Shown: positions 1 to 64,000 of the stretch, in pieces
How the letters are laid out: each line of letters opens with the position of its first letter
Position numbering within the stretch: the stretch's first letter is position 1
From: Bacteriovorax sp. BSW11_IV
GTDB taxonomy: Bacteria; Bdellovibrionota; Bacteriovoracia; Bacteriovoracales; Bacteriovoracaceae
Direction: 5' to 3'
Assembly: GCF_000447755.1 (NCBI RefSeq)
Contig: NZ_AUNE01000010.1
Coordinates: forward strand, 124,001-188,000
DNA: 64,000 bases
The notes under the pieces: generated by a model
Databases searched by the model: none
Told to the model about the DNA's origin: nothing
The model's input: the letters and a program-made list of their open reading frames with translations, nothing else
Position numbers and translations under genes: made by a program

Positions 1-170
1 AGCCCAAGATTTTTTACTTCGTTGGCATAGAGCTCTTCAGTGAAATCACGTTTATCGATATAGGCCTCTAGAATTTGAAAGAACTTGGCCTCTGCACTTC
101 TAAAAAAAGGTTCATTAACCCAAAGAGTGTCGTCAGCATCAAAGGCAACAACTTTAATATCAGAAAGCAT
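1..170 (-). CDS. HAD-family hydrolase, N-terminal part (cut by window edge)
   Basis: Only the first 56 codons are inside the window; the gene continues beyond base 1. The N-terminus carries the HAD nucleophile motif DADDTLW at about residues 11-17, in which the first Asp would be phosphorylated during phosphate-ester hydrolysis. An AGGAG Shine-Dalgarno sits just upstream of the ATG at 168-170. Substrate cannot be judged from this fragment. No signal peptide is visible, so it is probably cytoplasmic. It is divergent from the SRPBCC gene at 339. Confidence 0.8.
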   Translation of the reverse strand, partial: MLSDIKVVAFDADDTLWVNEPFFRSAEAKFFQILEAYIDKRDFTEELYANEVKNLG

Positions 171-338
171 AGAATCTCCTTTACATAAAAGATGACGTGA
201 ATTTGTCATAAAAACCTTTAAAAATCAAGGCCATGGCCTTTACGGTGTAAAAACGAAAGTATGGGCCAATCATCATAATTCCCCATCATTAATTGCACTG
301 TACTCATTACAATAAAAGTCATCTAAAGGAGTAAAATT

Positions 339-842
339 ATGGGTGAAAGATTAACCATCACAAAAAAATTTATGGGAACCCCTGAAACAATATTTTCAGA
401 CTTTGTGGTTCCTGAAAAACTTGAACACTGGTTTTTCGAAGAGGATTACTGGACAGCACAGGCCAATGTGGATCTAAGACCAGGAGGAAAGTACTCAATA
501 GAAATGCTCACAGATATTGGTAATAGCTTCACACATGACGGTAAATTTTTAGAAGTATCGCCAAGAAAAGATAGATTAAAATTTACCTGGGGTTCCTCTT
601 TGGTAGAAGAGAGCATCGTAACTGTTGATTTTGAACCGAGTGCCGGTGGCATGACCATGGTCAAAATAACTCACGATAATTTGCCAAATAATGAAATGGT
701 CAATGTCCATAGAAGAATATGGGAAGGTTGTTTGAAACATCTGAATGAATACACAATAAATCCTACGCCTTTTCCAATTTATCGTGACCCCGACTACAAC
801 GACACACCAACCCTAAAAAATAAAGATGATGACTTCTATTAA
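339..842 (+). CDS. SRPBCC / AHSA1-domain protein
   Basis: A 167-aa protein with the helix-grip pattern of the AHSA1 (activator of Hsp90 ATPase homologue) branch of the SRPBCC fold. It has the early 'PETIFSDFVVPEKLEHWF' segment, the 'DLRPGGKYSIEM' strand pair near residues 43-55, and a C-terminal helix ('RRIWEGCLKHLNEY'). Family members bind hydrophobic ligands; no catalytic role can be assigned. An AAGGAG Shine-Dalgarno precedes the ATG. The acidic tail after about residue 145 is extra to the domain. It is monocistronic and closed by a hairpin terminator shared with the convergent pcm gene. Confidence 0.85.
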   Translation: MGERLTITKKFMGTPETIFSDFVVPEKLEHWFFEEDYWTAQANVDLRPGGKYSIEMLTDIGNSFTHDGKFLEVSPRKDRLKFTWGSSLVEESIVTVDFEPSAGGMTMVKITHDNLPNNEMVNVHRRIWEGCLKHLNEYTINPTPFPIYRDPDYNDTPTLKNKDDDFY

Positions 843-875
843 AAAAGGGCCAGCACCATGCTGGTCTTTTTTTAT
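842..875. terminator. bidirectional Rho-independent terminator
   Basis: Stem CCAGCA/TGCTGG (850-855 and 859-864, loop CCA) is flanked by A6 on the left and T7-8 on the right. It can therefore end both the SRPBCC gene (+) and pcm (-). Confidence 0.8.
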
Positions 876-1556
876 CTACTCTCCAACCATAGGAACAAAA
901 CGAACTGGTAGTAATGGTCTAGTATTGATCGTTCCATCCATGCCCTTAGAGATTAGAACGAGACTTTGTTCATCAACACCAAGAGGTAAAATCATAAGTC
1001 CACCTGGGGCCAATTGTTGTATTAATTTTTTGGGGATATTTCTCGGGGCCGCGGTTACAATAATTTTCGAATAGGGTGCAAAGTCAGACCATCCTTCAAA
1101 ACCATTTCCCGATTTGAGATAAACATTGTGGACGCCGATTTTTTTAAAAGTTTCTTTTGCGCGCTCAGACAGCTCAGGAATTATTTCAACAGAGTAAACA
1201 TCTTTGACGAGTGCTGCTAAAACAGCAGATTGATAGCCAGACCCCGTCCCGATTTCCAAAACTTTATCAGTGCTATTTAGCTCAAGAACTTGAGTCATAT
1301 AGGCCACAACATAAGGTTGAGAAATAGTTTGTCCAAAACCAATAGGCAGAGCGATATTGCTGTAAGCATAGTTTTTATACTCTTGGAGAATAAATTCATG
1401 CCTTGGCACATCGGCCATGGCCTTTAGAACTCTTTCATCTTTGATTCCTTCTTCTCGTAAATACTCTTCTACCATATTCATTCGCTCATCCTTGTATTGA
1501 GTGAAATCCGCACCATAAAGGGAGAAAATAAGCGTGATCAAAATTAAGTTTTTCAT
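876..1556 (-). CDS. pcm: protein-L-isoaspartate O-methyltransferase, exported form
   Basis: This 226-aa protein repairs L-isoaspartyl residues by SAM-dependent methylation. It shows the PCMT signature PIGFGQTISQP (about residues 71-81), SAM motif I VLEIGTGSGYQ (99-109) and the closing block LPVRFVPM. Length fits the family. The first 15 residues (MKNLILITLIFSLYG) form a signal peptide, which suggests a periplasmic enzyme; cytoplasmic Pcm lacks this. The start is supported by GGGAG six bases before ATG. It ends at the hairpin shared with the SRPBCC gene. Periplasmic action on aged envelope proteins is an inference. Confidence 0.92.
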   Translation of the reverse strand: MKNLILITLIFSLYGADFTQYKDERMNMVEEYLREEGIKDERVLKAMADVPRHEFILQEYKNYAYSNIALPIGFGQTISQPYVVAYMTQVLELNSTDKVLEIGTGSGYQSAVLAALVKDVYSVEIIPELSERAKETFKKIGVHNVYLKSGNGFEGWSDFAPYSKIIVTAAPRNIPKKLIQQLAPGGLMILPLGVDEQSLVLISKGMDGTINTRPLLPVRFVPMVGE

Positions 1557-1633
1557 TGGATACTCCCACTAAGTTTACCATGTCACAACAGTGAGAGAAA
1601 AACACAGGCCTGGGTGAAAATCCTTTAAAAGTT

Positions 1634-1663
1634 TTGCTATTTAGGGCATTTGCCTTCTATAAT
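1634..1663 (+). promoter_or_regulatory. sigma-70-type promoter giving a leaderless start
   Basis: TTGCTA (1634-1639), an 18-base spacer, then a perfect TATAAT (1658-1663). The expected start of transcription is at or next to the ATG at 1671, and there is no Shine-Dalgarno, so the antiporter mRNA is probably leaderless. Confidence 0.6.
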
Positions 1664-1670
1664 ATTTATT

Positions 1671-3383
1671 ATGGATCATCATATACTCATGGATTTTTTT
1701 GTCGTTGCGGCGTCGATCACTGTCATCGTAACTTTCTCTCACGTGCTTCGCATTCCAACTCTTGTTGGCTTTATCGCCACTGGAATTCTCATTGGAAAGT
1801 CAGGGCTCAACCTCATCGATTCAGTACCTGTAACAGAACTTATTACTGAGGCCGGTATTCTTCTTTTGATGTTCTCGTTAGGAATCGAGTTCTCTTTGGC
1901 CCATCTAAAAAAAATCATGCGTCCTTTAATCACATTGGGCATCGGGCAAGTTGCATTGACGATGGGAGTTTCTTTTATTGCGTTCAAGTTCTTACTCGGC
2001 CTCAATGTTAATAAGTCCATCATCTTTAGTATGATGATTTCTTTGAGTTCCACCGCCGTTATCCTCAAGCTATTACAACAAAAAAAAGAGCTAGGTACGA
2101 CATATGGAAATCTAAGTGTAACGATTTTATTGGCACAAGATCTCATTGTGTTACCAATGATGATTATCCTCTCCCTCATGGGTCAAAGTGGATCACTCCA
2201 ATCAGGCAATAAGATGGAGCAGTCCACAGTACTTGTTCTGTTTGCTCTTCCTCTATTGTTTTGGCTTTTTTCACGCCATATACTGCCACCGATAATGAAG
2301 GCCGTGGTTGCAACGAAAAGTCGTGAACTCTTTTTCTTCATGCTCATCACAATTGTTTTTGGTATCTCCCTTGTAATGCAAAACCTAGGACTATCTCTTT
2401 CAATTGGGGCCTTTTTAGCGGGTGTTATGATTTCAGAGTCGCCCTTTAGCAAGCAGGCCCTCTCAGAGTTCAGTTCATTTCGCGATAATTTCTTAGGACT
2501 TTTTTTTACGGCCACGGGAATGCTATTAGACGTGCAATTCATCTTTAATAATCTTCAGGTCATTTTATTTCTTGTGGCCCTTCTCTTTTTTATTAAAGGG
2601 CTTACAAATTATGCCATTGTTCGCATGAACAAACTCCCCCATTCAGTGGCCATCACAGTGACACTCATACTTGCTCAAATTGGTGAGTTCTCATTTATCA
2701 TGGCCGATGCGGCCAAAAAAAATGGCCTCATCACAACGGACGAGTTCCAATATGTACTCTCCCTTGCCATCCTCTCCCTTATCTTTACGCCCTTTCTTTT
2801 TGATATGGCCCCTAAAACAGGGGGACTACATTTTCCAAAGTTGAAGTCATTATCTTGGCAAAATTTAAAAAATGTTCCCGATCTCATTTTGAAGCAAGGT
2901 GACCCAAGTGATATTCAAGAGAGCGAATGGAATCAAAACTATATCCCTGTAGAAGGACATTATATTATCGTCATCGGCCTAGGTCATACGGGGCAAGGAA
3001 TTTGTCATGAACTCAAACGCCTAGATATCAGACACTGTGCCATTGATTTAAATCATGCCAATATCGATACTATGAACAAGCATAACATTACAACTTTATA
3101 CGGGGACGCTTCAAGGACTGAGATTTTAGAAGAGGCCCACATTAACGATGCGAGCATTGTTATTATTGCCGTTTTTGGGGCCAAAGTCGCCCGTCATATC
3201 CATGATGCCGTAAAACACCTTGCTCCAAAAGTTCCTGTGATTATTAGGACACAATTTATTACTGACAAGGACCACCTGAATATAAGAAAAAGAGACACAG
3301 TCATAAATGCAGAAGAAGTGACTTCCAACGAAATTATGAACCATGTCTTAAAAATCCTTCCAAGTGAAACTAAAACTTCTTAA
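1671..3383 (+). CDS. KefB/KefC-type monovalent cation:proton antiporter
   Basis: Inner-membrane antiporter of the CPA2 family, likely exchanging K+ (or Na+) for H+. About residues 1-370 form a 12-13 helix Na_H_Exchanger domain beginning 'LMDFFVVAAS' and including 'SIGAFLAGVMIS'. A cytoplasmic RCK/TrkA-N regulatory domain follows from about residue 430, with the Rossmann nucleotide motif GLGHTGQG near 435-443 and GDAS downstream. ATG 1671 is preferred because a TATAAT box lies just before it; an in-frame TTG at 1650 lies upstream of the predicted transcript start. The glutathione-gating residues of true KefC cannot be checked by eye. It is convergent with the next gene, two bases apart. Confidence 0.88.
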   Translation: MDHHILMDFFVVAASITVIVTFSHVLRIPTLVGFIATGILIGKSGLNLIDSVPVTELITEAGILLLMFSLGIEFSLAHLKKIMRPLITLGIGQVALTMGVSFIAFKFLLGLNVNKSIIFSMMISLSSTAVILKLLQQKKELGTTYGNLSVTILLAQDLIVLPMMIILSLMGQSGSLQSGNKMEQSTVLVLFALPLLFWLFSRHILPPIMKAVVATKSRELFFFMLITIVFGISLVMQNLGLSLSIGAFLAGVMISESPFSKQALSEFSSFRDNFLGLFFTATGMLLDVQFIFNNLQVILFLVALLFFIKGLTNYAIVRMNKLPHSVAITVTLILAQIGEFSFIMADAAKKNGLITTDEFQYVLSLAILSLIFTPFLFDMAPKTGGLHFPKLKSLSWQNLKNVPDLILKQGDPSDIQESEWNQNYIPVEGHYIIVIGLGHTGQGICHELKRLDIRHCAIDLNHANIDTMNKHNITTLYGDASRTEILEEAHINDASIVIIAVFGAKVARHIHDAVKHLAPKVPVIIRTQFITDKDHLNIRKRDTVINAEEVTSNEIMNHVLKILPSETKTS

Positions 3384-3385
3384 AT

Positions 3386-3823
3386 TTATTTCAGGGTGAT
3401 TTGATCTATAAATCGATTAAAACTCGATTCTATATTAGAAAAATAATCACCTCTGCGAAAGCGAATAGATCGCAATTCATTATTCTCGAGCATCCCTTTC
3501 ATAGACTCTTCAAGATTATACAAGGGACCAGCTATTTTATGAGTCATAAGTAAGCTTGCAGCAACAACAAAGCAACTAATGACCACAAAGAGGATACCAA
3601 GAACGATTGGGCCATAGAAGGCCAATTCATCCAATAAAAGAGTCAACTCATTCATTTCTTTTGAACCTAAACTTTGGGCATAATCAAAAATAGGATTAAT
3701 TAGCCAAACTCCAACACCAACACATAAAAGATAAATCATGCATAAAAAAGCAAAGGCCAATTTTATAAAACTTAATTGAAAAGTTCGATTAATCAATAAA
3801 GTTTTTCTGCGATTATTTTGCAT
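3386..3823 (-). CDS. two-TM membrane protein with HAMP-like tail
   Basis: A 145-aa protein with two transmembrane helices (about residues 18-42 and 70-97). The cytoplasmic tail has the pattern 'HKIAGPLYNLEESMKGM', an Arg-rich turn, 'GDYFSNIESSFN'. This matches the HAMP-like linkers seen in deltaproteobacterial and Bdellovibrio membrane sensors, but there is no kinase or methyl-accepting domain. ATG 3823 has AGGGA six bases upstream; the longer frame to 3871 lacks one. It overlaps the end of the upstream gene by 11 bases, so the two are probably translated together. Function unknown. Confidence 0.72.
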   Translation of the reverse strand: MQNNRRKTLLINRTFQLSFIKLAFAFLCMIYLLCVGVGVWLINPIFDYAQSLGSKEMNELTLLLDELAFYGPIVLGILFVVISCFVVAASLLMTHKIAGPLYNLEESMKGMLENNELRSIRFRRGDYFSNIESSFNRFIDQITLK

Positions 3824-4319
3824 ATTCATTCCCTGACATTGTAATCGTACGTCCCATTTTACAGCTTGCAATTGTTCTACCTGTTTCTACTTTTGTATGA
3901 AAGAAACGAAAAATACGCACGAGCTTTCCGTTATTTGTATTTTTAAATGATAACTTATGAAGAAGAGTCATCTGATCCTTGTTACGATCGACAACTTGCA
4001 CAGACATATCTCCAAAAAAATAATTATTCGAAACCAAGCTTCCCACTTTTAGTTCTTTATAATTGTTTTCGGTAACAATCGAATGTAGTGACTGCTGTGA
4101 ATAAGATAATGGAATCTGAGCAAAGGTATTAATACATGCCTTCTCATTAGAGAGAGTCTTCTGAGTTAAATCAAGAATTGATTTAATTGCTCGCATCTCA
4201 GATGATACACGGCCGTGATACTTAGAACCAATGAGCTTAATACTCACAAGGCCAACACCACCGATGAGAACAAAAATTAATGAAATTTCTTTAACTGAAA
4301 ATTTGTTATTTTTATCCAT
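3813..4319 (-). CDS. membrane-anchored protein, pseudopilin-like N-terminus, unknown
   Basis: 168 aa with one hydrophobic helix right after a short charged N-terminus ('SVKEISLIFVLIGGVGLVS'), then a hydrophilic periplasmic-type domain with Cys residues. The layout recalls type IV pilin/pseudopilin subunits, but I do not see a clear prepilin peptidase site, so the resemblance is weak. The start is uncertain: ATG at 4319 and ATG at 4361 are both in frame and neither has a good Shine-Dalgarno. The stop overlaps the start of the HAMP-like gene at 3823, indicating a two-gene operon. Confidence 0.6.
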   Translation of the reverse strand: MDKNNKFSVKEISLIFVLIGGVGLVSIKLIGSKYHGRVSSEMRAIKSILDLTQKTLSNEKACINTFAQIPLSYSQQSLHSIVTENNYKELKVGSLVSNNYFFGDMSVQVVDRNKDQMTLLHKLSFKNTNNGKLVRIFRFFHTKVETGRTIASCKMGRTITMSGNEYAK

Positions 4320-4635
4320 GGGCCAATTGTAGAGAAATTGAAAATTATTGCTAGGCCACATGGCCAGTTGGAAAAATAAAAAAGCAGAAATAAAGAAAAT
4401 GCAAAAGCTTAGAGTTCAATTTTTGCGTTTATTTCTCAATTTTATATAATTGTTAAAATTTCCAAAAATTGCCAAATAAAATTCCCATTAACAATAAAAT
4501 CATAGATATCTGCTTAGGATTATTATGTAGCCATATGTTTTAACAATAAATAATTTTTATATTTCTTATAATTCACAAACTTAGAGTGATATCGGCAACA
4601 TATCTTATAATAAAGTACAATTATTCACCGATAGA
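4320..4635. other. AT-rich intergenic region
   Basis: Divergent spacer between the pilin-like gene and the large exported protein. It is strongly AT-rich. A TATAAT box at 4606-4611 is a plausible -10 element for the gene at 4636, without a convincing -35. I see no RNA gene or repeat here. Confidence 0.5.
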
Positions 4636-7600
4636 ATGCCTGTGAAGAAAACCATCGTTTTAATTTTTTTGACCATCACCATAAACGCCCTGGCCCTTGG
4701 CGCTGGTCAAACGCGTTCAAAAACACGAGAACTTCAAAAGAAGAGGGCCGAACATATAATTGAGGCCAATGATGAGTATGAGTTCAAGGCCTGCGAAAAA
4801 TTCAATAAAGATGATGAAAAAGATTATTACCTAACGTGTACTAAGGGTGAAATCACTCAAGAATCTTCTTTAAATAAGCTTTCTAATGACACTTCAGCTA
4901 TTTCGGCAAAATTACTTAAAAAGAATTTTCTATTGGCCATAAAAGAGTATGGCCTGGCCGCATTGAACGAACAACATAAGCAAAATGAAAAAGTCATACG
5001 CTGTCTCAAAGATGCAAAAAGTGACACCAACTGCGCTGCCCTTAATGAAAAATTAATCAACGGGACAAAAGATGGTCTAATTCAAATTAGAAAATTAATG
5101 GCCCTCTCAAGCTCCCCCATTCACAGCTATGGTCCTGCAAAAATATACACGAATTCCCTATCCCACAAGATTGGAAAAACTCGTGTCCCAGGCCTCTCAA
5201 AAGAAGAAGTAGAAGAACTCGACTACTACCAAAATACATTTATCAAGGCCCATGAACAAAATTGGATGGCCAAAAATTTCGAAAAAAATAAATGTATCGA
5301 AAAAGACACGCAGAATAACTACACATTCAAAAAGTCTGGTGGTCCCTATTCATGTGAAGGATATTTTGCAAATACTATAAAATCTGACAGAGAAAAAGAA
5401 CTTAAAAATATTAGAAGTGAAATCAATAATGAATATATGAAGATGGCCACACAAATGCCTCTTCTCACTTCGCTATCTCTTCGTGGAGATGAGCCAGATA
5501 ATATCATAAAAAAACAGTTATTAGATACGCTCAATAAAACAAAAAAAGATATTGAACAAACACAAAAAAATATTCATTCCTATACTGATGCAGAACTCTA
5601 TCAACTCGTGGCCGGTACACAAATGGTTGAAAGTTTTCTAAAAGAACATGGTCCACCCGAATACCTTTGTGACATGGCACAAGAATTCAAAGATAAACTT
5701 TTTTACGATGAGCTAAAGACTGATCTCACGCTCGCAGCAGGTGCTCTTGTTGGAGGTGGTGTATGCGCTCTCACAGCTGGTTTTGGTTGTGTAGCAGGAG
5801 TTGCCTTAATTGGAGAAGGGGCAAGTATCTATCTTAGCAATAAAAGACTCGCCGACGATACTCAGCTATATAATGCCGGTCTAAAGAGCGCATCAGAAAT
5901 TAAAGCAAGAACTGATGACTTCACGCTTACACTACTAATGGCACCACTTGCAGTTGGTGGTGAATTTTTAGGAAAAGCTGTAACGACTACGAGAAAGGCC
6001 ACTCGTGAAATCGTAAAAGATACACCTATTACAAGTCCCCATATTGAAGACCCTTTGTATCGTCACCAGATGACGCTTATACGTGAGAATAATTTCAAGC
6101 GTGTAAATGTTAAGAGTGGTAATGATCTAAAATTTCAATATGGAAAATTTGAATTAACAACTGAGACGTTAAATGCAAATTGGATTGATAACGCTTTAAA
6201 TAACAAAGGCGGTTTATATTTTGATGTGGAAAACAGCGCACTAAAAAGATTAAATGACTCTCTTGCCGACAAAGACTTAGTAACTTCATTGACAAATCTT
6301 CATAAAGATATCTTACACAATGAAATGAAAGGCGTGTTAGCAAAGTACCCAAAAGTTGATATTGAAATTTACAGTGACTTCAAATCACTTCGTTACTCTT
6401 TTTTGCCAAAAGATATAGATGAGAGAACTAAAAAAGCACTCATAGAAGATCTAAATCGTGTCTATAAAAATGCCAATCAGAAATACGCTGATATGGTCAA
6501 AAGTCTCAACGTAATTCCACTGACAGAAAACCCTGCTATTTGGTTTCAAGCAGGTCTAGGCAAGACGGCCGACGAAGCAGGCGCCGCCAGTAAAGAGGCC
6601 AGAAAACTCCATCGAGATAATAAATCAATTACTACGTTTTCAGAAATCGAAGGTAATATCAAACAGAAACTCCAAGGAATTGAGAGCATTCAAAGTCAGA
6701 TTCAAGCAAATACAAGACTGCGAGAAAAAGGTTTCTTAGAAAATATTCCTGGCACTAAGAAATATACCCTTTCTTCAGAACTTATTGATGAAATAAGAAG
6801 ATTACCAACAACGGCCGGTGCTGATGATTACCAACAATTTGGAAAAGATCTCACTAAAAGATATGATTTAAAGTTAACTGCAACAGAAATCGAAAATTTA
6901 CATAATTATGTCAAAGAGCTAAATGAGCTCACGCCAGGCCTTTGGATAAAGAAAAGAGAATTTGCGAACCTTGATGGCGCCCAGGCCGGAGGACTTACGG
7001 CCGACGTAACAGGAATGGGTGCAGAGAACATTAAACAAGTCGCCTATGACCTTGCGAAACTAGATGCCAACGCAAGTGCTGCAGATGCAGTTAGAAAGAT
7101 TAGACAAGGCGAACAAGAAATTACTGCGACTTTTAATTCGATCAAAAAAGATTTTGATCTTACGATGCGAGATGTACTTCAAAGAAAAGGGATTCCTCAT
7201 GATATCGTATGCAGTGGTGATGATTGTGCAGTAAGTGTGAAAGAAGGCCTCTCACTGTTAGACCAGGAAGAAATAACAAGAGTATTTGCAGCAAAGAAGA
7301 ACCCATCTCAATTTCGCTTAAGCTTCATCCCTCCAAGTGTTGTCAAAGATGATAGAATTCAACTTGCAACCCATGGTGAATTGATTGAAAAAGGACTTAG
7401 AAAAAAAATTAAAGGACTCTCTTCTTCTTCAGTGGATCCTAATATTGTTAAACAACTCACAATGGCAACAGTGATGCCTGCAAAACTTGGAGATGGACCT
7501 GTCCAAGTAATTATTGCGGCTGACAAGAATTTAAAACTTACTAAAGAGCAAAAGGAAAATATTGAAAAAATTTGTCGTGAAATTGTACGTGATTTGAATA

Positions 7601-7665
7601 AAAACTTACCAGAAGCGAAAGCTAGACCATTAAACTATAATATGGAAGGAGTTAGATTTCTCTAA
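4636..7665 (+). CDS. large exported protein with glycine-rich hydrophobic hairpin, unknown
   Basis: A 1009-aa protein that I do not recognise. It begins with a signal peptide (hydrophobic 'TIVLIFLTITINALALGAG'). A lysine-rich, largely helical N-terminal part with scattered Cys follows. Around residues 357-404 there is a Gly/Ala-rich hydrophobic stretch ('LAAGALVGGGVCALTAGF'), and a second hydrophobic stretch near 430-450. Soluble alpha/beta and coiled-coil-like regions follow to the C-terminus. A hydrophobic hairpin in the middle of a long secreted protein resembles membrane-inserting toxins or surface proteins; that is only an analogy. The Shine-Dalgarno is poor; a GTG at 4642 is an alternative start. 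It is convergent with the exported protease gene. Confidence 0.8.
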   Translation: MPVKKTIVLIFLTITINALALGAGQTRSKTRELQKKRAEHIIEANDEYEFKACEKFNKDDEKDYYLTCTKGEITQESSLNKLSNDTSAISAKLLKKNFLLAIKEYGLAALNEQHKQNEKVIRCLKDAKSDTNCAALNEKLINGTKDGLIQIRKLMALSSSPIHSYGPAKIYTNSLSHKIGKTRVPGLSKEEVEELDYYQNTFIKAHEQNWMAKNFEKNKCIEKDTQNNYTFKKSGGPYSCEGYFANTIKSDREKELKNIRSEINNEYMKMATQMPLLTSLSLRGDEPDNIIKKQLLDTLNKTKKDIEQTQKNIHSYTDAELYQLVAGTQMVESFLKEHGPPEYLCDMAQEFKDKLFYDELKTDLTLAAGALVGGGVCALTAGFGCVAGVALIGEGASIYLSNKRLADDTQLYNAGLKSASEIKARTDDFTLTLLMAPLAVGGEFLGKAVTTTRKATREIVKDTPITSPHIEDPLYRHQMTLIRENNFKRVNVKSGNDLKFQYGKFELTTETLNANWIDNALNNKGGLYFDVENSALKRLNDSLADKDLVTSLTNLHKDILHNEMKGVLAKYPKVDIEIYSDFKSLRYSFLPKDIDERTKKALIEDLNRVYKNANQKYADMVKSLNVIPLTENPAIWFQAGLGKTADEAGAASKEARKLHRDNKSITTFSEIEGNIKQKLQGIESIQSQIQANTRLREKGFLENIPGTKKYTLSSELIDEIRRLPTTAGADDYQQFGKDLTKRYDLKLTATEIENLHNYVKELNELTPGLWIKKREFANLDGAQAGGLTADVTGMGAENIKQVAYDLAKLDANASAADAVRKIRQGEQEITATFNSIKKDFDLTMRDVLQRKGIPHDIVCSGDDCAVSVKEGLSLLDQEEITRVFAAKKNPSQFRLSFIPPSVVKDDRIQLATHGELIEKGLRKKIKGLSSSSVDPNIVKQLTMATVMPAKLGDGPVQVIIAADKNLKLTKEQKENIEKICREIVRDLNKNLPEAKARPLNYNMEGVRFL

Positions 7666-7684
7666 CCCCCCTCGAAAGTGATTC

Positions 7685-9703
7685 TTATAAACTTTGCTTA
7701 TCGATAACTTTTACTTTTAGACCACTCTTACGAATGCTTAAGGCCTCTTTTTGACCTGTGCTTCCAAGCTTCAACATCGCCATAGCAATATCTTTCTTTC
7801 CAAGAGTATCAGCAAATTCGACAAACTCTTTTTCGCTTTTAAAAACAAAACCCTTCGCCATTTTTTCAGCTAGAGCTGTGAGCTTTTCATTTGCAACGCC
7901 AAACATATCGATTAAATCAATGTGATAAGCAGCATTCACATTAATTCGACGTGCAGCTTGAAGCCCATAGAAATGACTCGGGAAAGTTACGATGATATCA
8001 GGAGTTGAGTTCATTGTTCCCATTACAGTTTTTAATCGACCATCATCGCTCATTCTAATTAGATGTTCTTGAATAGAGGCCAAATTTTCTTTAATGAGAG
8101 CAGGTGTTTTAAAATAACCCGCAAACACCTCATCAGCTTGATCCTTTTTTATAAACCATGAGCCTTTTGTCACTTTCATCAATTGATAGGCAACTTTCAT
8201 TTTAACGTTAGTTGAAACATCTTTACTTGAAAGGAGATATCCAACAAGATCAGACAAACGAATGGCCTCAGACTTTTTAATCGCTAAAACAAGCCCTCTA
8301 AAACTTTGTAAAAATATTCTTTCAGCATTTTTTAAATTAGAATTATCAGAGGCCAAATTACGGGCCTTATTTTGATTTAGAAGATCAAATAAAGATTCAT
8401 CGAGGGCCACAAATTTTCTAAATGCCTCTTGTCCTTTACGACCTTTAAAAGAAACACTCTCACCTAATTCTAATTTTTTATCGTCAACCATAGCGCCAGA
8501 ATAAAGAAGATTATAAATAATCGTTGCAATAAACCCTTCTTTACTTTCAAGACGTGAAGGAGAATCAATTTCACAGTTTTCCATTAAATAAGTTGTCGAG
8601 GCCATGTTTTCATCAGAATAAAACTTCGATTGAAATTTCTCCCAATTATAATAATCATAAATACGAGTCATATCCATGTTGGCCGCATTGATGGAATCAT
8701 TTTTTCTGAGTGAACAATTATTATAATCATACAAATTGTATAGATAACTATTGCGACGAATATAGCTTTGTCTGTTCACAAGAAAGTCTAATCCCTTTCT
8801 CGCTCTTTGTGTAAAGCGACCAAAGAACTGCTCTCTTTCTTCTTTTGACAATAACCCATACTGAACGGCAACTGTACCATAAATGGCCTCAAGTCCTTCC
8901 GCCAATCCCTCGCCAAAGGCCAGATAAGGATTTGATACGATCATGGCATCGTGACCATTTTCCGTCGCACTTGAACCATAGACACTTTCCATTCTTTTAC
9001 TTTCAGATAAAAGTTCGTTATGCCAAATATGAGTGAATTCATGAAGGATTACATCTTGAAGGACGTTTTCCTTAGGTCTTGCAATGAGCTCTTGAACAGA
9101 TAGGAAATCGGCATCAAATAAAAGCATGACTCCTGTTTGTGGTAAAGAGCTTGCTTTGTACTCGGCCATGGCATGCTTTTTCTCACCTTTTGGTGTGATA
9201 TATTCTACTTCTCCTTCAACTTTACCTTTTATTTTAAATGAGTCACTTACCACGGCCGCAGGCCCAGTTTTCTCATTAGCAAAAAGCGCATTCTCATCTC
9301 TGAGAGTAAAATAAGGTAGAAAAGTATTGATGTCATAAGGACTATTCGCATTGAGTTGTCTTGCGTATGAAACAAGTTTTAAAGAACGAAGTGCACTTGG
9401 ATGATCAAAGAACGTTGCCACTTGTTTTTCAAGTTTATTGTACTCATCTGGAGTTGCGACTTCATAGTTAATATTTTGTGAGCGAAAAACGCCCATACGA
9501 ATAATGGCGCCAAGGCCCAGTCTGAATTTTGAAGGAACAGGAGTAATACGAGAAATTTCATCAAAGCTTTGGTACTCAGAAACTTGATGAGTAGCTTTTT
9601 TAAGCTTTGTTAACTCTTCTGGTTCTTTGGCCTTTTTACCAAAAAGAGCGAACGCGCTGGTTTGGGTGAGAAGCAAACATGCTCCAATCAAAACTTTGTT
9701 CAT
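7685..9703 (-). CDS. exported HExxH zinc metalloprotease-like protein
   Basis: 672 aa with a signal peptide (MNKVLIGACLLLTQTSAFA). The zinc-protease motif HEFTH lies near residues 218-222 in 'DVILHEFTHIWHNEL'. About 45 residues later, 'AFGEGLAEGLEAIYG' could supply the third (Glu) zinc ligand, as in gluzincins. The rest is helical and unassigned. The start at 9703 is chosen because AAGGA precedes it and the signal peptide begins there. It lies 43 bases downstream of the 70-aa Cys protein gene and may share its transcript. Likely periplasmic or secreted; substrate unknown, though proteolysis of prey protein fits the inferred lifestyle. Confidence 0.82.
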   Translation of the reverse strand: MNKVLIGACLLLTQTSAFALFGKKAKEPEELTKLKKATHQVSEYQSFDEISRITPVPSKFRLGLGAIIRMGVFRSQNINYEVATPDEYNKLEKQVATFFDHPSALRSLKLVSYARQLNANSPYDINTFLPYFTLRDENALFANEKTGPAAVVSDSFKIKGKVEGEVEYITPKGEKKHAMAEYKASSLPQTGVMLLFDADFLSVQELIARPKENVLQDVILHEFTHIWHNELLSESKRMESVYGSSATENGHDAMIVSNPYLAFGEGLAEGLEAIYGTVAVQYGLLSKEEREQFFGRFTQRARKGLDFLVNRQSYIRRNSYLYNLYDYNNCSLRKNDSINAANMDMTRIYDYYNWEKFQSKFYSDENMASTTYLMENCEIDSPSRLESKEGFIATIIYNLLYSGAMVDDKKLELGESVSFKGRKGQEAFRKFVALDESLFDLLNQNKARNLASDNSNLKNAERIFLQSFRGLVLAIKKSEAIRLSDLVGYLLSSKDVSTNVKMKVAYQLMKVTKGSWFIKKDQADEVFAGYFKTPALIKENLASIQEHLIRMSDDGRLKTVMGTMNSTPDIIVTFPSHFYGLQAARRINVNAAYHIDLIDMFGVANEKLTALAEKMAKGFVFKSEKEFVEFADTLGKKDIAMAMLKLGSTGQKEALSIRKSGLKVKVIDKQSL

Positions 9704-9746
9704 AGTTGATTCCTTTTTCATATGAATAAATAAAAAGAAAAGCGAA

Positions 9747-9959
9747 TTACCAAAGATCGTCAGAATTGAGATCAAGCTCTTTAGGGCCTTGTTTTACAAT
9801 TCTTGGTTCATAGGCCTGACACTCTTGCCCAGTTTCTCGTTTAACAACGGCAGAAGGCATATGAGGGCCGCGAAAACCGTAGATCTTACAGCCTCTAGGT
9901 GCCTTTGGATCAAAGGTGACTTGATAGTGCTTACACTTCATGCATTTTGGTTCTGTCAC
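9747..9959 (-). CDS. small four-cysteine protein (GTG start)
   Basis: 70 aa with the pattern C-x2-C-x(about 14)-C plus a late Cys: 'KCMKCKHYQVTFDPKAPRG' then 'CKIYGF' and 'GQECQAYEP'. This is a small conserved family in Proteobacteria, sometimes labelled uracil-DNA glycosylase without support; a zinc or iron-sulfur site is plausible. The GTG start at 9959 is decided by a very strong AGGGAGG just upstream; an in-frame ATG at 10001 lies before that Shine-Dalgarno. It is encoded just ahead of the exported metalloprotease. Confidence 0.75.
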   Translation of the reverse strand: MTEPKCMKCKHYQVTFDPKAPRGCKIYGFRGPHMPSAVVKRETGQECQAYEPRIVKQGPKELDLNSDDLW

Positions 9960-10170
9960 TGCCCCCTCCCTGGGAAAGTAGACTTTTATTATCCCTCGCA
10001 TAACAGTGTGGTGGTAGTAGGTAGAAAATACAGGGGGTGTCTAGAAAATAACACCCTAAGCCTCTGAATTTAAAAGAGAAAATTGTACCTTAATTGAACA
10101 TACTGTCAAAAAGATGGCCAGTGACCTTTAGTCACCATCTCGCAATATTAGAGAGTTAGCTCTTTTAGTT

Positions 10171-10188
10171 TTGGCACATCGTATGCAC
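10171..10188 (+). promoter_or_regulatory. sigma-54-type (-24/-12) promoter
   Basis: TTGGCAC at 10171-10177 and TGCA at 10184-10187 leave exactly 10 bases between the invariant GG and GC. This fits the consensus TTGGCAC-N4-TTGCA except for A in place of T at one position. It lies 48 bases ahead of the 107-aa acidic protein. If used, it needs an enhancer-binding activator. Confidence 0.62.
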
Positions 10189-10235
10189 TATGAATTTCGG
10201 ACAGAGCTCATTGCTCATTTTAAAAGTGGAAGGAC

Positions 10236-10559
10236 ATGAAAGATTTAGAAAAAAAGAACACAGCTAGTGCGAACCTTGTGATGTTTCCAGCATCAAAGAA
10301 TTTTCCCGTTGATACCGAAGATCTCATTGATGATCCACTAAACGATCTGTTAAATGAGTTTTCTGACTATGAGCATTTAAACTTCATTGAAGATGATGAA
10401 GAGGAAAATGAACTTGAACTCTCAAATAATTCCACCAAAGAAGACACTGGAATCTTTCTCTTTGAACGACTCCAAGCGAAAACCACAAAACTTGAAGACA
10501 CCACTCGACGTATGCGCTTTCTCTTAGGGGAACTCGATCCTTACGTCACGAAAAAATAA
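10236..10559 (+). CDS. small acidic protein, unknown
   Basis: 107 aa, cytoplasmic by appearance. The middle is very acidic ('NFIEDDEEENELELSNN'), followed by a basic helical C-terminus ('RLQAKTTKLEDTTRRMRFLL'). I do not recognise a family. GGAAGGAC gives a good Shine-Dalgarno before ATG 10236. The sigma-54-like element upstream suggests regulated expression. A short acidic protein under such control could be an adaptor or inhibitor, but this is speculation. A strong terminator follows. Confidence 0.75.
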   Translation: MKDLEKKNTASANLVMFPASKNFPVDTEDLIDDPLNDLLNEFSDYEHLNFIEDDEEENELELSNNSTKEDTGIFLFERLQAKTTKLEDTTRRMRFLLGELDPYVTKK

Positions 10560-10607
10560 AAAAAAAATTGCCAACGCGCTAGAATTTCATTAAATTATTT
10601 TTTACTT

Positions 10608-10636
10608 AAGACCTTCATTCATTGAAGGTCTTTTTC
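10608..10636 (+). terminator. Rho-independent terminator
   Basis: AGACCTTCA/TGAAGGTCT (10609-10617 and 10622-10630, short loop) followed by T5. It ends transcription from the acidic-protein gene immediately before tRNA-Leu. Confidence 0.85.
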
Positions 10637-10639
10637 TAT

Positions 10640-10722
10640 GCCCGGGTGGTGAAATTGGTAAACACGCACGGTTGAGGGCCGTGTGCGCGAGCTTGCTGGT
10701 TCAAGTCCAGTCCCGGGCACCA
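10640..10722 (+). tRNA. tRNA-Leu, anticodon GAG
   Basis: 83 nt including an encoded CCA. Acceptor arms are GCCCGGG (10640-10646) and CCCGGGC (10712-10718). The anticodon stem is CACGG/CCGTG with loop TTGAGGG, giving anticodon GAG (reads CTC/CTT). It has the long variable arm typical of class II tRNALeu, and a T-arm GCTGG-TTCAAGT-CCAGT. It lies in a spacer between a terminator and a decayed gene. Confidence 0.96.
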
Positions 10723-10805
10723 TTTTTCAAACGATTCTCCTTCTACAATTAACAAATATCTCTTATCCGCGTTATAAATTGGATTCTCTGATTAATTCGC
10801 ACTGA

Positions 10806-11038
10806 TGGCAATATATAGGTACATTTGAATCTTCAGAAGAAGACGTGCTTATTGAAATACTTCAAAAAGAAAAAACAATTTTTCGTCCCCTGTTACAAGA
10901 TTAAAAAATGAAACTGAAAAACGAATGATATTTTGGCAAAGTCTTGAAATCATAGTTGGCTGTTAGTTTTCGAACAGGGGCGTGAAAATAATTCTAAAAA
11001 CACCTGCTCGATCACAATCTCTGGCAAAATATGACTAA
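10806..11038 (+). pseudogene. decayed gene fragment downstream of tRNA-Leu
   Basis: Protein-like sequence runs through this spacer in two frames. The first frame, 10806-10904, reads WQYIGTFESSEEDVLIEI and onward and stops at TAA. A second frame takes over around 10898 (RLKNETEKRMIFWQSLEI), meets an in-frame TAG at 10964-10966 and continues (RGVKIILKTPARSQSLAKYD) to TAA at 11036. A single frameshift plus one nonsense mutation would explain this. There is no start codon with a Shine-Dalgarno. Parent family unknown. Its position right after a tRNA 3' end suggests the remnant of an inserted segment. This could be chance. Confidence 0.35.
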
Positions 11039-11081
11039 CTAGACAAATAAACCGTTAGATCAAAATATTGGAGAAACCCTC

Positions 11082-11486
11082 ATGAAAAAACTATTACTAT
11101 GTGTCGCAATTTTATCTTCATTCACAACTTTTGGGGGACCTCTTGCTGATGCAGTAAAGCTTAGAAGTGACAATAAAGAGGTACGTTTACCTAGTCCAAT
11201 AAATTTTAGTACAGAGGAACTAGGTGAACTAGTAGCTCAAATATATAATTGTGCAGAAGAAGACAAAATTCCTTGTACTGAAGTAGAGGGTGATAAGAAC
11301 TATCAGATAGGAATCGTTACAACATATGCAGGAAGGCTTGAGAAAGGCACTGATGAGCACACTTTAGCAACTATTCTATTTTTACAACTCTCTAAAAATC
11401 GCAGATCATTAGATACAATGAATAGCGGTGCAGCAGCAACCATTTGTAAGAAATACCCTGCGGGTCTTATTAAAGGTTGTCCGTAA
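11082..11486 (+). CDS. small secreted protein, unknown
   Basis: 134 aa with a clear signal peptide (MKKLLLCVAILSSFTTFG). The mature part is about 115 aa with four Cys residues that could form disulfides in the periplasm. GGAG precedes the ATG. No recognised domain. It heads a run of short exported proteins (11.1-13.1 kb), with a MepB-like gene inserted among them. Confidence 0.78.
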   Translation: MKKLLLCVAILSSFTTFGGPLADAVKLRSDNKEVRLPSPINFSTEELGELVAQIYNCAEEDKIPCTEVEGDKNYQIGIVTTYAGRLEKGTDEHTLATILFLQLSKNRRSLDTMNSGAAATICKKYPAGLIKGCP

Positions 11487-11500
11487 ATATACAGATTTTT

Positions 11501-11522
11501 ATGGCCATCTAAAGATGGCCAT
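11501..11522. repeat. inverted repeat after small secreted protein
   Basis: ATGGCCATC/GATGGCCAT (9 bp, loop TAAA) lies 14 bases after the stop codon. It has no T-run on the 3' side of either strand, so it is not a standard terminator. It may protect or define an mRNA 3' end. Both arms carry GGCC. Confidence 0.5.
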
Positions 11523-11531
11523 TGATCAACA

Positions 11532-11547
11532 TTGCACAACTGTGCAA
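11532..11547. promoter_or_regulatory. interrupted palindrome, possible operator
   Basis: TTGCACA-AC-TGTGCAA, a 7-bp perfect inverted repeat with a 2-base centre, 125 bases upstream of the MepB-like gene. It is the size of a dimeric repressor site; the regulator is unknown. Confidence 0.3.
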
Positions 11548-11671
11548 GACAAAAAAAATTCACTCACATTGCTTCGCTAACAGCGATATCGAAAGACCCC
11601 ATTTGGGGCTATTCTTTAAATGTTATTTCAGATAATATTCCAACATACTTTATACAAAAAGCACTAGCTGA

Positions 11672-12088
11672 ATGACAAAAAGCAATATTACATCATATCA
11701 AAAACATCCTGAGGCCAATGAATACGAAGGATATGAATTTATTTTGAATAATAAAAAATACATTCATAGAAAGGCCAAAATCACTCCCAAGAAAATTGGA
11801 CAATTTGTGACCTTGTGGAAAAGAAATCGCGAAGGTATGACTTGCCCATTTGATGAAAAAGACGAGTTTGACTTTGTTGTTATCAACTGTGAGAAAGATC
11901 AATTCGCTGGCCACTTTCTCTTTCCCAAGAACATTCTTATAGAAAAGAAAATTATAACTTCTAAACAAGAAGGAAAAAGAGGCCTTAGAGTCTATCCGTC
12001 ATGGGATAATCCTGATAATAAACAGGCCCTGCAAACTCAAAATTGGCAAAAGCTCTACTTTAAATCAACCCCATTCGATATGAAATAA
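11672..12088 (+). CDS. MepB-family protein
   Basis: 138 aa matching the MepB family along its length. Characteristic blocks are AKITPKKIGQFVTLWKR (about residues 35-51), 'FDFVVINCEKDQFAGHFLFPK' region (about 69-90), 'GKRGLRVYPSWD' and 'TQNWQKLYF' near the end. MepB is encoded beside the MepRA efflux system in staphylococci and is often carried singly elsewhere; its biochemical role is unknown. There is no signal peptide. No clear Shine-Dalgarno is present. The patchy distribution of the family suggests acquisition by transfer. Confidence 0.85.
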   Translation: MTKSNITSYQKHPEANEYEGYEFILNNKKYIHRKAKITPKKIGQFVTLWKRNREGMTCPFDEKDEFDFVVINCEKDQFAGHFLFPKNILIEKKIITSKQEGKRGLRVYPSWDNPDNKQALQTQNWQKLYFKSTPFDMK

Positions 12089-12172
12089 CGGCCAAAAACA
12101 AGGCCTGTCTTGAGTTTTGATTCTTCTTCTTGTCTAGTTTTTAAACACTTTAGAAAACATTACTAGGACTAA

Positions 12173-12190
12173 TCAAAGAAAATTCTTTGA
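12173..12190. promoter_or_regulatory. perfect inverted repeat, possible operator
   Basis: TCAAAGAA-AA-TTCTTTGA lies 54 bases before the ATG of the secreted protein at 12244. It is near-palindromic over 18 bp, with no T-run to suggest a terminator. It could bind a dimeric regulator. Confidence 0.35.
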
Positions 12191-12243
12191 CCTCAATTTT
12201 TTGATATTCTGCTTCTGATCAATATTTAGGAACAGGAGTCGAA

Positions 12244-12627
12244 ATGAGAAAACTAATCCTTATCACAACGATATTTTTATCGATCAATAGCTTTGCTGAT
12301 ACAGAACTAGCTCACCGCTCTTATAGGCCAATGGTTGATGATGCCAAATGTGTTGCGGCCATGGCGTGGACACTCCCAACAATGGCAGGCCTTGCCCTTG
12401 GACAAATGACGGCGACCCTATCGGATATTTCTAGCTCTATTGCGGATGGAAAAGTGTGTCTTAGTGCTTCTAAATTTATGATCAAAAAACATGTTCCTGT
12501 CTTGAAGTCACTCATTGAAATGGGCTGTATTGCCCCCTATGACGATATTCAAAATCCAAAATACTATACTCAACTTGACGAATTAAAAACAAATCCATCG
12601 GTAAAACTTTTTCGATGTGATGAATAA
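12244..12627 (+). CDS. small secreted protein, unknown
   Basis: 127 aa with a signal peptide (MRKLILITTIFLSINSFA). The mature protein has four Cys and a hydrophobic central stretch ('AMAWTLPTMAGLALGQM') that could be a membrane-active helix. AGGAG precedes the ATG. The next gene, also a small exported protein, begins 32 bases later, so the two probably form an operon. No family recognised. Confidence 0.75.
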   Translation: MRKLILITTIFLSINSFADTELAHRSYRPMVDDAKCVAAMAWTLPTMAGLALGQMTATLSDISSSIADGKVCLSASKFMIKKHVPVLKSLIEMGCIAPYDDIQNPKYYTQLDELKTNPSVKLFRCDE

Positions 12628-12659
12628 TTAGAAATGGGAAAGACCATTGAGGATAAGCA

Positions 12660-13112
12660 ATGAAAAAACTTATTTTACTTACGAGTGCACTTTTAGCGAT
12701 GAATTCACAAGCAGGATTAATTTCAAGTGCAAAATGCTATTTTAAATCTATGGATGAAATTCATCACGAAATTTCTGAACAGACTGTCAAACTTGATAGA
12801 ACGATTTCAGAACTTATGAGAACAGAGAGCGCAAGAGTTTTTAATCTTTATACTGATGCTTTGATAGAATCTGGTGAATCGCTTGAATTTGCAATTAGCT
12901 GTGCAAAAGATAAAGGGCTTTTTGAAATTGAAAAAGAAAATATAATCAAAAGCGCAGAGACCATCACAAATATCGCAGATCAACTGGGTGGTGTTGATGC
13001 CGCACCAAAGTTTATTATCGTTAAGCTTGCACAGGGTCTAAAACTCATCGAGAGCTCTCGTGCAAAACTCGACTTGCAACCACATTTTGAATCGATTGAA
13101 ATTACAAAATAA
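12660..13112 (+). CDS. small secreted helical protein, unknown
   Basis: 150 aa with a signal peptide (MKKLILLTSALLAMNSQA). The mature part is mostly helical with two Cys, predicted to be soluble and periplasmic. It follows the gene at 12244 by 32 bases with a weak GGAT ribosome site, and is closed by a hairpin terminator, so it is the last gene of this small operon. Function unknown. Confidence 0.75.
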   Translation: MKKLILLTSALLAMNSQAGLISSAKCYFKSMDEIHHEISEQTVKLDRTISELMRTESARVFNLYTDALIESGESLEFAISCAKDKGLFEIEKENIIKSAETITNIADQLGGVDAAPKFIIVKLAQGLKLIESSRAKLDLQPHFESIEITK

Positions 13113-13118
13113 AAAGAC

Positions 13119-13146
13119 AAAGGCCCCTTGATTGGGGTCTTTCTTT
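13119..13146 (+). terminator. Rho-independent terminator
   Basis: AAAGGCCCC/GGGGTCTTT (one G-T pair) with loop TTGATT, followed by a T-rich run. It ends the pair of small secreted-protein genes. Confidence 0.75.
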
Positions 13147-13183
13147 TCTGTCTTTTTAGATACTCATAAGCTAAAATCAATCT

Positions 13184-13903
13184 ATGCCTTATATACTTAG
13201 CCCCATAATTACCGAGCAGACGCCAGCACTTTGGAATGAAGGTTCGGCCTATAAAAAAGTAAATATTTACTCTATGGATGTAGAGGAACACCCACCTGTG
13301 AACTATGATTCTCATATATTGAATCCACATAGTCTTGCTCATGCGGAATTCGAGGCCCACACAAAAAAAAATGGAAGAACATTGGATCACTATCTTGAAA
13401 ACTCTCCAGAGGTATTCTATGGGAAAGCACTAGTTGCTAAATTAAAAGGCCGTCATTGGCAAAAGAGCGACGACGTACAAGGCGTAGTTATTTGGGAAGT
13501 TAGCTTAGAACAATTAAAGGAAGCTCTCTCACAAGCACAAGGTCATGAACAAGTGCCTGAAAAATTACTTCTGACAGTGGCGGATATGCCAACGACACCC
13601 ATGGGCACTCACGATCCCAATTATGTTCTCATCCTTTCTCAAAAAGCTGCTGACTATTTAATTGGCAACGAAAAATTCAATCTTTACGGTACATCTTGGA
13701 AATCTTCCGATTTTGCACCAAAGAGCAAAGACAGGCCGATACATAACACTCTTTTTCAAAAAGCTATTATCTTAGAATGTCTGAATTTAAATGGAGTTCC
13801 TGAAGGTGAATATTTTCTTAGTGCATTTCCACTTGCTCTAAAAGGGGCATCCGAATCACCGGTATGCCCAGTACTTTTCACAAAAGAAGAAATGAGATTT
13901 TAA
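13184..13903 (+). CDS. cyclase-family (arylformamidase-like) metal hydrolase
   Basis: 239 aa with the overall pattern of the cyclase/kynurenine formamidase family. A His-rich segment 'NPHSLAHAEFEAHT' near residues 47-60 stands where the metal-binding HxGTHxDxPxH motif normally lies. The C-terminal block 'KAIILECLNLNGVPEGEY' and 'FPLALKGASESPV' (about 195-230) is typical. The metal motif deviates (no GTHxD), so substrate or activity may differ from kynurenine formamidase. TAAAAT lies 6 bases before ATG with no Shine-Dalgarno, consistent with a leaderless mRNA. It is convergent with the next gene. Confidence 0.72.
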   Translation: MPYILSPIITEQTPALWNEGSAYKKVNIYSMDVEEHPPVNYDSHILNPHSLAHAEFEAHTKKNGRTLDHYLENSPEVFYGKALVAKLKGRHWQKSDDVQGVVIWEVSLEQLKEALSQAQGHEQVPEKLLLTVADMPTTPMGTHDPNYVLILSQKAADYLIGNEKFNLYGTSWKSSDFAPKSKDRPIHNTLFQKAIILECLNLNGVPEGEYFLSAFPLALKGASESPVCPVLFTKEEMRF

Positions 13904-13910
13904 CAAATCT

Positions 13911-15182
13911 TCAATGTGACCTAAGGACATTATCCTTTTCATCTAGATTCTCATTATTGTCCTTCGCCTTCTGAAGTAGAAAATCTATTTTTTGTTCGCG
14001 ATTTTCAAATTTTGTATCGTCAATATTTAACTTCTCACGGCCTATGGCCTCATACTCTTCATCAGATTCTTTTTTAATTAATCTTTTTAAACGCTCTTCA
14101 CTACTTTCTTTCAGATTGTCTTTATCAAGCGAGAAATTTGTCCCGTAAAGTTTATATGCATAATCATAGAGTGAGCGCAAATAAACTTGATTTCCTTTCC
14201 CTCTCTCTAAAAAACGAATCATTTCTTTCAAAAATTCTTTCTTTTTAGGAACGTGTGACCAAGCTGCATATAAGTACACCATCCCCTTTTGATCGATACG
14301 CTCTTCATACTCTAACTGTTTGTACTGCGCATAGATTGCATTGGTTGAGTCTTCTGAAGATTCTTGGTAGCGAATAGATTGCAAGATTTTCTCACGCACA
14401 ACTTCACCCATTATATTGTGAACATTATAGCGAAATTTAATCTTGTAAATTATGTCTTTTTCTAAAATAAAAAAGAGTTCATCTTTGTAGCTTTCATCAT
14501 CATTTTTTAAATCGATTATCGCCACGCCTGTATCTTTATAAAAGGCAAACTTATCTGTATTAACGGGGAAATAATGCTCTCTCATTTTTAAGATATACAG
14601 TTTATACACAAGATCGCGGTAATCAATTTTATAAAGTTCTTGTAAATAAGTCGTCCAATCTCTATTTCCTTTTCCTTCTAGATCAAGATCGAGAGTAAAC
14701 ATATCTTGCCATATTTGGGCCGGTGTCTTTTCTCTCAAGTGGGCCCTAAAATAAGGAAGTTCAAAGAGTTTTTGCTTTTTTTGAGTAAGCTCATAACTCT
14801 CACTTGGGAGGATGAGAAATTCGGCCAGCTCCTGCTCTCCTCTATCTAAAAATCTTGCTCCTAATTCATCATACGACCCTTCAAAGTCGATGTAAGGAAC
14901 CACAAGCAATGATGGGTGCAAAAGAGGAAACGGCAAATTAAAATTAGAGAAATGAAAATCACGCCAAAGATCAGTACTTTCAGAAAAGACTGTATCACCA
15001 CCCTTACTTAGTTCCACACTTGTTTTATGCCATGAAGAATCGTGGCGTTTTAAAGTCAGGTACTCCGAAATGAGACCTTCATTTAAGGTGACATAGTAAA
15101 AGTGGTAAGGAGCAAAAACTAAAAATACCACAAATGTTGCGACGACTATTAGAGATGTAAAGAGAAAAAATATTACCTTCAT
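13911..15182 (-). CDS. membrane-anchored protein, unknown
   Basis: 423 aa with one N-terminal transmembrane helix (MKVIFFLFTSLIVVATFVVF) that anchors a large, charged, mainly helical domain, probably on the periplasmic side. The C-terminal 70 residues are very rich in Lys, Glu and Asp. I see no catalytic motif. An in-frame ATG at 15215 would add 11 residues; neither start has a strong ribosome site, and 15182 puts the hydrophobic helix at the very N-terminus. It is divergent from the lipoprotein gene at 15289. Confidence 0.7.
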   Translation of the reverse strand: MKVIFFLFTSLIVVATFVVFLVFAPYHFYYVTLNEGLISEYLTLKRHDSSWHKTSVELSKGGDTVFSESTDLWRDFHFSNFNLPFPLLHPSLLVVPYIDFEGSYDELGARFLDRGEQELAEFLILPSESYELTQKKQKLFELPYFRAHLREKTPAQIWQDMFTLDLDLEGKGNRDWTTYLQELYKIDYRDLVYKLYILKMREHYFPVNTDKFAFYKDTGVAIIDLKNDDESYKDELFFILEKDIIYKIKFRYNVHNIMGEVVREKILQSIRYQESSEDSTNAIYAQYKQLEYEERIDQKGMVYLYAAWSHVPKKKEFLKEMIRFLERGKGNQVYLRSLYDYAYKLYGTNFSLDKDNLKESSEERLKRLIKKESDEEYEAIGREKLNIDDTKFENREQKIDFLLQKAKDNNENLDEKDNVLRSH

Positions 15183-15288
15183 AACACATCTTTTCGGCAA
15201 CTTAGCAACTAACATGAGAAAAACTCTAAATTATCTGTCATAATTATCCGATGAGAGTTCTAGTAGTTAGTAAAAGGGACCCTTTAAA

Positions 15289-15969
15289 ATGAAAAAAATA
15301 TTTATTCCCATTATCTTTGCAACACTTATGGCCTCGTGTGAAGCTCCCAGAGATAAGCGCTCTTTGTATATGAGCTCATTGAATAATCAATCTGGTTCAA
15401 CTACTGGCTCTTCCACTGGTGGAACAACAACTGGTGATACGGGTGGTGGCAGAGACACTGGCTCTACGACAGATGTAACAGGAAGTACAATTCCAGACGA
15501 TGCAAAACACTGTACGTGGTCAACTGACAACTCTACAAATTACTCAGACTCAAGCAATACTCATATTGGACCAAATAACGTTTGCCGCTCTTCTGCGACA
15601 GATACAAATGTTTATATCCAAATTAAAAATCCACAAACAGATGCCCAAATTTGTATCTTCCCGACTTATGAAAGTAATGGGAAATCATTCTATATTGGTA
15701 ATCCACGTTGTTTTGTTGCCAGTGAAGCTGGAAAACTTTATAAGATTTCACTCTTCAAAGATAGAGATAGTGGCAAGTACTCAGGTCTGACAATGAATAG
15801 TGTCATGATTGTTAAAGACAAGGCCTACTTCTATGGAACTCCGTTCTACCAATGGGTTTTGGCCCCAGATGCTTATATGTATTGTTCAAAATTTCTTGAG
15901 CTTTACAACAATAGCTCATATTGCCAGGCCTTCAAATCGAAAGGCGAATACCTCTACAAAAGATTTTAA
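15289..15969 (+). CDS. lipoprotein with Ser/Thr/Gly linker, unknown
   Basis: 226 aa. The signal peptide ends in a lipobox (LMAS-C) with the acylated Cys at about residue 17. A low-complexity linker rich in Gly, Ser and Thr (about residues 33-70) joins the anchor to a compact domain with several Cys residues, probably disulfide-bonded. It is surface or periplasm facing; whether it reaches the outer membrane depends on sorting. No known domain. It ends in a strong terminator. Confidence 0.82.
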   Translation: MKKIFIPIIFATLMASCEAPRDKRSLYMSSLNNQSGSTTGSSTGGTTTGDTGGGRDTGSTTDVTGSTIPDDAKHCTWSTDNSTNYSDSSNTHIGPNNVCRSSATDTNVYIQIKNPQTDAQICIFPTYESNGKSFYIGNPRCFVASEAGKLYKISLFKDRDSGKYSGLTMNSVMIVKDKAYFYGTPFYQWVLAPDAYMYCSKFLELYNNSSYCQAFKSKGEYLYKRF

Positions 15970-16001
15970 AAAAACGGCCTTCTTAATGAAGGCCTTTTTT
16001 A
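15968..16001. terminator. bidirectional Rho-independent terminator
   Basis: GGCCTTC/GAAGGCC (15976-15982 and 15988-15994, loop TTAAT) with A-run before and T6 after. It separates the convergent lipoprotein gene and the zinc-ribbon protein gene, and overlaps the stop codon of the latter. Confidence 0.88.
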
Positions 16002-16892
16002 TGATGTCATATTTCCGCGTATAAGCTCACCTCGCCTATACTTCTGACAAACCTGCCCATCTAGTGTTGGAAACGACATGACTGGCAATAGAGAGTCTCC
16101 AGCGCCGTCATTTCTCTTAAATCCAAGAAGAACAATAATATAATAAAAACTTATCCCATTCTTCTCATGGGCCTTTATGTGACTAAACATAGTATCGCCA
16201 TCATTATCTTTAAAACGATAAACTTGATCAGGGTTCGATAAAGTTGGTTCAAAATATTCTTCATAAAGATGAAATTGTTCAAATTGAATATCTGAAGGCA
16301 ACTGCATAACCATAAGTTCAGCAAGCATTGAAGACTTTTTGACATCTAGCTCATTTAACATTTCTTCATCAACGCCATAATCAGACAAATCAACTTCTTG
16401 GGCATTGCTTGCGAGGTACTCCTCTACATTTTCAATCTTAGAGCCAATTCGAAATTGTGTCACAAGATGTTCTGAGCTCGTGGCCTGGGCCATAAAAATA
16501 TAAGCAGGAGATTTATCAAATAAAGTACACATCACGATATGATAAAAATCTCCCACATCATTAGTGTGCTTTGTAATAAGAGTGAACACTTCATCGCCAA
16601 GTTTATTATCGAGACGCCATATTTCGTCAGGTCTTGAACATGTTTTATTCATAAAGTGAACATCATCACTAAAACTAAGAACGAGTTCATTTTCTAGATG
16701 TAAATCTTTGCGCAATGTAGAGACTATTTTTTGATAATGCTCTGATATTGGCGCGAAGTATTTTTCAATACATTTTTCACTACAAAAACTACGATTGCTA
16801 TTTGATTCTACAAATAAAAGATCCCCAATTTCTTTGAGGATCTTCTTACAATGATGACAGTGGTATATGGGAGTATCTAAACGAAAGCTCAT
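15999..16892 (-). CDS. zinc-ribbon protein with internally duplicated domain, unknown
   Basis: 297 aa, no signal peptide. The N-terminus has a treble-clef/zinc-ribbon-like pair, CHHCKK (about residues 12-17) and FCSEKC (about 36-41). Two related modules follow: one near residues 85-150 ('RPDEIWRLDNKLGDEVF', then 'FYHIVMC') and one near 220-285 ('NPDQVYRFKDNDGDTMF', then 'FYYIIVL'). The repeat shows an ancient duplication. Each module resembles small alpha/beta folds used by toxin-like nucleases, but I cannot confirm this. It follows the beta-barrel gene by six bases and is probably co-transcribed with it. Confidence 0.72.
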   Translation of the reverse strand: MSFRLDTPIYHCHHCKKILKEIGDLLFVESNSNRSFCSEKCIEKYFAPISEHYQKIVSTLRKDLHLENELVLSFSDDVHFMNKTCSRPDEIWRLDNKLGDEVFTLITKHTNDVGDFYHIVMCTLFDKSPAYIFMAQATSSEHLVTQFRIGSKIENVEEYLASNAQEVDLSDYGVDEEMLNELDVKKSSMLAELMVMQLPSDIQFEQFHLYEEYFEPTLSNPDQVYRFKDNDGDTMFSHIKAHEKNGISFYYIIVLLGFKRNDGAGDSLLPVMSFPTLDGQVCQKYRRGELIRGNMTS

Positions 16893-16898
16893 AAATTC

Positions 16899-17831
16899 CT
16901 AAATCGAAAGCTCCAGCCCTGCAAAGAGAGAGTTTCCGTATAAACCTGGCAGATGCCATAATTTAGCAGCGATAAGTTGACTTTCATCCTTAGCGCGTCT
17001 TGTTCTGAATGTCGCCCCCATAGTTAGACTAACCATAGGTCCTAAACCTAAATTCAACTTTGGAGATACATAACTATATTTCACATCCTCTGAAAGAACA
17101 AGGCCAGTATCATTTTCATTGGCACTACCAATTGTAACAGTTCCCCCGTCAACAGCGAAACGAATATCGGGAGATGCTTGCCAACCAAGGCTGGCCTTTA
17201 AATGATGAATATTACCAATTTTCATCTCACTCTCTTCTTTAGCTGTTCCAGTTAGGTTCAACTCATAGCCAAGACCGAGAGCAAACATATTAAAACGCTT
17301 TGACGTCTCTAGCCCTACAATCTTATCCAACCTAGAACTTCCAAGCTCTGAAGAAGATGACATGCGAGCACCACCAATAAAATCAATACTTGCCATTTCA
17401 GCAGGGGCCCCAAAGCGTAGCCAATTTAGGCCCACTAAAATTTGAGGATTACCTTGTTGCCATCCACCATCTTCGGCCAGGATCGAATCACTAGTTTGCA
17501 ACATTGTATAAGTTGCATCGATAAAAATATTATAATTCGTTTCAAAACGTCCGTAGAACTTCATCGTTTGAAGATCGGCCTTTTTATCACCTGCATTTAC
17601 ACTGTGTGAGCCATATTCGGTTTGAAGAAAGAACATACCTGATGGCGTATAGTTTGATCGGCCAGCAGCTTGTGTTGTCACAGTATTAACTGCTCTTGGA
17701 GCAGGACGGGCCTGAATTTGCTTTACAGGAGTTGGTGCAGAACTTGGTTCAGACTCACTATAGTCAACTAATGCGTAAGAATGGTTTGTTAAGAGTAGGC
17801 CAATTAGCCCAAGGGAAATCTTCTTTTTCAC
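16899..17831 (-). CDS. outer-membrane beta-barrel protein
   Basis: 310 aa with a signal peptide (MKKKISLGLIGLLLTNHSYA), a Pro/Ala-rich periplasmic linker (about residues 25-60), and then alternating hydrophobic/polar strands typical of an 8-12-stranded barrel ('YGRFETNYNIFIDATYTML', 'GLGLGPM...' type repeats). There is no C-terminal Phe; it ends LELSI. Function could be a porin-like channel or structural protein. First gene of a likely two-gene unit with the zinc-ribbon protein. Confidence 0.75.
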   Translation of the reverse strand: MKKKISLGLIGLLLTNHSYALVDYSESEPSSAPTPVKQIQARPAPRAVNTVTTQAAGRSNYTPSGMFFLQTEYGSHSVNAGDKKADLQTMKFYGRFETNYNIFIDATYTMLQTSDSILAEDGGWQQGNPQILVGLNWLRFGAPAEMASIDFIGGARMSSSSELGSSRLDKIVGLETSKRFNMFALGLGYELNLTGTAKEESEMKIGNIHHLKASLGWQASPDIRFAVDGGTVTIGSANENDTGLVLSEDVKYSYVSPKLNLGLGPMVSLTMGATFRTRRAKDESQLIAAKLWHLPGLYGNSLFAGLELSI

Positions 17832-18074
17832 TTCATCTTCCTTGACGAAAAAGGGTTACGGATCCTCAATTGATCCCTCTCTATTTTACACAAAAAAAAG
17901 CAGAATAATCAAATTATTGAACCCATGCCCGACTATTTGAGACGGGTATGTTTATAAAAATTTCTTACAAAGCACCTAAGTAGCTCAAATCCTAATCTGT
18001 GAAACTTTTTCCCCCTGCTCTTGGGAAGCATGTATCGCTAACATTTTAATATAGTCATCAAGAAGGAGTGACAA

Positions 18075-18380
18075 TTGAATATGTTTTCTATGAACCGCGA
18101 AGAATCGATTAAAAGACTTGTTGAACTTGGTAAAGCTGGATTCTACCCTTTATTTGACGACTCTTGGTTTTTTGAATTAGCAAAAAACAACACGCCATTA
18201 AATGCAAAACAACAGGAAAAAGCAAAGAGTCTTATCAAAAGACTTGGCCAACACAGAAGTCTAGAAAGACAAAAAACTGTGTTATTTTCTATGCCTGAAG
18301 AAGATAGAAATATCATCATGAAGACATTTTTAAAACTTGTAGAAGGAAGTATTCTCGATGAAGCACCTCAACTTCATTAG
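18075..18380 (+). CDS. small protein, unknown (TTG start)
   Basis: 101 aa, helical, no signal peptide. TTG at 18075 is chosen because AAGGAG ends six bases upstream; the next in-frame ATG (18081) would be too far. The sequence has a hydrophobic/aromatic core ('GFYPLFDDSWFFELAK') and a basic middle. Its end overlaps the next gene by 23 bases, and a third gene follows 14 bases after that, so this is the first gene of a three-gene operon with the coiled-coil/Hsp20 protein. Confidence 0.7.
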   Translation: MNMFSMNREESIKRLVELGKAGFYPLFDDSWFFELAKNNTPLNAKQQEKAKSLIKRLGQHRSLERQKTVLFSMPEEDRNIIMKTFLKLVEGSILDEAPQLH

Positions 18381-18663
18381 TCTATTCACTCTCTCACTCC
18401 TAAGCTTTAGTGCTAGCGCTGAATATCGTGTCTATCAATACTTTGTAAAAAGCAAGATGGAGCGCTTCAGCGCTACAGGTAATTACCTTGTCACTTCTAC
18501 TCTAGATCCCGTGAGCTATTTAAGTTATCATGGAGGTAATGAGGCCATTGCAATTGATCTACTAAGAACATGGACCTGTAGAGGATACACTGGAGCAAGC
18601 AAAGAGCACTGCAATCCTCCTCTAGAAGAATCAAAAATCTTAGAAGGTTCAGCCAATCTCTAG
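18358..18663 (+). CDS. small secreted protein, unknown
   Basis: 101 aa with a signal peptide (MKHLNFISLFTLSLLSFSASA). The mature 80 residues include two Cys in 'TWTCRGYTGASKEHCNPP', a likely disulfide. GGAAG stands eight bases before the ATG. It is overlapped by the previous gene and probably translationally coupled to it. No known family. Confidence 0.7.
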   Translation: MKHLNFISLFTLSLLSFSASAEYRVYQYFVKSKMERFSATGNYLVTSTLDPVSYLSYHGGNEAIAIDLLRTWTCRGYTGASKEHCNPPLEESKILEGSANL

Positions 18664-18677
18664 GACAAGGAAGTTCA

Positions 18678-19850
18678 TTGAAAGTTACACAAGAAACAAC
18701 AACTGATGCTTACTTAAAAAGACTCAATGAGTCTCAAAAAAGGCTTGTGCAAACTAAAGAGAAAGAGATTAAAGATCTCAATACTGTTTATAATGACAAA
18801 GTAAAGGCCACTAAAATCCAGGGAGACTTAGAACTCTCTGATGCCCACGAGAGAAATAAAGCAAAGGTATTAGAAACTCTCCAAGAAAAAGAAGACCGAT
18901 TGGGAAAGATTAAAGAAGATTTCACCCAAAACCAGGTTAAGCTTCAAAAAGAAAAAGAGAATTTAAATACAATCAATCAATCCCAAATTGAAGATATGAA
19001 TGAAGTATGGCGCGACAAATACGCCACACAATTTGAGCAGGCCCGTGAAAAGGCCGTCAGTATCAATGATCAAAGTATTGCTCAAATTGAAGAACTCACT
19101 TTTCAATCTGACGAACAAATCAAACAAGTCGCTCACAATGCCAAGATAAGGGGTGACGAATTCTCAAGAGATGCTAATAAAAAGCTAAGATCACAACAGG
19201 ATCAATTCGTTAAATCTCATCGCCAAGAAGAAAAAGAATTTCGCGATCGCCTCGTCTCACAAAAAAGAGATCATTTGGATAAAGTCACCTATATTGACGG
19301 AAAAAATCAAATGGAACTCGATACAAGGGTTCAATCTCACCAGAGTGAACTCAAATTTGTCGAGGAGCACTACGCGGAAACATTGAAGCAAAAGGATCTT
19401 TCTTTTAAACAAAAATTTGCTCAAATGGACAAGGCCCATAACGACATACTCACTCGCGTAAAAGAGAGATTCGACACTGAACTAAAATCTCTTGTAGCAA
19501 AATATGGTAAGTACAAAGATAACCAGACCGAGAAAGTAGATGATGATTTCTACCAAGTGACAAAACTAAACCCGCAAATTAAAGATATGGGAAAAGAGTA
19601 TATTCTCGGGCTTGAAATTCCTTCTTACGAAAAAGAAACGGTCAATTTAACTGCCCAAGAAAGAAAAATTACCCTGACTCTCACACGCAACTTCTCAGAC
19701 TCTGTTGAAGGCGATGATGGTTCATTAAATAAGTCAAAAAGATCAGAAGTAATGTCTAAGACTTTTGATATTCCAGAAATTGTTGATTCTAGATCTATTA
19801 AGAGAAAATTTGAGGACGGTGTCCTCTATTTTTCAGTGGCAAAAAAATAA
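18678..19850 (+). CDS. long coiled coil fused to an Hsp20/alpha-crystallin domain
   Basis: 390 aa. Residues 1 to about 290 are a continuous, highly charged coiled coil. From about residue 300 the sequence matches an alpha-crystallin domain: 'EYILGLEIPSYEKETVNL' (beta2-beta4 region), 'RKITLTLTR', a short insert, 'KTFDIPEIVDSRSIKRKF', and the closing 'DGVLYFSVAKK', where GVL is the usual GVL motif. There is no C-terminal IxI extension, which canonical small heat-shock proteins use for oligomers. TTG start supported by AAGGAA six bases upstream. Last gene of the operon starting at 18075. Role unknown; a structural or chaperone scaffold is likely. Confidence 0.78.
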   Translation: MKVTQETTTDAYLKRLNESQKRLVQTKEKEIKDLNTVYNDKVKATKIQGDLELSDAHERNKAKVLETLQEKEDRLGKIKEDFTQNQVKLQKEKENLNTINQSQIEDMNEVWRDKYATQFEQAREKAVSINDQSIAQIEELTFQSDEQIKQVAHNAKIRGDEFSRDANKKLRSQQDQFVKSHRQEEKEFRDRLVSQKRDHLDKVTYIDGKNQMELDTRVQSHQSELKFVEEHYAETLKQKDLSFKQKFAQMDKAHNDILTRVKERFDTELKSLVAKYGKYKDNQTEKVDDDFYQVTKLNPQIKDMGKEYILGLEIPSYEKETVNLTAQERKITLTLTRNFSDSVEGDDGSLNKSKRSEVMSKTFDIPEIVDSRSIKRKFEDGVLYFSVAKK

Positions 19851-19872
19851 GAGGACTGTTAGTCCTCTTCTT
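19843..19872. terminator. bidirectional terminator inside gene end
   Basis: AGAGGACT/AGTCCTCT with loop GTT (centre 19858-19860). The left side is A-rich and gives a T-run on the minus strand. One arm is formed by the last codons of the MgtC gene, so it serves both convergent genes. Confidence 0.7.
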
Positions 19873-20590
19873 CTTCAATAGCATCAGTAACGTGAAATTT
19901 AACTTTTTCAACACGAATAACGCTTCCAATTTCCTTTGTAAGCTCTTGCATTTTACGCGGGTGAAGCTTGAAATAAATATTCAAAAGACGTGAATCCTTG
20001 CTGACATCGATAACTTCTTCAGTCATCTGATAAATTTCGTCAAGATATGTAAGAACAATTTTTGTCACGGTAGTCTTTACACGACCACGAGAGAGAATCT
20101 CAAGGTGATAGAACTTATAGTCTTTCTTAGTCTCAAAAAGCTTGTAGATTGGCCCAAGACTCTTAAGAACAAGAAGAATAGTAAGAGTAAAGATAGTTGC
20201 AATGAGCGGGTAACCGCTCCCTACAGTCATTCCAATGGCCGCCACTACCCAAATGGTTGCAGCAGTTGTCAGACCAATAACATTGCCGCGCCCCTGAATA
20301 ATGGCCCCGGCCCCCAAAAAACCGATACCACTAACAATTTGCGCAGCGACACGGTTAGGATCGGACATTCCTCCGGCCATACTTTGGTTGAGCATCGACA
20401 TCGAAGTATAAAGAGTGGCCCCAAGGCAAATCATAATATTTGTCTTGATCCCAGCTGATTTCATTTTTTTCTCTCTATCAAAACCAATTAAGGCACCGAG
20501 ACAAAATGCTGTCACAATTTCGATTCCGAGCCCTAAATAGAGAGGGACTTCCCCTAAGAACTCAAGGTGAATGAGCGGCATTTTAACCAT
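19859..20590 (-). CDS. MgtC/SapB-family membrane protein
   Basis: 243 aa. Residues about 15-145 hold the MgtC membrane domain: 'CLGALIGFDREKKMKSAGI' with the conserved Arg/Gly pattern, 'VSGIGFLGAGAIIQ' and 'GLTTAATIWVVAAIGM'. A cytoplasmic C-terminal ACT-like domain follows (about 155-240). Such proteins are tied to growth at low Mg2+ and to modulation of the F-ATPase, and in pathogens to survival in phagosomes. AAGGA precedes the start. No Mg-sensing leader is apparent. Single gene. Confidence 0.9.
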   Translation of the reverse strand: MVKMPLIHLEFLGEVPLYLGLGIEIVTAFCLGALIGFDREKKMKSAGIKTNIMICLGATLYTSMSMLNQSMAGGMSDPNRVAAQIVSGIGFLGAGAIIQGRGNVIGLTTAATIWVVAAIGMTVGSGYPLIATIFTLTILLVLKSLGPIYKLFETKKDYKFYHLEILSRGRVKTTVTKIVLTYLDEIYQMTEEVIDVSKDSRLLNIYFKLHPRKMQELTKEIGSVIRVEKVKFHVTDAIEEEED

Positions 20591-20678
20591 AAAACTTTTC
20601 CTTGTGCCCCTAACCTTGCTAAGTGGAGCTTAATTAGTTTAAATATATAGTATTCTATTATGTAGGAAGAGTTTCATT

Positions 20679-21806
20679 ATGAAAAGACCACATCTCGTTC
20701 ATTTTTTGGCCATCAAAACAGCAGAGCATATCGCAGTGAAGGCCTCTGTCACAATGAAAGAGACTAATATTCTAGACAAGGTCGATATCGATAAGATTAC
20801 ACCTCGTTTTCCAATTCAGTCTTTTCGTCTTCTGAACTCAAGTGATTTTACCATGAAAGTGGTGGCGCTGGATGAAAATCATAAAGAAGTATACATCAAA
20901 CATTACGAATCAGACTCTTTTGGAAACTTTTATTTCAAAATTCCTCTGACGACAGAAGATCGCAAGAAGATTAGCGTTCTGCAAATTTATGAAACAAAAA
21001 AAACGCCTGGACTTGAATATATTCTTGGAAGTTATATCCCATTAGATATTTCTAATGGTAAAAAAATCATTATTTGTGACTTTGATAAAACTCTTGTTGA
21101 TACAAAATATTCTACGACTAAAGAAGTTTACCGTTCATTAACAAGTCCCCTTGAAAATTTTCCCGTAATCCCTCGCAGTGTCGATATTTTAAAAGATTAT
21201 ATAAAAAAAGGTTTTCATCCTTTTATTCTTTCTGCCTCTCCACACTTCTATGAAGATGCTATGAGAGATTGGCTCTACCAGAATAAGATTTTCACTGCAG
21301 GAATTTTTCTTAAGGACTATAGAAAGATCTTCTCTATTTTTGAGGGAGATCTCACGCCCAAAGATTTAAAAATTCAAGGTCTTTATAAGTTGAATCACCT
21401 TCTCGATATTCTTCATATGACGGGTATTCCAGATGAATTGGCTCTTATGGGCGACAATTTTGAGTCTGATCCACTCATCTACATGGGCCTAAGCAAGATG
21501 CTCAAAGGCAGAACAGAGCCTCGCAAGATGTGGGCAGAGCTTAAAAGCTTTGATGCTTTTCAATTGTCACGCAAACAAGACTCTCAGCTATTAAATAAGA
21601 TCTACCAACTTCATTCTCTCATTCTTAGAGAAGATAAAAGACAGATTAAAGTCGAAGTATATATACGTAAAAAAGGCAGTGAGTTACAACTTGAAGCACC
21701 TGAGATGTTTGCCCATGAATTGGCAAACATCACTCTTTATGAAGGAAAGGCCCTAGATAAAGACAGCGGGGGCGAAAAACAGTATATAGCCAATACTGAA
21801 AACTAA
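20679..21806 (+). CDS. App1-like (LNS2/DUF2183) phosphatase
   Basis: 375 aa. An N-terminal beta-rich domain (about 1-125) precedes a HAD-type catalytic domain opening with CDFDKTLVDT (about 132-141). 'FILSASPHFYEDAM' (motif II Ser) and 'ELALMGDNFESDPLIY' (motif IV acidic pair) follow. This order matches App1-like phosphatidate phosphatases of the LNS2 fold, so lipid phosphate hydrolysis is the best guess. No signal peptide. Its last 54 bases overlap the convergent small membrane-protein gene. Confidence 0.8.
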   Translation: MKRPHLVHFLAIKTAEHIAVKASVTMKETNILDKVDIDKITPRFPIQSFRLLNSSDFTMKVVALDENHKEVYIKHYESDSFGNFYFKIPLTTEDRKKISVLQIYETKKTPGLEYILGSYIPLDISNGKKIIICDFDKTLVDTKYSTTKEVYRSLTSPLENFPVIPRSVDILKDYIKKGFHPFILSASPHFYEDAMRDWLYQNKIFTAGIFLKDYRKIFSIFEGDLTPKDLKIQGLYKLNHLLDILHMTGIPDELALMGDNFESDPLIYMGLSKMLKGRTEPRKMWAELKSFDAFQLSRKQDSQLLNKIYQLHSLILREDKRQIKVEVYIRKKGSELQLEAPEMFAHELANITLYEGKALDKDSGGEKQYIANTEN

Positions 21807-21992
21807 ACCCATTCGATGAAAGTTATTCATACCGACTTCACCATTCTTTTGTGAAAGTGCACGTGTCATTGGTAGATGCTGAAAATCGAAACCAATAATC
21901 TCTAGCCATACGCGAAAGGCCGCCAAACAAAGTAAGATCACATTTAAAACCTCATTGCTTGAAAAGAGATCAGGAGTTAAAATCGTATTCAT
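21753..21992 (-). CDS. small two-TM membrane protein, unknown
   Basis: 79 aa with two hydrophobic helices (about residues 15-33 and 61-79) joined by a polar loop ('ALSQKNGEVGMNNFHRMG'). TTGAGG eight bases upstream supports the ATG. It overlaps the 3' end of the App1-like gene by 54 bases in the opposite direction and is divergent from the C45 gene at 22023. It looks like a real small membrane protein rather than a shadow, because the non-overlapping two-thirds is also well-formed. Confidence 0.62.
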   Translation of the reverse strand: MNTILTPDLFSSNEVLNVILLCLAAFRVWLEIIGFDFQHLPMTRALSQKNGEVGMNNFHRMGLVFSIGYILFFAPAVFI

Positions 21993-22022
21993 GGTTTTAC
22001 CTCAACTTAATAAAAGGAAGTT

Positions 22023-23648
22023 ATGACAAAGGATGAGAAAATCCTCACCATAGACCTTTTCGGAACATTCGAAGAAGGCCTTTACCAGCTAGGTCTTAAA
22101 GACCGAGACGAGGCAAAATTTATCATTGACCATATTAAGGCCCTGATCTCGCTGCCAAATCCAATGGCCACGAAGATAATAGAGGGAGCTGTCAAAAAAA
22201 TACTGGAAGTTATGGCAACAGGTGGTAATGACTTCGAAGAAAATTTGATGGCCTATGCCGAAGGACTCAATCTTCCAAAGAATGAAGTACAATATTGTTT
22301 ACTTATACCAGAGCTTATGTGTTTTATGGCAAAGTGGATTCCTGGAATCCCGAGTACATTACTTGGTTGTTCGAGTTTTTTTACTAAAAATGAAGACGAA
22401 AGCATCACTCACATAAGAATCTTAGACTTTCCCTTACAAGGAAGTTATGACAAGTATGAGCGACTCGTCAGATCCCGTTTTGATGGCCACACACCCCTCG
22501 TTACTTTTGGAACAGCAGGACTTCCCTTTCCAGCACTTACAACGAGAACTGAAGACGGACGCACCCTGGCCATCCACCAAAAATTTTCTGATATTTTTAA
22601 TCACAGAGGTCAGTCGATCTTTCAACTGACGACAAATCTTTTAAATAATGCCAAGACGATTGATGAGGCCATTGAGTATTGTAAAAATCATCCATCAATT
22701 ACATCTTGGAATATCAATATGGCCTTCCCAAGTTCAGAGATTTTAGAAATGAATCTTCTTGGTGAACAAATTGAATATAAAATTCATCAACTAGGCAAAG
22801 GAGATATACTCTATATCAACAATTCTCTAAAGGATTGCGAATATACGAGTTCAAAAATCCCTCTTAATATCGAATCCTACAATGATTTAAGAACTAAGAG
22901 TGCCCATAAAAAAATTAAATTATACCAAAAGAAAAAAACAAAAAATGACATTGAATTTTTAAAAATGGTGACAACTTTACACTATCATAAAGACCCAGAG
23001 ATGACTCTAGACCCCCTCACTCCTAGTAGTGTTAGCGTTGTGGCCATGAACACAAAACATGATTCTCTCTTTACAATTCCAGGGGCGGCACCAAAAGTAT
23101 TTGATGGAAAGATTTTAGAAATTAGTCACAGTTTTGATCGTGAAATAAAACAGAAAATTATTTCATCAAAATCCCCGAACTATCCAAAACATTTATTAAG
23201 AGGACATCGTTCTTTGATGGCGGCTCAAGTGGCCTTTGATAAAAAAGATTTTCATAACTCCTATCATCAAATCCAGATGGCCATGGAGGATTTGAAAGAC
23301 ACGCCACTACATTCGATATCAACGTTCTATTTTTTAGTGCTTCAATTTATTTTTGATAAGCATAGAAAAATTAGAAAAGAACTCATAGTCGAATTCAAAA
23401 ATATTCAAAAAGTTCTTCCAGATCACTTACAAGATCACTGCAAACTCTTTATTTTTAGATTAGAGAAATTGCTCAATATTCCCTATAGTGTTCATGCTGA
23501 TGATTTTACGAATAAGGAAATGGGAAAAATTCTTGAAACAGAAAAGAAGCTTTCAAATCTTTTCTTCCATTCATTTATTGCTAAAACAATGAATATGAGA
23601 ATAGATTTATTAGATATTATCTACCCTCATATAAGACTTTTAGATTAA
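22023..23648 (+). CDS. C45-type Ntn-hydrolase (acyltransferase/amidase-like)
   Basis: 541 aa, larger than typical C45 proteins (about 350). Around residues 113-125 'TLLGCSSFF' presents the nucleophile Cys that becomes N-terminal after self-cleavage in the acyl-CoA:6-APA acyltransferase/acid-ceramidase-like group. It is followed by 'ITHIRILDFPL', the usual 'R.lD' strand, and 'FGTAGLPFPALTTRTEDG'. The C-terminal 170 residues are helical and unassigned. No signal peptide is visible, so it is probably cytoplasmic. Substrate unknown; amide or acyl-amino compounds are likely. It overlaps the convergent gene by four bases. Confidence 0.75.
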   Translation: MTKDEKILTIDLFGTFEEGLYQLGLKDRDEAKFIIDHIKALISLPNPMATKIIEGAVKKILEVMATGGNDFEENLMAYAEGLNLPKNEVQYCLLIPELMCFMAKWIPGIPSTLLGCSSFFTKNEDESITHIRILDFPLQGSYDKYERLVRSRFDGHTPLVTFGTAGLPFPALTTRTEDGRTLAIHQKFSDIFNHRGQSIFQLTTNLLNNAKTIDEAIEYCKNHPSITSWNINMAFPSSEILEMNLLGEQIEYKIHQLGKGDILYINNSLKDCEYTSSKIPLNIESYNDLRTKSAHKKIKLYQKKKTKNDIEFLKMVTTLHYHKDPEMTLDPLTPSSVSVVAMNTKHDSLFTIPGAAPKVFDGKILEISHSFDREIKQKIISSKSPNYPKHLLRGHRSLMAAQVAFDKKDFHNSYHQIQMAMEDLKDTPLHSISTFYFLVLQFIFDKHRKIRKELIVEFKNIQKVLPDHLQDHCKLFIFRLEKLLNIPYSVHADDFTNKEMGKILETEKKLSNLFFHSFIAKTMNMRIDLLDIIYPHIRLLD

Positions 23649-24514
23649 TAGTAGTTTAGGGCCAACTTCACAAAAAATGGCCCTAAATCTGACTCTATGG
23701 GAATGACAAATACAGGATTTTGACTTCGAATAGGTCCAGATAAATCAGAGACAGGAATGGCCATATCTAGATGCACACCTTGCTCTTCTAAAACTTTTTT
23801 CATTTGACCGTAAACAATATTTGCAATTTCACCTGCGAAATCTTCATTTTCTTTTGTAATTTTAACTGGCCTAGTTTGTGTCATTTTCTCATAGACATTG
23901 AGATAGGTATTCTCAGGAAAACTAATTAAAAGAGAGCCTTTAAAAAAAGGAGACTTAATAATAACCTTGCCGCGAATTTTTATATCGAGATTGCCCATGG
24001 TATTAAGCAGCGTTGGTCGACCAGCATTCAAAAAGGTGAAGGCGCCAAGCTTACGAAGTGTTTTTTGGGACGACATAACTAAGAGTTCAACAAATTCTCT
24101 GTCATAGCTCTTCTTCTCACCTGGACGTTCAAGCGGCATAAGAATTCGTTGGATAATAACCGAGAATTCATCTTTAGGCATAGGTTGCGAATACATCCAA
24201 AACTTTGATTCTAAAGTTGATGGTATTTCAATTTTTTTAGCAAAATCAAAGTCTACAAAAGCATAGATTATGTGATTAGGTGCTATAAGTTTAGCAGTCG
24301 TTAACGATCTTAGAATCATCGAAATATTTTTCTCTTCGAATGAATCTTCAACAATTATGGCGTGATAAGTTTTCTCTGATATGCATTTTGTAGCAGCATT
24401 TCTTCCCGTTGCTACATCAACACGTAATTTAGGATTTTTTAATAGAATATCCTTAAGCTCATTGGCCCATTCATAATTGAGAGAAAGAACTAAAATATTG
24501 CGAATAAAATCCAA
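23645..24514 (-). CDS. degenerate receiver domain fused to CheX-like phosphatase
   Basis: 289 aa. Residues about 5-120 have the alpha/beta periodicity of a response-regulator receiver, but the acidic pocket and phospho-acceptor Asp are not in the normal places ('VLSLNYEWANEL' and 'HAIIVEDSFEEKN'), so it may be a pseudo-receiver. Residues about 140-289 match CheX/CheC-type domains, with 'NEDFAGEIANIVYGQMKKVL' carrying the E..N pair used to remove phosphate from CheY-P. It could link a signal to chemotaxis or gliding control. No SD-rich neighbour suggests an operon partner except possibly the coiled-coil gene. Confidence 0.7.
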   Translation of the reverse strand: MDFIRNILVLSLNYEWANELKDILLKNPKLRVDVATGRNAATKCISEKTYHAIIVEDSFEEKNISMILRSLTTAKLIAPNHIIYAFVDFDFAKKIEIPSTLESKFWMYSQPMPKDEFSVIIQRILMPLERPGEKKSYDREFVELLVMSSQKTLRKLGAFTFLNAGRPTLLNTMGNLDIKIRGKVIIKSPFFKGSLLISFPENTYLNVYEKMTQTRPVKITKENEDFAGEIANIVYGQMKKVLEEQGVHLDMAIPVSDLSGPIRSQNPVFVIPIESDLGPFFVKLALNYY

Positions 24515-24535
24515 ATTAAACCCTGCTCATTTTCA

Positions 24536-24964
24536 TCAAACATCATTAATAGTTTTTTCAAGTATCGCTAATCGCTCTAACAGTTTTTCTAAAAGTTTTT
24601 TATTATCTTCGTAATCTTTAACCATATCTGTACGTAGTCGATCTTCAAGTTTTTTAACTTCATTTTGAATTTGTAAACTCAGCCCTTCTTGTGCTTGAGA
24701 AATTTTCAAATTGATGAGCTCCTCAAATTTCTTATTTTTATTTTGCCCAATTTCAGTCTTCAGAGTTTTAAGCTCTTGTTCTAATTCATGAAGTTTTTTA
24801 CTTGAAATTTCATTCATCATCTTCCCAAGGGCACTAATATAAGACTCCACCATATCAATGCGCTCCCCTTTGGAAATGCCTGCATTGTCGGAAGATTTAT
24901 ACTCAGGTAGAGTATCGGCGAAAATTGGAAGTGAGCATAATAGGGTGAGTAAAAATATTTTCAT
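24536..24964 (-). CDS. exported coiled-coil protein, unknown
   Basis: 142 aa with a signal peptide (MKIFLLTLLCSLPIFA). The rest is a nearly continuous charged coiled coil ('KKLHELEQELKTLKTEI' and onward), presumably a periplasmic oligomer like small Skp- or YbgF-type proteins, without real sequence evidence for those. An in-frame upstream start at 24985 adds seven residues before the signal peptide. It lies 31 bases after the 72-aa gene upstream. Confidence 0.68.
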   Translation of the reverse strand: MKIFLLTLLCSLPIFADTLPEYKSSDNAGISKGERIDMVESYISALGKMMNEISSKKLHELEQELKTLKTEIGQNKNKKFEELINLKISQAQEGLSLQIQNEVKKLEDRLRTDMVKDYEDNKKLLEKLLERLAILEKTINDV

Positions 24965-24995
24965 TTCCCTATTGTCCCCCACCATAGCAAAAGCA

Positions 24996-25214
24996 TCAAT
25001 ACTGCTTTTTTTCCTTCTTATTTTTCAAAGATAAGCTTGAGTCAAACCAAAGATGATCTAAAGCACGATAATATTCCAAAGCTGGTCTTTTTTCTCTTTC
25101 GTCCTTTTGAGTGTTAAATGCCTCACATTCAGCCCGAAGCCCCATATTAGGGGCCGGAGGTCTGCTATAAATAGGATGATCAAGTGGAAACAAGGGTTTA
25201 ATATTTAATGCCAT
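24996..25214 (-). CDS. small protein, unknown
   Basis: 72 aa, Pro-rich N-terminus ('PLFPLDHPIYSRPPAPNMG') and a Lys-rich tail. No Shine-Dalgarno of note. It is 31 bases ahead of the exported coiled-coil gene in the same direction, which is the main reason to accept it. No family recognised. Confidence 0.48.
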   Translation of the reverse strand: MALNIKPLFPLDHPIYSRPPAPNMGLRAECEAFNTQKDEREKRPALEYYRALDHLWFDSSLSLKNKKEKKQY

Positions 25215-25357
25215 GCATTAATAATAAAGCAAAAACAGCATCTTTTTGCTCCCTTAATTTTTTATATCGGAAACATTTGCACAATAGTGAGAATTTTTAT
25301 AAATAAAGGGCCATAAGTTTTTAAAAAGATAGACTTTTTTTAAGTCGCAGGAAAACA

Positions 25358-26494
25358 ATGAATAAACTTGTGATCATATCAATTTTGGCAATGCTCATTT
25401 CACAAAACCTGTGGGCCCAAGTCACAAGTGCCATTAATGCAAACGATTATGGTCAATACCCTCATCTAAGCACTCCCTTAACAAATGCAGGGAAAATGGG
25501 AACAGGGGGACAAAATCCTCTTATTCGCATCAAAAGAACCTCTTATTTTCCGGCCCGTACTATAGGCAAGATTGGTGAACATTGTACAGGTGTACTAATT
25601 GGACCCCGCCATGTTTTAACGGCCGCTCACTGCGTTTACAACAGAGAGACAGAGACATGGATCGAAGACCTCTCTTTCACTCCTGGACTCGATCGCGAAT
25701 ACCGCCCATACCACACAATGGACTGGGTAAAAGTATACCTACTCAATCTCTACATAAAAAAAGGGATTAGTGATTTAGACTACGCTCTTATTTTTCTAAA
25801 AGAAGATATTGGAAAGAAAACAGGTTGGTCATCTTTCAAAGAACACCTGAACTACGGAACATCTTTATTTAACGGGGAAATCTACGGTTATGATCTTTTT
25901 GGAGATTTGAAGGATAGGCTTGTATTCTCTCAATGCCCGATGACTCTTTTTGAAGACAGACTCATACGCCACAATTGCGACGTCATCCAAGGTATGAGCG
26001 GATCACCAATTTTTAAAGATAAAGACATCATAGGTCTCTCACTTTACGCAGGACAAAAATTTAATTCTGGCGTGTTTTTTCAAAATCATCACAGAGAGAG
26101 AATTCACGCTTGGCTCAAAGACGAGCAAGATGATTTCACAGAAGATCACTACAATTTTAACCCAACAAACTCTCCAGAGTTTGATCAATTGATTATTGAA
26201 AACTCTTGTTCACAAGCAGTGAAGTTTCGCCTTGTCTTTGACAATTCAATTACAGGACAAACTGAGAACGCTGGTGAAATTTCCCTTGAGCGCGGCAAGC
26301 GACATATCGCTGGTAAAACGACATCGCGCTACTACTACCTCTACGCCGAAACGGGAAGTGGCATAAATTTTTTAAGCGGTAGAGAACATTGTGAGATTTA
26401 TTCGAATAAAGATAAAAAATGTTTTAAGAAATTTGCTATTCGCTCAAGTGGTTGGGGCAGCTGGATACACAGATTAAATTGTCAGGCCCAATAA
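25358..26494 (+). CDS. secreted trypsin-like serine protease
   Basis: 378 aa with a signal peptide (first about 20 residues ending LWA). The chymotrypsin-fold (S1/V8-like) triad is visible: His in VLTAAHCVYN (near residue 90), Asp in 'ISDLDYALIFL' (near 141), Ser in 'IQGMSGSPIF' (near 214). GMSGSP resembles the V8/glutamyl endopeptidase branch. A C-terminal domain of about 110 residues with Cys pairs follows ('ENSCSQAVKFRLVFDN' onward), a likely beta-sandwich for substrate or surface binding. An exported protease fits prey degradation. Confidence 0.9.
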   Translation: MNKLVIISILAMLISQNLWAQVTSAINANDYGQYPHLSTPLTNAGKMGTGGQNPLIRIKRTSYFPARTIGKIGEHCTGVLIGPRHVLTAAHCVYNRETETWIEDLSFTPGLDREYRPYHTMDWVKVYLLNLYIKKGISDLDYALIFLKEDIGKKTGWSSFKEHLNYGTSLFNGEIYGYDLFGDLKDRLVFSQCPMTLFEDRLIRHNCDVIQGMSGSPIFKDKDIIGLSLYAGQKFNSGVFFQNHHRERIHAWLKDEQDDFTEDHYNFNPTNSPEFDQLIIENSCSQAVKFRLVFDNSITGQTENAGEISLERGKRHIAGKTTSRYYYLYAETGSGINFLSGREHCEIYSNKDKKCFKKFAIRSSGWGSWIHRLNCQAQ

Positions 26495-26664
26495 GATTCA
26501 TCGCATGCGGTGTGTAAAAATTGTTCTTACTCTAAAAAAAAGAACATATTTACTAAAAAAATGAGCAATTTAAGCAAATCCTGACTAAAACTTTTGAGTA
26601 AATCATGGTAATGAAAAGCAATTTTTAAATTAAGATAACTTGCTAAATTTTAAGGGAGTCACAA

Positions 26665-27576
26665 ATGTTTAGAGGTTTGAAAGCAGCATTGCTTATGGCA
26701 ATGGTAGTTACACTTGGTGTTTCTTGCCAAAATGAAGAGAAACTAGGATCAAAAAACAACCCAGTGAAGCTTTACTTCACTCCATCAGTAGATGCAGATA
26801 CAATCTCATCTAATTCAGTAGAATTCATTAAATTCTTAGAAGCTGAAACAGGATTATTCTTTCAAACAGGTATTCCTACAAACTACGTAGCTGTAGTTGA
26901 AGCATTCGGATCAGCAAGAGCTGACATTGGTGTTATGAACTCTTTCGGGTACCTAATGGCCAATGAGAAATACGGAGCAACTGCAAAGCTTAGAGTTCTT
27001 CGTTATGGCCATGACTACTACCAAGGACAAATCCTTGCTCACGTTGATAGCGATATCAAAGACGTAAAAGACCTAGAAGGTAAAAAATTCGCTTTCACAG
27101 ACCCTTCATCAACTTCAGGGTACATGTTCCCACTAAAAATTCTAAAAGATAACAATGTTACTCTTGGAAACCAAACTTTCGCAATTAAGCACGACAACGT
27201 TGTAACTATGATCTACCAAAAGCAAGTAGATGGTGGAGCAACTTATTACTCAGCTCCTTCAGAAGAAGGAAAAATTCGCGACGCTCGTGAAAGAGTTAAG
27301 ACTCAATTCCCAGACGTTGAAGAAAAAGTAAAAATCGTAGCTATTACTGAAAAAATTCCTAACGACCCATTTGTATTCAGAAAGGATCTAGATCCAGAAG
27401 TTACAACTAAGTTCATCGCGGCCGTTAAGAAATTTATCGCAACAGAAGCTGGACAAAAAATCTTTAAAAATATCTATAGTGTTGAAGGGATTATCGATAC
27501 AACTGACGCTGACTATGATGGTCTAAGAGCGATGGTTAAGTCACTTGAACTTGACGCTAGCACATTAGTGAAATAA
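26665..27576 (+). CDS. phnD: phosphate/phosphonate-type ABC transporter substrate-binding lipoprotein
   Basis: 303 aa lipoprotein: signal peptide with lipobox LGVS-C (Cys about 21). The mature part matches PhnD-type periplasmic binding proteins: 'VKLYFTPSVDADTI', 'GSARADIGVMNSFGYLMA', 'FAFTDPSSTSGYMFP'. It captures a phosphorus oxyanion (phosphonate, phosphite or phosphate) for the adjacent PhnC/PhnE transporter. GGGAG precedes ATG. First gene of phnDCE, 17 bases ahead of phnC. No C-P lyase or phosphonatase genes are nearby, so the true substrate is open. Confidence 0.92.
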   Translation: MFRGLKAALLMAMVVTLGVSCQNEEKLGSKNNPVKLYFTPSVDADTISSNSVEFIKFLEAETGLFFQTGIPTNYVAVVEAFGSARADIGVMNSFGYLMANEKYGATAKLRVLRYGHDYYQGQILAHVDSDIKDVKDLEGKKFAFTDPSSTSGYMFPLKILKDNNVTLGNQTFAIKHDNVVTMIYQKQVDGGATYYSAPSEEGKIRDARERVKTQFPDVEEKVKIVAITEKIPNDPFVFRKDLDPEVTTKFIAAVKKFIATEAGQKIFKNIYSVEGIIDTTDADYDGLRAMVKSLELDASTLVK

Positions 27577-27593
27577 TTAACAAAGAGAGTGAA

Positions 27594-28352
27594 ATGTTTA
27601 AAGTTGAGAATTTGAACAAAGTTTACCCTAACGGCACTCATGCCCTAAAGGACGTTACTTTTGACGTACAAGCGGGCGAGTTCCTAGTTGTTATCGGTCT
27701 TTCGGGATCTGGTAAATCAACTATGCTTCGTTGTCTAAACAGACTTCATGAACCAACAACTGGTCGCATCCTTTTCGAGGGAGAAGATGTAACTCACGTT
27801 AAAGGGAAGACACTTAGAAATGTAAGATCAAGAATTGGGATGATCTTCCAACATTTTAATTTAATCCCAAGAAGAACTGTTCTTACAAATGTACTCTCGG
27901 GAACTCTTGCAAGAACTGGCGTTATCAATTCTATTCTTGGAATCTACAATGAAGAAGACAAGAAAAAGGCCATGGATTACATCAGAATCGTAGGTCTTGA
28001 AGGAAAAGAAAACGTTAGAGCTGACAACCTATCAGGTGGTCAACAGCAACGTGTTGCTATCGCAAGAGCGCTTATGCAAAACCCTAAGGTCCTTCTTTGT
28101 GACGAACCTGTTGCGTCTCTAGACCCAGCGACTTCTCACTCTGTTATGCAATACCTTAAAAAAGTTAATGAAGAACTTGGTGTAACAATTATTTGTAACC
28201 TCCACTTCCTTTCATTAGTTCGTCAGTATGCCAGCCGTGTTATCGCCCTTAAAGGTGGGAAACTTATCTATGAAGGGAAACCTCTAGATATCGATGAAAA
28301 CTGGTTTAAAACAATCTACGGTGAAGAAGCTGTAGAAGTAACTATCGATTAA
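27594..28352 (+). CDS. phnC: phosphonate-type ABC transporter ATP-binding protein
   Basis: 252 aa ABC ATPase. Walker A GLSGSGKST (about residues 36-44), Q-loop 'MIFQHFNLI', signature LSGGQQQRVAIARAL (about 144-158), Walker B VLLCDEPVASLDP, and switch His in 'IICNLHFL'. The N-L-H variant of the H-loop is typical of PhnC. It drives import with PhnE. Middle gene of the operon, with short spacers on both sides. Confidence 0.95.
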   Translation: MFKVENLNKVYPNGTHALKDVTFDVQAGEFLVVIGLSGSGKSTMLRCLNRLHEPTTGRILFEGEDVTHVKGKTLRNVRSRIGMIFQHFNLIPRRTVLTNVLSGTLARTGVINSILGIYNEEDKKKAMDYIRIVGLEGKENVRADNLSGGQQQRVAIARALMQNPKVLLCDEPVASLDPATSHSVMQYLKKVNEELGVTIICNLHFLSLVRQYASRVIALKGGKLIYEGKPLDIDENWFKTIYGEEAVEVTID

Positions 28353-28369
28353 TTTTTAAGGACTGGAAA

Positions 28370-29458
28370 ATGGATATGAGTACAACTAACGAAAATACTA
28401 CACCAGACTTCTTACAAGATAAGGGTCTTACATTTAAAAAAGTAAGAGCTAATTTTTGGGCACTTTTTATCGACGTGTTCATGTGGTCATACACAATATT
28501 AGTTTCTTGGAAGATCATTTATGAAAAAATCATTCTTGGTCTTAGATTCCCTGAGTTTTCTTGGAATCAACCACTAATCGCCCTAGGAGCAGGTGCAGTT
28601 GTTGCGATTGCTCTTCATATGACAAAGCTATCAATTGGTAGAGCTTGTATGGGCCTAATGAAAAGAGATGAGAATAAGCCAATTTTCAGAGAGCCATTTA
28701 TGGCCTTTGGACTTGTCATTATTATCCTAACTTTCATCGCTGGACTTTTTCTTTCTCAAGTTTCGATTAGAGAGTTCTTGTCTGCAAGTGGTCTTATTGG
28801 TGCGAAAAGAATCTTTACAGCTCTTTTTAACCCTAACTTTAACATTATTGCTGATGCGACATTTGCAGCAGTTGAGACAATCTACATGGCGTTTATCGCT
28901 ACAGCTTTCTCACTGCCATTTGCTTTCATTCTAGCTTTCTTCGCTGCAAGAAACCTTATGAGTGGATCACCATTAACAATGACAATTTACTCTCTTGTTC
29001 GTTTTGTTCTAAACGTTTCAAGATCAATTGAGCCACTAGTTTGGGCGATTATCTTCTCAGTATGGGTTGGTATTGGTCCATTCGCAGGTATGTTAGCTCT
29101 TATGCTTCACTCTGTATCTTCACTTTCAAAACTCTACTCAGAGCAAATTGAAAATATTTCAGAAGGTCCAATTGAGGCCATGACAGCAACAGGAGCTCAC
29201 CCAGTTCAAGTTATTTGGTACGGGGTTGTTCCACAAATCGTTCTTCCTTACCTATCGTACACAATCTACAGATGGGACATCAACGTTCGTATGGCCACAG
29301 TTATCGGTCTAGTTGGTGGTGGGGGTATTGGTACAATGCTAATGCAGTACCAAGGTCTTGCTAAGTGGAATGAAGTAGGACTACTTGTTATCGTAATCGC
29401 AGTTATCGTTTGGGTGATGGACTACCTATCATCTCAAATCCGCGAAGCTATTAAGTAG
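28370..29458 (+). CDS. phnE: phosphonate-type ABC transporter permease
   Basis: 362 aa inner-membrane permease with the MetI-like fold. The cytoplasmic coupling (EAA) loop is 'EGPIEAMTATGAHPVQVI', as in PhnE. It is longer than the usual 260-280 aa because of an N-terminal extension with two extra membrane helices (about residues 28-85). It forms the channel with PhnC. The operon is followed by the tandem hairpin/terminator region rather than an ordinary terminator. Confidence 0.92.
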   Translation: MDMSTTNENTTPDFLQDKGLTFKKVRANFWALFIDVFMWSYTILVSWKIIYEKIILGLRFPEFSWNQPLIALGAGAVVAIALHMTKLSIGRACMGLMKRDENKPIFREPFMAFGLVIIILTFIAGLFLSQVSIREFLSASGLIGAKRIFTALFNPNFNIIADATFAAVETIYMAFIATAFSLPFAFILAFFAARNLMSGSPLTMTIYSLVRFVLNVSRSIEPLVWAIIFSVWVGIGPFAGMLALMLHSVSSLSKLYSEQIENISEGPIEAMTATGAHPVQVIWYGVVPQIVLPYLSYTIYRWDINVRMATVIGLVGGGGIGTMLMQYQGLAKWNEVGLLVIVIAVIVWVMDYLSSQIREAIK

Positions 29459-29550
29459 GCCAATAGAATGCTCCAGTGGAGCATTCTAACTTGTCCTATT
29501 GCACATTCTAGCGGGCCATCCTCTTACACATGAGTTTGGCCTACTCCAAG

Positions 29551-29580
29551 ATAGGATCTCAAATCGAGATCCTTTTTTAT
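29551..29580 (+). terminator. Rho-independent terminator, repeat unit A
   Basis: AGGATCTC/GAGATCCT (loop AAATC) followed by T6. It probably also ends readthrough from phnE. Confidence 0.85.
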
Positions 29581-29742
29581 TACCTCAGAGCATTCCAACT
29601 TTCTTTTCTTGCACATTCTTGCAGAAAACTTCTTACACATGAGTCCGATCTATACAAGTTATGCTCCAGTGGAGCATTACTACGGCTTTTATTGCACGCT
29701 CTAGCGGTTAATTTTTTACACATGAGTTAAGGCTACAATAGA

Positions 29743-29773
29743 AAGGATCTCGAAATGAGATCCTTTTTTATTT
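29743..29773 (+). terminator. Rho-independent terminator, repeat unit C
   Basis: AAAGGATCTC/GAGATCCTTT (10 bp, loop GAAAT) followed by a T-run. It is very similar in sequence to the unit A terminator and reaches into the stop-codon end of the convergent ATPase gene. Confidence 0.85.
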
Positions 29774-30355
29774 AATACTATTAATGACATTCTCAATAGA
29801 CATAATTCCATACATAATCTTTTTCACAAAAGATTCGTTTGAACTTACAAGAGAAAATTTTGGGTGCTTTGACCAAACGGCCTGTAGTTTCTTATCAAGT
29901 TCAATGGCCTTTTGAGCGTCTTCATTTCGATAAGGGTTATTACTTGAGATATCATTTCCTGAAGCTGCCCCAGTTTCAAAAAAGATGACTGCATCATAAC
30001 GAGATAGCTCTTCTTCATAACTAGAGTGCATTGTTGCAAAAAACTCTTCTTCAGTTCCTGGCCAATAGGCAAGGCCATCTAGAGTTCCTCTATCACAAAT
30101 AAGAAGTCTTTCTGGATGCTGGACACTAACAATGGTTTCCATATCTTTTTGTAAATTGAATATGGCCTTTTGTGTTGCTCTCACAACTTCTTCAGAATCA
30201 GTTCTTTCAATTCCACTTGCAAATATTAAAGTTGCTGCTTCAGAGACGACACTTACTTTTCCACACAGTTCTCTGCGAAAAAGATCAATGGCCGTAGTTT
30301 TACCACCACCTGGACCACCAGTAATAACGACTTTTAAACTTCTTTGTGTATTCAT
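29768..30355 (-). CDS. P-loop ATPase (AAA_28 / NadR-kinase-like)
   Basis: 195 aa with Walker A ITGGPGGGKTT (about residues 11-21), 'VSEAATLIFASGIERT' and 'LLICDRGTLDGLAYWPG' (Walker B with DRG), the pattern of AAA_28-domain proteins related to nucleotide or nicotinamide-riboside kinases. Cytoplasmic; substrate unknown, though a small-molecule kinase is likely. It follows the CBS-domain gene by 18 bases, and all three minus-strand genes 29768-32002 could be one transcript. Confidence 0.82.
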   Translation of the reverse strand: MNTQRSLKVVITGGPGGGKTTAIDLFRRELCGKVSVVSEAATLIFASGIERTDSEEVVRATQKAIFNLQKDMETIVSVQHPERLLICDRGTLDGLAYWPGTEEEFFATMHSSYEEELSRYDAVIFFETGAASGNDISSNNPYRNEDAQKAIELDKKLQAVWSKHPKFSLVSSNESFVKKIMYGIMSIENVINSIK

Positions 30356-30373
30356 TCAGACCACTTTTGTTGA

Positions 30374-30898
30374 TTAAATTGCTAATCCAGTATCAATGAC
30401 AACTTTCAATAAATCAACATAACTCACAATTCCAACGAGCATTTTTTGAGAATTCAAAATGGGAATTGCACTGATATTTTCTTTGACCATTACTTTTGCA
30501 AGGTTTCGAAAAGAGCATTCTTCATCGGCACAAACAACGACAGAGGACATTACTTCTTTGGCCTTTATGAAATTGAATCCAGCACTTTCTTTTAGACTTA
30601 ACAGGTCTTTCAAAGAGAGCATGCCAATGAGTGAGTCTCCCCTAACGACAGGAATATGGCGAATGCCATGCTTATGCATAGTAGAAAAGATATCACTTAG
30701 CCTATCATCAGCATTGGCCGTGATAACATTTTTAACCATAAACTCAATGGCATATTTTTGCTTATCCTGTCTCGTTTTTTCTTCTTTAGTCGAAGCGTGG
30801 GCCAATGTTTTATCGAGACGGGCCCTATTGTCTGGGCCATCTTCTAGATATGAAAAGTTGTGGTTATTTACAATTCCATTAATGACAATATAGAACAT
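30374..30898 (-). CDS. tandem CBS-domain protein
   Basis: 174 aa. After a polar N-terminal stretch, two CBS domains (about residues 50-105 and 115-170) appear: 'VKNVITANADDRLSDIF', 'GIRHIPVVRGDSLIGMLS', then 'KEVMSSVVVCADEECSF', 'NISAIPILNSQKMLVGIVS'. CBS pairs bind adenine nucleotides and act as energy sensors. ATG 30898 is fixed by AGAGG six bases before it; TTG and GTG codons just upstream are not used. A regulatory partner is not obvious, but the ATPase gene follows directly. Confidence 0.85.
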   Translation of the reverse strand: MFYIVINGIVNNHNFSYLEDGPDNRARLDKTLAHASTKEEKTRQDKQKYAIEFMVKNVITANADDRLSDIFSTMHKHGIRHIPVVRGDSLIGMLSLKDLLSLKESAGFNFIKAKEVMSSVVVCADEECSFRNLAKVMVKENISAIPILNSQKMLVGIVSYVDLLKVVIDTGLAI

Positions 30899-30910
30899 CA
30901 CCAACCTCTT

Positions 30911-32002
30911 TTATGGTAGAGAGTGAATTCTCTCGACATAAGTAATGAGGGCCTCTCTATTTTGCTCATAATAGTAATCAATCATACTGTAGTTGGGCCA
31001 TTTTGAATCTGACAGTTCAACAGTAAGTTGAATATCAGCATGCCAGTAATAACTCCAGTCCTGCATCCCACCATTAACTTCATACCACTGATAACCGTTT
31101 GTGATTCCACCAGCAAACTGTCTAGAGCTTCCAATATAAGGAGCGAGAGCTGCGTACTCAGTACTTAAATCTTTAACTAGCCCTTCATGAGGAAAAGGAT
31201 TTCGAGAAGTATCCCAAGGATAATTTACAACTTCAGCACCTCCGTGAAAGTTGGCCGAAAGGAGAAAATTATGTTCTTTTTGCCAATTCATGACGGCCAC
31301 CGTTTCTGGAGGACGACCAGTCGTCGTATTCGAGTTATCTCTTGTGGTAAAATCTGGAAAACTTCTATTCAAATCAATATTGCGAGCATTACCTCTTCTA
31401 CGTCTTTGGGCACCGTCTGGATTCATAGAGACAAGAATATGAATTTGTGTATTTTCAAGAAGATCAGAAATTCTTTGATCTTGGCCATAACTTTCTAAGA
31501 TATCTCTGATAAAGCGAATCATCAGCTCTCTTCCGACAATTTCATCACCATGCATATTCGCAATATATTTAAACGCCTTTCTTTGATCGTTTGCTTTTTT
31601 TGCATCAGTTGCAATTTTCATAACCCAAAGATCTCTACCTTCAACAGACTTACCAATTGAGTAGAGGTCTGTGAGATTTTCAAAATGATTCGCAAGGGAT
31701 TTTAATTCATTTTCTATCTCAGAGAATTGAGGATAATCGAGACCTTTTTCATTTCCAATCTCAACTTGAACAAATGGGGCCCCGATTTTTTCTAGATAAA
31801 GTCCTGTGCCCGTCGGACCATGAACTTCATAGCCATTCTCATGAATATGATCAATCGTGAACTCTTCTCGACTCGAAAGTAAATTGAAGTATGCATTTTT
31901 AGAATCTTCTACAAAGTATGATTCATTAACATATTTTGGAGTAAAGGCATTTGCACAAAAAGCAGAGCACAACAATAAGAGAAATACACTATTCTTGATC
32001 AT
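30911..32002 (-). CDS. exported M14 zinc carboxypeptidase
   Basis: 363 aa with a signal peptide (hydrophobic 'SVFLLLLCSAFCANA'). The M14 zinc site is complete: HGDE in 'ANMHGDEIVGRE' (about residue 150), His in 'SANFHGGAEVVN' (about 250), and the catalytic Glu in 'QLTVELSDSKWP' (about 327). An 'RNIDLNRSFPD' segment with Asn-Arg substrate binders matches the carboxypeptidase A/E (M14B) group. It removes C-terminal amino acids from peptides outside the cytoplasm. AAGGA seven bases before ATG 32002 supports the start. Confidence 0.93.
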   Translation of the reverse strand: MIKNSVFLLLLCSAFCANAFTPKYVNESYFVEDSKNAYFNLLSSREEFTIDHIHENGYEVHGPTGTGLYLEKIGAPFVQVEIGNEKGLDYPQFSEIENELKSLANHFENLTDLYSIGKSVEGRDLWVMKIATDAKKANDQRKAFKYIANMHGDEIVGRELMIRFIRDILESYGQDQRISDLLENTQIHILVSMNPDGAQRRRRGNARNIDLNRSFPDFTTRDNSNTTTGRPPETVAVMNWQKEHNFLLSANFHGGAEVVNYPWDTSRNPFPHEGLVKDLSTEYAALAPYIGSSRQFAGGITNGYQWYEVNGGMQDWSYYWHADIQLTVELSDSKWPNYSMIDYYYEQNREALITYVERIHSLP

Positions 32003-32203
32003 CAATTCATCCTTGAAGCTATTTATTTAAGAATAACTGAATTCGCTCTAAAGTTATTGGCGAGGAAAATATCACCACTAAGAATTAAAAAGTTAGATGA
32101 ATCAAACTTTAATATGGGAAATATCGATGTTTAAATTTTGTAAACCCATGTTTTTACGAGAAAGAGTAAATCAGAAATTCATAAAAAACCCATAAAGTTT
32201 ACT

Positions 32204-32230
32204 TAAAATATCAAGCAAACTGACCGATAT
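32204..32230 (+). promoter_or_regulatory. sigma-28 (FliA)-type promoter
   Basis: TAAA (32204-32207), 15 bases, ACCGATAT (32223-32230), against the flagellar consensus TAAA-N15-GCCGATAA. It lies 30 bases before the chemoreceptor ATG. This fits a motility-regulated MCP. Confidence 0.65.
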
Positions 32231-32259
32231 GTTTTGAGTAACAATTAAGAGGGAAGTCC

Positions 32260-33834
32260 ATGAAGCTAGATAAAATTTCGTTCAAATTCAAAGTTATTTT
32301 TTCTTTCTCACTTTTATTTGCCGTGATGTTATCACTAGGTGGGATATCATATTATGCAAGTAACACTTTGAATAATAAGATTACTAAATCATTCAACTAT
32401 TATCTGCCGTCTATTAACTTGCTTGTGCAATCAGATCGAGACTTCCAGCAGGTTCTCGTCGCAGAAAGAACAATTGCATCAGGAAATATTGATAGCAAAA
32501 TGATTGAAGAACAAATTAAAGAAATTAAAACAAACTATGATCAAGTTGTTACAAGAGTTAAGAAATACGAGGCTAAGGCCCAAGATGAAAAAGAGAAAGA
32601 ATACCTAAAGGCCTTTTGGATGCACCATAAATTATGGTCTGATCAATTAGATATCTTTTTGAAACATACGGCCGAATCTCAATTCGATAAAGCAAGAGAA
32701 CTTTCTCTAACAACAATTTCAAAGCACTTCGAAGATGCGAGAAATCAACTTGATGCTCTTCAAGACTATATCTTAGATAAAACAGTCGTTGAACAAAAAG
32801 TATCGGAAGAACTTTTTGAAAAAGTTGCCCTAACATTGATTGGATCATTAATTGTTACATCAATTTTCATCGGACTACTTTATTTTTCTATCTTTAAGAT
32901 TGTAGGAAATCGTTTAGAAAAAACGACAGCGCTATTGAAGAAAGTAACTGATCACCTTTCATCTTCTTCAACAAAACTGACTGAGAATTCGACTTCTCTA
33001 TCAAGCGCCGTTACTGAGCAGGCATCAAGTCTAGATGAGACAGTGGCGGCCATCAATGAAATCTCGGCCATTGTAGACAAAAACTGTGAAACAACAGACC
33101 ACACATACAGAAGTTCACTAACATGTAAGAATACGGCCATTGAAGGAAAGACAGTTGTTGAGAAGATGGTGGGTGAAATTGAAAGTATTGGAAGCAATAT
33201 TGAGCTAATTCTTGGACAAGTTCAAGGCAACAACAGTAAGCTTACAAATATCAATGATCTTATTCAACAAATTGGTGAAAAAACCAAAGTAATTAATGAT
33301 ATTGTTTTTCAAACAAAACTTCTCTCTTTTAACGCTTCAGTTGAAGCGGCCCGTGCAGGAGAACAAGGAAAAGGCTTTTCTGTTGTAGCAGAAGAGGTTG
33401 GAAACCTTGCAACAATGAGTGGTAAGGCAGCTGCCGAAATCGCAGCAATCCTTGACTCAAGTATTAGAACAGTAGAAGAAATTGTAAGAGAATCGACTCA
33501 AGGTCTTGATGGCCTAATGAGAATTGGTCACGATTCTATAACATCAGGTAAAAAAGTTGCTAATGAATGTGATCACCTCCTCGATCAAATTGTTGAGAGT
33601 ATTGAAAACAACAATATTATGATTGAAGAAGTCAATAAGGCCTCTAAAGAACAGGCCGATGCTCTTAAAGAGATTAATCTGGCGATCTTAAATATCGATC
33701 AGGCCACAAAACACAATAGTGAGCTTGCCAATGCCAATAGTGATGTGGCCGGCCATCTTCTAAGAGATAGCCGCTCAGTGGGACAGGTTTCTGATGAAAT
33801 TGAGGGCATTGTCTATGGTAAGAAGGCCGCGTAA
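32260..33834 (+). CDS. methyl-accepting chemotaxis protein
   Basis: 524 aa receptor. TM1 is near residues 12-34, a helical four-helix-bundle type ligand domain follows (about 35-185), then TM2 near 188-212, and a long cytoplasmic coiled coil. The kinase-control tip is 'INDIVFQTKLLSFNASVE' followed by 'AARAGEQGKGFSVVAEEV' (about 347-383). The tip departs from the usual TNLLALNAAIE, as is common in this bacterial group. HAMP is not obvious. GGGAAG precedes ATG. It signals through CheA/CheW, which are not in this window; a sigma-28-like promoter stands upstream. Confidence 0.93.
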   Translation: MKLDKISFKFKVIFSFSLLFAVMLSLGGISYYASNTLNNKITKSFNYYLPSINLLVQSDRDFQQVLVAERTIASGNIDSKMIEEQIKEIKTNYDQVVTRVKKYEAKAQDEKEKEYLKAFWMHHKLWSDQLDIFLKHTAESQFDKARELSLTTISKHFEDARNQLDALQDYILDKTVVEQKVSEELFEKVALTLIGSLIVTSIFIGLLYFSIFKIVGNRLEKTTALLKKVTDHLSSSSTKLTENSTSLSSAVTEQASSLDETVAAINEISAIVDKNCETTDHTYRSSLTCKNTAIEGKTVVEKMVGEIESIGSNIELILGQVQGNNSKLTNINDLIQQIGEKTKVINDIVFQTKLLSFNASVEAARAGEQGKGFSVVAEEVGNLATMSGKAAAEIAAILDSSIRTVEEIVRESTQGLDGLMRIGHDSITSGKKVANECDHLLDQIVESIENNNIMIEEVNKASKEQADALKEINLAILNIDQATKHNSELANANSDVAGHLLRDSRSVGQVSDEIEGIVYGKKAA

Positions 33835-33849
33835 GCGGTCTTTTTTTTA
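33823..33849 (+). terminator. Rho-independent terminator
   Basis: GGCCGC/GCGGTC (one G-T pair, loop GTAA) followed by T8. The stem begins inside the last codons of the chemoreceptor gene. Confidence 0.82.
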
Positions 33850-33965
33850 TCCACACAAGATTTCAAATAGTTAGTTTCTTAGACACTCGATAGAATTTAC
33901 AGGCCTATCACCCATATTTTTTGATTGCGCTATATAGTGGACCACTACTCAGTTAGGAGCACTAT

Positions 33966-34985
33966 ATGGCAAAAAACTTAATCATTAGCACGCTAGTTCT
34001 ATGCACTCTCGCCTCTTGTTCTAAGGTTAAAAAGATGGAAGATCTAACCCAACAAATGGCCGATACGACGAGCAAAATGAGCGTTACAACCAATATAATG
34101 AATGATACGACGGCAAATATGTATCCTCAAATTAGAACGAAAGAAAGTGAAGACACCCGTTCTAAGAAAATGAAAATCATCCTTGATGACAATGTGGCAT
34201 TTGGTGAAAAGATTGCGGCCGCTGCTGTTTATTATCAAAGTTTTGAATTCCAATTTTGGACAAATAACGGGACTTACGACACTGTTGAAGTTCGAGACAA
34301 ATTATTTCTAGATGCAATGAATGAGTTCTATAAGAGAATTTGCGATATCTGGGACAATATTGATCCAACAGAGATTTCTCCCATCAATACAAAGCAAACA
34401 AAGTACAACTTTGATATGGCCTTTTATTCCATGAGTCTTGGAATGCACTTTATCAATCACCACCAAGAGCATATTCATAGTACAGTTGGTGGTTTTAACA
34501 AAAAGTCATTCTACGATCTTATGACGTCGGCCCTGCAAAAAGAGGCCCGTGGAATTGAACTGACAGAATATGAACATGTGGCCCTTGCCGGGGTTAATCG
34601 TGAAATCAGCATCGAGCTTTTAAAAGCTCGCTACAATATGATTATTGCTCTAGCAATTAAGAGCAGTATGGAATCAATCGACGATGCAACTATTGGTAAG
34701 AAGGCCAAGGCCCTTTTATTCAAGCTCTCAGGTGGTCGCGTTGGAGCGATTACGCTAGATAGTAAATTTGAACAAAGTAATGAATCGACTCAAAGAGACG
34801 TCCTAGAAAAACTTGATGGGGCGCAAATGACAAGAGATGTTCTTCTTAGTATTGATGAAGATGTCGAACTGGATAAAAACCTAAAGAGTATTCTGGATAA
34901 TGTTGATACTGAGAACTCAGACAAAGTTGAAAACGCAAATTTAAGACGTTTCATGGATCATGTTAAAGTGCTACAATCACTTTAA
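33966..34985 (+). CDS. lipoprotein, unknown
   Basis: 339 aa with a lipobox LAS-C after the signal peptide (Cys about 18). A Thr/Met/Gln-rich coiled segment follows, then a mostly helical domain with no motif I recognise. AGGAG is seven bases before ATG. The stop is immediately followed by the glycosyltransferase start (one base apart), which suggests translational coupling. Likely anchored to the inner or outer membrane facing the periplasm. Confidence 0.8.
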   Translation: MAKNLIISTLVLCTLASCSKVKKMEDLTQQMADTTSKMSVTTNIMNDTTANMYPQIRTKESEDTRSKKMKIILDDNVAFGEKIAAAAVYYQSFEFQFWTNNGTYDTVEVRDKLFLDAMNEFYKRICDIWDNIDPTEISPINTKQTKYNFDMAFYSMSLGMHFINHHQEHIHSTVGGFNKKSFYDLMTSALQKEARGIELTEYEHVALAGVNREISIELLKARYNMIIALAIKSSMESIDDATIGKKAKALLFKLSGGRVGAITLDSKFEQSNESTQRDVLEKLDGAQMTRDVLLSIDEDVELDKNLKSILDNVDTENSDKVENANLRRFMDHVKVLQSL

Positions 34986-34986
34986 T

Positions 34987-35691
34987 ATGATTAAAATAAG
35001 TATAGTCTTTTCCTGCACAAACGAAGCAGAAAACCCATTTATCATAGAGTCGCTTAGAACAATAAAAAATCTAGGCGACCTCTTTGAAACCATCATTGTA
35101 ACCAATAATCAAAATTTAAATCCTTATCTAGAGACCAAACTAGGTCCTGCATTTTGGCAAATTATTCTTCTCGACAATAACTCACGAGCGGCGAGATTGA
35201 ACGAAGGGGCAAAAAAAGCAAAAGGACAGTTAATTCTTTTTCACCATCCACGATCTTACTTGAAAGTTGAGGGTTATCGAACACTACTCGAACAAAGTGG
35301 CTGGGGGGCATTTACTCATTGTTTTGAGCGCCGTCATTTTCTTCTAGACTTTACATCTTGGTATTCAAATAATGTCCGAGGAAAAATCAAAGAAATATAT
35401 TATCTCGATCATTGTCTCTTTGTGGAAAAAGAACTCTTTGAAAAAGCTGGTCCCATTCCAAATGTAGAAATTTTTGAAGATACACTATTGTGTGACAAGT
35501 TAAATAAATGGGCCCCACCAACTCTCCTTCCCCATTTTGCCGTAACAAGTTCGATCCGTTTTTCGAAGAATGGACTAATCAAACAAATCGTTCTTAATCA
35601 AATCTTAAAGATCGCATTCCTACTTGGTGCGAATGATGAGCTTATGAATAAGATTTATGAAAAAGGATTAAATCTTAATTCCAATCATTAA
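34987..35691 (+). CDS. family 2 glycosyltransferase (TIGR04283-like)
   Basis: 234 aa. 'ISIVFSCTNEAENP' at the N-terminus is the GT2 opening strand, and 'SRAARLNEGAKKAKGQLILF' (about residues 65-84) matches the GRA-QMN-GA block of the TIGR04283 subgroup. The DxD region is altered to 'HHPRSYL', and 'FEDTLLCDKL' replaces the usual MED motif. Such glycosyltransferases are often found next to radical SAM genes, as here (35713). ATG 34987 starts one base after the upstream stop with no Shine-Dalgarno. The loss of a clear DxD makes activity uncertain. Confidence 0.68.
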   Translation: MIKISIVFSCTNEAENPFIIESLRTIKNLGDLFETIIVTNNQNLNPYLETKLGPAFWQIILLDNNSRAARLNEGAKKAKGQLILFHHPRSYLKVEGYRTLLEQSGWGAFTHCFERRHFLLDFTSWYSNNVRGKIKEIYYLDHCLFVEKELFEKAGPIPNVEIFEDTLLCDKLNKWAPPTLLPHFAVTSSIRFSKNGLIKQIVLNQILKIAFLLGANDELMNKIYEKGLNLNSNH

Positions 35692-35712
35692 TTTTTTTGT
35701 TACAATAATCCT

Positions 35713-36633
35713 ATGACTATTGATAAATTTTCGGATTTAAAAATAACTGCTGACGGCAGTGAACGTGCTTATGTTGATCCCCTACATCTAAAAACAGTAT
35801 GGTTTAACATTGGTACACGTTGCAATCTAACTTGCGAGAACTGCTATATTGAGTCCTCTCCTACCAATGATGAACTCGTTTATATAAATGACAGTGAAGT
35901 TAAAATTTTTCTCAATGAAATACAAAAAGATTTTACTCATGTTCAGTTAATTGGCCTAACTGGTGGCGAGCCATTTTTAAATCCATCTATCATGAAAATT
36001 ATCGAGTCAGTGTTAAGTACGGGACTTGATATTTTAGTATTAACAAATGCTTTTAAGGCCGTTGAAAGACATCTTGATAAACTTTCAGAACTTACAAAAT
36101 TATACCAAGACAAACTTCACATTAGAATCTCCCTCGATCACTACACAAAAGAACTTCATGAAAAAGAGCGAGGAGAAAAAACATTTGAACGAACACTTCA
36201 AAATATTCAAAAACTTTATAATCAAAAAATAAATATCTCTATTGCTGGCCGCTCATTAATGAGTGAAAAGCAAAATGAAAGTAAGGCACATTATCACCAT
36301 CTTTTTCAAAAAATGGGAGTCCAATTAAGTGAAGATAAAATGGTCATTTTTCCTGAAATGGATTTAAACAAAAGCGTTCCTGAAATCACGACGGCCTGTT
36401 GGGATATTCTAAAAGTTTCCCCCAGTCAACAAATGTGTGCGAGCGAGAGAATGATCGTTAAAAGAAAGGGCCAAGATAATTTAACAGTTCTGCCATGTAC
36501 TCTTATTGCTTATGATGAGCGTTTTAATATGGGTCACTCATTAAAAGAAGGCAATCAGCGCGTTTATCTTTGTCATAAATTTTGTGCTCAATTTTGCGTG
36601 CTCGGTGGAGCTAGTTGTAGCGCTGTAAAATAG
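35713..36633 (+). CDS. radical SAM protein with Cys-rich C-terminus
   Basis: 306 aa. The 4Fe-4S/SAM motif CNLTCENC (C-x3-C-x2-C, about residues 37-44) and GGEP-type motif 'GLTGGEPFLNP' are clear. The end carries 'CHKFCAQFCVLGGASC', likely an auxiliary cluster. The blocks 'YIESSPTNDELVYI', 'ISLDHYTKELHEKERG' and 'FPEMD' are those of a conserved but uncharacterised proteobacterial family. Substrate unknown. A TACAAT box six bases upstream of the ATG without a Shine-Dalgarno hints at a leaderless transcript, separate from the glycosyltransferase 21 bases away. Confidence 0.85.
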   Translation: MTIDKFSDLKITADGSERAYVDPLHLKTVWFNIGTRCNLTCENCYIESSPTNDELVYINDSEVKIFLNEIQKDFTHVQLIGLTGGEPFLNPSIMKIIESVLSTGLDILVLTNAFKAVERHLDKLSELTKLYQDKLHIRISLDHYTKELHEKERGEKTFERTLQNIQKLYNQKINISIAGRSLMSEKQNESKAHYHHLFQKMGVQLSEDKMVIFPEMDLNKSVPEITTACWDILKVSPSQQMCASERMIVKRKGQDNLTVLPCTLIAYDERFNMGHSLKEGNQRVYLCHKFCAQFCVLGGASCSAVK

Positions 36634-36697
36634 TTATTTAATTTCTAAATTTTTGCCCCTAAAATAAAACAAATGTCATTTACTGAAGGTGGTCATA

Positions 36698-38122
36698 ATG
36701 AATCAGTTAGAAACTAGTGAAGTTAGCATTCCCAAACTTATAGGTGCACTCATAATAGGTGCGATCATTTGGTTTCTCCCCATTCCCGAAGGTGTAAAGA
36801 CTGAAGCTTGGCACTTGTTGGCCATTTTTATTTTTACAATTTTAGGGATCATTTTAAAAGCACTGCCAATGGGAACGATGTGTTTTACAGGCCTTGCGAT
36901 TGCCCTTTTGACAAATACACTTAATATAAAAAATCAAGCTCTCACAGGTTTTGGCAATAGCACAATATGGCTTATCGTTATTGCATTTTTTATTGCTCGC
37001 GGCTTCATTAAAACCGGTCTTGGATCCCGAATTGCTTATTTTTTTATTTTTCACTTAGGAAGCAAAACACTCGGACTGGCCTATGGACTGGCACTAACTG
37101 ATCTTGTCTTAGCGCCAGCAACTCCTTCTAACACCGCCAGAGCTGGTGGTGTTATCTATCCTATTTTAAAATCGATGGCCCACAATTTTGGTTCAGATCC
37201 CGACAATGGGACTCGAAAAAAAATTGGTGAATATCTCGTTCTAACGGCCTTCCAAGTTGATATCATTACATCTGCAATGTTCGTCACTTCCATGGCGGCA
37301 AATCCATTAATTGTTCAATTTGCGGCAAATAATGGTGTAGAGCTAACTTGGGGCGGATGGGCACTCGCGGCCATTGTCCCAGGACTAATTTCATTGGCCA
37401 TTATTCCTTATCTTGTTTTTAAAATTTATCCTCCAGAAATTAAGGAAACTCCAGATGCCAAAAATATTGCCCGCCGAAAATTAAAAGAAATGGGACCGAT
37501 TTCAAAGAATGAATGGATTATGCTCTTTGTTTTTGCCTTTCTTATTATTTTTTGGATTCTAGGGGGAACATTAGGAATAAATGCGACAACGACCGCTATT
37601 GCTGGGCTTGCGATCTTGCTCATTTCAGGTGTTCTCAATTGGGAAGATGTAAAAAGTGAAAAAGGAGCTTGGGATACCTTAATTTGGTTTGGAATCCTTG
37701 TTATGATGGCCGATTTTTTAAATAAACTAGGCTTCATTCCTTGGTTTAGTGCTCTTATAGCGAAAGAAATGGGCGGCCATGCTTGGACTCTTGCTTTTCC
37801 AGCATTACTGCTTATTTATTTTTACTCTCACTATATGTTCGCCTCGGCCACAGCACATGTGACGGCCATGGCCGCGGCCTTTATGGGTGTAGGAATCACT
37901 GTCGGTGTCCCCCCCTACTTAATGGCCATCTCTCTTGGATTTTTCTCAAATCTTTTTGGTTCAACAACTCACTACGGCATGGGTCCTGCCCCAGTATTAT
38001 TTGGTTCTGGCTATGTCGAGCTTACTGATTGGTGGAAATTAGGCTTTTACCTGTCCATAATCAATATTGCCGTATGGTTGGGAATTGGGGGATTATGGTG
38101 GAAACTATTAGGATTATTTTAA
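36698..38122 (+). CDS. DASS-family dicarboxylate transporter
   Basis: 474 aa with about 12 membrane helices. The two SNT-type substrate/sodium motifs appear as 'LAPATPSNTARAGG' (about residues 142-155) and 'FGSTTHYGMGPAPVLFGSGY' (about 415-434), typical of the CitT/2-oxoglutarate-malate-translocator branch. It probably imports C4-dicarboxylates such as succinate or malate. The start ATG 36698 follows AAGGTGG by five bases. Eighteen bases separate it from the succinate dehydrogenase cytochrome gene, linking uptake to oxidation. Confidence 0.9.
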   Translation: MNQLETSEVSIPKLIGALIIGAIIWFLPIPEGVKTEAWHLLAIFIFTILGIILKALPMGTMCFTGLAIALLTNTLNIKNQALTGFGNSTIWLIVIAFFIARGFIKTGLGSRIAYFFIFHLGSKTLGLAYGLALTDLVLAPATPSNTARAGGVIYPILKSMAHNFGSDPDNGTRKKIGEYLVLTAFQVDIITSAMFVTSMAANPLIVQFAANNGVELTWGGWALAAIVPGLISLAIIPYLVFKIYPPEIKETPDAKNIARRKLKEMGPISKNEWIMLFVFAFLIIFWILGGTLGINATTTAIAGLAILLISGVLNWEDVKSEKGAWDTLIWFGILVMMADFLNKLGFIPWFSALIAKEMGGHAWTLAFPALLLIYFYSHYMFASATAHVTAMAAAFMGVGITVGVPPYLMAISLGFFSNLFGSTTHYGMGPAPVLFGSGYVELTDWWKLGFYLSIINIAVWLGIGGLWWKLLGLF

Positions 38123-38139
38123 TTAATTAAGGAAAGATA

Positions 38140-38805
38140 ATGCTTATTAATCGTAAATATATCATGGCCATCACTGGCCTATTTCTGTGCATTTTTTTAA
38201 TTGTTCATTTGAGTGCAAATTTTTTACTTCTCTTGCCAAATAATCTGGCAAAAGAGGCCTATAATACTTATTCACATCTACTAAGAAATAATCCACTTAT
38301 CAGCGCAGTTTCAATTCTGCTTTACTTGGCCATTATTTTTCACAGCGTAATGGCGCTAATTATTACTTTGGATAATAAAAAGGCGAAACCACAAAAGTAT
38401 TTTATGAATTATGCCCAACAAAACTCATCATGGAACTCGCGCAATATGGGTCTTCTTGGTTTGATGATTCTAATTTTTATTATTGTTCATATGGCAAATT
38501 TTTGGGCGAAAGTTAAACTCGGTTACGGACCAGAACTTCCGATAGATTCGAAAGGTCAAATCGATATTTATAGTGTTGTTGTGACAACACTAAAGAACCC
38601 ATTCATTACTTTGTTTTATACGATTCTCTCAATTCCACTGGCCATGCACCTTCACCATGGAGTGCAAAGTGCGGCCAAAACACTGGGGCTTTATCACAAA
38701 AGATATTTAAAATATGTTGCCTTGATCGCAACATTTTATAGCTGTGTAATGGGACTAGGCTTTGGACTTATACCCCTTTACATTTATTTTTTTTCTCAAG
38801 GTTAA
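38140..38805 (+). CDS. sdhC: succinate dehydrogenase/fumarate reductase cytochrome b subunit
   Basis: 221 aa with five membrane helices, the pattern of the b558 family (TIGR02046). His residues likely to bind the two hemes are in IVHLSANF (about 22-29), 'IIFHSVMAL', 'IIVHMANFW' and 'MHLHHGVQSAAKTLG'. It anchors SdhA/B in the inner membrane and passes electrons to or from quinone. The single fused cytochrome subunit marks a type B complex. AAGGA precedes ATG. In operon with sdhA (five bases away). Confidence 0.92.
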   Translation: MLINRKYIMAITGLFLCIFLIVHLSANFLLLLPNNLAKEAYNTYSHLLRNNPLISAVSILLYLAIIFHSVMALIITLDNKKAKPQKYFMNYAQQNSSWNSRNMGLLGLMILIFIIVHMANFWAKVKLGYGPELPIDSKGQIDIYSVVVTTLKNPFITLFYTILSIPLAMHLHHGVQSAAKTLGLYHKRYLKYVALIATFYSCVMGLGFGLIPLYIYFFSQG

Positions 38806-38810
38806 AATAG

Positions 38811-40727
38811 ATGACACGTTTAGATGCAAAAATCCCTGAAGGGGAACTTGAAAAGAAATGGTCCAATTATCAAGCGAAATCAAACTTGATAAATCCGGCC
38901 AATAAAAGAAAATTAAAAGTAATTGTTGTGGGCTCTGGTCTTGCGGGAGCAGGGGCCGCTGCAACGATGGCAGAACTTGGTTATCAAGTAGAATGTTTTT
39001 GTTATCAAGACTCTCCTAGAAGAGCGCATTCTGTCGCCGCTCAAGGGGGTATTAATGCTTGCAAAAATTATCAACATGATGGCGATAGTGTTTGGCGAAT
39101 GTTCTACGATACACTCAAAGGTGGTGACTTTCGCTCACGAGAGGCCAATGTCTACAGGCTCGCACAGCTCTCGGCACCGCTCATTGATCATTTTGCGGCC
39201 CAAGGAGTCCCCTTTGCACGCGAATATGGCGGAACTCTCGCCAACAGGAGTTTTGGAGGCGTTCAAGTAGAAAGGACTTTCTATGCAAGAGGACAAACTG
39301 GTCAACAGCTTTTAGTTGCCGCTTACTCTCAATTATCAAAAATGGTCGAGGCCAAAAAAGTTACTATGCATACTCGTCACGAGATGCTTGAGCTTGTTGT
39401 CACTGATGGAAAGGCCAGTGGTATTATCACTAGAAATTTAATTACAGGTGAAATTGAGGCCCATAATGCGCATGCGGTTGTTTTAGCAACTGGTGGTTAC
39501 TCGCGAGTTTTTCGCCTCTCAACTTTGGCCATTGGTTGTAATGGCTCGGCCATTTGGCGAGCACATAAAAAAGGGGCCTTTATGGCAGGTCCCAGTTTCA
39601 CGCAAATTCACCCAACGGCCCTTCCCCAATCAAGTGACTCACAATCAAAACTTACTCTGATGAGTGAATCTCTTCGTAATGATGGTAGAATTTGGGTTCC
39701 AAAAAACAAAGATGATAAAAGAGATCCATCTCTCATCCAGGAAGAAGATCGAGACTACTATTTAGAAAGACGTTATCCAAGTTTTGGAAACTTAGCACCT
39801 CGTGATATTTCATCTCGTGCGGCCAAGGAAAGAATTGATGCTGGTCATGGAGTAGGGCCACTCAGAAATGCTGTCTATCTCGATTTTAAAGATGCAATTA
39901 ATCGACTCGGATTAAAAGTTATCAAAGATCGCTATGGCAATCTCTTTGACATGTATAAAAAAATCACTGGCATTGATGCTTATAAATCCCCTATGCTCAT
40001 CTCTCCTGCCGCTCACTTTTCTATGGGAGGACTTTGGGTTGATTATGAACTCATGACAACAATTCCTGGCCTCTATGCGATAGGAGAATGCAACTACTCT
40101 GATCACGGTGCAAACAGACTTGGGGCAAACTCCTTATTGCAAGCAAGTATTGATGGATATTTTATCCTACCAAATACGATTAACAACTACCTAAGTAGTG
40201 CGATTAAAAATGATCCGCCAAAGAGTGACGCTCCAGAATTTACTGAAGCAAAAAGCCAAGTCGAACAACGCATTTCTCGTCTTTTAGAAATAAAAGGGTC
40301 AAAAACTGTAGACCATTTCCATCGAGACCTTGGTCATATCATGTGGCAAGAATGTTCTATGAGTCGCAATGAAGCTGGCTTAAAAAAGGCCATTATTGAC
40401 ATAAAAAAATTAAAAGAAGAATTTTGGAGTGATGTTAAAATCACAGGCCACGATAAAGAGCTCAATCAAGAACTCGAAAAAGGATTGAGACTTGCAGACT
40501 TTATTGAACTGGCCATTCTCATGTGTGAAGACGCTCTAGAGAGAAATGAATCATGTGGTGCTCACTTTAGAGAAGAATTTCAAACACCTGAGGGAGAGGC
40601 CCTTAGAGATGACAGTCAATTTTCTTATGTTTCGGCATGGGAATTTATCAACGAAAATGAATTCAAACTACATAAAGAACAATTAAATTTTGAATTCGTA
40701 AAACCAACTGTTAGAAGTTACAAATAA
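38811..40727 (+). CDS. sdhA: succinate dehydrogenase/fumarate reductase flavoprotein
   Basis: 638 aa FAD subunit. The FAD site '[14 protein letters not shown]' (about residues 40-53) and the covalent-FAD His in '[14 protein letters not shown]' (about 70-83) are intact. Substrate residues appear in '[19 protein letters not shown]' and 'QIHPTALPQ', with '[17 protein letters not shown]' and '[13 protein letters not shown]' later. Catalyses succinate-fumarate interconversion in the cytoplasm. Length fits type B enzymes. Direction in vivo (oxidation or reduction) cannot be told from sequence; the upstream importer suggests succinate oxidation. Confidence 0.96.
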
Positions 40728-40736
40728 GGTCATAAT

Positions 40737-41483
40737 ATGAGAGTTAATTTTAAAATATGGCGTCAAGAAAGTCATCAAGAAGAGGGATCTTTCAAAGATT
40801 ACAGTGTTGATAATATTACAAGTGATATGTCACTGCTTGAGGCCCTCGATTACTTGAATGAAACCTTGGTTCTTAAAGATGAAAAAGTTGTGGCCTTTGA
40901 CTATGACTGCCGAGAAGGAATTTGTGGTCAATGTGGAATTTTTGTAAACGGTAGGGCCCATGGCCCTCACGACAACACAACAACGTGCCAAGTTCATATG
41001 AGAAGTTTTGAAGATGGGCAGACCATCGTGCTCGAACCATGGCGCGCCCGTGCATTTCCAATTGTTAAAGATCTTATTGTTGATCGCAGTGCCCTTGATC
41101 GCATTATTCAAAAAAATGGATATATCACAGTAAAGACAGGTGGGGCCGGCGAGGCGAACTCAATTCTTGTAGCTAAAAAAGATGCTGATAAGGCCATGGA
41201 TGCGGCAGCTTGTATTGGATGTGGGGCCTGTATTGCCACTTGTAAAAATTCTTCTGCCTCTTTATTTACGGCGGCCAAAATAAATCACCTCGATCATCTT
41301 CCTCAAGGAAAACTTGAAACCAATGAAAGAGTAATGGCCATGGTATCACAAATGGAATTAGAAAATTTTGGTTCATGCTCTTTCACTGGTGCATGTGAAA
41401 TTGAATGCCCACAAAGTATTTCAATAACTGAAATTGCTCGTATGAATAATCTTTTCTTAAAAGCAAAATTAACAAAAGAATAA
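40737..41483 (+). CDS. sdhB: succinate dehydrogenase/fumarate reductase iron-sulfur subunit
   Basis: 248 aa. The 2Fe-2S motif CREGICGQC with a later Cys (about residues 57-82), the 4Fe-4S motif CIGCGACIATC (about 159-169) and the 3Fe-4S motif CSFTGACEIECP (about 214-225) are all present in order. It carries electrons between FAD and the heme/quinone. Last gene of the operon, followed by an inverted repeat that may terminate transcription. It follows sdhA after nine bases. Confidence 0.95.
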   Translation: MRVNFKIWRQESHQEEGSFKDYSVDNITSDMSLLEALDYLNETLVLKDEKVVAFDYDCREGICGQCGIFVNGRAHGPHDNTTTCQVHMRSFEDGQTIVLEPWRARAFPIVKDLIVDRSALDRIIQKNGYITVKTGGAGEANSILVAKKDADKAMDAAACIGCGACIATCKNSSASLFTAAKINHLDHLPQGKLETNERVMAMVSQMELENFGSCSFTGACEIECPQSISITEIARMNNLFLKAKLTKE

Positions 41484-41506
41484 AGGCCCAACAAAGGGCC
41501 TTTGTT
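41482..41506. terminator. probable terminator after sdhB
   Basis: AAAGGCCC/GGGCCTTT (8 bp, loop AACAAA) starts in the stop codon of sdhB. The following T-run is short (TTTGTTA), so efficiency is uncertain. Confidence 0.55.
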
Positions 41507-41523
41507 ATGAACTTTTAAAATTC

Positions 41524-42243
41524 TTAAAGGCCCTTATAGATGAGTGATACCCCCATACAAAGCATAACCACTCTCACAACTTTCACAAACTGAGTGTCGG
41601 AACATTTCTTCAAAATTTTCTTCCCAACAACTCCTCCAATAAATGGGGCAAAAATACAGATCAAGATACTTGTGTTAGAAACATTTAAAAGCTCCATCTT
41701 ATAAATAGTGAGATAAAAAATTATTTTACAAGTATGTCCAATAGCTTGAGTAAATGATTTTGAGGCCACAATCGTAAAGCGGTCCAGTGGTGCTGTAATA
41801 TAGAAAATATCGAGAACACCTCCACTCACACCTATTAGTGTCTGATTTAGAGAAACGACAACTCCACAGATAAATGAGCGCCCCTTTTTAGTAATATCAA
41901 AAAGACTGCCCACTGATTTGATCAAAGAAACAAACGGCATTAGTCCTAGGCCAATAAAGATCAAACTTTTATTAGGTCTAAAATCGACATATGTTAAGGC
42001 CACATAGGCCATCGCTGTACCAAACAGATAGGGCCATACAATTTTAAAGCGAATGTGCTTGTAATTGATAAGTGCTCTAAATCCATTTGAAGTGGACTGG
42101 GTAATTCCATGAAGTATTAGGGCGTTAGAAAGAGGCATAACTCCAGTGAAGATGGCCATTAAAAGAACACCTCCGGCCATTCCTGTGGCCCCAGATATTG
42201 TGCTTGTAATAACAACATAAATAAAAATCAGTACTTCTTCCAT
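41524..42243 (-). CDS. TauE/SafE-family sulfite/anion exporter
   Basis: 239 aa with about eight membrane helices in two repeats, the TSUP pattern: 'ISGATGMAGGVLLMAIF' (about residues 16-32) and 'QTLIGVSGGVLDIFYI' (about 133-148), each containing the Gly-rich motif. Members export sulfite, sulfoacetate and related anions. ATG 42243 follows GAGG by five bases; a longer frame to 42264 has no ribosome site. Divergent from the LysR gene 42333, which is likely its regulator. Confidence 0.85.
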   Translation of the reverse strand: MEEVLIFIYVVITSTISGATGMAGGVLLMAIFTGVMPLSNALILHGITQSTSNGFRALINYKHIRFKIVWPYLFGTAMAYVALTYVDFRPNKSLIFIGLGLMPFVSLIKSVGSLFDITKKGRSFICGVVVSLNQTLIGVSGGVLDIFYITAPLDRFTIVASKSFTQAIGHTCKIIFYLTIYKMELLNVSNTSILICIFAPFIGGVVGKKILKKCSDTQFVKVVRVVMLCMGVSLIYKGL

Positions 42244-42282
42244 ATCAACCTCTACACCACTCACTATCGGTCATTTTTCAAC

Positions 42283-42311
42283 TGGAAAAAAGCGAATTGT
42301 TTGAATATAAT
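42283..42311 (+). promoter_or_regulatory. probable promoter of LysR gene
   Basis: TGGAAA (42283-42288), 17-base spacer, perfect TATAAT (42306-42311). The -10 is embedded in a palindrome (42303-42317). Confidence 0.55.
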
Positions 42312-42317
42312 ATATTC
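42303..42317. promoter_or_regulatory. palindrome over -10, possible LysR operator
   Basis: GAATATA-A-TATATTC, 7-bp arms, one-base centre, in the spacer between the LysR and TauE/SafE genes. LysR boxes are AT-rich dyads of about this size (T-N11-A), so autoregulation is plausible. Confidence 0.5.
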
Positions 42318-42332
42318 CATAAAGGAATAGTT

Positions 42333-43148
42333 ATGATTGAACTTATCGAAACACTTGAGGCCATAAAAAAACACAAGACAATGGGCAAGGCCGCAACTTC
42401 GCTGCGCCTTACACAATCGAGTGTCAGTAAGAGAATTCAAACTCTTGAACACCAATGTGGAAAAAGACTTGTCGTTAAAAATGGGCGCTACATAGAGCTG
42501 ACTAAAGAGGCCCATCTACTCTTGGAAAAATCACTCCCTCTTGTCTATGAATTAAAAGATATTCTCTTTAAAGATGCCGATCCTATTATTCAAAATATTA
42601 ATATTGGCTTTTCCGAATCTATCATCTCCACATGGGGGGCCAAAGCACTGGCAAAGTATAGTAAAAAAAATCCGCAGTTCATCATTACTCCTCACGCCCA
42701 CAGAAGCCCCGTTATCGTTGACCAGGTGACTTCCAGTGATATTCAATTGGCCATCGTTGCGGGAAAAGTTGACATTCGTCCAGGTATTCATGCTGAACTC
42801 ATTGGGCAAGAGAAAATGGTCATTGTAGGTGATAAGAAACTCCCTCTTTATTGTGGAGAATCCTCAAGTGGAACTTGGCGGGCCATTGAAAGAGAAATTA
42901 TTTTAAAAGGCCTTGTTATTGATCAAAGAAGTGAATTCTTTTCACCTTTGGCCCAACTTGCAAAAGAGGGCTTTTGCCAATCTCTTGTGCCTGAAGGTGT
43001 TGCACTAAAATCGGGAATAAAGAAAAAAGATATAAAGTATATTGGTATTACAAGGCCTATTTATGCTCTTGCAAGAAAACGCTTTTTCTTGCGTCAAAGT
43101 AATCTGGATTTAATGGAGGCCTTAAAAAAAGAACTCAATAATTTATAA
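42333..43148 (+). CDS. LysR-family transcriptional regulator
   Basis: 271 aa. An N-terminal winged HTH (about residues 1-60) has the signature 'MGKAATSLRLTQSSVSKRIQTLE', and an effector-binding domain follows. AAGGA seven bases before ATG 42333 decides the start over an in-frame codon at 42297. The protein is slightly shorter than typical LysR (about 300). Divergence from the TauE/SafE gene suggests control of it, with an anion ligand. The 3' end overlaps umuC by six bases (convergent). Confidence 0.88.
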   Translation: MIELIETLEAIKKHKTMGKAATSLRLTQSSVSKRIQTLEHQCGKRLVVKNGRYIELTKEAHLLLEKSLPLVYELKDILFKDADPIIQNINIGFSESIISTWGAKALAKYSKKNPQFIITPHAHRSPVIVDQVTSSDIQLAIVAGKVDIRPGIHAELIGQEKMVIVGDKKLPLYCGESSSGTWRAIEREIILKGLVIDQRSEFFSPLAQLAKEGFCQSLVPEGVALKSGIKKKDIKYIGITRPIYALARKRFFLRQSNLDLMEALKKELNNL

Positions 43149-44411
43149 ACGAACCTTAGGGATCTCTTTCCAAGAACAGACAAAGTTTGATGATTTGTAG
43201 TCCCGATTCATACGAAAAGATTCTGCATCTGTACCACAGGCGAGAGATTTTACGCTCATCTCGCCTTGACGCCAGTTTACGCCGTCAATAACATCCATTA
43301 ATAGGTCTCTTTTTTTAAACTGATTTAAATCTGTAAAGAGATCAAACTGTAAACTATCTTCATCGCAAAAATTTCCTAAACGAACTCCCGCTTTTTTATA
43401 AGCAACACCTTTTCGAAAACTTCTTTCCACCATTTCAAAACATTTTTCAATAATATAGAAAGTATCTCGTGAAAAGCATTCAAGCTTTTCAAATTCAAAC
43501 ACATAGTGATCTTCACCTGAGTGATAAGGAGAAGTTCTAAAAAAGATTTCTATCTTCTTACATAAAGACTTTTGTGCACGCATGCGCTCACAGGCCGTTG
43601 TCGCGTAATTTGCGATGGCCTCTTTTAAAACGCGCTTATCCCATATTGATGAGGCGAAGGTGCGAGAGCACATAATCTCTTGCTTCTTCTTAGAATTTTC
43701 CCCAAAGTCGAAACAATTCACACCCAGAAGTTCATTTTTAATAGCGAGACCAACTTTGGTAAAATATTTTTGCAAAATCTTATCATTACGAAAATTTGCC
43801 AAATCGTAAGCTGTGCGAATACCTAGAACTTTCATCTTAATGGCATTTTGTCGTCCAACACCCCAAACATCTTCAATAGGAAAAAGTTTAAGCGCCTCAT
43901 CAATTTTTTCCTTCTCAATTAAAACACAAACACCGTTGAGTGCCTTTTGCTTCTTGGCCATATGATTGGCCACTTTTGACAGAACTTTCGTCTTAGCAAT
44001 ACCAACACCCACGGGAATTCCCACATTCTTGCCAACGCTTGTTCGGATACGAACACCTTCATCATAAAGCTTGTCCAAGGCCAGGCCATGCAAAGAAAGA
44101 AAGGCCTCATCAACAGAGTAAACTTCAATATCCCGAGCAAAACCTTTTAAGGTATTCATCACTCGATCTGAGATATTAGTGTAGAGAGGAAAATTTGATG
44201 AAAAGACAGAGACATCATTTTTAATACAAAAATCTCTGATCTCAAAAAAAGGATGGCCCATCTTTATGCCAAGGGCCTTTGCTTCATCTGTGCGCGATAT
44301 AACACAACCATCATTATTGGATAAAACAACCACGGCCCGCTTCTTTAAATCGGGACGAAATAATCTCTCGCAACTACAGTAAAAAGAATTGCAATCGACG
44401 AGGGCAATCAC
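43143..44411 (-). CDS. umuC: DNA polymerase V catalytic subunit, Y family
   Basis: 422 aa. The palm opens with IALVDCNSFYCSCERLF (about residues 2-18), and the catalytic acidic pair lies in 'IEVYSVDEAFLSL' (about 90-103). A UmuC-type tail with 'VRLGNFCDEDSLQFDLF' follows. It copies past damaged bases when bound to processed UmuD. It starts three bases after umuD ends, in operon. Full length. Confidence 0.95.
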   Translation of the reverse strand: MIALVDCNSFYCSCERLFRPDLKKRAVVVLSNNDGCVISRTDEAKALGIKMGHPFFEIRDFCIKNDVSVFSSNFPLYTNISDRVMNTLKGFARDIEVYSVDEAFLSLHGLALDKLYDEGVRIRTSVGKNVGIPVGVGIAKTKVLSKVANHMAKKQKALNGVCVLIEKEKIDEALKLFPIEDVWGVGRQNAIKMKVLGIRTAYDLANFRNDKILQKYFTKVGLAIKNELLGVNCFDFGENSKKKQEIMCSRTFASSIWDKRVLKEAIANYATTACERMRAQKSLCKKIEIFFRTSPYHSGEDHYVFEFEKLECFSRDTFYIIEKCFEMVERSFRKGVAYKKAGVRLGNFCDEDSLQFDLFTDLNQFKKRDLLMDVIDGVNWRQGEMSVKSLACGTDAESFRMNRDYKSSNFVCSWKEIPKVRL

Positions 44412-44414
44412 GCG

Positions 44415-44825
44415 CTACTCTCCTCTTAAGTCTCTGGCCACAGCAACGACGACACCAAATAAAGTAAAATCCATCTGATCTGTAATGATAATACTTTTGT
44501 GTTCATCGTTGTCGGAAACTAAAATAACGCCATTGCCATTTCTTTTAAGTCTTTTACAAATCATCTCCCCTTCCAAATTGAAAATACAAATATGATTATT
44601 AATGGCCTTGAGTGAGCGATCGACCACAAGAATATCTCCATCAAAAATAGTGGGACTCATCGAATTACCACTGGCCCTAAAAAAGAAAGTCGAATGCTTA
44701 TTTTTAACAAGTCTTTCATCTAAAGAGAGGTAGTCTTCAAAGAAATCATCTTGAATGCCAAAGAGGCCGCACTGGACCTTTAAAAGGGGAATTGTGGTAG
44801 ACTTAGGTAAGTGAATTGTTCTCAT
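44415..44825 (-). CDS. umuD: UmuD-type S24 self-cleaving protease
   Basis: 136 aa. Residues: cleavage site Cys19-Gly20 ('VQCGLFGIQDDF', as in CGFPSP of E. coli), catalytic Ser55 in GNSMSPT, and Lys91 in 'GEMICKRLKRNG'. RecA-stimulated cleavage yields UmuD', which pairs with UmuC. ATG 44825 sits in a 14-bp palindrome with no Shine-Dalgarno; ATG 44837 would add four residues. Divergent from the SRAP gene across a 50-base spacer that carries the direct repeats. Confidence 0.93.
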   Translation of the reverse strand: MRTIHLPKSTTIPLLKVQCGLFGIQDDFFEDYLSLDERLVKNKHSTFFFRASGNSMSPTIFDGDILVVDRSLKAINNHICIFNLEGEMICKRLKRNGNGVILVSDNDEHKSIIITDQMDFTLFGVVVAVARDLRGE

Positions 44826-44834
44826 ATATATGAG
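44821..44834. promoter_or_regulatory. 14-bp perfect palindrome at umuD start
   Basis: CTCATATATATGAG is fully symmetric and contains the umuD start codon. It could be an operator half of the SOS region or an RNA structure affecting initiation. Confidence 0.4.
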
Positions 44835-44843
44835 CATACCACA

Positions 44844-44863
44844 TGCGTAAGTTTTGCGTAAGT
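44844..44863. promoter_or_regulatory. direct repeats, candidate SOS operator
   Basis: TGCGTAAGT at 44844-44852 and again at 44855-44863 (period 11, one helical turn), in the spacer between umuD and the SRAP gene. On the minus strand this is CTTACGCA-AAA-CTTACGCA. Helically phased repeats between two DNA-damage genes are typical of a regulator site. The sequence does not match the E. coli LexA box CTG-N10-CAG. Confidence 0.55.
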
Positions 44864-44874
44864 AGGAAATTTTT

Positions 44875-45579
44875 ATGTGTTTTAGCGTCCATATTGACCG
44901 TAATATCAAAGGCTTGGCCAAAGAATTCAATGCAGTAATAGACAAGGGCCGTTTTAGCGAACTGCAAAATTTAACCCAGAAATGGCCAAAACTGTTTAAA
45001 CTCCCGGATGCAAGTGACAGAGTTTATCCTGGCACTTACTCCCCTATTATTCTAGGGGCCAAAGATGAACTCGTCATCACACCAATGCGCTATCGTTTAA
45101 CCCCAAGCTTTTCGCAAGATTTAAACTACAGTTCTATAAATCCAAAAACGAAGAGAAAAAAAATTCTCCCAACCTATAATGCAAGACTCGATGCTCTTGA
45201 AAAAAGGGCCGCTTGGCAAAAAATAGCCACAACGAAACATGCTATTGTTCCAGTGAAATCATTTTATGAATTTGTGGAGCGCGATCACAAAAGCCAACAG
45301 ATCGAATTTTTCTCAAAAAGCGAACATCTGTGGGCCTGTGCTTTATGGGACAGTTGGTATTATGAAAAAGAGAACACAACAATTTACTCTTTCGCCATAA
45401 TAACAGATGAACCACCAAAAGAAGTCTTAAACGCAGGTCATGACAGATGCCCAATCTTTATAGAAAAAGAAAATATTCATGAATGGTTAAACTGGCAAGG
45501 GCAGGACATGGCCCAGATGAGAGAATTTCTTCTCTCCTCCAAGGCCCATGAATTATTTGATTTTAGAGATGTCTCTTAA
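44875..45579 (+). CDS. SRAP (YedK/HMCES) abasic-site protein
   Basis: 234 aa. Cys2 (after Met removal, the nucleophile that links to abasic sites) is in MCFSVH. 'NARLDALEKRAAW', 'HAIVPVKSFYEFVE' (with the catalytic Glu) and the late His in 'NAGHDRCPIFIE' follow the SRAP order. AGGAA precedes ATG. SRAP proteins shield abasic sites in single-stranded DNA and are part of the SOS neighbourhood in many bacteria; here it shares the regulatory spacer with umuDC. Confidence 0.93.
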   Translation: MCFSVHIDRNIKGLAKEFNAVIDKGRFSELQNLTQKWPKLFKLPDASDRVYPGTYSPIILGAKDELVITPMRYRLTPSFSQDLNYSSINPKTKRKKILPTYNARLDALEKRAAWQKIATTKHAIVPVKSFYEFVERDHKSQQIEFFSKSEHLWACALWDSWYYEKENTTIYSFAIITDEPPKEVLNAGHDRCPIFIEKENIHEWLNWQGQDMAQMREFLLSSKAHELFDFRDVS

Positions 45580-45580
45580 A

Positions 45581-46672
45581 TTAGAAACGATATGCTAGAC
45601 CAACACGTAAGCGTGGGCCTGAGACGCTAAGAACACTTGTATCGCCATTGTCTGAGTCAAATGATGTAGAAGAAGAAAAGTAATCAAATACACCAAGCAT
45701 AGAAAGATTGCCAGAGAACATATAGCGAGAACCTACTCCAATAGACAGTAAGCTGCTTGATCCCGAAAGAGAGTTTCCTAAAGAACTTGGAACAGATGAC
45801 CCTTCTGCTACTTCCGTTGTATACTCAGCAGAACCGATCCCGGCACTAAGCGTACCAAAGAAAGCAAAGCGATTGCGCTGAAAAGGCGTATTGTAGAAGT
45901 AATAATTCACACCACCACCAAACTCAGTCCAATCCATTGTCGATTGGATATCGGCACCACTTGTTGAACTTCTCTTAGTAATAAAAGCGAAAAGAGAAAC
46001 ATTTTTGAAAAAAGATTTAGAGGTAGGAAAAAACTTTTCGGCCCCAATAGAAAAGTCTAAAGAGCTTTGTGAAGTTGATGTAGAAGTTGTTCCATCATCA
46101 AAAGTTCCTGACATACTTGTTAGATTTGCGAGGGCCCAAACTTCAAATGATTTTGATGTTGTTGAAGGTGCTGTAGCAGTAGGGGCCTCTTCTTTTAAAG
46201 AATCATTTTCAGAAAGTGCATTTAATTCACTTGTGTCTTCCTCAGACATAGAAGACATTTCTGAATCCTCTGTATCTCCCGTGGCAACAGCAATACGATC
46301 AGTACCTTTACCAGAGTTCACTTGAACAAGGCTCTTAGATGGATCTTCTGTGATCTTAACAGGTGAAGCAATTTTAAGGTTCATCACTTTATTTTTTTCA
46401 ATTTCTTCGAGATCAACAATTCGATACAAAGACCAAATAGAACGACTAGGAGAGGCCTTTACAACGACACCACGAGCAATCACACCCGTTGTAAGAAAAA
46501 ACTTCGCATGATCCCCAACAACTAGACCATCTTCTAAACCTCTATTAATGAGGGCCGTCTTTTTCGAGTCGGATAAACTCAAAATACGAAGAGTTAGTTT
46601 TTCATCAATCTCTAGAGAATAAGCACTCAGTGATGAAAAAATTAGTAATAAAGAAAGAAATTTTGCAAACAT
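45581..46672 (-). CDS. outer-membrane beta-barrel protein, paralogue of 46681 gene
   Basis: 363 aa with a signal peptide (ending SAYS). A small N-terminal domain (about residues 25-105, 'ALINRGLEDGLVVGDHAKFFL') precedes a Ser/Glu-rich linker and a C-terminal barrel of roughly 200 residues ending LAYRF, the classic Phe-terminated barrel signal. The N-terminal module is shared with the next gene ('VIDKGEVRGLRVGDMAHISL'). It starts eight bases after the paralogue ends, so the two form an operon. Function unknown; a Bdellovibrio-type surface or porin protein. Confidence 0.78.
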   Translation of the reverse strand: MFAKFLSLLLIFSSLSAYSLEIDEKLTLRILSLSDSKKTALINRGLEDGLVVGDHAKFFLTTGVIARGVVVKASPSRSIWSLYRIVDLEEIEKNKVMNLKIASPVKITEDPSKSLVQVNSGKGTDRIAVATGDTEDSEMSSMSEEDTSELNALSENDSLKEEAPTATAPSTTSKSFEVWALANLTSMSGTFDDGTTSTSTSQSSLDFSIGAEKFFPTSKSFFKNVSLFAFITKRSSTSGADIQSTMDWTEFGGGVNYYFYNTPFQRNRFAFFGTLSAGIGSAEYTTEVAEGSSVPSSLGNSLSGSSSLLSIGVGSRYMFSGNLSMLGVFDYFSSSTSFDSDNGDTSVLSVSGPRLRVGLAYRF

Positions 46673-46680
46673 TCTTGCTC

Positions 46681-48222
46681 CTAAAAATAAACACTCATTG
46701 CAATATTTAATTTAATATCATTTACAGATCGAGTTGATTCTATATCATCCTGCGGATTTTCAACAATTGACCACTGTGTAGTTTCACTTATAAGGCGAAC
46801 ATTTATTCCAACTCCTACAGGCGAGTCGACATCGTAGTCATTTGGAGAATCAAAGCGATACTTTAAACCGGCCCACAAAGAAGGAAGAGTTAATTGTTGA
46901 TACGAGTATTCGCTCGATAACTCAACAGAAGTCACGCTAGCATTACCACGCTTCATCCCTCCACCAATGTAGAAGATCAATTTATTCAAAGATGTAGGTG
47001 GCGCAAACGGATACCAATTAGCACCGCCGAAGAAATTTCCATAAACAAAACGACCATTGACACCACCGAGATCAATATTGGCAATACCTCGTTCAAGTCC
47101 AAGCTCAAACGACCAAGCAGAAAGAGATAAAGAGGTGCGGGCCAGATGGTACTCATAACTTAGAGAAAGTGAGTAACCAGGGTTTTGATGATTTTGATCT
47201 TCTGTTGTACTTTGATTAACAAGGGCCGTACCAATACTGACATCAAGCTCATGAGAGAGTTTGTGGCCAAGAGCAAAGTCTTGCTTTAAGCGCTCTTTTG
47301 CAACTCCGGTCTTGATAAGATAATCGCGAAGTTGATTGTCATTAAGTCCAGCACTCCACAGAGCGCCTTCTTTTTTAAGCTTCGCTGCATACGCAGGATT
47401 GACTCTTGCCTTATCTTTTTGAGATCTTTTGTACTCTTCAAAGACGTTTATAAAACTATCAGAAACAGAGTGTGGATCTTTTGGATCTGAACTCATTTGT
47501 TCGTAATAAAGTTGATTAATCCCTTTTTGAAGGTCATTCGTTTTTTTGGCCCTTGATTGAACCATACTTTCGGCGCGGATTTGATTGACACCTTCTCGAA
47601 CGCCTTGACCTTCACCTAGACTTTGCTGTTGAGGCACATGAAGCCTCTCAACGACATTACCAGAAACAGCAACCTTTCCACTTTTTTTCATATCCACATC
47701 TGTCAATGATGTCAGATCTTTATCTGTGACATCATTTTCACGCAAAGTGGCCATTTCTTCGAAGTAATCTTCTCCATGCTCCATAACATCAGAGGGAACG
47801 CCCTCTTTTTCAATGGTCGCAATCTCTGAGCCATCTAAATTTGGATCATTAATAACTCTTTTGGAGCGAACACTTAACTTTTCACGGCCCATAAGTAGGT
47901 CTTTGGGGCGCTGAAGTGATATCTGAGAGCCACTAACCAATTTGTAATTTGATTTTTTATCGCGAAAAATCCAGTATGATTTTTCTTCGTCGAGTCTAAT
48001 AAGCTCTGCAAGACCAAGAATGCGAATACGGGGAACCTCAAGTGAGCCAAGGGTTAAGCTAATATGGGCCATATCCCCCACACGCAAACCGCGCACCTCA
48101 CCTTTGTCTATAACAAGGGTATTTCCGCTAGAGCTGGCCGATATGACCTTCGCACCAATGGGAAGAAGGGAGTCCAACGCAAAGCTAGATTGAATTAAAA
48201 ACAAAAATAGTAGAATTCTCAT
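46681..48222 (-). CDS. outer-membrane beta-barrel protein, unknown
   Basis: 513 aa with a signal peptide (MRILLFLFLIQSSFA). N-terminal module with 'VIDKGEVRGLRVGDMAHI' (about residues 28-60), a long charged central region (about 100-300), and a C-terminal barrel ending NIAMSVYF (Phe-terminated). AAGGA five bases before ATG 48222 fixes the start. It is the upstream partner of the 363-aa paralogue. The shared N-terminal domain recalls the FlgT/LysM-like small beta domain that binds periplasmic partners, without firm support. Confidence 0.75.
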   Translation of the reverse strand: MRILLFLFLIQSSFALDSLLPIGAKVISASSSGNTLVIDKGEVRGLRVGDMAHISLTLGSLEVPRIRILGLAELIRLDEEKSYWIFRDKKSNYKLVSGSQISLQRPKDLLMGREKLSVRSKRVINDPNLDGSEIATIEKEGVPSDVMEHGEDYFEEMATLRENDVTDKDLTSLTDVDMKKSGKVAVSGNVVERLHVPQQQSLGEGQGVREGVNQIRAESMVQSRAKKTNDLQKGINQLYYEQMSSDPKDPHSVSDSFINVFEEYKRSQKDKARVNPAYAAKLKKEGALWSAGLNDNQLRDYLIKTGVAKERLKQDFALGHKLSHELDVSIGTALVNQSTTEDQNHQNPGYSLSLSYEYHLARTSLSLSAWSFELGLERGIANIDLGGVNGRFVYGNFFGGANWYPFAPPTSLNKLIFYIGGGMKRGNASVTSVELSSEYSYQQLTLPSLWAGLKYRFDSPNDYDVDSPVGVGINVRLISETTQWSIVENPQDDIESTRSVNDIKLNIAMSVYF

Positions 48223-48358
48223 CGCCATCCTTGGCAATTTTAAACAAGTTAACTTATCTAGTATGATAACACGGTCTATAAAATTTTAAAGTCTTTTGCT
48301 CCCAATGGGCATATCTGACCTCGCTATTCTTAACATATCGCATCACGTCATAAACATA

Positions 48359-48387
48359 TTGAAATAACGACTTAAATCCCTTATAAA
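48359..48387 (+). promoter_or_regulatory. sigma-70-type promoter
   Basis: TTGAAA (48359-48364), exact 17-base spacer, TATAAA (48382-48387). It drives the 62-aa gene and probably trxB. Transcription would start about 48394. Confidence 0.75.
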
Positions 48388-48419
48388 TAGAGCTTGTAAT
48401 CAATTAGAGAGGTACCTTC

Positions 48420-48608
48420 GTGGCAAAAAGAAAATTTAAAAAACAGATTTACAGATATGAGTGCACAATGACGGGTGAAGCTTTCAAAACAACAAGAGAA
48501 GCTCCAAATCCGAACGATCTTGTATCAGTAAAAGCTTACTACGAATTAAATCCTGACGAAGACGACAGACCAGAAGAAATTAAAAAGCAACTTCAAACGG
48601 AAGAATAG
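48420..48608 (+). CDS. small conserved-looking protein (GTG start)
   Basis: 62 aa, basic N-terminus and acidic tail. GTG start backed by GAGAGG seven bases upstream. It contains one Cys in 'YRYECTMTGEAFKTTREAP' followed by 'NPNDLVSVKAYYELNPDED'. No family recognised. Encoded 26 bases before trxB under a strong promoter; a role in redox or translation is conceivable. Confidence 0.7.
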   Translation: MAKRKFKKQIYRYECTMTGEAFKTTREAPNPNDLVSVKAYYELNPDEDDRPEEIKKQLQTEE

Positions 48609-48634
48609 AACTTAGTACGCAGAAGGAATTGAAA

Positions 48635-49564
48635 ATGGAAAAAAGAAAAGTCATTATCATTGGCTCTGGTCCTGCTGGTTATACAGCGGCCCTTTATACA
48701 AGTAGAGCAAACCTTGAGCCCCTAGTGATCGAAGGTCACGAGCCAGGCGGTCAGCTTACAACAACTACTGAAGTAGATAATTTCCCAGGATTCCCAGAAG
48801 GAATTATGGGCCCAGAGCTTATGGCCAATATGAAAAAACAAACGGCACGCTTTGGTACAGAGTATCTTTCAACACACGTTACAAAAGTTGACCTTTCTAA
48901 GCGTCCTTTTCATGTTGTGTGTGAAAATGGAAAAGAATTTCTTGCTGAAACACTTATTATTTCAACAGGTGCTTCTGCAAAATACCTAGGTATTCCAAAT
49001 GAAAAAGAACTTATTGGTAGAGGTGTTTCGGCCTGTGCAACTTGTGATGGGTTCTTCTACAGAAACAAAGTTGTTCACGTAGTTGGTGGTGGAGACACGG
49101 CCATGGAAGAAGCAACATTTCTTACAAAATTTGCTTCAAAAGTTTATATCATTCACAGACGTGATACTCTTCGTGCAAGTAAGCCAATGCAACAACGTGC
49201 TTTTGATAATCCAAAGATCGATTTTGTATGGAACAGCGGCGTTGAAGAAATTATTCACGACCAGACAGGTGTAACGGCCATCAGAGTTAAAAACTATGAA
49301 ACAGGTGAAGAAACTGTTAGACCAACAGATGGTCTATTCATGGGTATTGGTCACAAACCAAATACTGATTTCTTAGGTGGACAAATTGAGCTAGATTCTC
49401 ACGGCTTTATTAAAACAAAAGCGGGAACTCCAGATACAAACGTTCCAGGTGTTTTTGCTTGTGGTGACGTTCAAGACTCTTACTATCGCCAGGCGATTTC
49501 AGCTGCCGGTAGTGGATGTATGGCGGCCATTAGAGCTGAGCGCTGGATGGAAGACCAACATTAA
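48635..49564 (+). CDS. trxB: thioredoxin reductase
   Basis: 309 aa flavoenzyme reducing thioredoxin with NADPH. It carries the FAD motif IIGSGPAGYTAAL, the redox pair CATC (about 134-137, in 'SACATCDGFFYRN'), the NADPH motif 'VVGGGDTAMEEA' and the closing 'ACGDVQDSYYRQAISAAGSG'. ATG 48635 has AAGGA seven bases upstream; an in-frame TTG at 48629 sits too close. Ends in a strong bidirectional terminator. Confidence 0.96.
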   Translation: MEKRKVIIIGSGPAGYTAALYTSRANLEPLVIEGHEPGGQLTTTTEVDNFPGFPEGIMGPELMANMKKQTARFGTEYLSTHVTKVDLSKRPFHVVCENGKEFLAETLIISTGASAKYLGIPNEKELIGRGVSACATCDGFFYRNKVVHVVGGGDTAMEEATFLTKFASKVYIIHRRDTLRASKPMQQRAFDNPKIDFVWNSGVEEIIHDQTGVTAIRVKNYETGEETVRPTDGLFMGIGHKPNTDFLGGQIELDSHGFIKTKAGTPDTNVPGVFACGDVQDSYYRQAISAAGSGCMAAIRAERWMEDQH

Positions 49565-49570
49565 AAAAAC

Positions 49571-49600
49571 AAAAAAGGTACCTTACGGTACCTTTTTTTT
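49571..49600. terminator. bidirectional Rho-independent terminator
   Basis: GGTACC-TTAC-GGTACC preceded by A6 and followed by T8. It ends trxB and the convergent 676-aa gene. Confidence 0.9.
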
Positions 49601-51629
49601 ATCGTGGAAATGGTGAAAGTGATTCGCAATTGTATGTTTTAATTAATTCTTGAAGCTTAAGTGCTTTCTGTCTATTAGAAACGACATTCATCATCACAGG
49701 GCCCAAATAATCTTTGCGAATCCCAACGGCCCCATATTCTTCTTCAAGATATTTTTCGGCCTCATCTATAGTCATAGTCTTGCCATAAAATTTAACAGGA
49801 CTACCACTTTCTCTTGCACTCATTATTCGTCTCGCAAGAATGGCAGAATCATTATGGGCCTTGATTTTCTTTCTATCTGAATTGTCGGGATCACCAAAAA
49901 TATCACTGTTTGTCGATAAGAAGTCATATCCAAGTTCTGATAATTTTTGTGAATAAACCCAAATCTCACGCCCAGTATTAGCATCAACACAGGCATTTAA
50001 AATTTTATCTTCATATAGAGAATCTTTATCCGCAATAGTTCCATTTGAAAGATAATTTTCCTCTATATTCTTATAATACTCATTGAAATTTTTATTTTGC
50101 GAGCGAGATAAATCTCTCATCTTTTCAATGAACTGCTTACCATACTTTCCGTAGACAAAGTTTCTAACAGTATCAAGAGATTTAATAATTTCTCTAATAC
50201 CACCATCTTTACTATCATCTGAAGTATATTCTTTCTTAGCAATAATCGCCTTTAATCGAGCGGCAATATCATCAACAACTTTTTGAGCACCTTTTAATTC
50301 TTCCTCTTTCTTTTTAAAATCCTTTCCATCAACATAATCGCGAATGTCTTTATAAGAAATAATTTGAGAGAAAACAAAAAGTTCATTGTTTTCATCAAAT
50401 TTTTCTTTTACGTTTTCTTTTTTCTTCGCAATTGTATCGAGAACACGTTTAAATGAACTAGCAAGATCTTTTAAGAAGAGGTCATTGAAATCCTTGACTG
50501 AAAACTCCATCAACTCTTCTGGCGCATAAAGCTTTTCCAGTTGTTTCTTGAAAAGAATATTTAAAAACCTTTCAGGTCCACTAGAGGCCGTAATATAAGG
50601 GTTCAGTTTAGATACTAAAATATCTACAGAATATGAAAGCTCACCGATAATTTCGGCCTGCTGATAAACAGCAGACTTACCTGGCTGATCACCGATTGGA
50701 GACTTGATCTTTTCGTAAATAGGAGAGATAAGTTTTTCTAAGTCTTTATCAACTGAATTGATAGAATTCGTTTGTTCTTTAGAAATTATTTCTAGAACCT
50801 TTTTCTTATCTTCTTCAAGAGTCTTTAATTTTGTTTTGATCTGATTTGATAAATCCGACGCAATCTTTAAGTCCTCATGATGAACTCCGGTATCGATATC
50901 AAAAATCTCTAAGGACTTAACCTGATTTCTAACATCATAGTAAGCACAATTAAGCTTGATAAAAGTTTCAATGTCAGATTCGTTTTCAAACTCAAATCTC
51001 TTATCAAAAATATTACTTATAAATCTTAGAATTGAAGAAACCGCTAGACCACCATAAGCGACAATCACCCCAGAAGCAGAATAAAGTCCAAATTGTGAAA
51101 ACGTCTGAATGATGTCGGCCGATCTTTCTAACAAAGGTGTTTTAGAAAGATTTGTACATTTATTATCACTAAAAAGAACATTGATACCATTCATAAACTG
51201 CGAAAAAGGAATTCCATTTACTTCGATTTGACTCTCTTCTTCAGTTGTAGAAGATGAGCTCACAGGATCCTTACCTGTTTCTTTCGCCATTTTATTCAAT
51301 TCTTCTTCTAGCGTTTTTGAGCTTGTTAGGAGTTCATCAATAAGGGCCTTATTTCCATCAAAGCAATCGTCTTGAAAAACTGCGACAATTGATTTTAAGC
51401 TCTCAACTGTTTTTTGATATGTTGCTGTATTATTCAAAGGGCAAAAAGCAGGTCTTCCAGTTGCAAGTTGGTTTCTCTTGCTTAGGTCTTTGATTTCATC
51501 TTTAAGCTCTTTAGTTAAAGCATGATCATAAAGATTTTCAACTCTAGAAGTTAAAGAGTCGGCCAAAGAACTAAATGAAAGTGTTCCGAGGAGGATTAAG
51601 GACAAGGCCCTATTGTGGCCACAGTTCAT
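49599..51629 (-). CDS. large exported protein, unknown
   Basis: 676 aa with a signal peptide (hydrophobic 'LSLILLGTLSFSSLA'). Mostly helical, with Cys pairs near the N-terminus ('FCPLN', 'DDCFDG'), a membrane-like stretch near residues 175-200 ('YSASGVIVAYGGLAVSSIL') and long charged coiled regions after that. AGGAG precedes ATG. The layout (signal peptide, one hydrophobic segment, coiled coils) resembles the 1009-aa exported protein at 4636, though I see no direct sequence match. Possibly a predator-specific surface or secreted protein. Confidence 0.75.
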   Translation of the reverse strand: MNCGHNRALSLILLGTLSFSSLADSLTSRVENLYDHALTKELKDEIKDLSKRNQLATGRPAFCPLNNTATYQKTVESLKSIVAVFQDDCFDGNKALIDELLTSSKTLEEELNKMAKETGKDPVSSSSTTEEESQIEVNGIPFSQFMNGINVLFSDNKCTNLSKTPLLERSADIIQTFSQFGLYSASGVIVAYGGLAVSSILRFISNIFDKRFEFENESDIETFIKLNCAYYDVRNQVKSLEIFDIDTGVHHEDLKIASDLSNQIKTKLKTLEEDKKKVLEIISKEQTNSINSVDKDLEKLISPIYEKIKSPIGDQPGKSAVYQQAEIIGELSYSVDILVSKLNPYITASSGPERFLNILFKKQLEKLYAPEELMEFSVKDFNDLFLKDLASSFKRVLDTIAKKKENVKEKFDENNELFVFSQIISYKDIRDYVDGKDFKKKEEELKGAQKVVDDIAARLKAIIAKKEYTSDDSKDGGIREIIKSLDTVRNFVYGKYGKQFIEKMRDLSRSQNKNFNEYYKNIEENYLSNGTIADKDSLYEDKILNACVDANTGREIWVYSQKLSELGYDFLSTNSDIFGDPDNSDRKKIKAHNDSAILARRIMSARESGSPVKFYGKTMTIDEAEKYLEEEYGAVGIRKDYLGPVMMNVVSNRQKALKLQELIKTYNCESLSPFPR

Positions 51630-51657
51630 AGTTGTCTCCTTTTTTTAATTTGACACT

Positions 51658-51756
51658 ATGCAACATATCATTTTTACAAAACTGGGCCATGAAAGTGAAA
51701 AAGTTATAGAGACTGTCACTGAACTCACGAAGCAAAAAAGCACATTGATTATGTAA
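51658..51756 (+). CDS. possible small protein or gene remnant
   Basis: A 32-codon frame (MQHIIFTKLGHESEKVIET and on) in the 186-base spacer. The composition is protein-like, but no Shine-Dalgarno is present, so it could be a remnant or chance. It is divergent from the 676-aa gene. Confidence 0.3.
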   Translation: MQHIIFTKLGHESEKVIETVTELTKQKSTLIM

Positions 51757-51767
51757 TAACAATAACT

Positions 51768-51793
51768 TAAAAAGGACCCATGGGGTCCTTTAG
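51768..51793 (-). terminator. Rho-independent terminator (minus strand)
   Basis: AAAGGACCC/GGGTCCTTT, loop ATG. The T-run is on the minus strand, so it ends the response-regulator gene 51816. Confidence 0.75.
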
Positions 51794-51815
51794 TTAAATA
51801 TATAAAATCTTTGGA

Positions 51816-52190
51816 TTAAACTGAGAAGTTTTGCGCTTTAACGATACTTTTTAAAAAGTCTTCAAGATCAAAAGGCTTAGTGAAAACTTCATCGGCCCCG
51901 GCCTTCTTTGCCAGTTGTAAATAAAGATCGGCCGGATAGATCCTACCACCAGAGATGGCCACAATCCTAATATCTGGGTAACTGGCACGAACTTTTTGAA
52001 CCAAAGAAACACCGTCTAAATTGGGCATGGCCATATCTGTAACAAGGCAGCCAATGGTTTCGTCAATCAGTCCAATGGCCTCTTCACCATCTTCTGCACA
52101 AACAACTTCCACGCCTTCATTGAGAAGAAACTCATGAAGGGCGTCGCGTAAAAATAAATCATCATCAACTAGTAATACTTTATTATTCAT
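51816..52190 (-). CDS. single-domain response regulator
   Basis: 124 aa, one receiver domain. Acidic residues D9-D10, phospho-acceptor D52 in 'CLVTDMAMPN', Ser in 'VAISGG' and Lys in 'VFTKPF' are all present. With no output domain it works like CheY or Spo0F, passing phosphate or binding a target. ATG 52190 is used rather than the longer frame to 52217, although no Shine-Dalgarno is near. No histidine kinase is adjacent. Confidence 0.9.
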   Translation of the reverse strand: MNNKVLLVDDDLFLRDALHEFLLNEGVEVVCAEDGEEAIGLIDETIGCLVTDMAMPNLDGVSLVQKVRASYPDIRIVAISGGRIYPADLYLQLAKKAGADEVFTKPFDLEDFLKSIVKAQNFSV

Positions 52191-52257
52191 ATTTTTATAA
52201 TAAACTACAATACTCAAAAGATTAAATTTAAAATTACCTTAAGTTAAATATTTTTTA

Positions 52258-53571
52258 TCAAAAACGAGGATAATAGTCACTTAGCCCATATAGATTAAGG
52301 TCAACTACAACAGGACGGCCGCGCTTTACTGTGATGGGAATTTCACGCTTTAAATAAGCGCCTCTAACTCGGACACTTAAGATCACGTTTCTTTGCTGCT
52401 CGTGTTTAAGCTTACCGGCCAAGATGATATCGACATGACCTTTATCATCATTTTGGGGCGCTTTGGTTTCTACGTTAAAAAAGAAGGGGTCTCCAGCGAT
52501 TAGACGATTATCACCAAGAACTGGGCTCAATGTAATATCGTAATCGTCCTTATCTTTCAAAATTGTGTACCTAGAAGTTTTTGGAATATGCAGTCTTAAA
52601 TGAACATAAAAACTTTCAGGTTCGTAAAAGTCGATATTAAGCCCGTCCATATTATCTGAGAAAAAATGGGACATGACTTGAAACCCTTCATGGTCACACG
52701 AAAAATCTGTAATACATTCTTTTGGCACTTTAACCAGGCCTCTTTTTGTCAAAGAGATATGAGGCCTCGCGAGCGTGAAAGTTCTTACACTGTGATGTTC
52801 AAAATGTTTCAATTTTTTATTTGGAGAAAAAGGATCAGGTAATGAGCGGTCAATATAATGATCAAAATTCAGACTCGCAGAAGGAACAGGAACTGCAAGA
52901 TCGTCTTCTAGCATAAAAGACAAGCTAGAAGTTTTCGCGAGTTGAAAATTTCCTGAAACATTCAAAAGTTTGATATGTGAGATAAATTTTTTAAAATTTT
53001 CATCATAAAAAAATGTATCTCTTAGATTCGTTAGCATTTGTGAGCCAAACATCATATCGCGAAGTTCTTTTTTTCCGAAAATAAAATCTTTCAACTTCTT
53101 TAAATAAAGTGGAACACGAACAATTTGTGTTCCAAAATATGGTGTGCCGAAAGTCGCCATTTTATCCATTTGATTTTCGATAATTTCTTTGGATTTAAAA
53201 ATCCCTAGTCCATCATTTGAATAATTGAACCTAAGCCAATTCATAGCAACGAGGCCGCCTTGAGAATGACAAATAAATGAAAATTTATCATTTTTTTCAA
53301 GTGGCAATTTTGCCATAAAATCTTCGAGCATTTTTGCGAAATCAAATGTGTCATACTGATCTTTACCTGTTGGATAACCAAATGAGGTCGAAACATATTG
53401 AACTTCATTTTGTATGCTATTTAAATAATTTGGTAAGGCCACTTGACCACTTGCAAACGTTCCCTCATCTGAAGCGATTCCATGAATGAAAACAAGGTAA
53501 TGCTTATTTGCATATGAAGATACAGACAAAAAGACGAGCAAAAAACTCAGAGATAATGATTTCAAATTCAT
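52258..53571 (-). CDS. exported alpha/beta-hydrolase, lipase-like
   Basis: 437 aa with a signal peptide (ending SSYA). The alpha/beta-hydrolase core has 'YLVFIHGIASDEGTF' (oxyanion HG) and nucleophile Ser in 'FICHSQGGLVAMN' (near residue 102), typical of triacylglycerol lipases and PGAP1-like esterases. A later His ('HFEHHSVRT') could be the base. The C-terminal 150 residues form a beta-rich domain with repeated polar strands. Secreted lipid ester hydrolysis is likely, in keeping with a predatory lifestyle. Confidence 0.8.
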   Translation of the reverse strand: MNLKSLSLSFLLVFLSVSSYANKHYLVFIHGIASDEGTFASGQVALPNYLNSIQNEVQYVSTSFGYPTGKDQYDTFDFAKMLEDFMAKLPLEKNDKFSFICHSQGGLVAMNWLRFNYSNDGLGIFKSKEIIENQMDKMATFGTPYFGTQIVRVPLYLKKLKDFIFGKKELRDMMFGSQMLTNLRDTFFYDENFKKFISHIKLLNVSGNFQLAKTSSLSFMLEDDLAVPVPSASLNFDHYIDRSLPDPFSPNKKLKHFEHHSVRTFTLARPHISLTKRGLVKVPKECITDFSCDHEGFQVMSHFFSDNMDGLNIDFYEPESFYVHLRLHIPKTSRYTILKDKDDYDITLSPVLGDNRLIAGDPFFFNVETKAPQNDDKGHVDIILAGKLKHEQQRNVILSVRVRGAYLKREIPITVKRGRPVVVDLNLYGLSDYYPRF

Positions 53572-53613
53572 TATTTAAGTTTACGTAATAATTCTATGGG
53601 CCACAAGAAAAAT

Positions 53614-55551
53614 TTAAGAGGCGAGTTTTTCAATCTCTTTTAAATCTATATCAAAATACTCTTTATAAAGTCTTTGACCATGGAAAAGAGTTTGTCTCAA
53701 ACGCTCTTCACTCATTTTAAAAACTTCACTAAGATTAGAAATACTCTCCCCTTTTTCAAAGAACTTTTGAATAAGAGTGACTAAATATAAACTTTCAAGA
53801 TCTTCTAATGACAGTCCTTCGAGCTTACTCGTACTGACGGATCGTAAAATATTTTGATAGATACGATATTGACCTAAATCGACATCAATAACTGGCGCAA
53901 CATCGGGAGAAATGTCTTCAATATAATGAAGAGAGCCATGATAGAGAACCAGTCGATCTATTGCGGTTTTTAACTCTTGGACATTTCCTGGCCAATCGTA
54001 ATCTTTAAAAAATTCTACAATTTTTGGTCCGACTCGTTTTACATAGAGACCATTGGCATAACATACTTTTTCTAAGAAAAATCTCATTAAGGGAACAATG
54101 TCTTCTTTTCTTTCTCGTAATGCAGGCACACGAACAGAGCGTTCAGAAATCAATTCAAACAAAGCTATTGAGAAGCGATTTTCGCTTACCATCAATTCTA
54201 CATTGCTTGGACTCGTCGTTATAAAACGAATATCCTTTCGAGAATTCATTATTTCAAGTAATTTTAGCTGAGACTCCATTTGTAGAGAACAAACGTCTTT
54301 AATGATAATTGTGCCACCAGAGTATAACTCAAGTTTTCCAACATGATTCTCATCACCATTCAATATGAAGCTCAAATCATTAGCATTTAAAATATCATGG
54401 GAATTGACAACCCCAACCCCCATTTGTTTTCTATCACTATGATGATGAATAATTTGGGCCATAAGCTTTTTACCAATTCCGTACTCTCCAAGAATAAGAA
54501 CATTATGGTTTGTGTCTTTAACTGAATTTACAAATCGTTTCAAATTTAGTGTTTCTTCGCTTACACCGATGAGTTCAAACTCACTTGTATTTAGATACTC
54601 TAATTCACTATCTTCCAAAGGCTCGCGATGGAAATCTTTCCAAATTGATGTAATTGTAAAAGAAAGGATTTCACACAAAAGCAAATCTTCATAAGTAAAA
54701 AAGTCATCACCCTTTTTATTTGCAAATTCCATAACAGCACAAATAGTCCCTTGTTCATCATACACAGGAACAAGAATAAGTGTGGTTGTTTTGATATCGA
54801 AAAGTGAAAGAAGCTCATTGTATAAAGGATCACTATCTAGGCGACCAAGTTTCGTATTTATAATTCGTCTCTGATTAAGAACCTTCTCCATCAATGTCCC
54901 CTTCAAAGAGAACTGATTTTCTGATGGGGCCTCTTTTTCAAAGTCAAAGAGATTAAGATTGTCTCTATTGCGATCTACTAAATAAAAGTGAAAACGAGAT
55001 GCTTTAATGAGTCGTGATGTTTCTTTGAAAATGATTTTCAGAAATCCATGTAGTTCATCAAATTTTCTCATATCTTGATACAAATTTTTTAAAAGAGAAA
55101 TCTTATCTTTAGAACTTTGTTTACTGGCAATTCCTTGATCATGGAGAAGATCAATTAAATGATCTTTAAGACGACGACTCGAAAAACTTGAAACAAATTT
55201 TTGTATGAAAGCACGAGACATTCTATGATCATCTACATCAAATTCTAGTCCGCAAAAATACTTTTCACATTCTCCATAATCGTTCACAATTTCACTCAAG
55301 CGAGTGATCCTACCTGGGATATGAAAACTTGAACCCTTAAAGGCCAGGTTGGCATAAACACTTTGACCCACTGTAATTTTCTTTCTTGTATAGAAACCTA
55401 GACCGGTTAATGACAGATTCACAAGTTCAATACTTTTGTATTGTTCAGAGTCTAAATCTTTACCCATAAATAGAGAAAACTTTATCTTATCCTCTTCAGT
55501 TACAGGGACTCTAAAGGAGCGATGTGATCTCAATTTATTAATATTATTCAC
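53614..55551 (-). CDS. PilZ-GAF-AAA regulator with degenerate ATPase
   Basis: 645 aa. PilZ-like domain (about residues 10-115, 'RSHRSF', 'ELVNLSLTGLGFYTRKK'), a GAF domain (about 150-290) and an NtrC-like AAA+ domain from about 320. Walker A is altered to 'GEYGIGKK' and Walker B to 'GGTIIIKDV', and the sigma-54-contacting GAFTGA loop is missing. The domain end 'YDWPGNVQELKTAID' is intact. No Fis-type HTH ends the protein. PilZ suggests c-di-GMP binding; loss of GAFTGA argues against sigma-54 activation. GTG 55551 is set by GAGGA. Divergent paralogue of 55666. Confidence 0.78.
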   Translation of the reverse strand: MNNINKLRSHRSFRVPVTEEDKIKFSLFMGKDLDSEQYKSIELVNLSLTGLGFYTRKKITVGQSVYANLAFKGSSFHIPGRITRLSEIVNDYGECEKYFCGLEFDVDDHRMSRAFIQKFVSSFSSRRLKDHLIDLLHDQGIASKQSSKDKISLLKNLYQDMRKFDELHGFLKIIFKETSRLIKASRFHFYLVDRNRDNLNLFDFEKEAPSENQFSLKGTLMEKVLNQRRIINTKLGRLDSDPLYNELLSLFDIKTTTLILVPVYDEQGTICAVMEFANKKGDDFFTYEDLLLCEILSFTITSIWKDFHREPLEDSELEYLNTSEFELIGVSEETLNLKRFVNSVKDTNHNVLILGEYGIGKKLMAQIIHHHSDRKQMGVGVVNSHDILNANDLSFILNGDENHVGKLELYSGGTIIIKDVCSLQMESQLKLLEIMNSRKDIRFITTSPSNVELMVSENRFSIALFELISERSVRVPALRERKEDIVPLMRFFLEKVCYANGLYVKRVGPKIVEFFKDYDWPGNVQELKTAIDRLVLYHGSLHYIEDISPDVAPVIDVDLGQYRIYQNILRSVSTSKLEGLSLEDLESLYLVTLIQKFFEKGESISNLSEVFKMSEERLRQTLFHGQRLYKEYFDIDLKEIEKLAS

Positions 55552-55619
55552 GGCCAATTCCTCATATTATTAAGCCTAATTTCATTAGAAAATATCGTCA
55601 TTTTTTGGGTGAAACTTTA

Positions 55620-55646
55620 TTAATTAATCCTTCAAAAAGTCGATAA
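55620..55646 (+). promoter_or_regulatory. sigma-28-like promoter (weaker match)
   Basis: TTAA (55620-55623), 15 bases, GTCGATAA (55639-55646) against TAAA-N15-GCCGATAA: seven of eight in the -10. It is 20 bases before the ATG of the second PilZ-GAF gene. Confidence 0.45.
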
Positions 55647-55665
55647 GTATTGGCAGGAGTTCATA

Positions 55666-57417
55666 ATGGATAAAAGTTTATTAAATTATCAATTTTACAA
55701 ATCTTTCAGAATGCCTATTCACAAAAATGACAAGGTATTTTTGAAAATTATAAAAGATCGTGATGGTGTCAACAAAACCATCTTTGCTGGTGATATTGTA
55801 AATATAAACCTAACTGGACTCAATTTCTCAACTAATAAAATTTTACGTGATGGTGAAGAAATTTCTATCATGATTTATACAAAAAGATTCTTCAACAACT
55901 GGGACTTTGAAGTTAAAGGAAAAATTGTTCGCTCATTCTACGAATCACCAAATTCGCGAAATATCGTTTATGGAGTTCTACTCGATTCAGTGGAAGAAGA
56001 TTCCGAATTGGCCTATTTCTTAAAGGATTTCATTAATAGATTTTCATCATCTCGATTGAAAGAATATCTCTTAGAATCTGCAGTTTCAGAAAAAAAGATT
56101 TCAACTAATGAAGGAATTGAACTCTACAGCTTGATGAGCTCCCTATACATCACAAGCTCAAAAGATCCTGTCATTGAAAGTTTAACAACAGCAACAGAAA
56201 TTCTAGATTGTGAATACGCAAGAGTCTACAAAATCAATCTTGATGCCCACGTATTAGAAAATACCTTTTCAAGCAATAATGAAAAAGTGAAAGATACTGA
56301 TTTTAGGCATGGCCTCATCGGTAACGTTTTTACTTCTGGCTCTGTTGTAAATCTTGACCTAAGAAGGCTTGAAAAGCACCCGTACAACATTCATGATATG
56401 AAAACGGCCCTTGCCCATCCTCTTTACAATCGCCAACATAAAACAATTGGTGTTATCGAATTTGTTAATAAAAATGGTGGTAAAAAATTCACCATCAAAG
56501 ACGAACGATTTATAAAACTAGTTGCAAGTTTAATTTCACATCATTTTGATGATTTTGTTCCTCATTCAAGAATAACCCAAATTGAAGAGCTAAATCCCAT
56601 AGAGAAAAAAATTGAGCCACTCTATATTGGTCAAAGTCTCGAGTCCATCGAGATCAGAAAAATTATTAACTCACTCAAAACCAAGGCCGACAATATTTTA
56701 ATTGTTGGCGAAGATGGAGTTGGGAAAATTGAACTAGCAAGAGGAATTCACAATCAAGGATCGACTGCACTTCAAGAAATATTTCACTTAAATTGTAATA
56801 ATACACATGAGGCCAGTAAGCATATCGCTCAAAACTTAGAAGAAGCACATCTTGCGACAGAAGGTGCTCTACTCTTAGAAGAGCCTGGAAAATTAAGTAT
56901 AAAAGATCAAAAAATACTTTTTGAACTTATATCGAGATCTAAAAAAAGAGTTATCACAGTTTCATCAAAAGACTTACAAAGCCTCGTTGAAAGCGGCCAC
57001 TTTTTGAAAAAACTATATTTCTATATTAGTAAGGCCCACTTACATTTAAGGCCACTTAGAAATCGCAAAGATGAGCTTATGGATATTGTTCATGATCTTA
57101 TCAAAAGAGAAGCTGATCGCAGAGAAATTACTCCACCTAAATTGGATGAAGAAACTGTTGATCGTATTATGAGCCATACATGGCCAGAAAATATGAAAGA
57201 ACTTAAGAAAACAATTAAAAAGGCCATGATGAAATTTGACCCACAAAGTGAAATTTATATCGATGTTATGCCATTAAGCTCGCGCCACAGACCGAAGAAA
57301 AATACAAAGATGTATGACATAATTAATGAACTGGCACTGCATACTGATCGCAGTATCTATTTCAATAATCACAAGCTCATGCTAAACGATATTATTCGAA
57401 GAAAGCTTGAAAAATAG
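55666..57417 (+). CDS. PilZ-GAF-AAA regulator with degenerate ATPase, paralogue
   Basis: 583 aa. It has the same layout as the gene at 53614: PilZ-like (about 10-110, 'DIVNINLTGLNFSTNKI'), GAF (about 150-300), and a more decayed AAA+ domain ('GEDGVGKIELARGIH' for Walker A, 'GALLLEEPG' for Walker B, 'HTWPENMKELKKTIKK'). No GAFTGA, no HTH. AGGAG precedes ATG. Likely a c-di-GMP-linked signalling protein without sigma-54 activity. The two diverge from a shared 108-base spacer. Confidence 0.78.
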   Translation: MDKSLLNYQFYKSFRMPIHKNDKVFLKIIKDRDGVNKTIFAGDIVNINLTGLNFSTNKILRDGEEISIMIYTKRFFNNWDFEVKGKIVRSFYESPNSRNIVYGVLLDSVEEDSELAYFLKDFINRFSSSRLKEYLLESAVSEKKISTNEGIELYSLMSSLYITSSKDPVIESLTTATEILDCEYARVYKINLDAHVLENTFSSNNEKVKDTDFRHGLIGNVFTSGSVVNLDLRRLEKHPYNIHDMKTALAHPLYNRQHKTIGVIEFVNKNGGKKFTIKDERFIKLVASLISHHFDDFVPHSRITQIEELNPIEKKIEPLYIGQSLESIEIRKIINSLKTKADNILIVGEDGVGKIELARGIHNQGSTALQEIFHLNCNNTHEASKHIAQNLEEAHLATEGALLLEEPGKLSIKDQKILFELISRSKKRVITVSSKDLQSLVESGHFLKKLYFYISKAHLHLRPLRNRKDELMDIVHDLIKREADRREITPPKLDEETVDRIMSHTWPENMKELKKTIKKAMMKFDPQSEIYIDVMPLSSRHRPKKNTKMYDIINELALHTDRSIYFNNHKLMLNDIIRRKLEK

Positions 57418-57543
57418 CACCAATATCCGACTAATAAATACGGAATTATTTTTTTTTTGACAGAGCAATCAAACCTTTGAAAGAATAGATTTAGGATATC
57501 AATGAATGATGTCCTATAAATTAAAATGACCAAGGAAGGTTGA

Positions 57544-58356
57544 ATGGAACTCTTTAATTTCAATACATTAAAGACTTCACTGTGCAAAAGCACTAAGAGT
57601 CTTACTATCTCTTTAAATCGTCCAGAAAATAACCAGACAATTAATAAGGAAATGTTATTTGAACTTGAATCAATCATGAATTGGTTAAGCTCAAAAGTTG
57701 AAATTAGCTCAGTTCTTCTCACTTCAACATCTTCACAATTTTGTACAGGAATTGATCTATCTGAGTGGAAGAGTTCAACAACTGACGAACTCTTAGCTTT
57801 TCAAAAAAGAATTACAAAAATTTCAAAAAGTTTTTCTTATCTTCCACAAATCGTTATTTGTGATTTAAAACAAAATGTAAGCGCAGAAGGTATTGAGCTT
57901 GCTTGCGGTGCCGATCTAAGATTTTCAAGATCTGGTATGAAAATGAAATTCAATTTCTTAGAACGTGGCCTTATGCCTAGTAGTGCTGTTTACCAAAGTT
58001 TTTCAAATCTCTTTGGGATGCAAAATTTAAAGAACTGGCTTTATACAAACAGCATCGTTCACACAGACTCTCTCGTTCACAGTGGTGTCTTAACAGGTCT
58101 ATACTTTGAACAAGAAGAGCTAACAGAGAAATTATCTCATATAGAGTCTCTTTCCCCACTTGCTCGTATGCAGAGTAAACTTGCATTTAAAGTATTTGAT
58201 GTTGACCTTGAGAAAGTTCAAGACGAAAGAATTACAACAATCACTAAAGCGCTTTTATCAATTGAAGATTGGAAATCTGAAAAAGGCCAATTCACTGCTG
58301 CCAGAGAAATTGGCTCAAAATTAAAGCGTGAAGAAATGAACAGACAATTTGCTTAA
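57544..58356 (+). CDS. enoyl-CoA hydratase/isomerase (crotonase) family
   Basis: 270 aa. It has the crotonase order: 'VLLTSTSSQFCTGIDLSEW' (first oxyanion strand), 'NVSAEGIELACGADLRFSR' (second) and 'KFNFLERGLMPSSAVYQ'. The Glu pair used by hydratases is not clear (the first position is Ala-Glu-Gly, the second is in 'LERG'). It may be a hydratase, isomerase or CoA hydrolase. It is convergent with the mevalonate operon, overlapping its last gene by four bases, so it need not belong to that pathway. Confidence 0.8.
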   Translation: MELFNFNTLKTSLCKSTKSLTISLNRPENNQTINKEMLFELESIMNWLSSKVEISSVLLTSTSSQFCTGIDLSEWKSSTTDELLAFQKRITKISKSFSYLPQIVICDLKQNVSAEGIELACGADLRFSRSGMKMKFNFLERGLMPSSAVYQSFSNLFGMQNLKNWLYTNSIVHTDSLVHSGVLTGLYFEQEELTEKLSHIESLSPLARMQSKLAFKVFDVDLEKVQDERITTITKALLSIEDWKSEKGQFTAAREIGSKLKREEMNRQFA

Positions 58357-59255
58357 AATCTAAAGAGAGGTCGTATCTCGTGTCCACTTAGCGCTTGTAC
58401 GGCCTCATCAAAATCTTGAGTCATTCCCAAAAGAAATCCTCCTCCACCAGCGCCACAAAGTTTAAGATAATAATTTTCATACTTAAGACCATCGGACCAA
58501 ATTTCACTAAATAGTTTTGGAATCATTGGTGTGAAATGACGAAATTGAAAGTCAGATAGTTCACGGAAAAATTCATAAAGAGAAAGATAATCTCCCTCTA
58601 AAAAAGCACTCACGCAACTGTCATTTATTGGTAGTAAAACATGATCACACAACTTAGAGAAGGCCTCAGTTTTACATTTTTCTAAGAACAAATTTACTAG
58701 TGGTTCGGTTTTACGATCCCTTCCTGTATTAAGAAGAAAGATGGCACCCTTGCCTACTTTGCTTTCAGGAATATCAGCTGCGCCAATATTGCCTTCACTA
58801 TCAATAATAATAGGACGATTAATATAACTAATAAGTGGATCAATACCAGAGCTTGATCCATGAAAATGAGATTCAATTTGAGAGAAAATACTCTTTAATC
58901 TAGGAATGCTCTCATTCTCGTCAGAAATTTTGTATCGATCATATACGGCAGCTACGACGGCACCAGAACTTCCGACTCCATAGCCTTGAGGAATTGTAGA
59001 GTCAAAATAAAGTCCTTGACCAACATCGAACTCAAAGCTTGAAACATCTAGATCACAAAGTAGCTCTCCATTTTTTTTAAGGCGGGCCAAATATGTAGAA
59101 AGGGCCTTTAATTCTTGATCGACTCTCCCCTTGTCATTGGGAAAGCGAAGAGAACCATCAAAAAGCGGATATGGTATACACAGAGCATTTCCGTGTCGAA
59201 CAACGGCATACTCTCCAAACAACAAAATTTTAGAGTTAAAAGTTTTTCTATTCAT
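58353..59255 (-). CDS. mvaK1: mevalonate kinase (GHMP family)
   Basis: 300 aa. It starts 'SKILLFGEYAVVRHG' (GHMP motif 1), has the ATP loop 'GYGVGSSGAVVAAV' (about residues 88-101), then 'HGSSSGIDPLISY' with the catalytic Asp, and the C-terminal 'LCGAGGGGFLLGM'. It phosphorylates mevalonate. Last gene of the mevalonate operon; two bases after mvaD, with no ribosome site of its own, so it is translationally coupled. The first kinase step is assigned by motif; swap with the 346-aa kinase is possible. Confidence 0.8.
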   Translation of the reverse strand: MNRKTFNSKILLFGEYAVVRHGNALCIPYPLFDGSLRFPNDKGRVDQELKALSTYLARLKKNGELLCDLDVSSFEFDVGQGLYFDSTIPQGYGVGSSGAVVAAVYDRYKISDENESIPRLKSIFSQIESHFHGSSSGIDPLISYINRPIIIDSEGNIGAADIPESKVGKGAIFLLNTGRDRKTEPLVNLFLEKCKTEAFSKLCDHVLLPINDSCVSAFLEGDYLSLYEFFRELSDFQFRHFTPMIPKLFSEIWSDGLKYENYYLKLCGAGGGGFLLGMTQDFDEAVQALSGHEIRPLFRF

Positions 59256-59257
59256 GC

Positions 59258-60340
59258 TTATAAATCAAGGGCCCCTAAACCGACTCTATCATAAATAACT
59301 TGGCCATTTTCTAAAAACGATACAAGCTCATCTTTGATAAATGTTCTTACCTCTTCTTTAATATTGGCAGGGTAAAGAAGATGGATATTTGGACCAGCAT
59401 CAAGCGTGAAATATACAGGAAGCTCGGTTTGAGCTCTGAACTCTCTAATCTTCTCGATTATAACAAGTGTGTTGGGTCTCATTAAAATAAATGAAGGTGT
59501 TGAGTTCATCATCAGACCATGAAGCTCCAGCGCTTCTTGCTCAAGAATTTCACCAAAAACCTTTAAATCACCATTTTCAAGGGCCCATAGGATCTTTTCA
59601 ATATTTTCTTTTGCATGATCAAAACGAACACTCGCAAAAGGATGATCTTTCATCAATGAGTGACCCACTCTTGAAGAAACGGCCTTTTCCTCAGAAGAAA
59701 CAATCAAAATTGAATCTTCATATGTCTTAAAAATATCATGAATCTTAGTCAGTGGACTTGCAAAATATAAGGAGCTATTTTCATTGGAATACTCTCCCCA
59801 TGTGGCCGCATAAGGGTAAACTGAGCGGCATGCACTTCCAGAGCCAAGTCTTGCGATATATGAAGCTTTTTGTAGAAATTCGGCCTCATCTTGTAAATTT
59901 CCAAATAGCTCACGCTCTAAAGAACACAAGCACAGTGCAAGGGCACTCATACTAGAAGCACTTGATGCGATCCCTGTCGAATGTGGAAAAGTATTTGATG
60001 AATTAAACTCAAGATCGAGTTGGGCCAAAAAAGGAAAAATATCGAGAATACTTGTTAGAAATTTTTCTATTTTCTCTTTAAACTTTGGAGCCTCTTTATT
60101 CTCAAAAAAATAACTTAAAGAAATATCTTTAGATTTAAAATCTTTGAATGAATAAGAAAGATCCATAACTGTTGTGCTCTCACTTAATGTTAGAGACACA
60201 GAGGGATTACAAGGAAGCTGTGTTGCAAACTTTCCCCAATATTTTACAAGAGCAATATTAGAAGGCGAACGCCATGCGAATCGCCCAGTCTCTACTTCTT
60301 CTTTGAGAAGTAGATTTTTATTAATGTAATGTTTTTCCAA
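59258..60340 (-). CDS. mvaD: diphosphomevalonate decarboxylase
   Basis: 360 aa. Signature 'SPSNIALVKYWGK' at the start, 'NPSVSLTLSESTT', 'FPHSTGIASSASSMSAL' (ATP loop) and 'RLGSGSACRSVYP' are those of MvaD. It makes isopentenyl diphosphate from diphosphomevalonate with ATP. TTG 60340 is preferred because GGAG lies six bases before; longer frames to 60361 are possible. It overlaps the upstream kinase gene by 20 bases. Confidence 0.93.
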   Translation of the reverse strand: MEKHYINKNLLLKEEVETGRFAWRSPSNIALVKYWGKFATQLPCNPSVSLTLSESTTVMDLSYSFKDFKSKDISLSYFFENKEAPKFKEKIEKFLTSILDIFPFLAQLDLEFNSSNTFPHSTGIASSASSMSALALCLCSLERELFGNLQDEAEFLQKASYIARLGSGSACRSVYPYAATWGEYSNENSSLYFASPLTKIHDIFKTYEDSILIVSSEEKAVSSRVGHSLMKDHPFASVRFDHAKENIEKILWALENGDLKVFGEILEQEALELHGLMMNSTPSFILMRPNTLVIIEKIREFRAQTELPVYFTLDAGPNIHLLYPANIKEEVRTFIKDELVSFLENGQVIYDRVGLGALDL

Positions 60341-61361
60341 GTTCAACTCCACTATTATCAACTTGAGAACCCGACATGATTAATTCGCGATAAGGAATAA
60401 CAACATTGAATCCTTTGTCTTCGAAGTACTTCATGGTTTCAGACTGGTCTTTATGAGATGTAACAAGAACAAAGTCACCACCCCATGCGCCAAGAGATTT
60501 AACCTCGCCCCAATAATCTGAAAAATATTCAGTCTTTGCTGGTACTAAATCTAGAGTCTTTGAAACAAAAAGCTCGTGTGCACGAATCAAAAATTCAAAT
60601 TCAGAAAGAGTCTCACATTTTACAAGATCTGTAGTGATACTTGAAAGAGTTGAAATAACTTCAGGAGCGTAAGGACGCATTTTATTATAATATTCAATCG
60701 CCTTTCTTGAGTTCTGCTTCTTTCCTAAGTGAACAAAAAATAATTGTTCTTTAAAGCTTGGATTAAATAACGTTTGAGACCACTGAGGACCTGTTGAATT
60801 CTTTTTATAAAGAATAGGGCCTTCTGACTGGGCACACGCGATGTCATAACCAGACCCGCCTTGAGTTTTAAATAATAATTCAAATGGAGAAACGTAGGCC
60901 CATTGTGCAAGATTGTAGATAAGAGTTGAACTTGATCCTAGCCCCCAATCTCTTGGAAAGTCTAAAACAGTTTCAACGTAAACATCAACATCGTCTCTTA
61001 GAAAATGTGAATTTTGAGATCTCGCCTGACGCAATAGCTTTTGCAATTCGACCATATCATCAGATGGATTTTCATCTAAAATATTAAAACGCCAAAATTC
61101 AAAATTGGCCTCAAACCACAATTTGCCATGGCAATCATATGACTTCCAATTAAGTTTAGGCTCAAATGAACTTGAATAGCGCACACTTAATGATTGCCCT
61201 AGTTTAGTAGGAAGGGCCAAAGCATCAGCACCATCAAGGACGAAATACTCACCAGAAAGAAGAAGCTTTCCATGACCAAAAAAGTATTGGTCTCTGCCCG
61301 TGCTAAGAAGCCCAGGATTGTTCCCTATATGACGAGATAGGATTTCGTTTTCAGTAAGCAT
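60321..61361 (-). CDS. mvaK2: GHMP kinase, probable phosphomevalonate kinase
   Basis: 346 aa. 'GHGKLLLSGEYFVLDGADAL' (about residues 29-48), 'WGLGSSSTLIYNLAQW' and 'GGSGYDIACAQSEGPILY' are the motifs of the GHMP kinase placed between HMG-CoA reductase and MvaD in Bacteroidetes-type operons. Phosphorylation of phosphomevalonate is the missing step, so it is assigned by position. AAGGA before ATG. If reversed with mvaK1, the pathway is unaffected. Confidence 0.75.
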   Translation of the reverse strand: MLTENEILSRHIGNNPGLLSTGRDQYFFGHGKLLLSGEYFVLDGADALALPTKLGQSLSVRYSSSFEPKLNWKSYDCHGKLWFEANFEFWRFNILDENPSDDMVELQKLLRQARSQNSHFLRDDVDVYVETVLDFPRDWGLGSSSTLIYNLAQWAYVSPFELLFKTQGGSGYDIACAQSEGPILYKKNSTGPQWSQTLFNPSFKEQLFFVHLGKKQNSRKAIEYYNKMRPYAPEVISTLSSITTDLVKCETLSEFEFLIRAHELFVSKTLDLVPAKTEYFSDYWGEVKSLGAWGGDFVLVTSHKDQSETMKYFEDKGFNVVIPYRELIMSGSQVDNSGVELGKTLH

Positions 61362-61371
61362 GTCTATCCTT

Positions 61372-62697
61372 TTACTGTAAATTTCTTAATTTCGCTAAAG
61401 TCGCTCTTACACCTTGAAAAGACACAACCTGATTTTCAAACTCTCTTTTGACAACTTCTCGTTCTTCTTCGGTTGCCTCAAGTTGATTTAAAATATTGAT
61501 AAGGTGCATTTTCATATGACCTTTTTGAATACCAGAAGTCACAAGAGAGCGAAGTGCTCCAAAGTTTTGCGCAAGACCTGAGGCCGCAACAATCATCATT
61601 AGCTCTTTAGCTCCAGGTCTTCCTAGCATATCGAGTGAAATTTTTGCCATTGGATGTAGGGCCGTGAGTCCGCCAACTGTTCCAAGAGCAAGAGGAATAT
61701 CAATCCAAAATTTGAACATGCCATCTTTTACTTCACAGTGAGTAAGAGACTTGTACTGTCCATCTTTTGCGGCATATGTATGACCGCAGGCCTCAATCGC
61801 TCTGAAATCATTACCCGTAGCAAGAATAACAGCATCAATTCCATTGAAGATACCTTTATTGTGTGTTGTTGCGCGGTTTACATCGATATGGGCAATACGA
61901 ACTGCTCTTTGAAATTTCTCAACAAAAAGCTCGGCACTCATTTCTAACCCTGAATCTTCTAGTTCTTTAACAGGACATTCAACCCATGCTTGGACACGAC
62001 AATTTGGTGTGTAATTAGATAGAATGGCCATTACAACTAAAAGTTCTTTTTCTGTACCAACAAAAAGTTCACTTTCAAAAACTTGATCTCTCAGTGATTT
62101 TCCAATGGACTCAAGAACAGAGTTGATAAAATTCGCTCCCATGGCATCACAAGTTTCAAAAGTGGCCCACACTTGGTAATAACCATCTTCTTTATCTGTG
62201 TGATCACGAAGTTCGATATCTTTTAAACCGCCACCTCTTTTTTCCATATTTTGAACAAGAGGTTTAACGTATTCAAGAATTTTTGGTTTTGCAGTTTCAT
62301 TGAAGAAAGAAAATAATTTTTCACTCTCACCTTTCCAGATGAAATGAACTTGGCCAACTTTTTCAGTATCAATAATTTTGGCCTTAAAACCACCACGATC
62401 TTGCCAAAACTTAGCAGACTTTGCACAAGCTGCGACAACAGAACTTTCCTCAATAACCATAGGAACACAGTAAATCTTATCATTTAAAAGGAAGTTCGGT
62501 ACAACACCATAAGGGGCGTAAAAATTTGTGATGGTATTTTCAGAAAAGTCATCAAAAATTCTTTGTGCTTCAGCATCATCATGCCAAAAGCTTTTGATCG
62601 TTTCTGAATTTTTAGAAGAAGATTGAAGATAATTCTCAACAAGGAAATTAATCTTCTCAAGCTTAGTTAACTTTGAAAATCCTGATACAGTTTTCAA
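61372..62697 (-). CDS. mvaA: hydroxymethylglutaryl-CoA reductase, class II
   Basis: 441 aa. Class II markers include 'DAMGANFINSVLESI' and 'LATGNDFRAIEACGHTYAA'. It converts HMG-CoA to mevalonate with NAD(P)H in the cytoplasm. Length fits class II (about 430). Start two bases after fni ends, with AAGGAG overlapping the fni stop. Class II enzymes can run either way; the operon implies synthesis. Confidence 0.94.
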   Translation of the reverse strand: MKTVSGFSKLTKLEKINFLVENYLQSSSKNSETIKSFWHDDAEAQRIFDDFSENTITNFYAPYGVVPNFLLNDKIYCVPMVIEESSVVAACAKSAKFWQDRGGFKAKIIDTEKVGQVHFIWKGESEKLFSFFNETAKPKILEYVKPLVQNMEKRGGGLKDIELRDHTDKEDGYYQVWATFETCDAMGANFINSVLESIGKSLRDQVFESELFVGTEKELLVVMAILSNYTPNCRVQAWVECPVKELEDSGLEMSAELFVEKFQRAVRIAHIDVNRATTHNKGIFNGIDAVILATGNDFRAIEACGHTYAAKDGQYKSLTHCEVKDGMFKFWIDIPLALGTVGGLTALHPMAKISLDMLGRPGAKELMMIVAASGLAQNFGALRSLVTSGIQKGHMKMHLINILNQLEATEEEREVVKREFENQVVSFQGVRATLAKLRNLQ

Positions 62698-62699
62698 AT

Positions 62700-63704
62700 C
62701 TAGCTCCTTACTCTTAAGAATTGATTGGCCATCTTTAGTCCATCAATTTGTTGTTTACAGTAATATTTTAATTTTTCGTAGTCTTCGTTTGCATAAGTCA
62801 AAAAGCTTCTCGCCTGTCCGTAAACGGCATTTGCGTTGATCTGTGACAATAGAAAATGACCGTCTAAGAAGTCCTTAACCCCACCTGAGATTATAAACTC
62901 TCGGCAAAGAATATCTTTTTCATTCTCTAAAATAGAGTTTACAAAACCAACCATCTCAAGGGCGCTGTGGCCGACAAAAGAGAGAGGGCCAAAACCTGTT
63001 TTGACATTCTCTTTATCACGCAACATTTCTAATTTTGAAAAGTTTGTGCCACCAAGAGCGCCAAATTCAATAGCACTGATGGGCATTTTCATAAGAAGCT
63101 TCAAACTCTCAGGGCCCATCCCCTGACCAACTTCTTTTACAATAATTTTGCCTTTATAAATTTCAAGAAAATCTTGAATAACTTCTAAAGACGGGCGAGG
63201 CAAAAAGTCACCTTCTGGTTGAAAGAGCTCTTGCATTGGGTTGAGATGAATAATTAATCCATCAACATCCAGGCGCCCAAGAACATCAATAAGCTTAGAA
63301 ACCATGCCGTTTATTAGCAATTCATCTATTTGCACAATTCCAAGATTTGCAAAAAAAGGAAGATCCTTTCCAAGAATAGGCCTTAAATTGAAATCGTTAA
63401 AATACTCATCACTTTCTAAAAGCGGACGACACGAACCGAGCCCCATACCGAGACCAAACTCATTGGCCGCGTTCGCAAGATTGCGATTTATATGTCTCGC
63501 CTGACCCGTTCCCCCAGTCATCGAACTAATCCAAAGAGGATTTTGCATTTTCTTACCGAGAAAATTAAGTTCAAGTGAAGTGTTTGTTTGATGTGAACCA
63601 AGAAGTGGCTCGTAATAAAAACGACTATCGGCCAAAGAAGCACCAAACTGTGCCTTCTCAGTCAAAAGGATGTGATCTGTTTTTCGTTTATCTATCGTTG
63701 TCAT
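62700..63704 (-). CDS. fni: isopentenyl-diphosphate delta-isomerase, type 2
   Basis: 334 aa FMN- and NADPH-dependent isomerase (type 2 IDI). Evidence: 'RKTDHILLT' start, 'LWISSMTGGTGQARHINR', 'GMGLGSCRPLL', and 'VKEVGQGMGPES' with Glu/Gln for the substrate. It interconverts IPP and DMAPP. First gene of the mevalonate operon. The start codon sits in one arm of an inverted repeat (63701-63744) with no Shine-Dalgarno. Confidence 0.95.
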   Translation of the reverse strand: MTTIDKRKTDHILLTEKAQFGASLADSRFYYEPLLGSHQTNTSLELNFLGKKMQNPLWISSMTGGTGQARHINRNLANAANEFGLGMGLGSCRPLLESDEYFNDFNLRPILGKDLPFFANLGIVQIDELLINGMVSKLIDVLGRLDVDGLIIHLNPMQELFQPEGDFLPRPSLEVIQDFLEIYKGKIIVKEVGQGMGPESLKLLMKMPISAIEFGALGGTNFSKLEMLRDKENVKTGFGPLSFVGHSALEMVGFVNSILENEKDILCREFIISGGVKDFLDGHFLLSQINANAVYGQARSFLTYANEDYEKLKYYCKQQIDGLKMANQFLRVRS

Positions 63705-63744
63705 GACGGGGTTTTTCTACCACGTCTGACGGGATTCGTCATGA
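63701..63744 (-). promoter_or_regulatory. inverted repeat covering the fni start codon
   Basis: TCATGACG (63701-63708) and CGTCATGA (63737-63744), perfect 8-bp arms 28 bases apart. In the minus-strand mRNA this could fold to hide the start codon of the mevalonate operon, or act as a paired operator. Confidence 0.45.
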
Positions 63745-63830
63745 TTTTTTTCACCCAATATTTGTCATAAAATCAATGAGTTAAAAACAAAATCAGGTAA
63801 ATAGGGCTTGTTTCCTACGGCACGGTCCTC

Positions 63831-64000
63831 TCATGGGGCCAAAACAAGAATAAATTCTCTTTTAAACTCTTTTAATTTTGAGCGGATCTGCTTAACAGGC
63901 CCAAAGAGAAGTTCTTCATTTTCACTATTTAAATCCATGGCCAAAAAGACATTGCGCTTTTTATCAATTTTATTTTCGAGCTCCTCAAGAAGCTTTTTTA
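63831..64000 (-). CDS. C-terminal end of a gene cut by the window edge
   Basis: 56 codons reach the right edge, ending '...VKQIRSKLKEFKREF' then 'ILVLAP' and TGA at 63831-63833. Helical and charged; no motif. It is upstream of fni in the same direction, separated by 126 bases that hold the operon's own promoter region, so it is probably not part of the mevalonate operon. Confidence 0.6.
   Translation of the reverse strand, partial: KKLLEELENKIDKKRNVFLAMDLNSENEELLFGPVKQIRSKLKEFKREFILVLAP

Follow-up and report, generated by a model that had tools for sequence, protein, structure and literature searches.

What kind of unit is repeated at the end of a phn operon in Bacteriovorax sp. BSW11_IV, and does it occur elsewhere? 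In the 64,000-nucleotide stretch of DNA analyzed here (the window), the arrangement TTGCAC-N18/19-TTACACATGAGT is present 3 times 3′ of a phnE-like ABC permease gene (28370–29458; this and all features below lie on the forward strand), with the first box starting at 29499, 29609 and 29692, and the second at 29524, 29633 and 29716; three matches to the second box were obtained in 0 of 100 dinucleotide shuffles. All the features that the initial annotation listed after phnE, namely, three pairs of boxes, two hairpins and a terminator in each full unit, were found in their places: perfect hairpins at 29464–29488 and 29661–29677, and terminators of the form AGGATCTC..GAGATCC plus T6 at 29553–29578 and 29743–29770, the latter two, described as near-identical, sharing 88% identity over 33 nt.

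The unit at the end of phnE

The layout proposed initially, in which hairpin, boxes and terminator form one unit, holds for the hairpin and boxes but missed an outer stem and included a terminator that lies outside. The 5′ arm of this stem, AGTAGGCCAA (29454–29463), contains the phnE stop codon (TAG, 29456–29458) and is a perfect 10-bp complement of the 3′ arm, TTGGCCTACT (29536–29545); the stem (P1) encloses the hairpin TAGAATGCTCC-AGT-GGAGCATTCTA (P2, 29464–29488) and a one-sided bulge (29489–29535) with both boxes, TTGCAC (29499–29504) and TTACACATGAGT (29524–29535). Thus, the true unit 1 extends from 29454 to 29545 and ends ahead of the intrinsic terminator of the phn operon (29553–29578).

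Unit 2 (29588–29653) is a decayed tandem copy that, as first described, keeps both boxes but only half of the hairpin (GAGCATTC, 29588–29595) and has no terminator; its 3′ arm is degenerate. Unit 3 (29652–29736) has the intact hairpin (29661–29677) and both boxes, its P1 is unpaired, with no outer stem matching that of unit 1, and the duplicated terminator (29743–29770) follows it. Units 2 and 3 seem to have arisen locally, by tandem duplication of unit 1 together with the phn terminator, in agreement with the duplication of the whole unit suggested initially, and the boxes are identical in the three units because these are duplicates. The simplest history would involve insertion at the phnE stop codon, followed by tandem duplication of the element along with the operon terminator, after which unit 3 probably lost P1, and unit 2 half of the hairpin and the terminator. 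The terminator was copied in this way at the phnE locus only, and the unit common to the family described below lacks it.

A dispersed family of folded elements

BLAST searches with the region yielded matches to the hairpin at unrelated loci, on contig C30 of the same genome as well as in several genomes from a different genus. The matched loci are built alike: an outer stem that varies encloses the palindrome TGCTCCAGTGGAGCA, followed by a bulge and, ahead of the second arm of that stem, GAGTT; the exact palindrome is found in 9 of the 129 Bacteriovoracaceae genomes surveyed, including 10 copies in genome G003. A covariance model built from 19 aligned copies detected members in ~20 of the 129 genomes, so that the units expected in relatives do exist; weak matches near E=0.01 were left out of the membership. 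Searches at the order and class levels covered these same 129 genomes. The numbers of copies per genome are lower bounds, given that no more than 35 candidates in each were scored: at least ~26 in G003, at least ~8–15 in each of G007, G009 and G015, and 0 in several G003 congeners. A scan of genome contigs with one exact pattern retrieved two MAGs, one labelled Bacteriovorax sp. and the other Bdellovibrionales, and the core palindrome was not found in viral contigs. Unit 1 matches the model with 67.5 bits over 29456–29544, unit 3 with 37.1 bits and broken P1 pairs, and unit 2 is below detection. Unit 1 therefore belongs to a dispersed Bacteriovoracaceae family of ~87-nt folded elements.

The phnE downstream region carries no element in the other 29 loci of relatives examined, and in the congener G002 a plain terminator follows phnE. 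Other matches to the 12-mer TTACACATGAGT alone within the family Bacteriovoracaceae do not lie in comparable units. In Rfam, the sole match above the gathering score for the window region and eight relatives was a neighboring tRNA, and literature searches returned no description of the element; the family is apparently undescribed, as the initial annotation had supposed.

Two helices kept by compensating changes

In the family fold, the 10-bp P1 is stacked directly on P2, the two being continuous on the 5′ side, and a one-sided bulge of ~45–50 nt lies on the 3′ side. The bulge of unit 1 aligns to the family bulge ACTTCGCTTGAAAA..TAAAAAG..AACTTCGTATTAAGAGT, with TTGAAA at the position of box 1 and TATTAAGAGTT at that of box 2. 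The letters of P1 and P2 vary between copies and complementarity is kept, that is, both helices are maintained through compensating changes. Among 72 aligned copies, which are mutually related and whose covariance-model alignment leans to its own structure, 96.4% of the pair cells are paired, compared to 70.3% in shuffles (and at most 49% in slid controls), 305 cells are changed on both sides, compared to 67, and the covariation score is 0.623, compared to 0.131 in shuffles and no more than 0.087 when the arms were slid; double changes were seen in all 9 modelled P1 pairs and in 9 of the 10 P2 pairs. A simple check of the P1 arms, limited to the outer 7 pairs, gave 6.5 of 7 paired, against 2.5 in shuffled arms, with 64 distinct outer arms (7-mers) in 73 copies. 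The length of P1 is fixed at 10 bp, and pairing drops sharply beyond it. G-U pairs occupy 11 of 1344 cells, and G-T mismatches outnumber A-C mismatches (13 vs 4; one-sided p 0.025). In 51 of the 60 classed copies, but not in unit 1, the end of P2 coincides with, or shortly precedes, a stretch of four or more T; convergent copies and operon-internal ones show no significant difference in such runs.

Two loci depart from this fold. In G009 (L284, G009:C92:39070-39900), the long perfect hairpin GTAGACCAAAAAAAAGCTCC-TTAG-GAGCTTTTTTTTGGTCTAC, which has no bulge, lies right at a stop codon, after the orthologue of the gene that precedes the G003 copy L170. After lon in G007 (L268), there is an apparent remnant of an internal deletion, the P1 arms of which, GTGATCAAA/TTTGATCAC, are those of the G003 copy.

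Position at stop codons and tRNA genes

Copies are found at gene 3′ ends, oriented with transcription and in most cases placed precisely on the stop codon. For 49 of the 74 copies, the end of a co-directional ORF falls between −6 and +14 of the element start, the stop-to-element offsets peaking at 0 and −3, and few antisense ORFs end in that range. The stop-docked genes include those which, from their sequences and operon neighbors, we take to encode FliE, PheS, a FabZ-like protein, Lon, MutS, RpoD and PhnE; the gene that follows is co-directional in about half of the cases and convergent in the other half. Copies in other genera, and the one at the second locus of the same genome, are located just 3′ of a tRNA gene; they share the direction of the tRNA in 8 loci, and several are inside a duplicated tRNA 3′ fragment.

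Three loci (L142 in G111, L212 in G113 and L139 in G038) are partial tandem duplicates of tRNA genes (Gly, His and Leu), with the element positioned at, or close to, the T-arm or the variable loop. At another locus (L182, G009:C36), the element apparently spans the entire gap between two genes that converge, and each arm of P1 contains a stop codon.

How copies are gained and kept

Where G003 sites were compared, the corresponding position in most congeners is empty and not palindromic (in G006, for instance, pheS is followed by TTTTAATTAAGG); the idea of P1 as a pre-existing palindrome was thereby rejected. At the sites that are shared between species (fliE, rpoD and others), P1 is paired despite differing letters, with compensating changes and a few decayed cases, although 4-fold sites between the species sharing copies are only ~35–57% identical. 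The combination of empty orthologous sites with pairing kept at shared ones implies that the elements enter new sites and thereafter remain folded, through selection or continued correction.

Possible roles and origins

We place first, with moderate confidence, a role in the transcript over one in the DNA, and give about an even chance to the specific proposal that the element forms a structure at the 3′ end of transcripts, both mRNA and tRNA, and spreads by insertion. A helix of ~20 bp would begin at the stop codon and offer the bulge, as a single strand, for contact with a protein or RNA, shielding the upstream message from 3′–5′ decay or affecting ribosome release. The element could sit between cistrons or be the sole structure between convergent genes, and new copies would arise by some insertion mechanism. 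The direction relative to transcription and the docking on stop codons favor the transcript role, whereas the scarcity of G-U pairs, turnover of sites, and tRNA copies favor a DNA hairpin substrate; both may be true. The G-U content is below the expectation for pairing in RNA only, so that pairing at the DNA level is possible, and the T-runs at the end of P2 imply that transcription might stop before the bulge. Only tentatively do we propose a new class of element that docks on gene 3′ ends in the direction of transcription and in which structure carries the identity, each copy having its own outer stem, built in part from the host stop codon and its complement, and rebuilt at every site by insertion or by later evolution.

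A smaller yet substantial probability goes to non-autonomous mobile DNA whose folded single strand would be the substrate of a structure-reading recombinase (cf. attC and the IS200/IS605 ends), inserting at gene 3′ ends and at copies of the tRNA T-arm. The presence or absence of the element at orthologous sites, its uneven copy number, from at least ~26 in G003 to 0 in several congeners, the fixed P1 with its sharp boundary, the almost exclusively Watson-Crick pairs, and the copies within duplicated tRNA 3′ fragments would all be accounted for. However, stop-docked and tRNA-side copies are all oriented alike relative to transcription, shared copies stay paired in species with near-saturated neutral sites, and no clear target-site duplication was detected: none of the junctions has an exact duplication of 3 nt or more, and a 2-nt match is present in 11 copies vs 5.3 expected. 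Nor did a search for an enzyme single one out, as the counts of Y1 transposase, reverse transcriptase and tyrosine recombinase (integrase) genes do not track the copy number, and the Y1 genes are not flanked by the element, a copy being nearby at only one of the Y1 loci examined (in G005, contig C114).

An unlikely source of the covariation, in place of selection, is quasi-palindrome correction, in which template-switch repair would act on dead palindromes that are dispersed. Such repair would explain why part of P1 was already present as the end of the gene, the opposite arm being complementary to it (as at a histidine-kinase site and phnE), the near absence of G-U pairs, and the bulge-less hairpin at the orthologous site in G009, but correction should delete the bulge, which nearly all copies keep at near-constant length and with conserved sequence, and the excess of G-T over A-C mismatches also speaks against it. 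Least credible, and highly improbable, are tandem promoters of very short RNAs, the reading of the boxes as −35 and −10 elements in the initial annotation. Two conserved hexamers 18–19 nt apart, followed by terminators, would suit it; yet, a promoter scan found no sigma-70-like match at the boxes, and family members elsewhere have TTGAAA and TATTAAGAGTT at these positions and lack the window's hexamers and terminators there.

Relation to known systems

Like REP/RAYT repeats, the element is a small palindromic repeat found at gene 3′ ends and within operons, but GTAG is not constant at its foot, occurring at the start of 10 of 73 copies, its stems vary with compensation and bear a one-sided bulge, and the tested Y1 genes are not flanked by it. 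ERIC/RU and other bacterial MITEs are likewise ~100-bp non-coding dispersed repeats that fold, and ERIC often lies near stop codons; the present element differs in having no fixed terminal inverted repeat, as the diversity of its outer arms attests, and no clear target duplication. With integron attC sites, it shares a conserved structure with variable sequence and the co-directional location right after a stop codon; however, RYYYAAC (R″) is present in 0 and GTTRRRY (R′) in 1 of 73 copies, and the element occurs outside cassette arrays, after core genes such as rpoD, pheS, mutS and fliE. Finally, P2 often resembles the A5-hairpin-T5 of an intrinsic terminator, but the element has in addition the conserved bulge and P1, and is also operon-internal (pheS-pheT, fabZ-lpxA and the fliE-fliF region).

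Small dispersed repeats are usually recognized by constant sequence. Here, the sequence is free, pairing is kept, and the position with respect to the stop codon is fixed, which offers a clean test of what a structure does when placed where a message ends, and of how an element spreads with ends that are different in each copy. For this lineage of predatory bacteria, in which few non-coding elements have been described, it is also a strong candidate RNA or DNA motif.

Some copies, mostly tRNA-side ones, are followed by a further, partly shared 3′ segment, ..GGATGG..GAGCAGGATGCGG.., perhaps a second domain (L206, L207, L210 and L214, in G049, G057 and G047). In the 3′ flanks of four others, located at different genes (L126, L186, L200 and L159), there is a CAACCGCTTATGCCTGAAAT-like sequence, which in L200 is duplicated along with the 3′ arm of P1.
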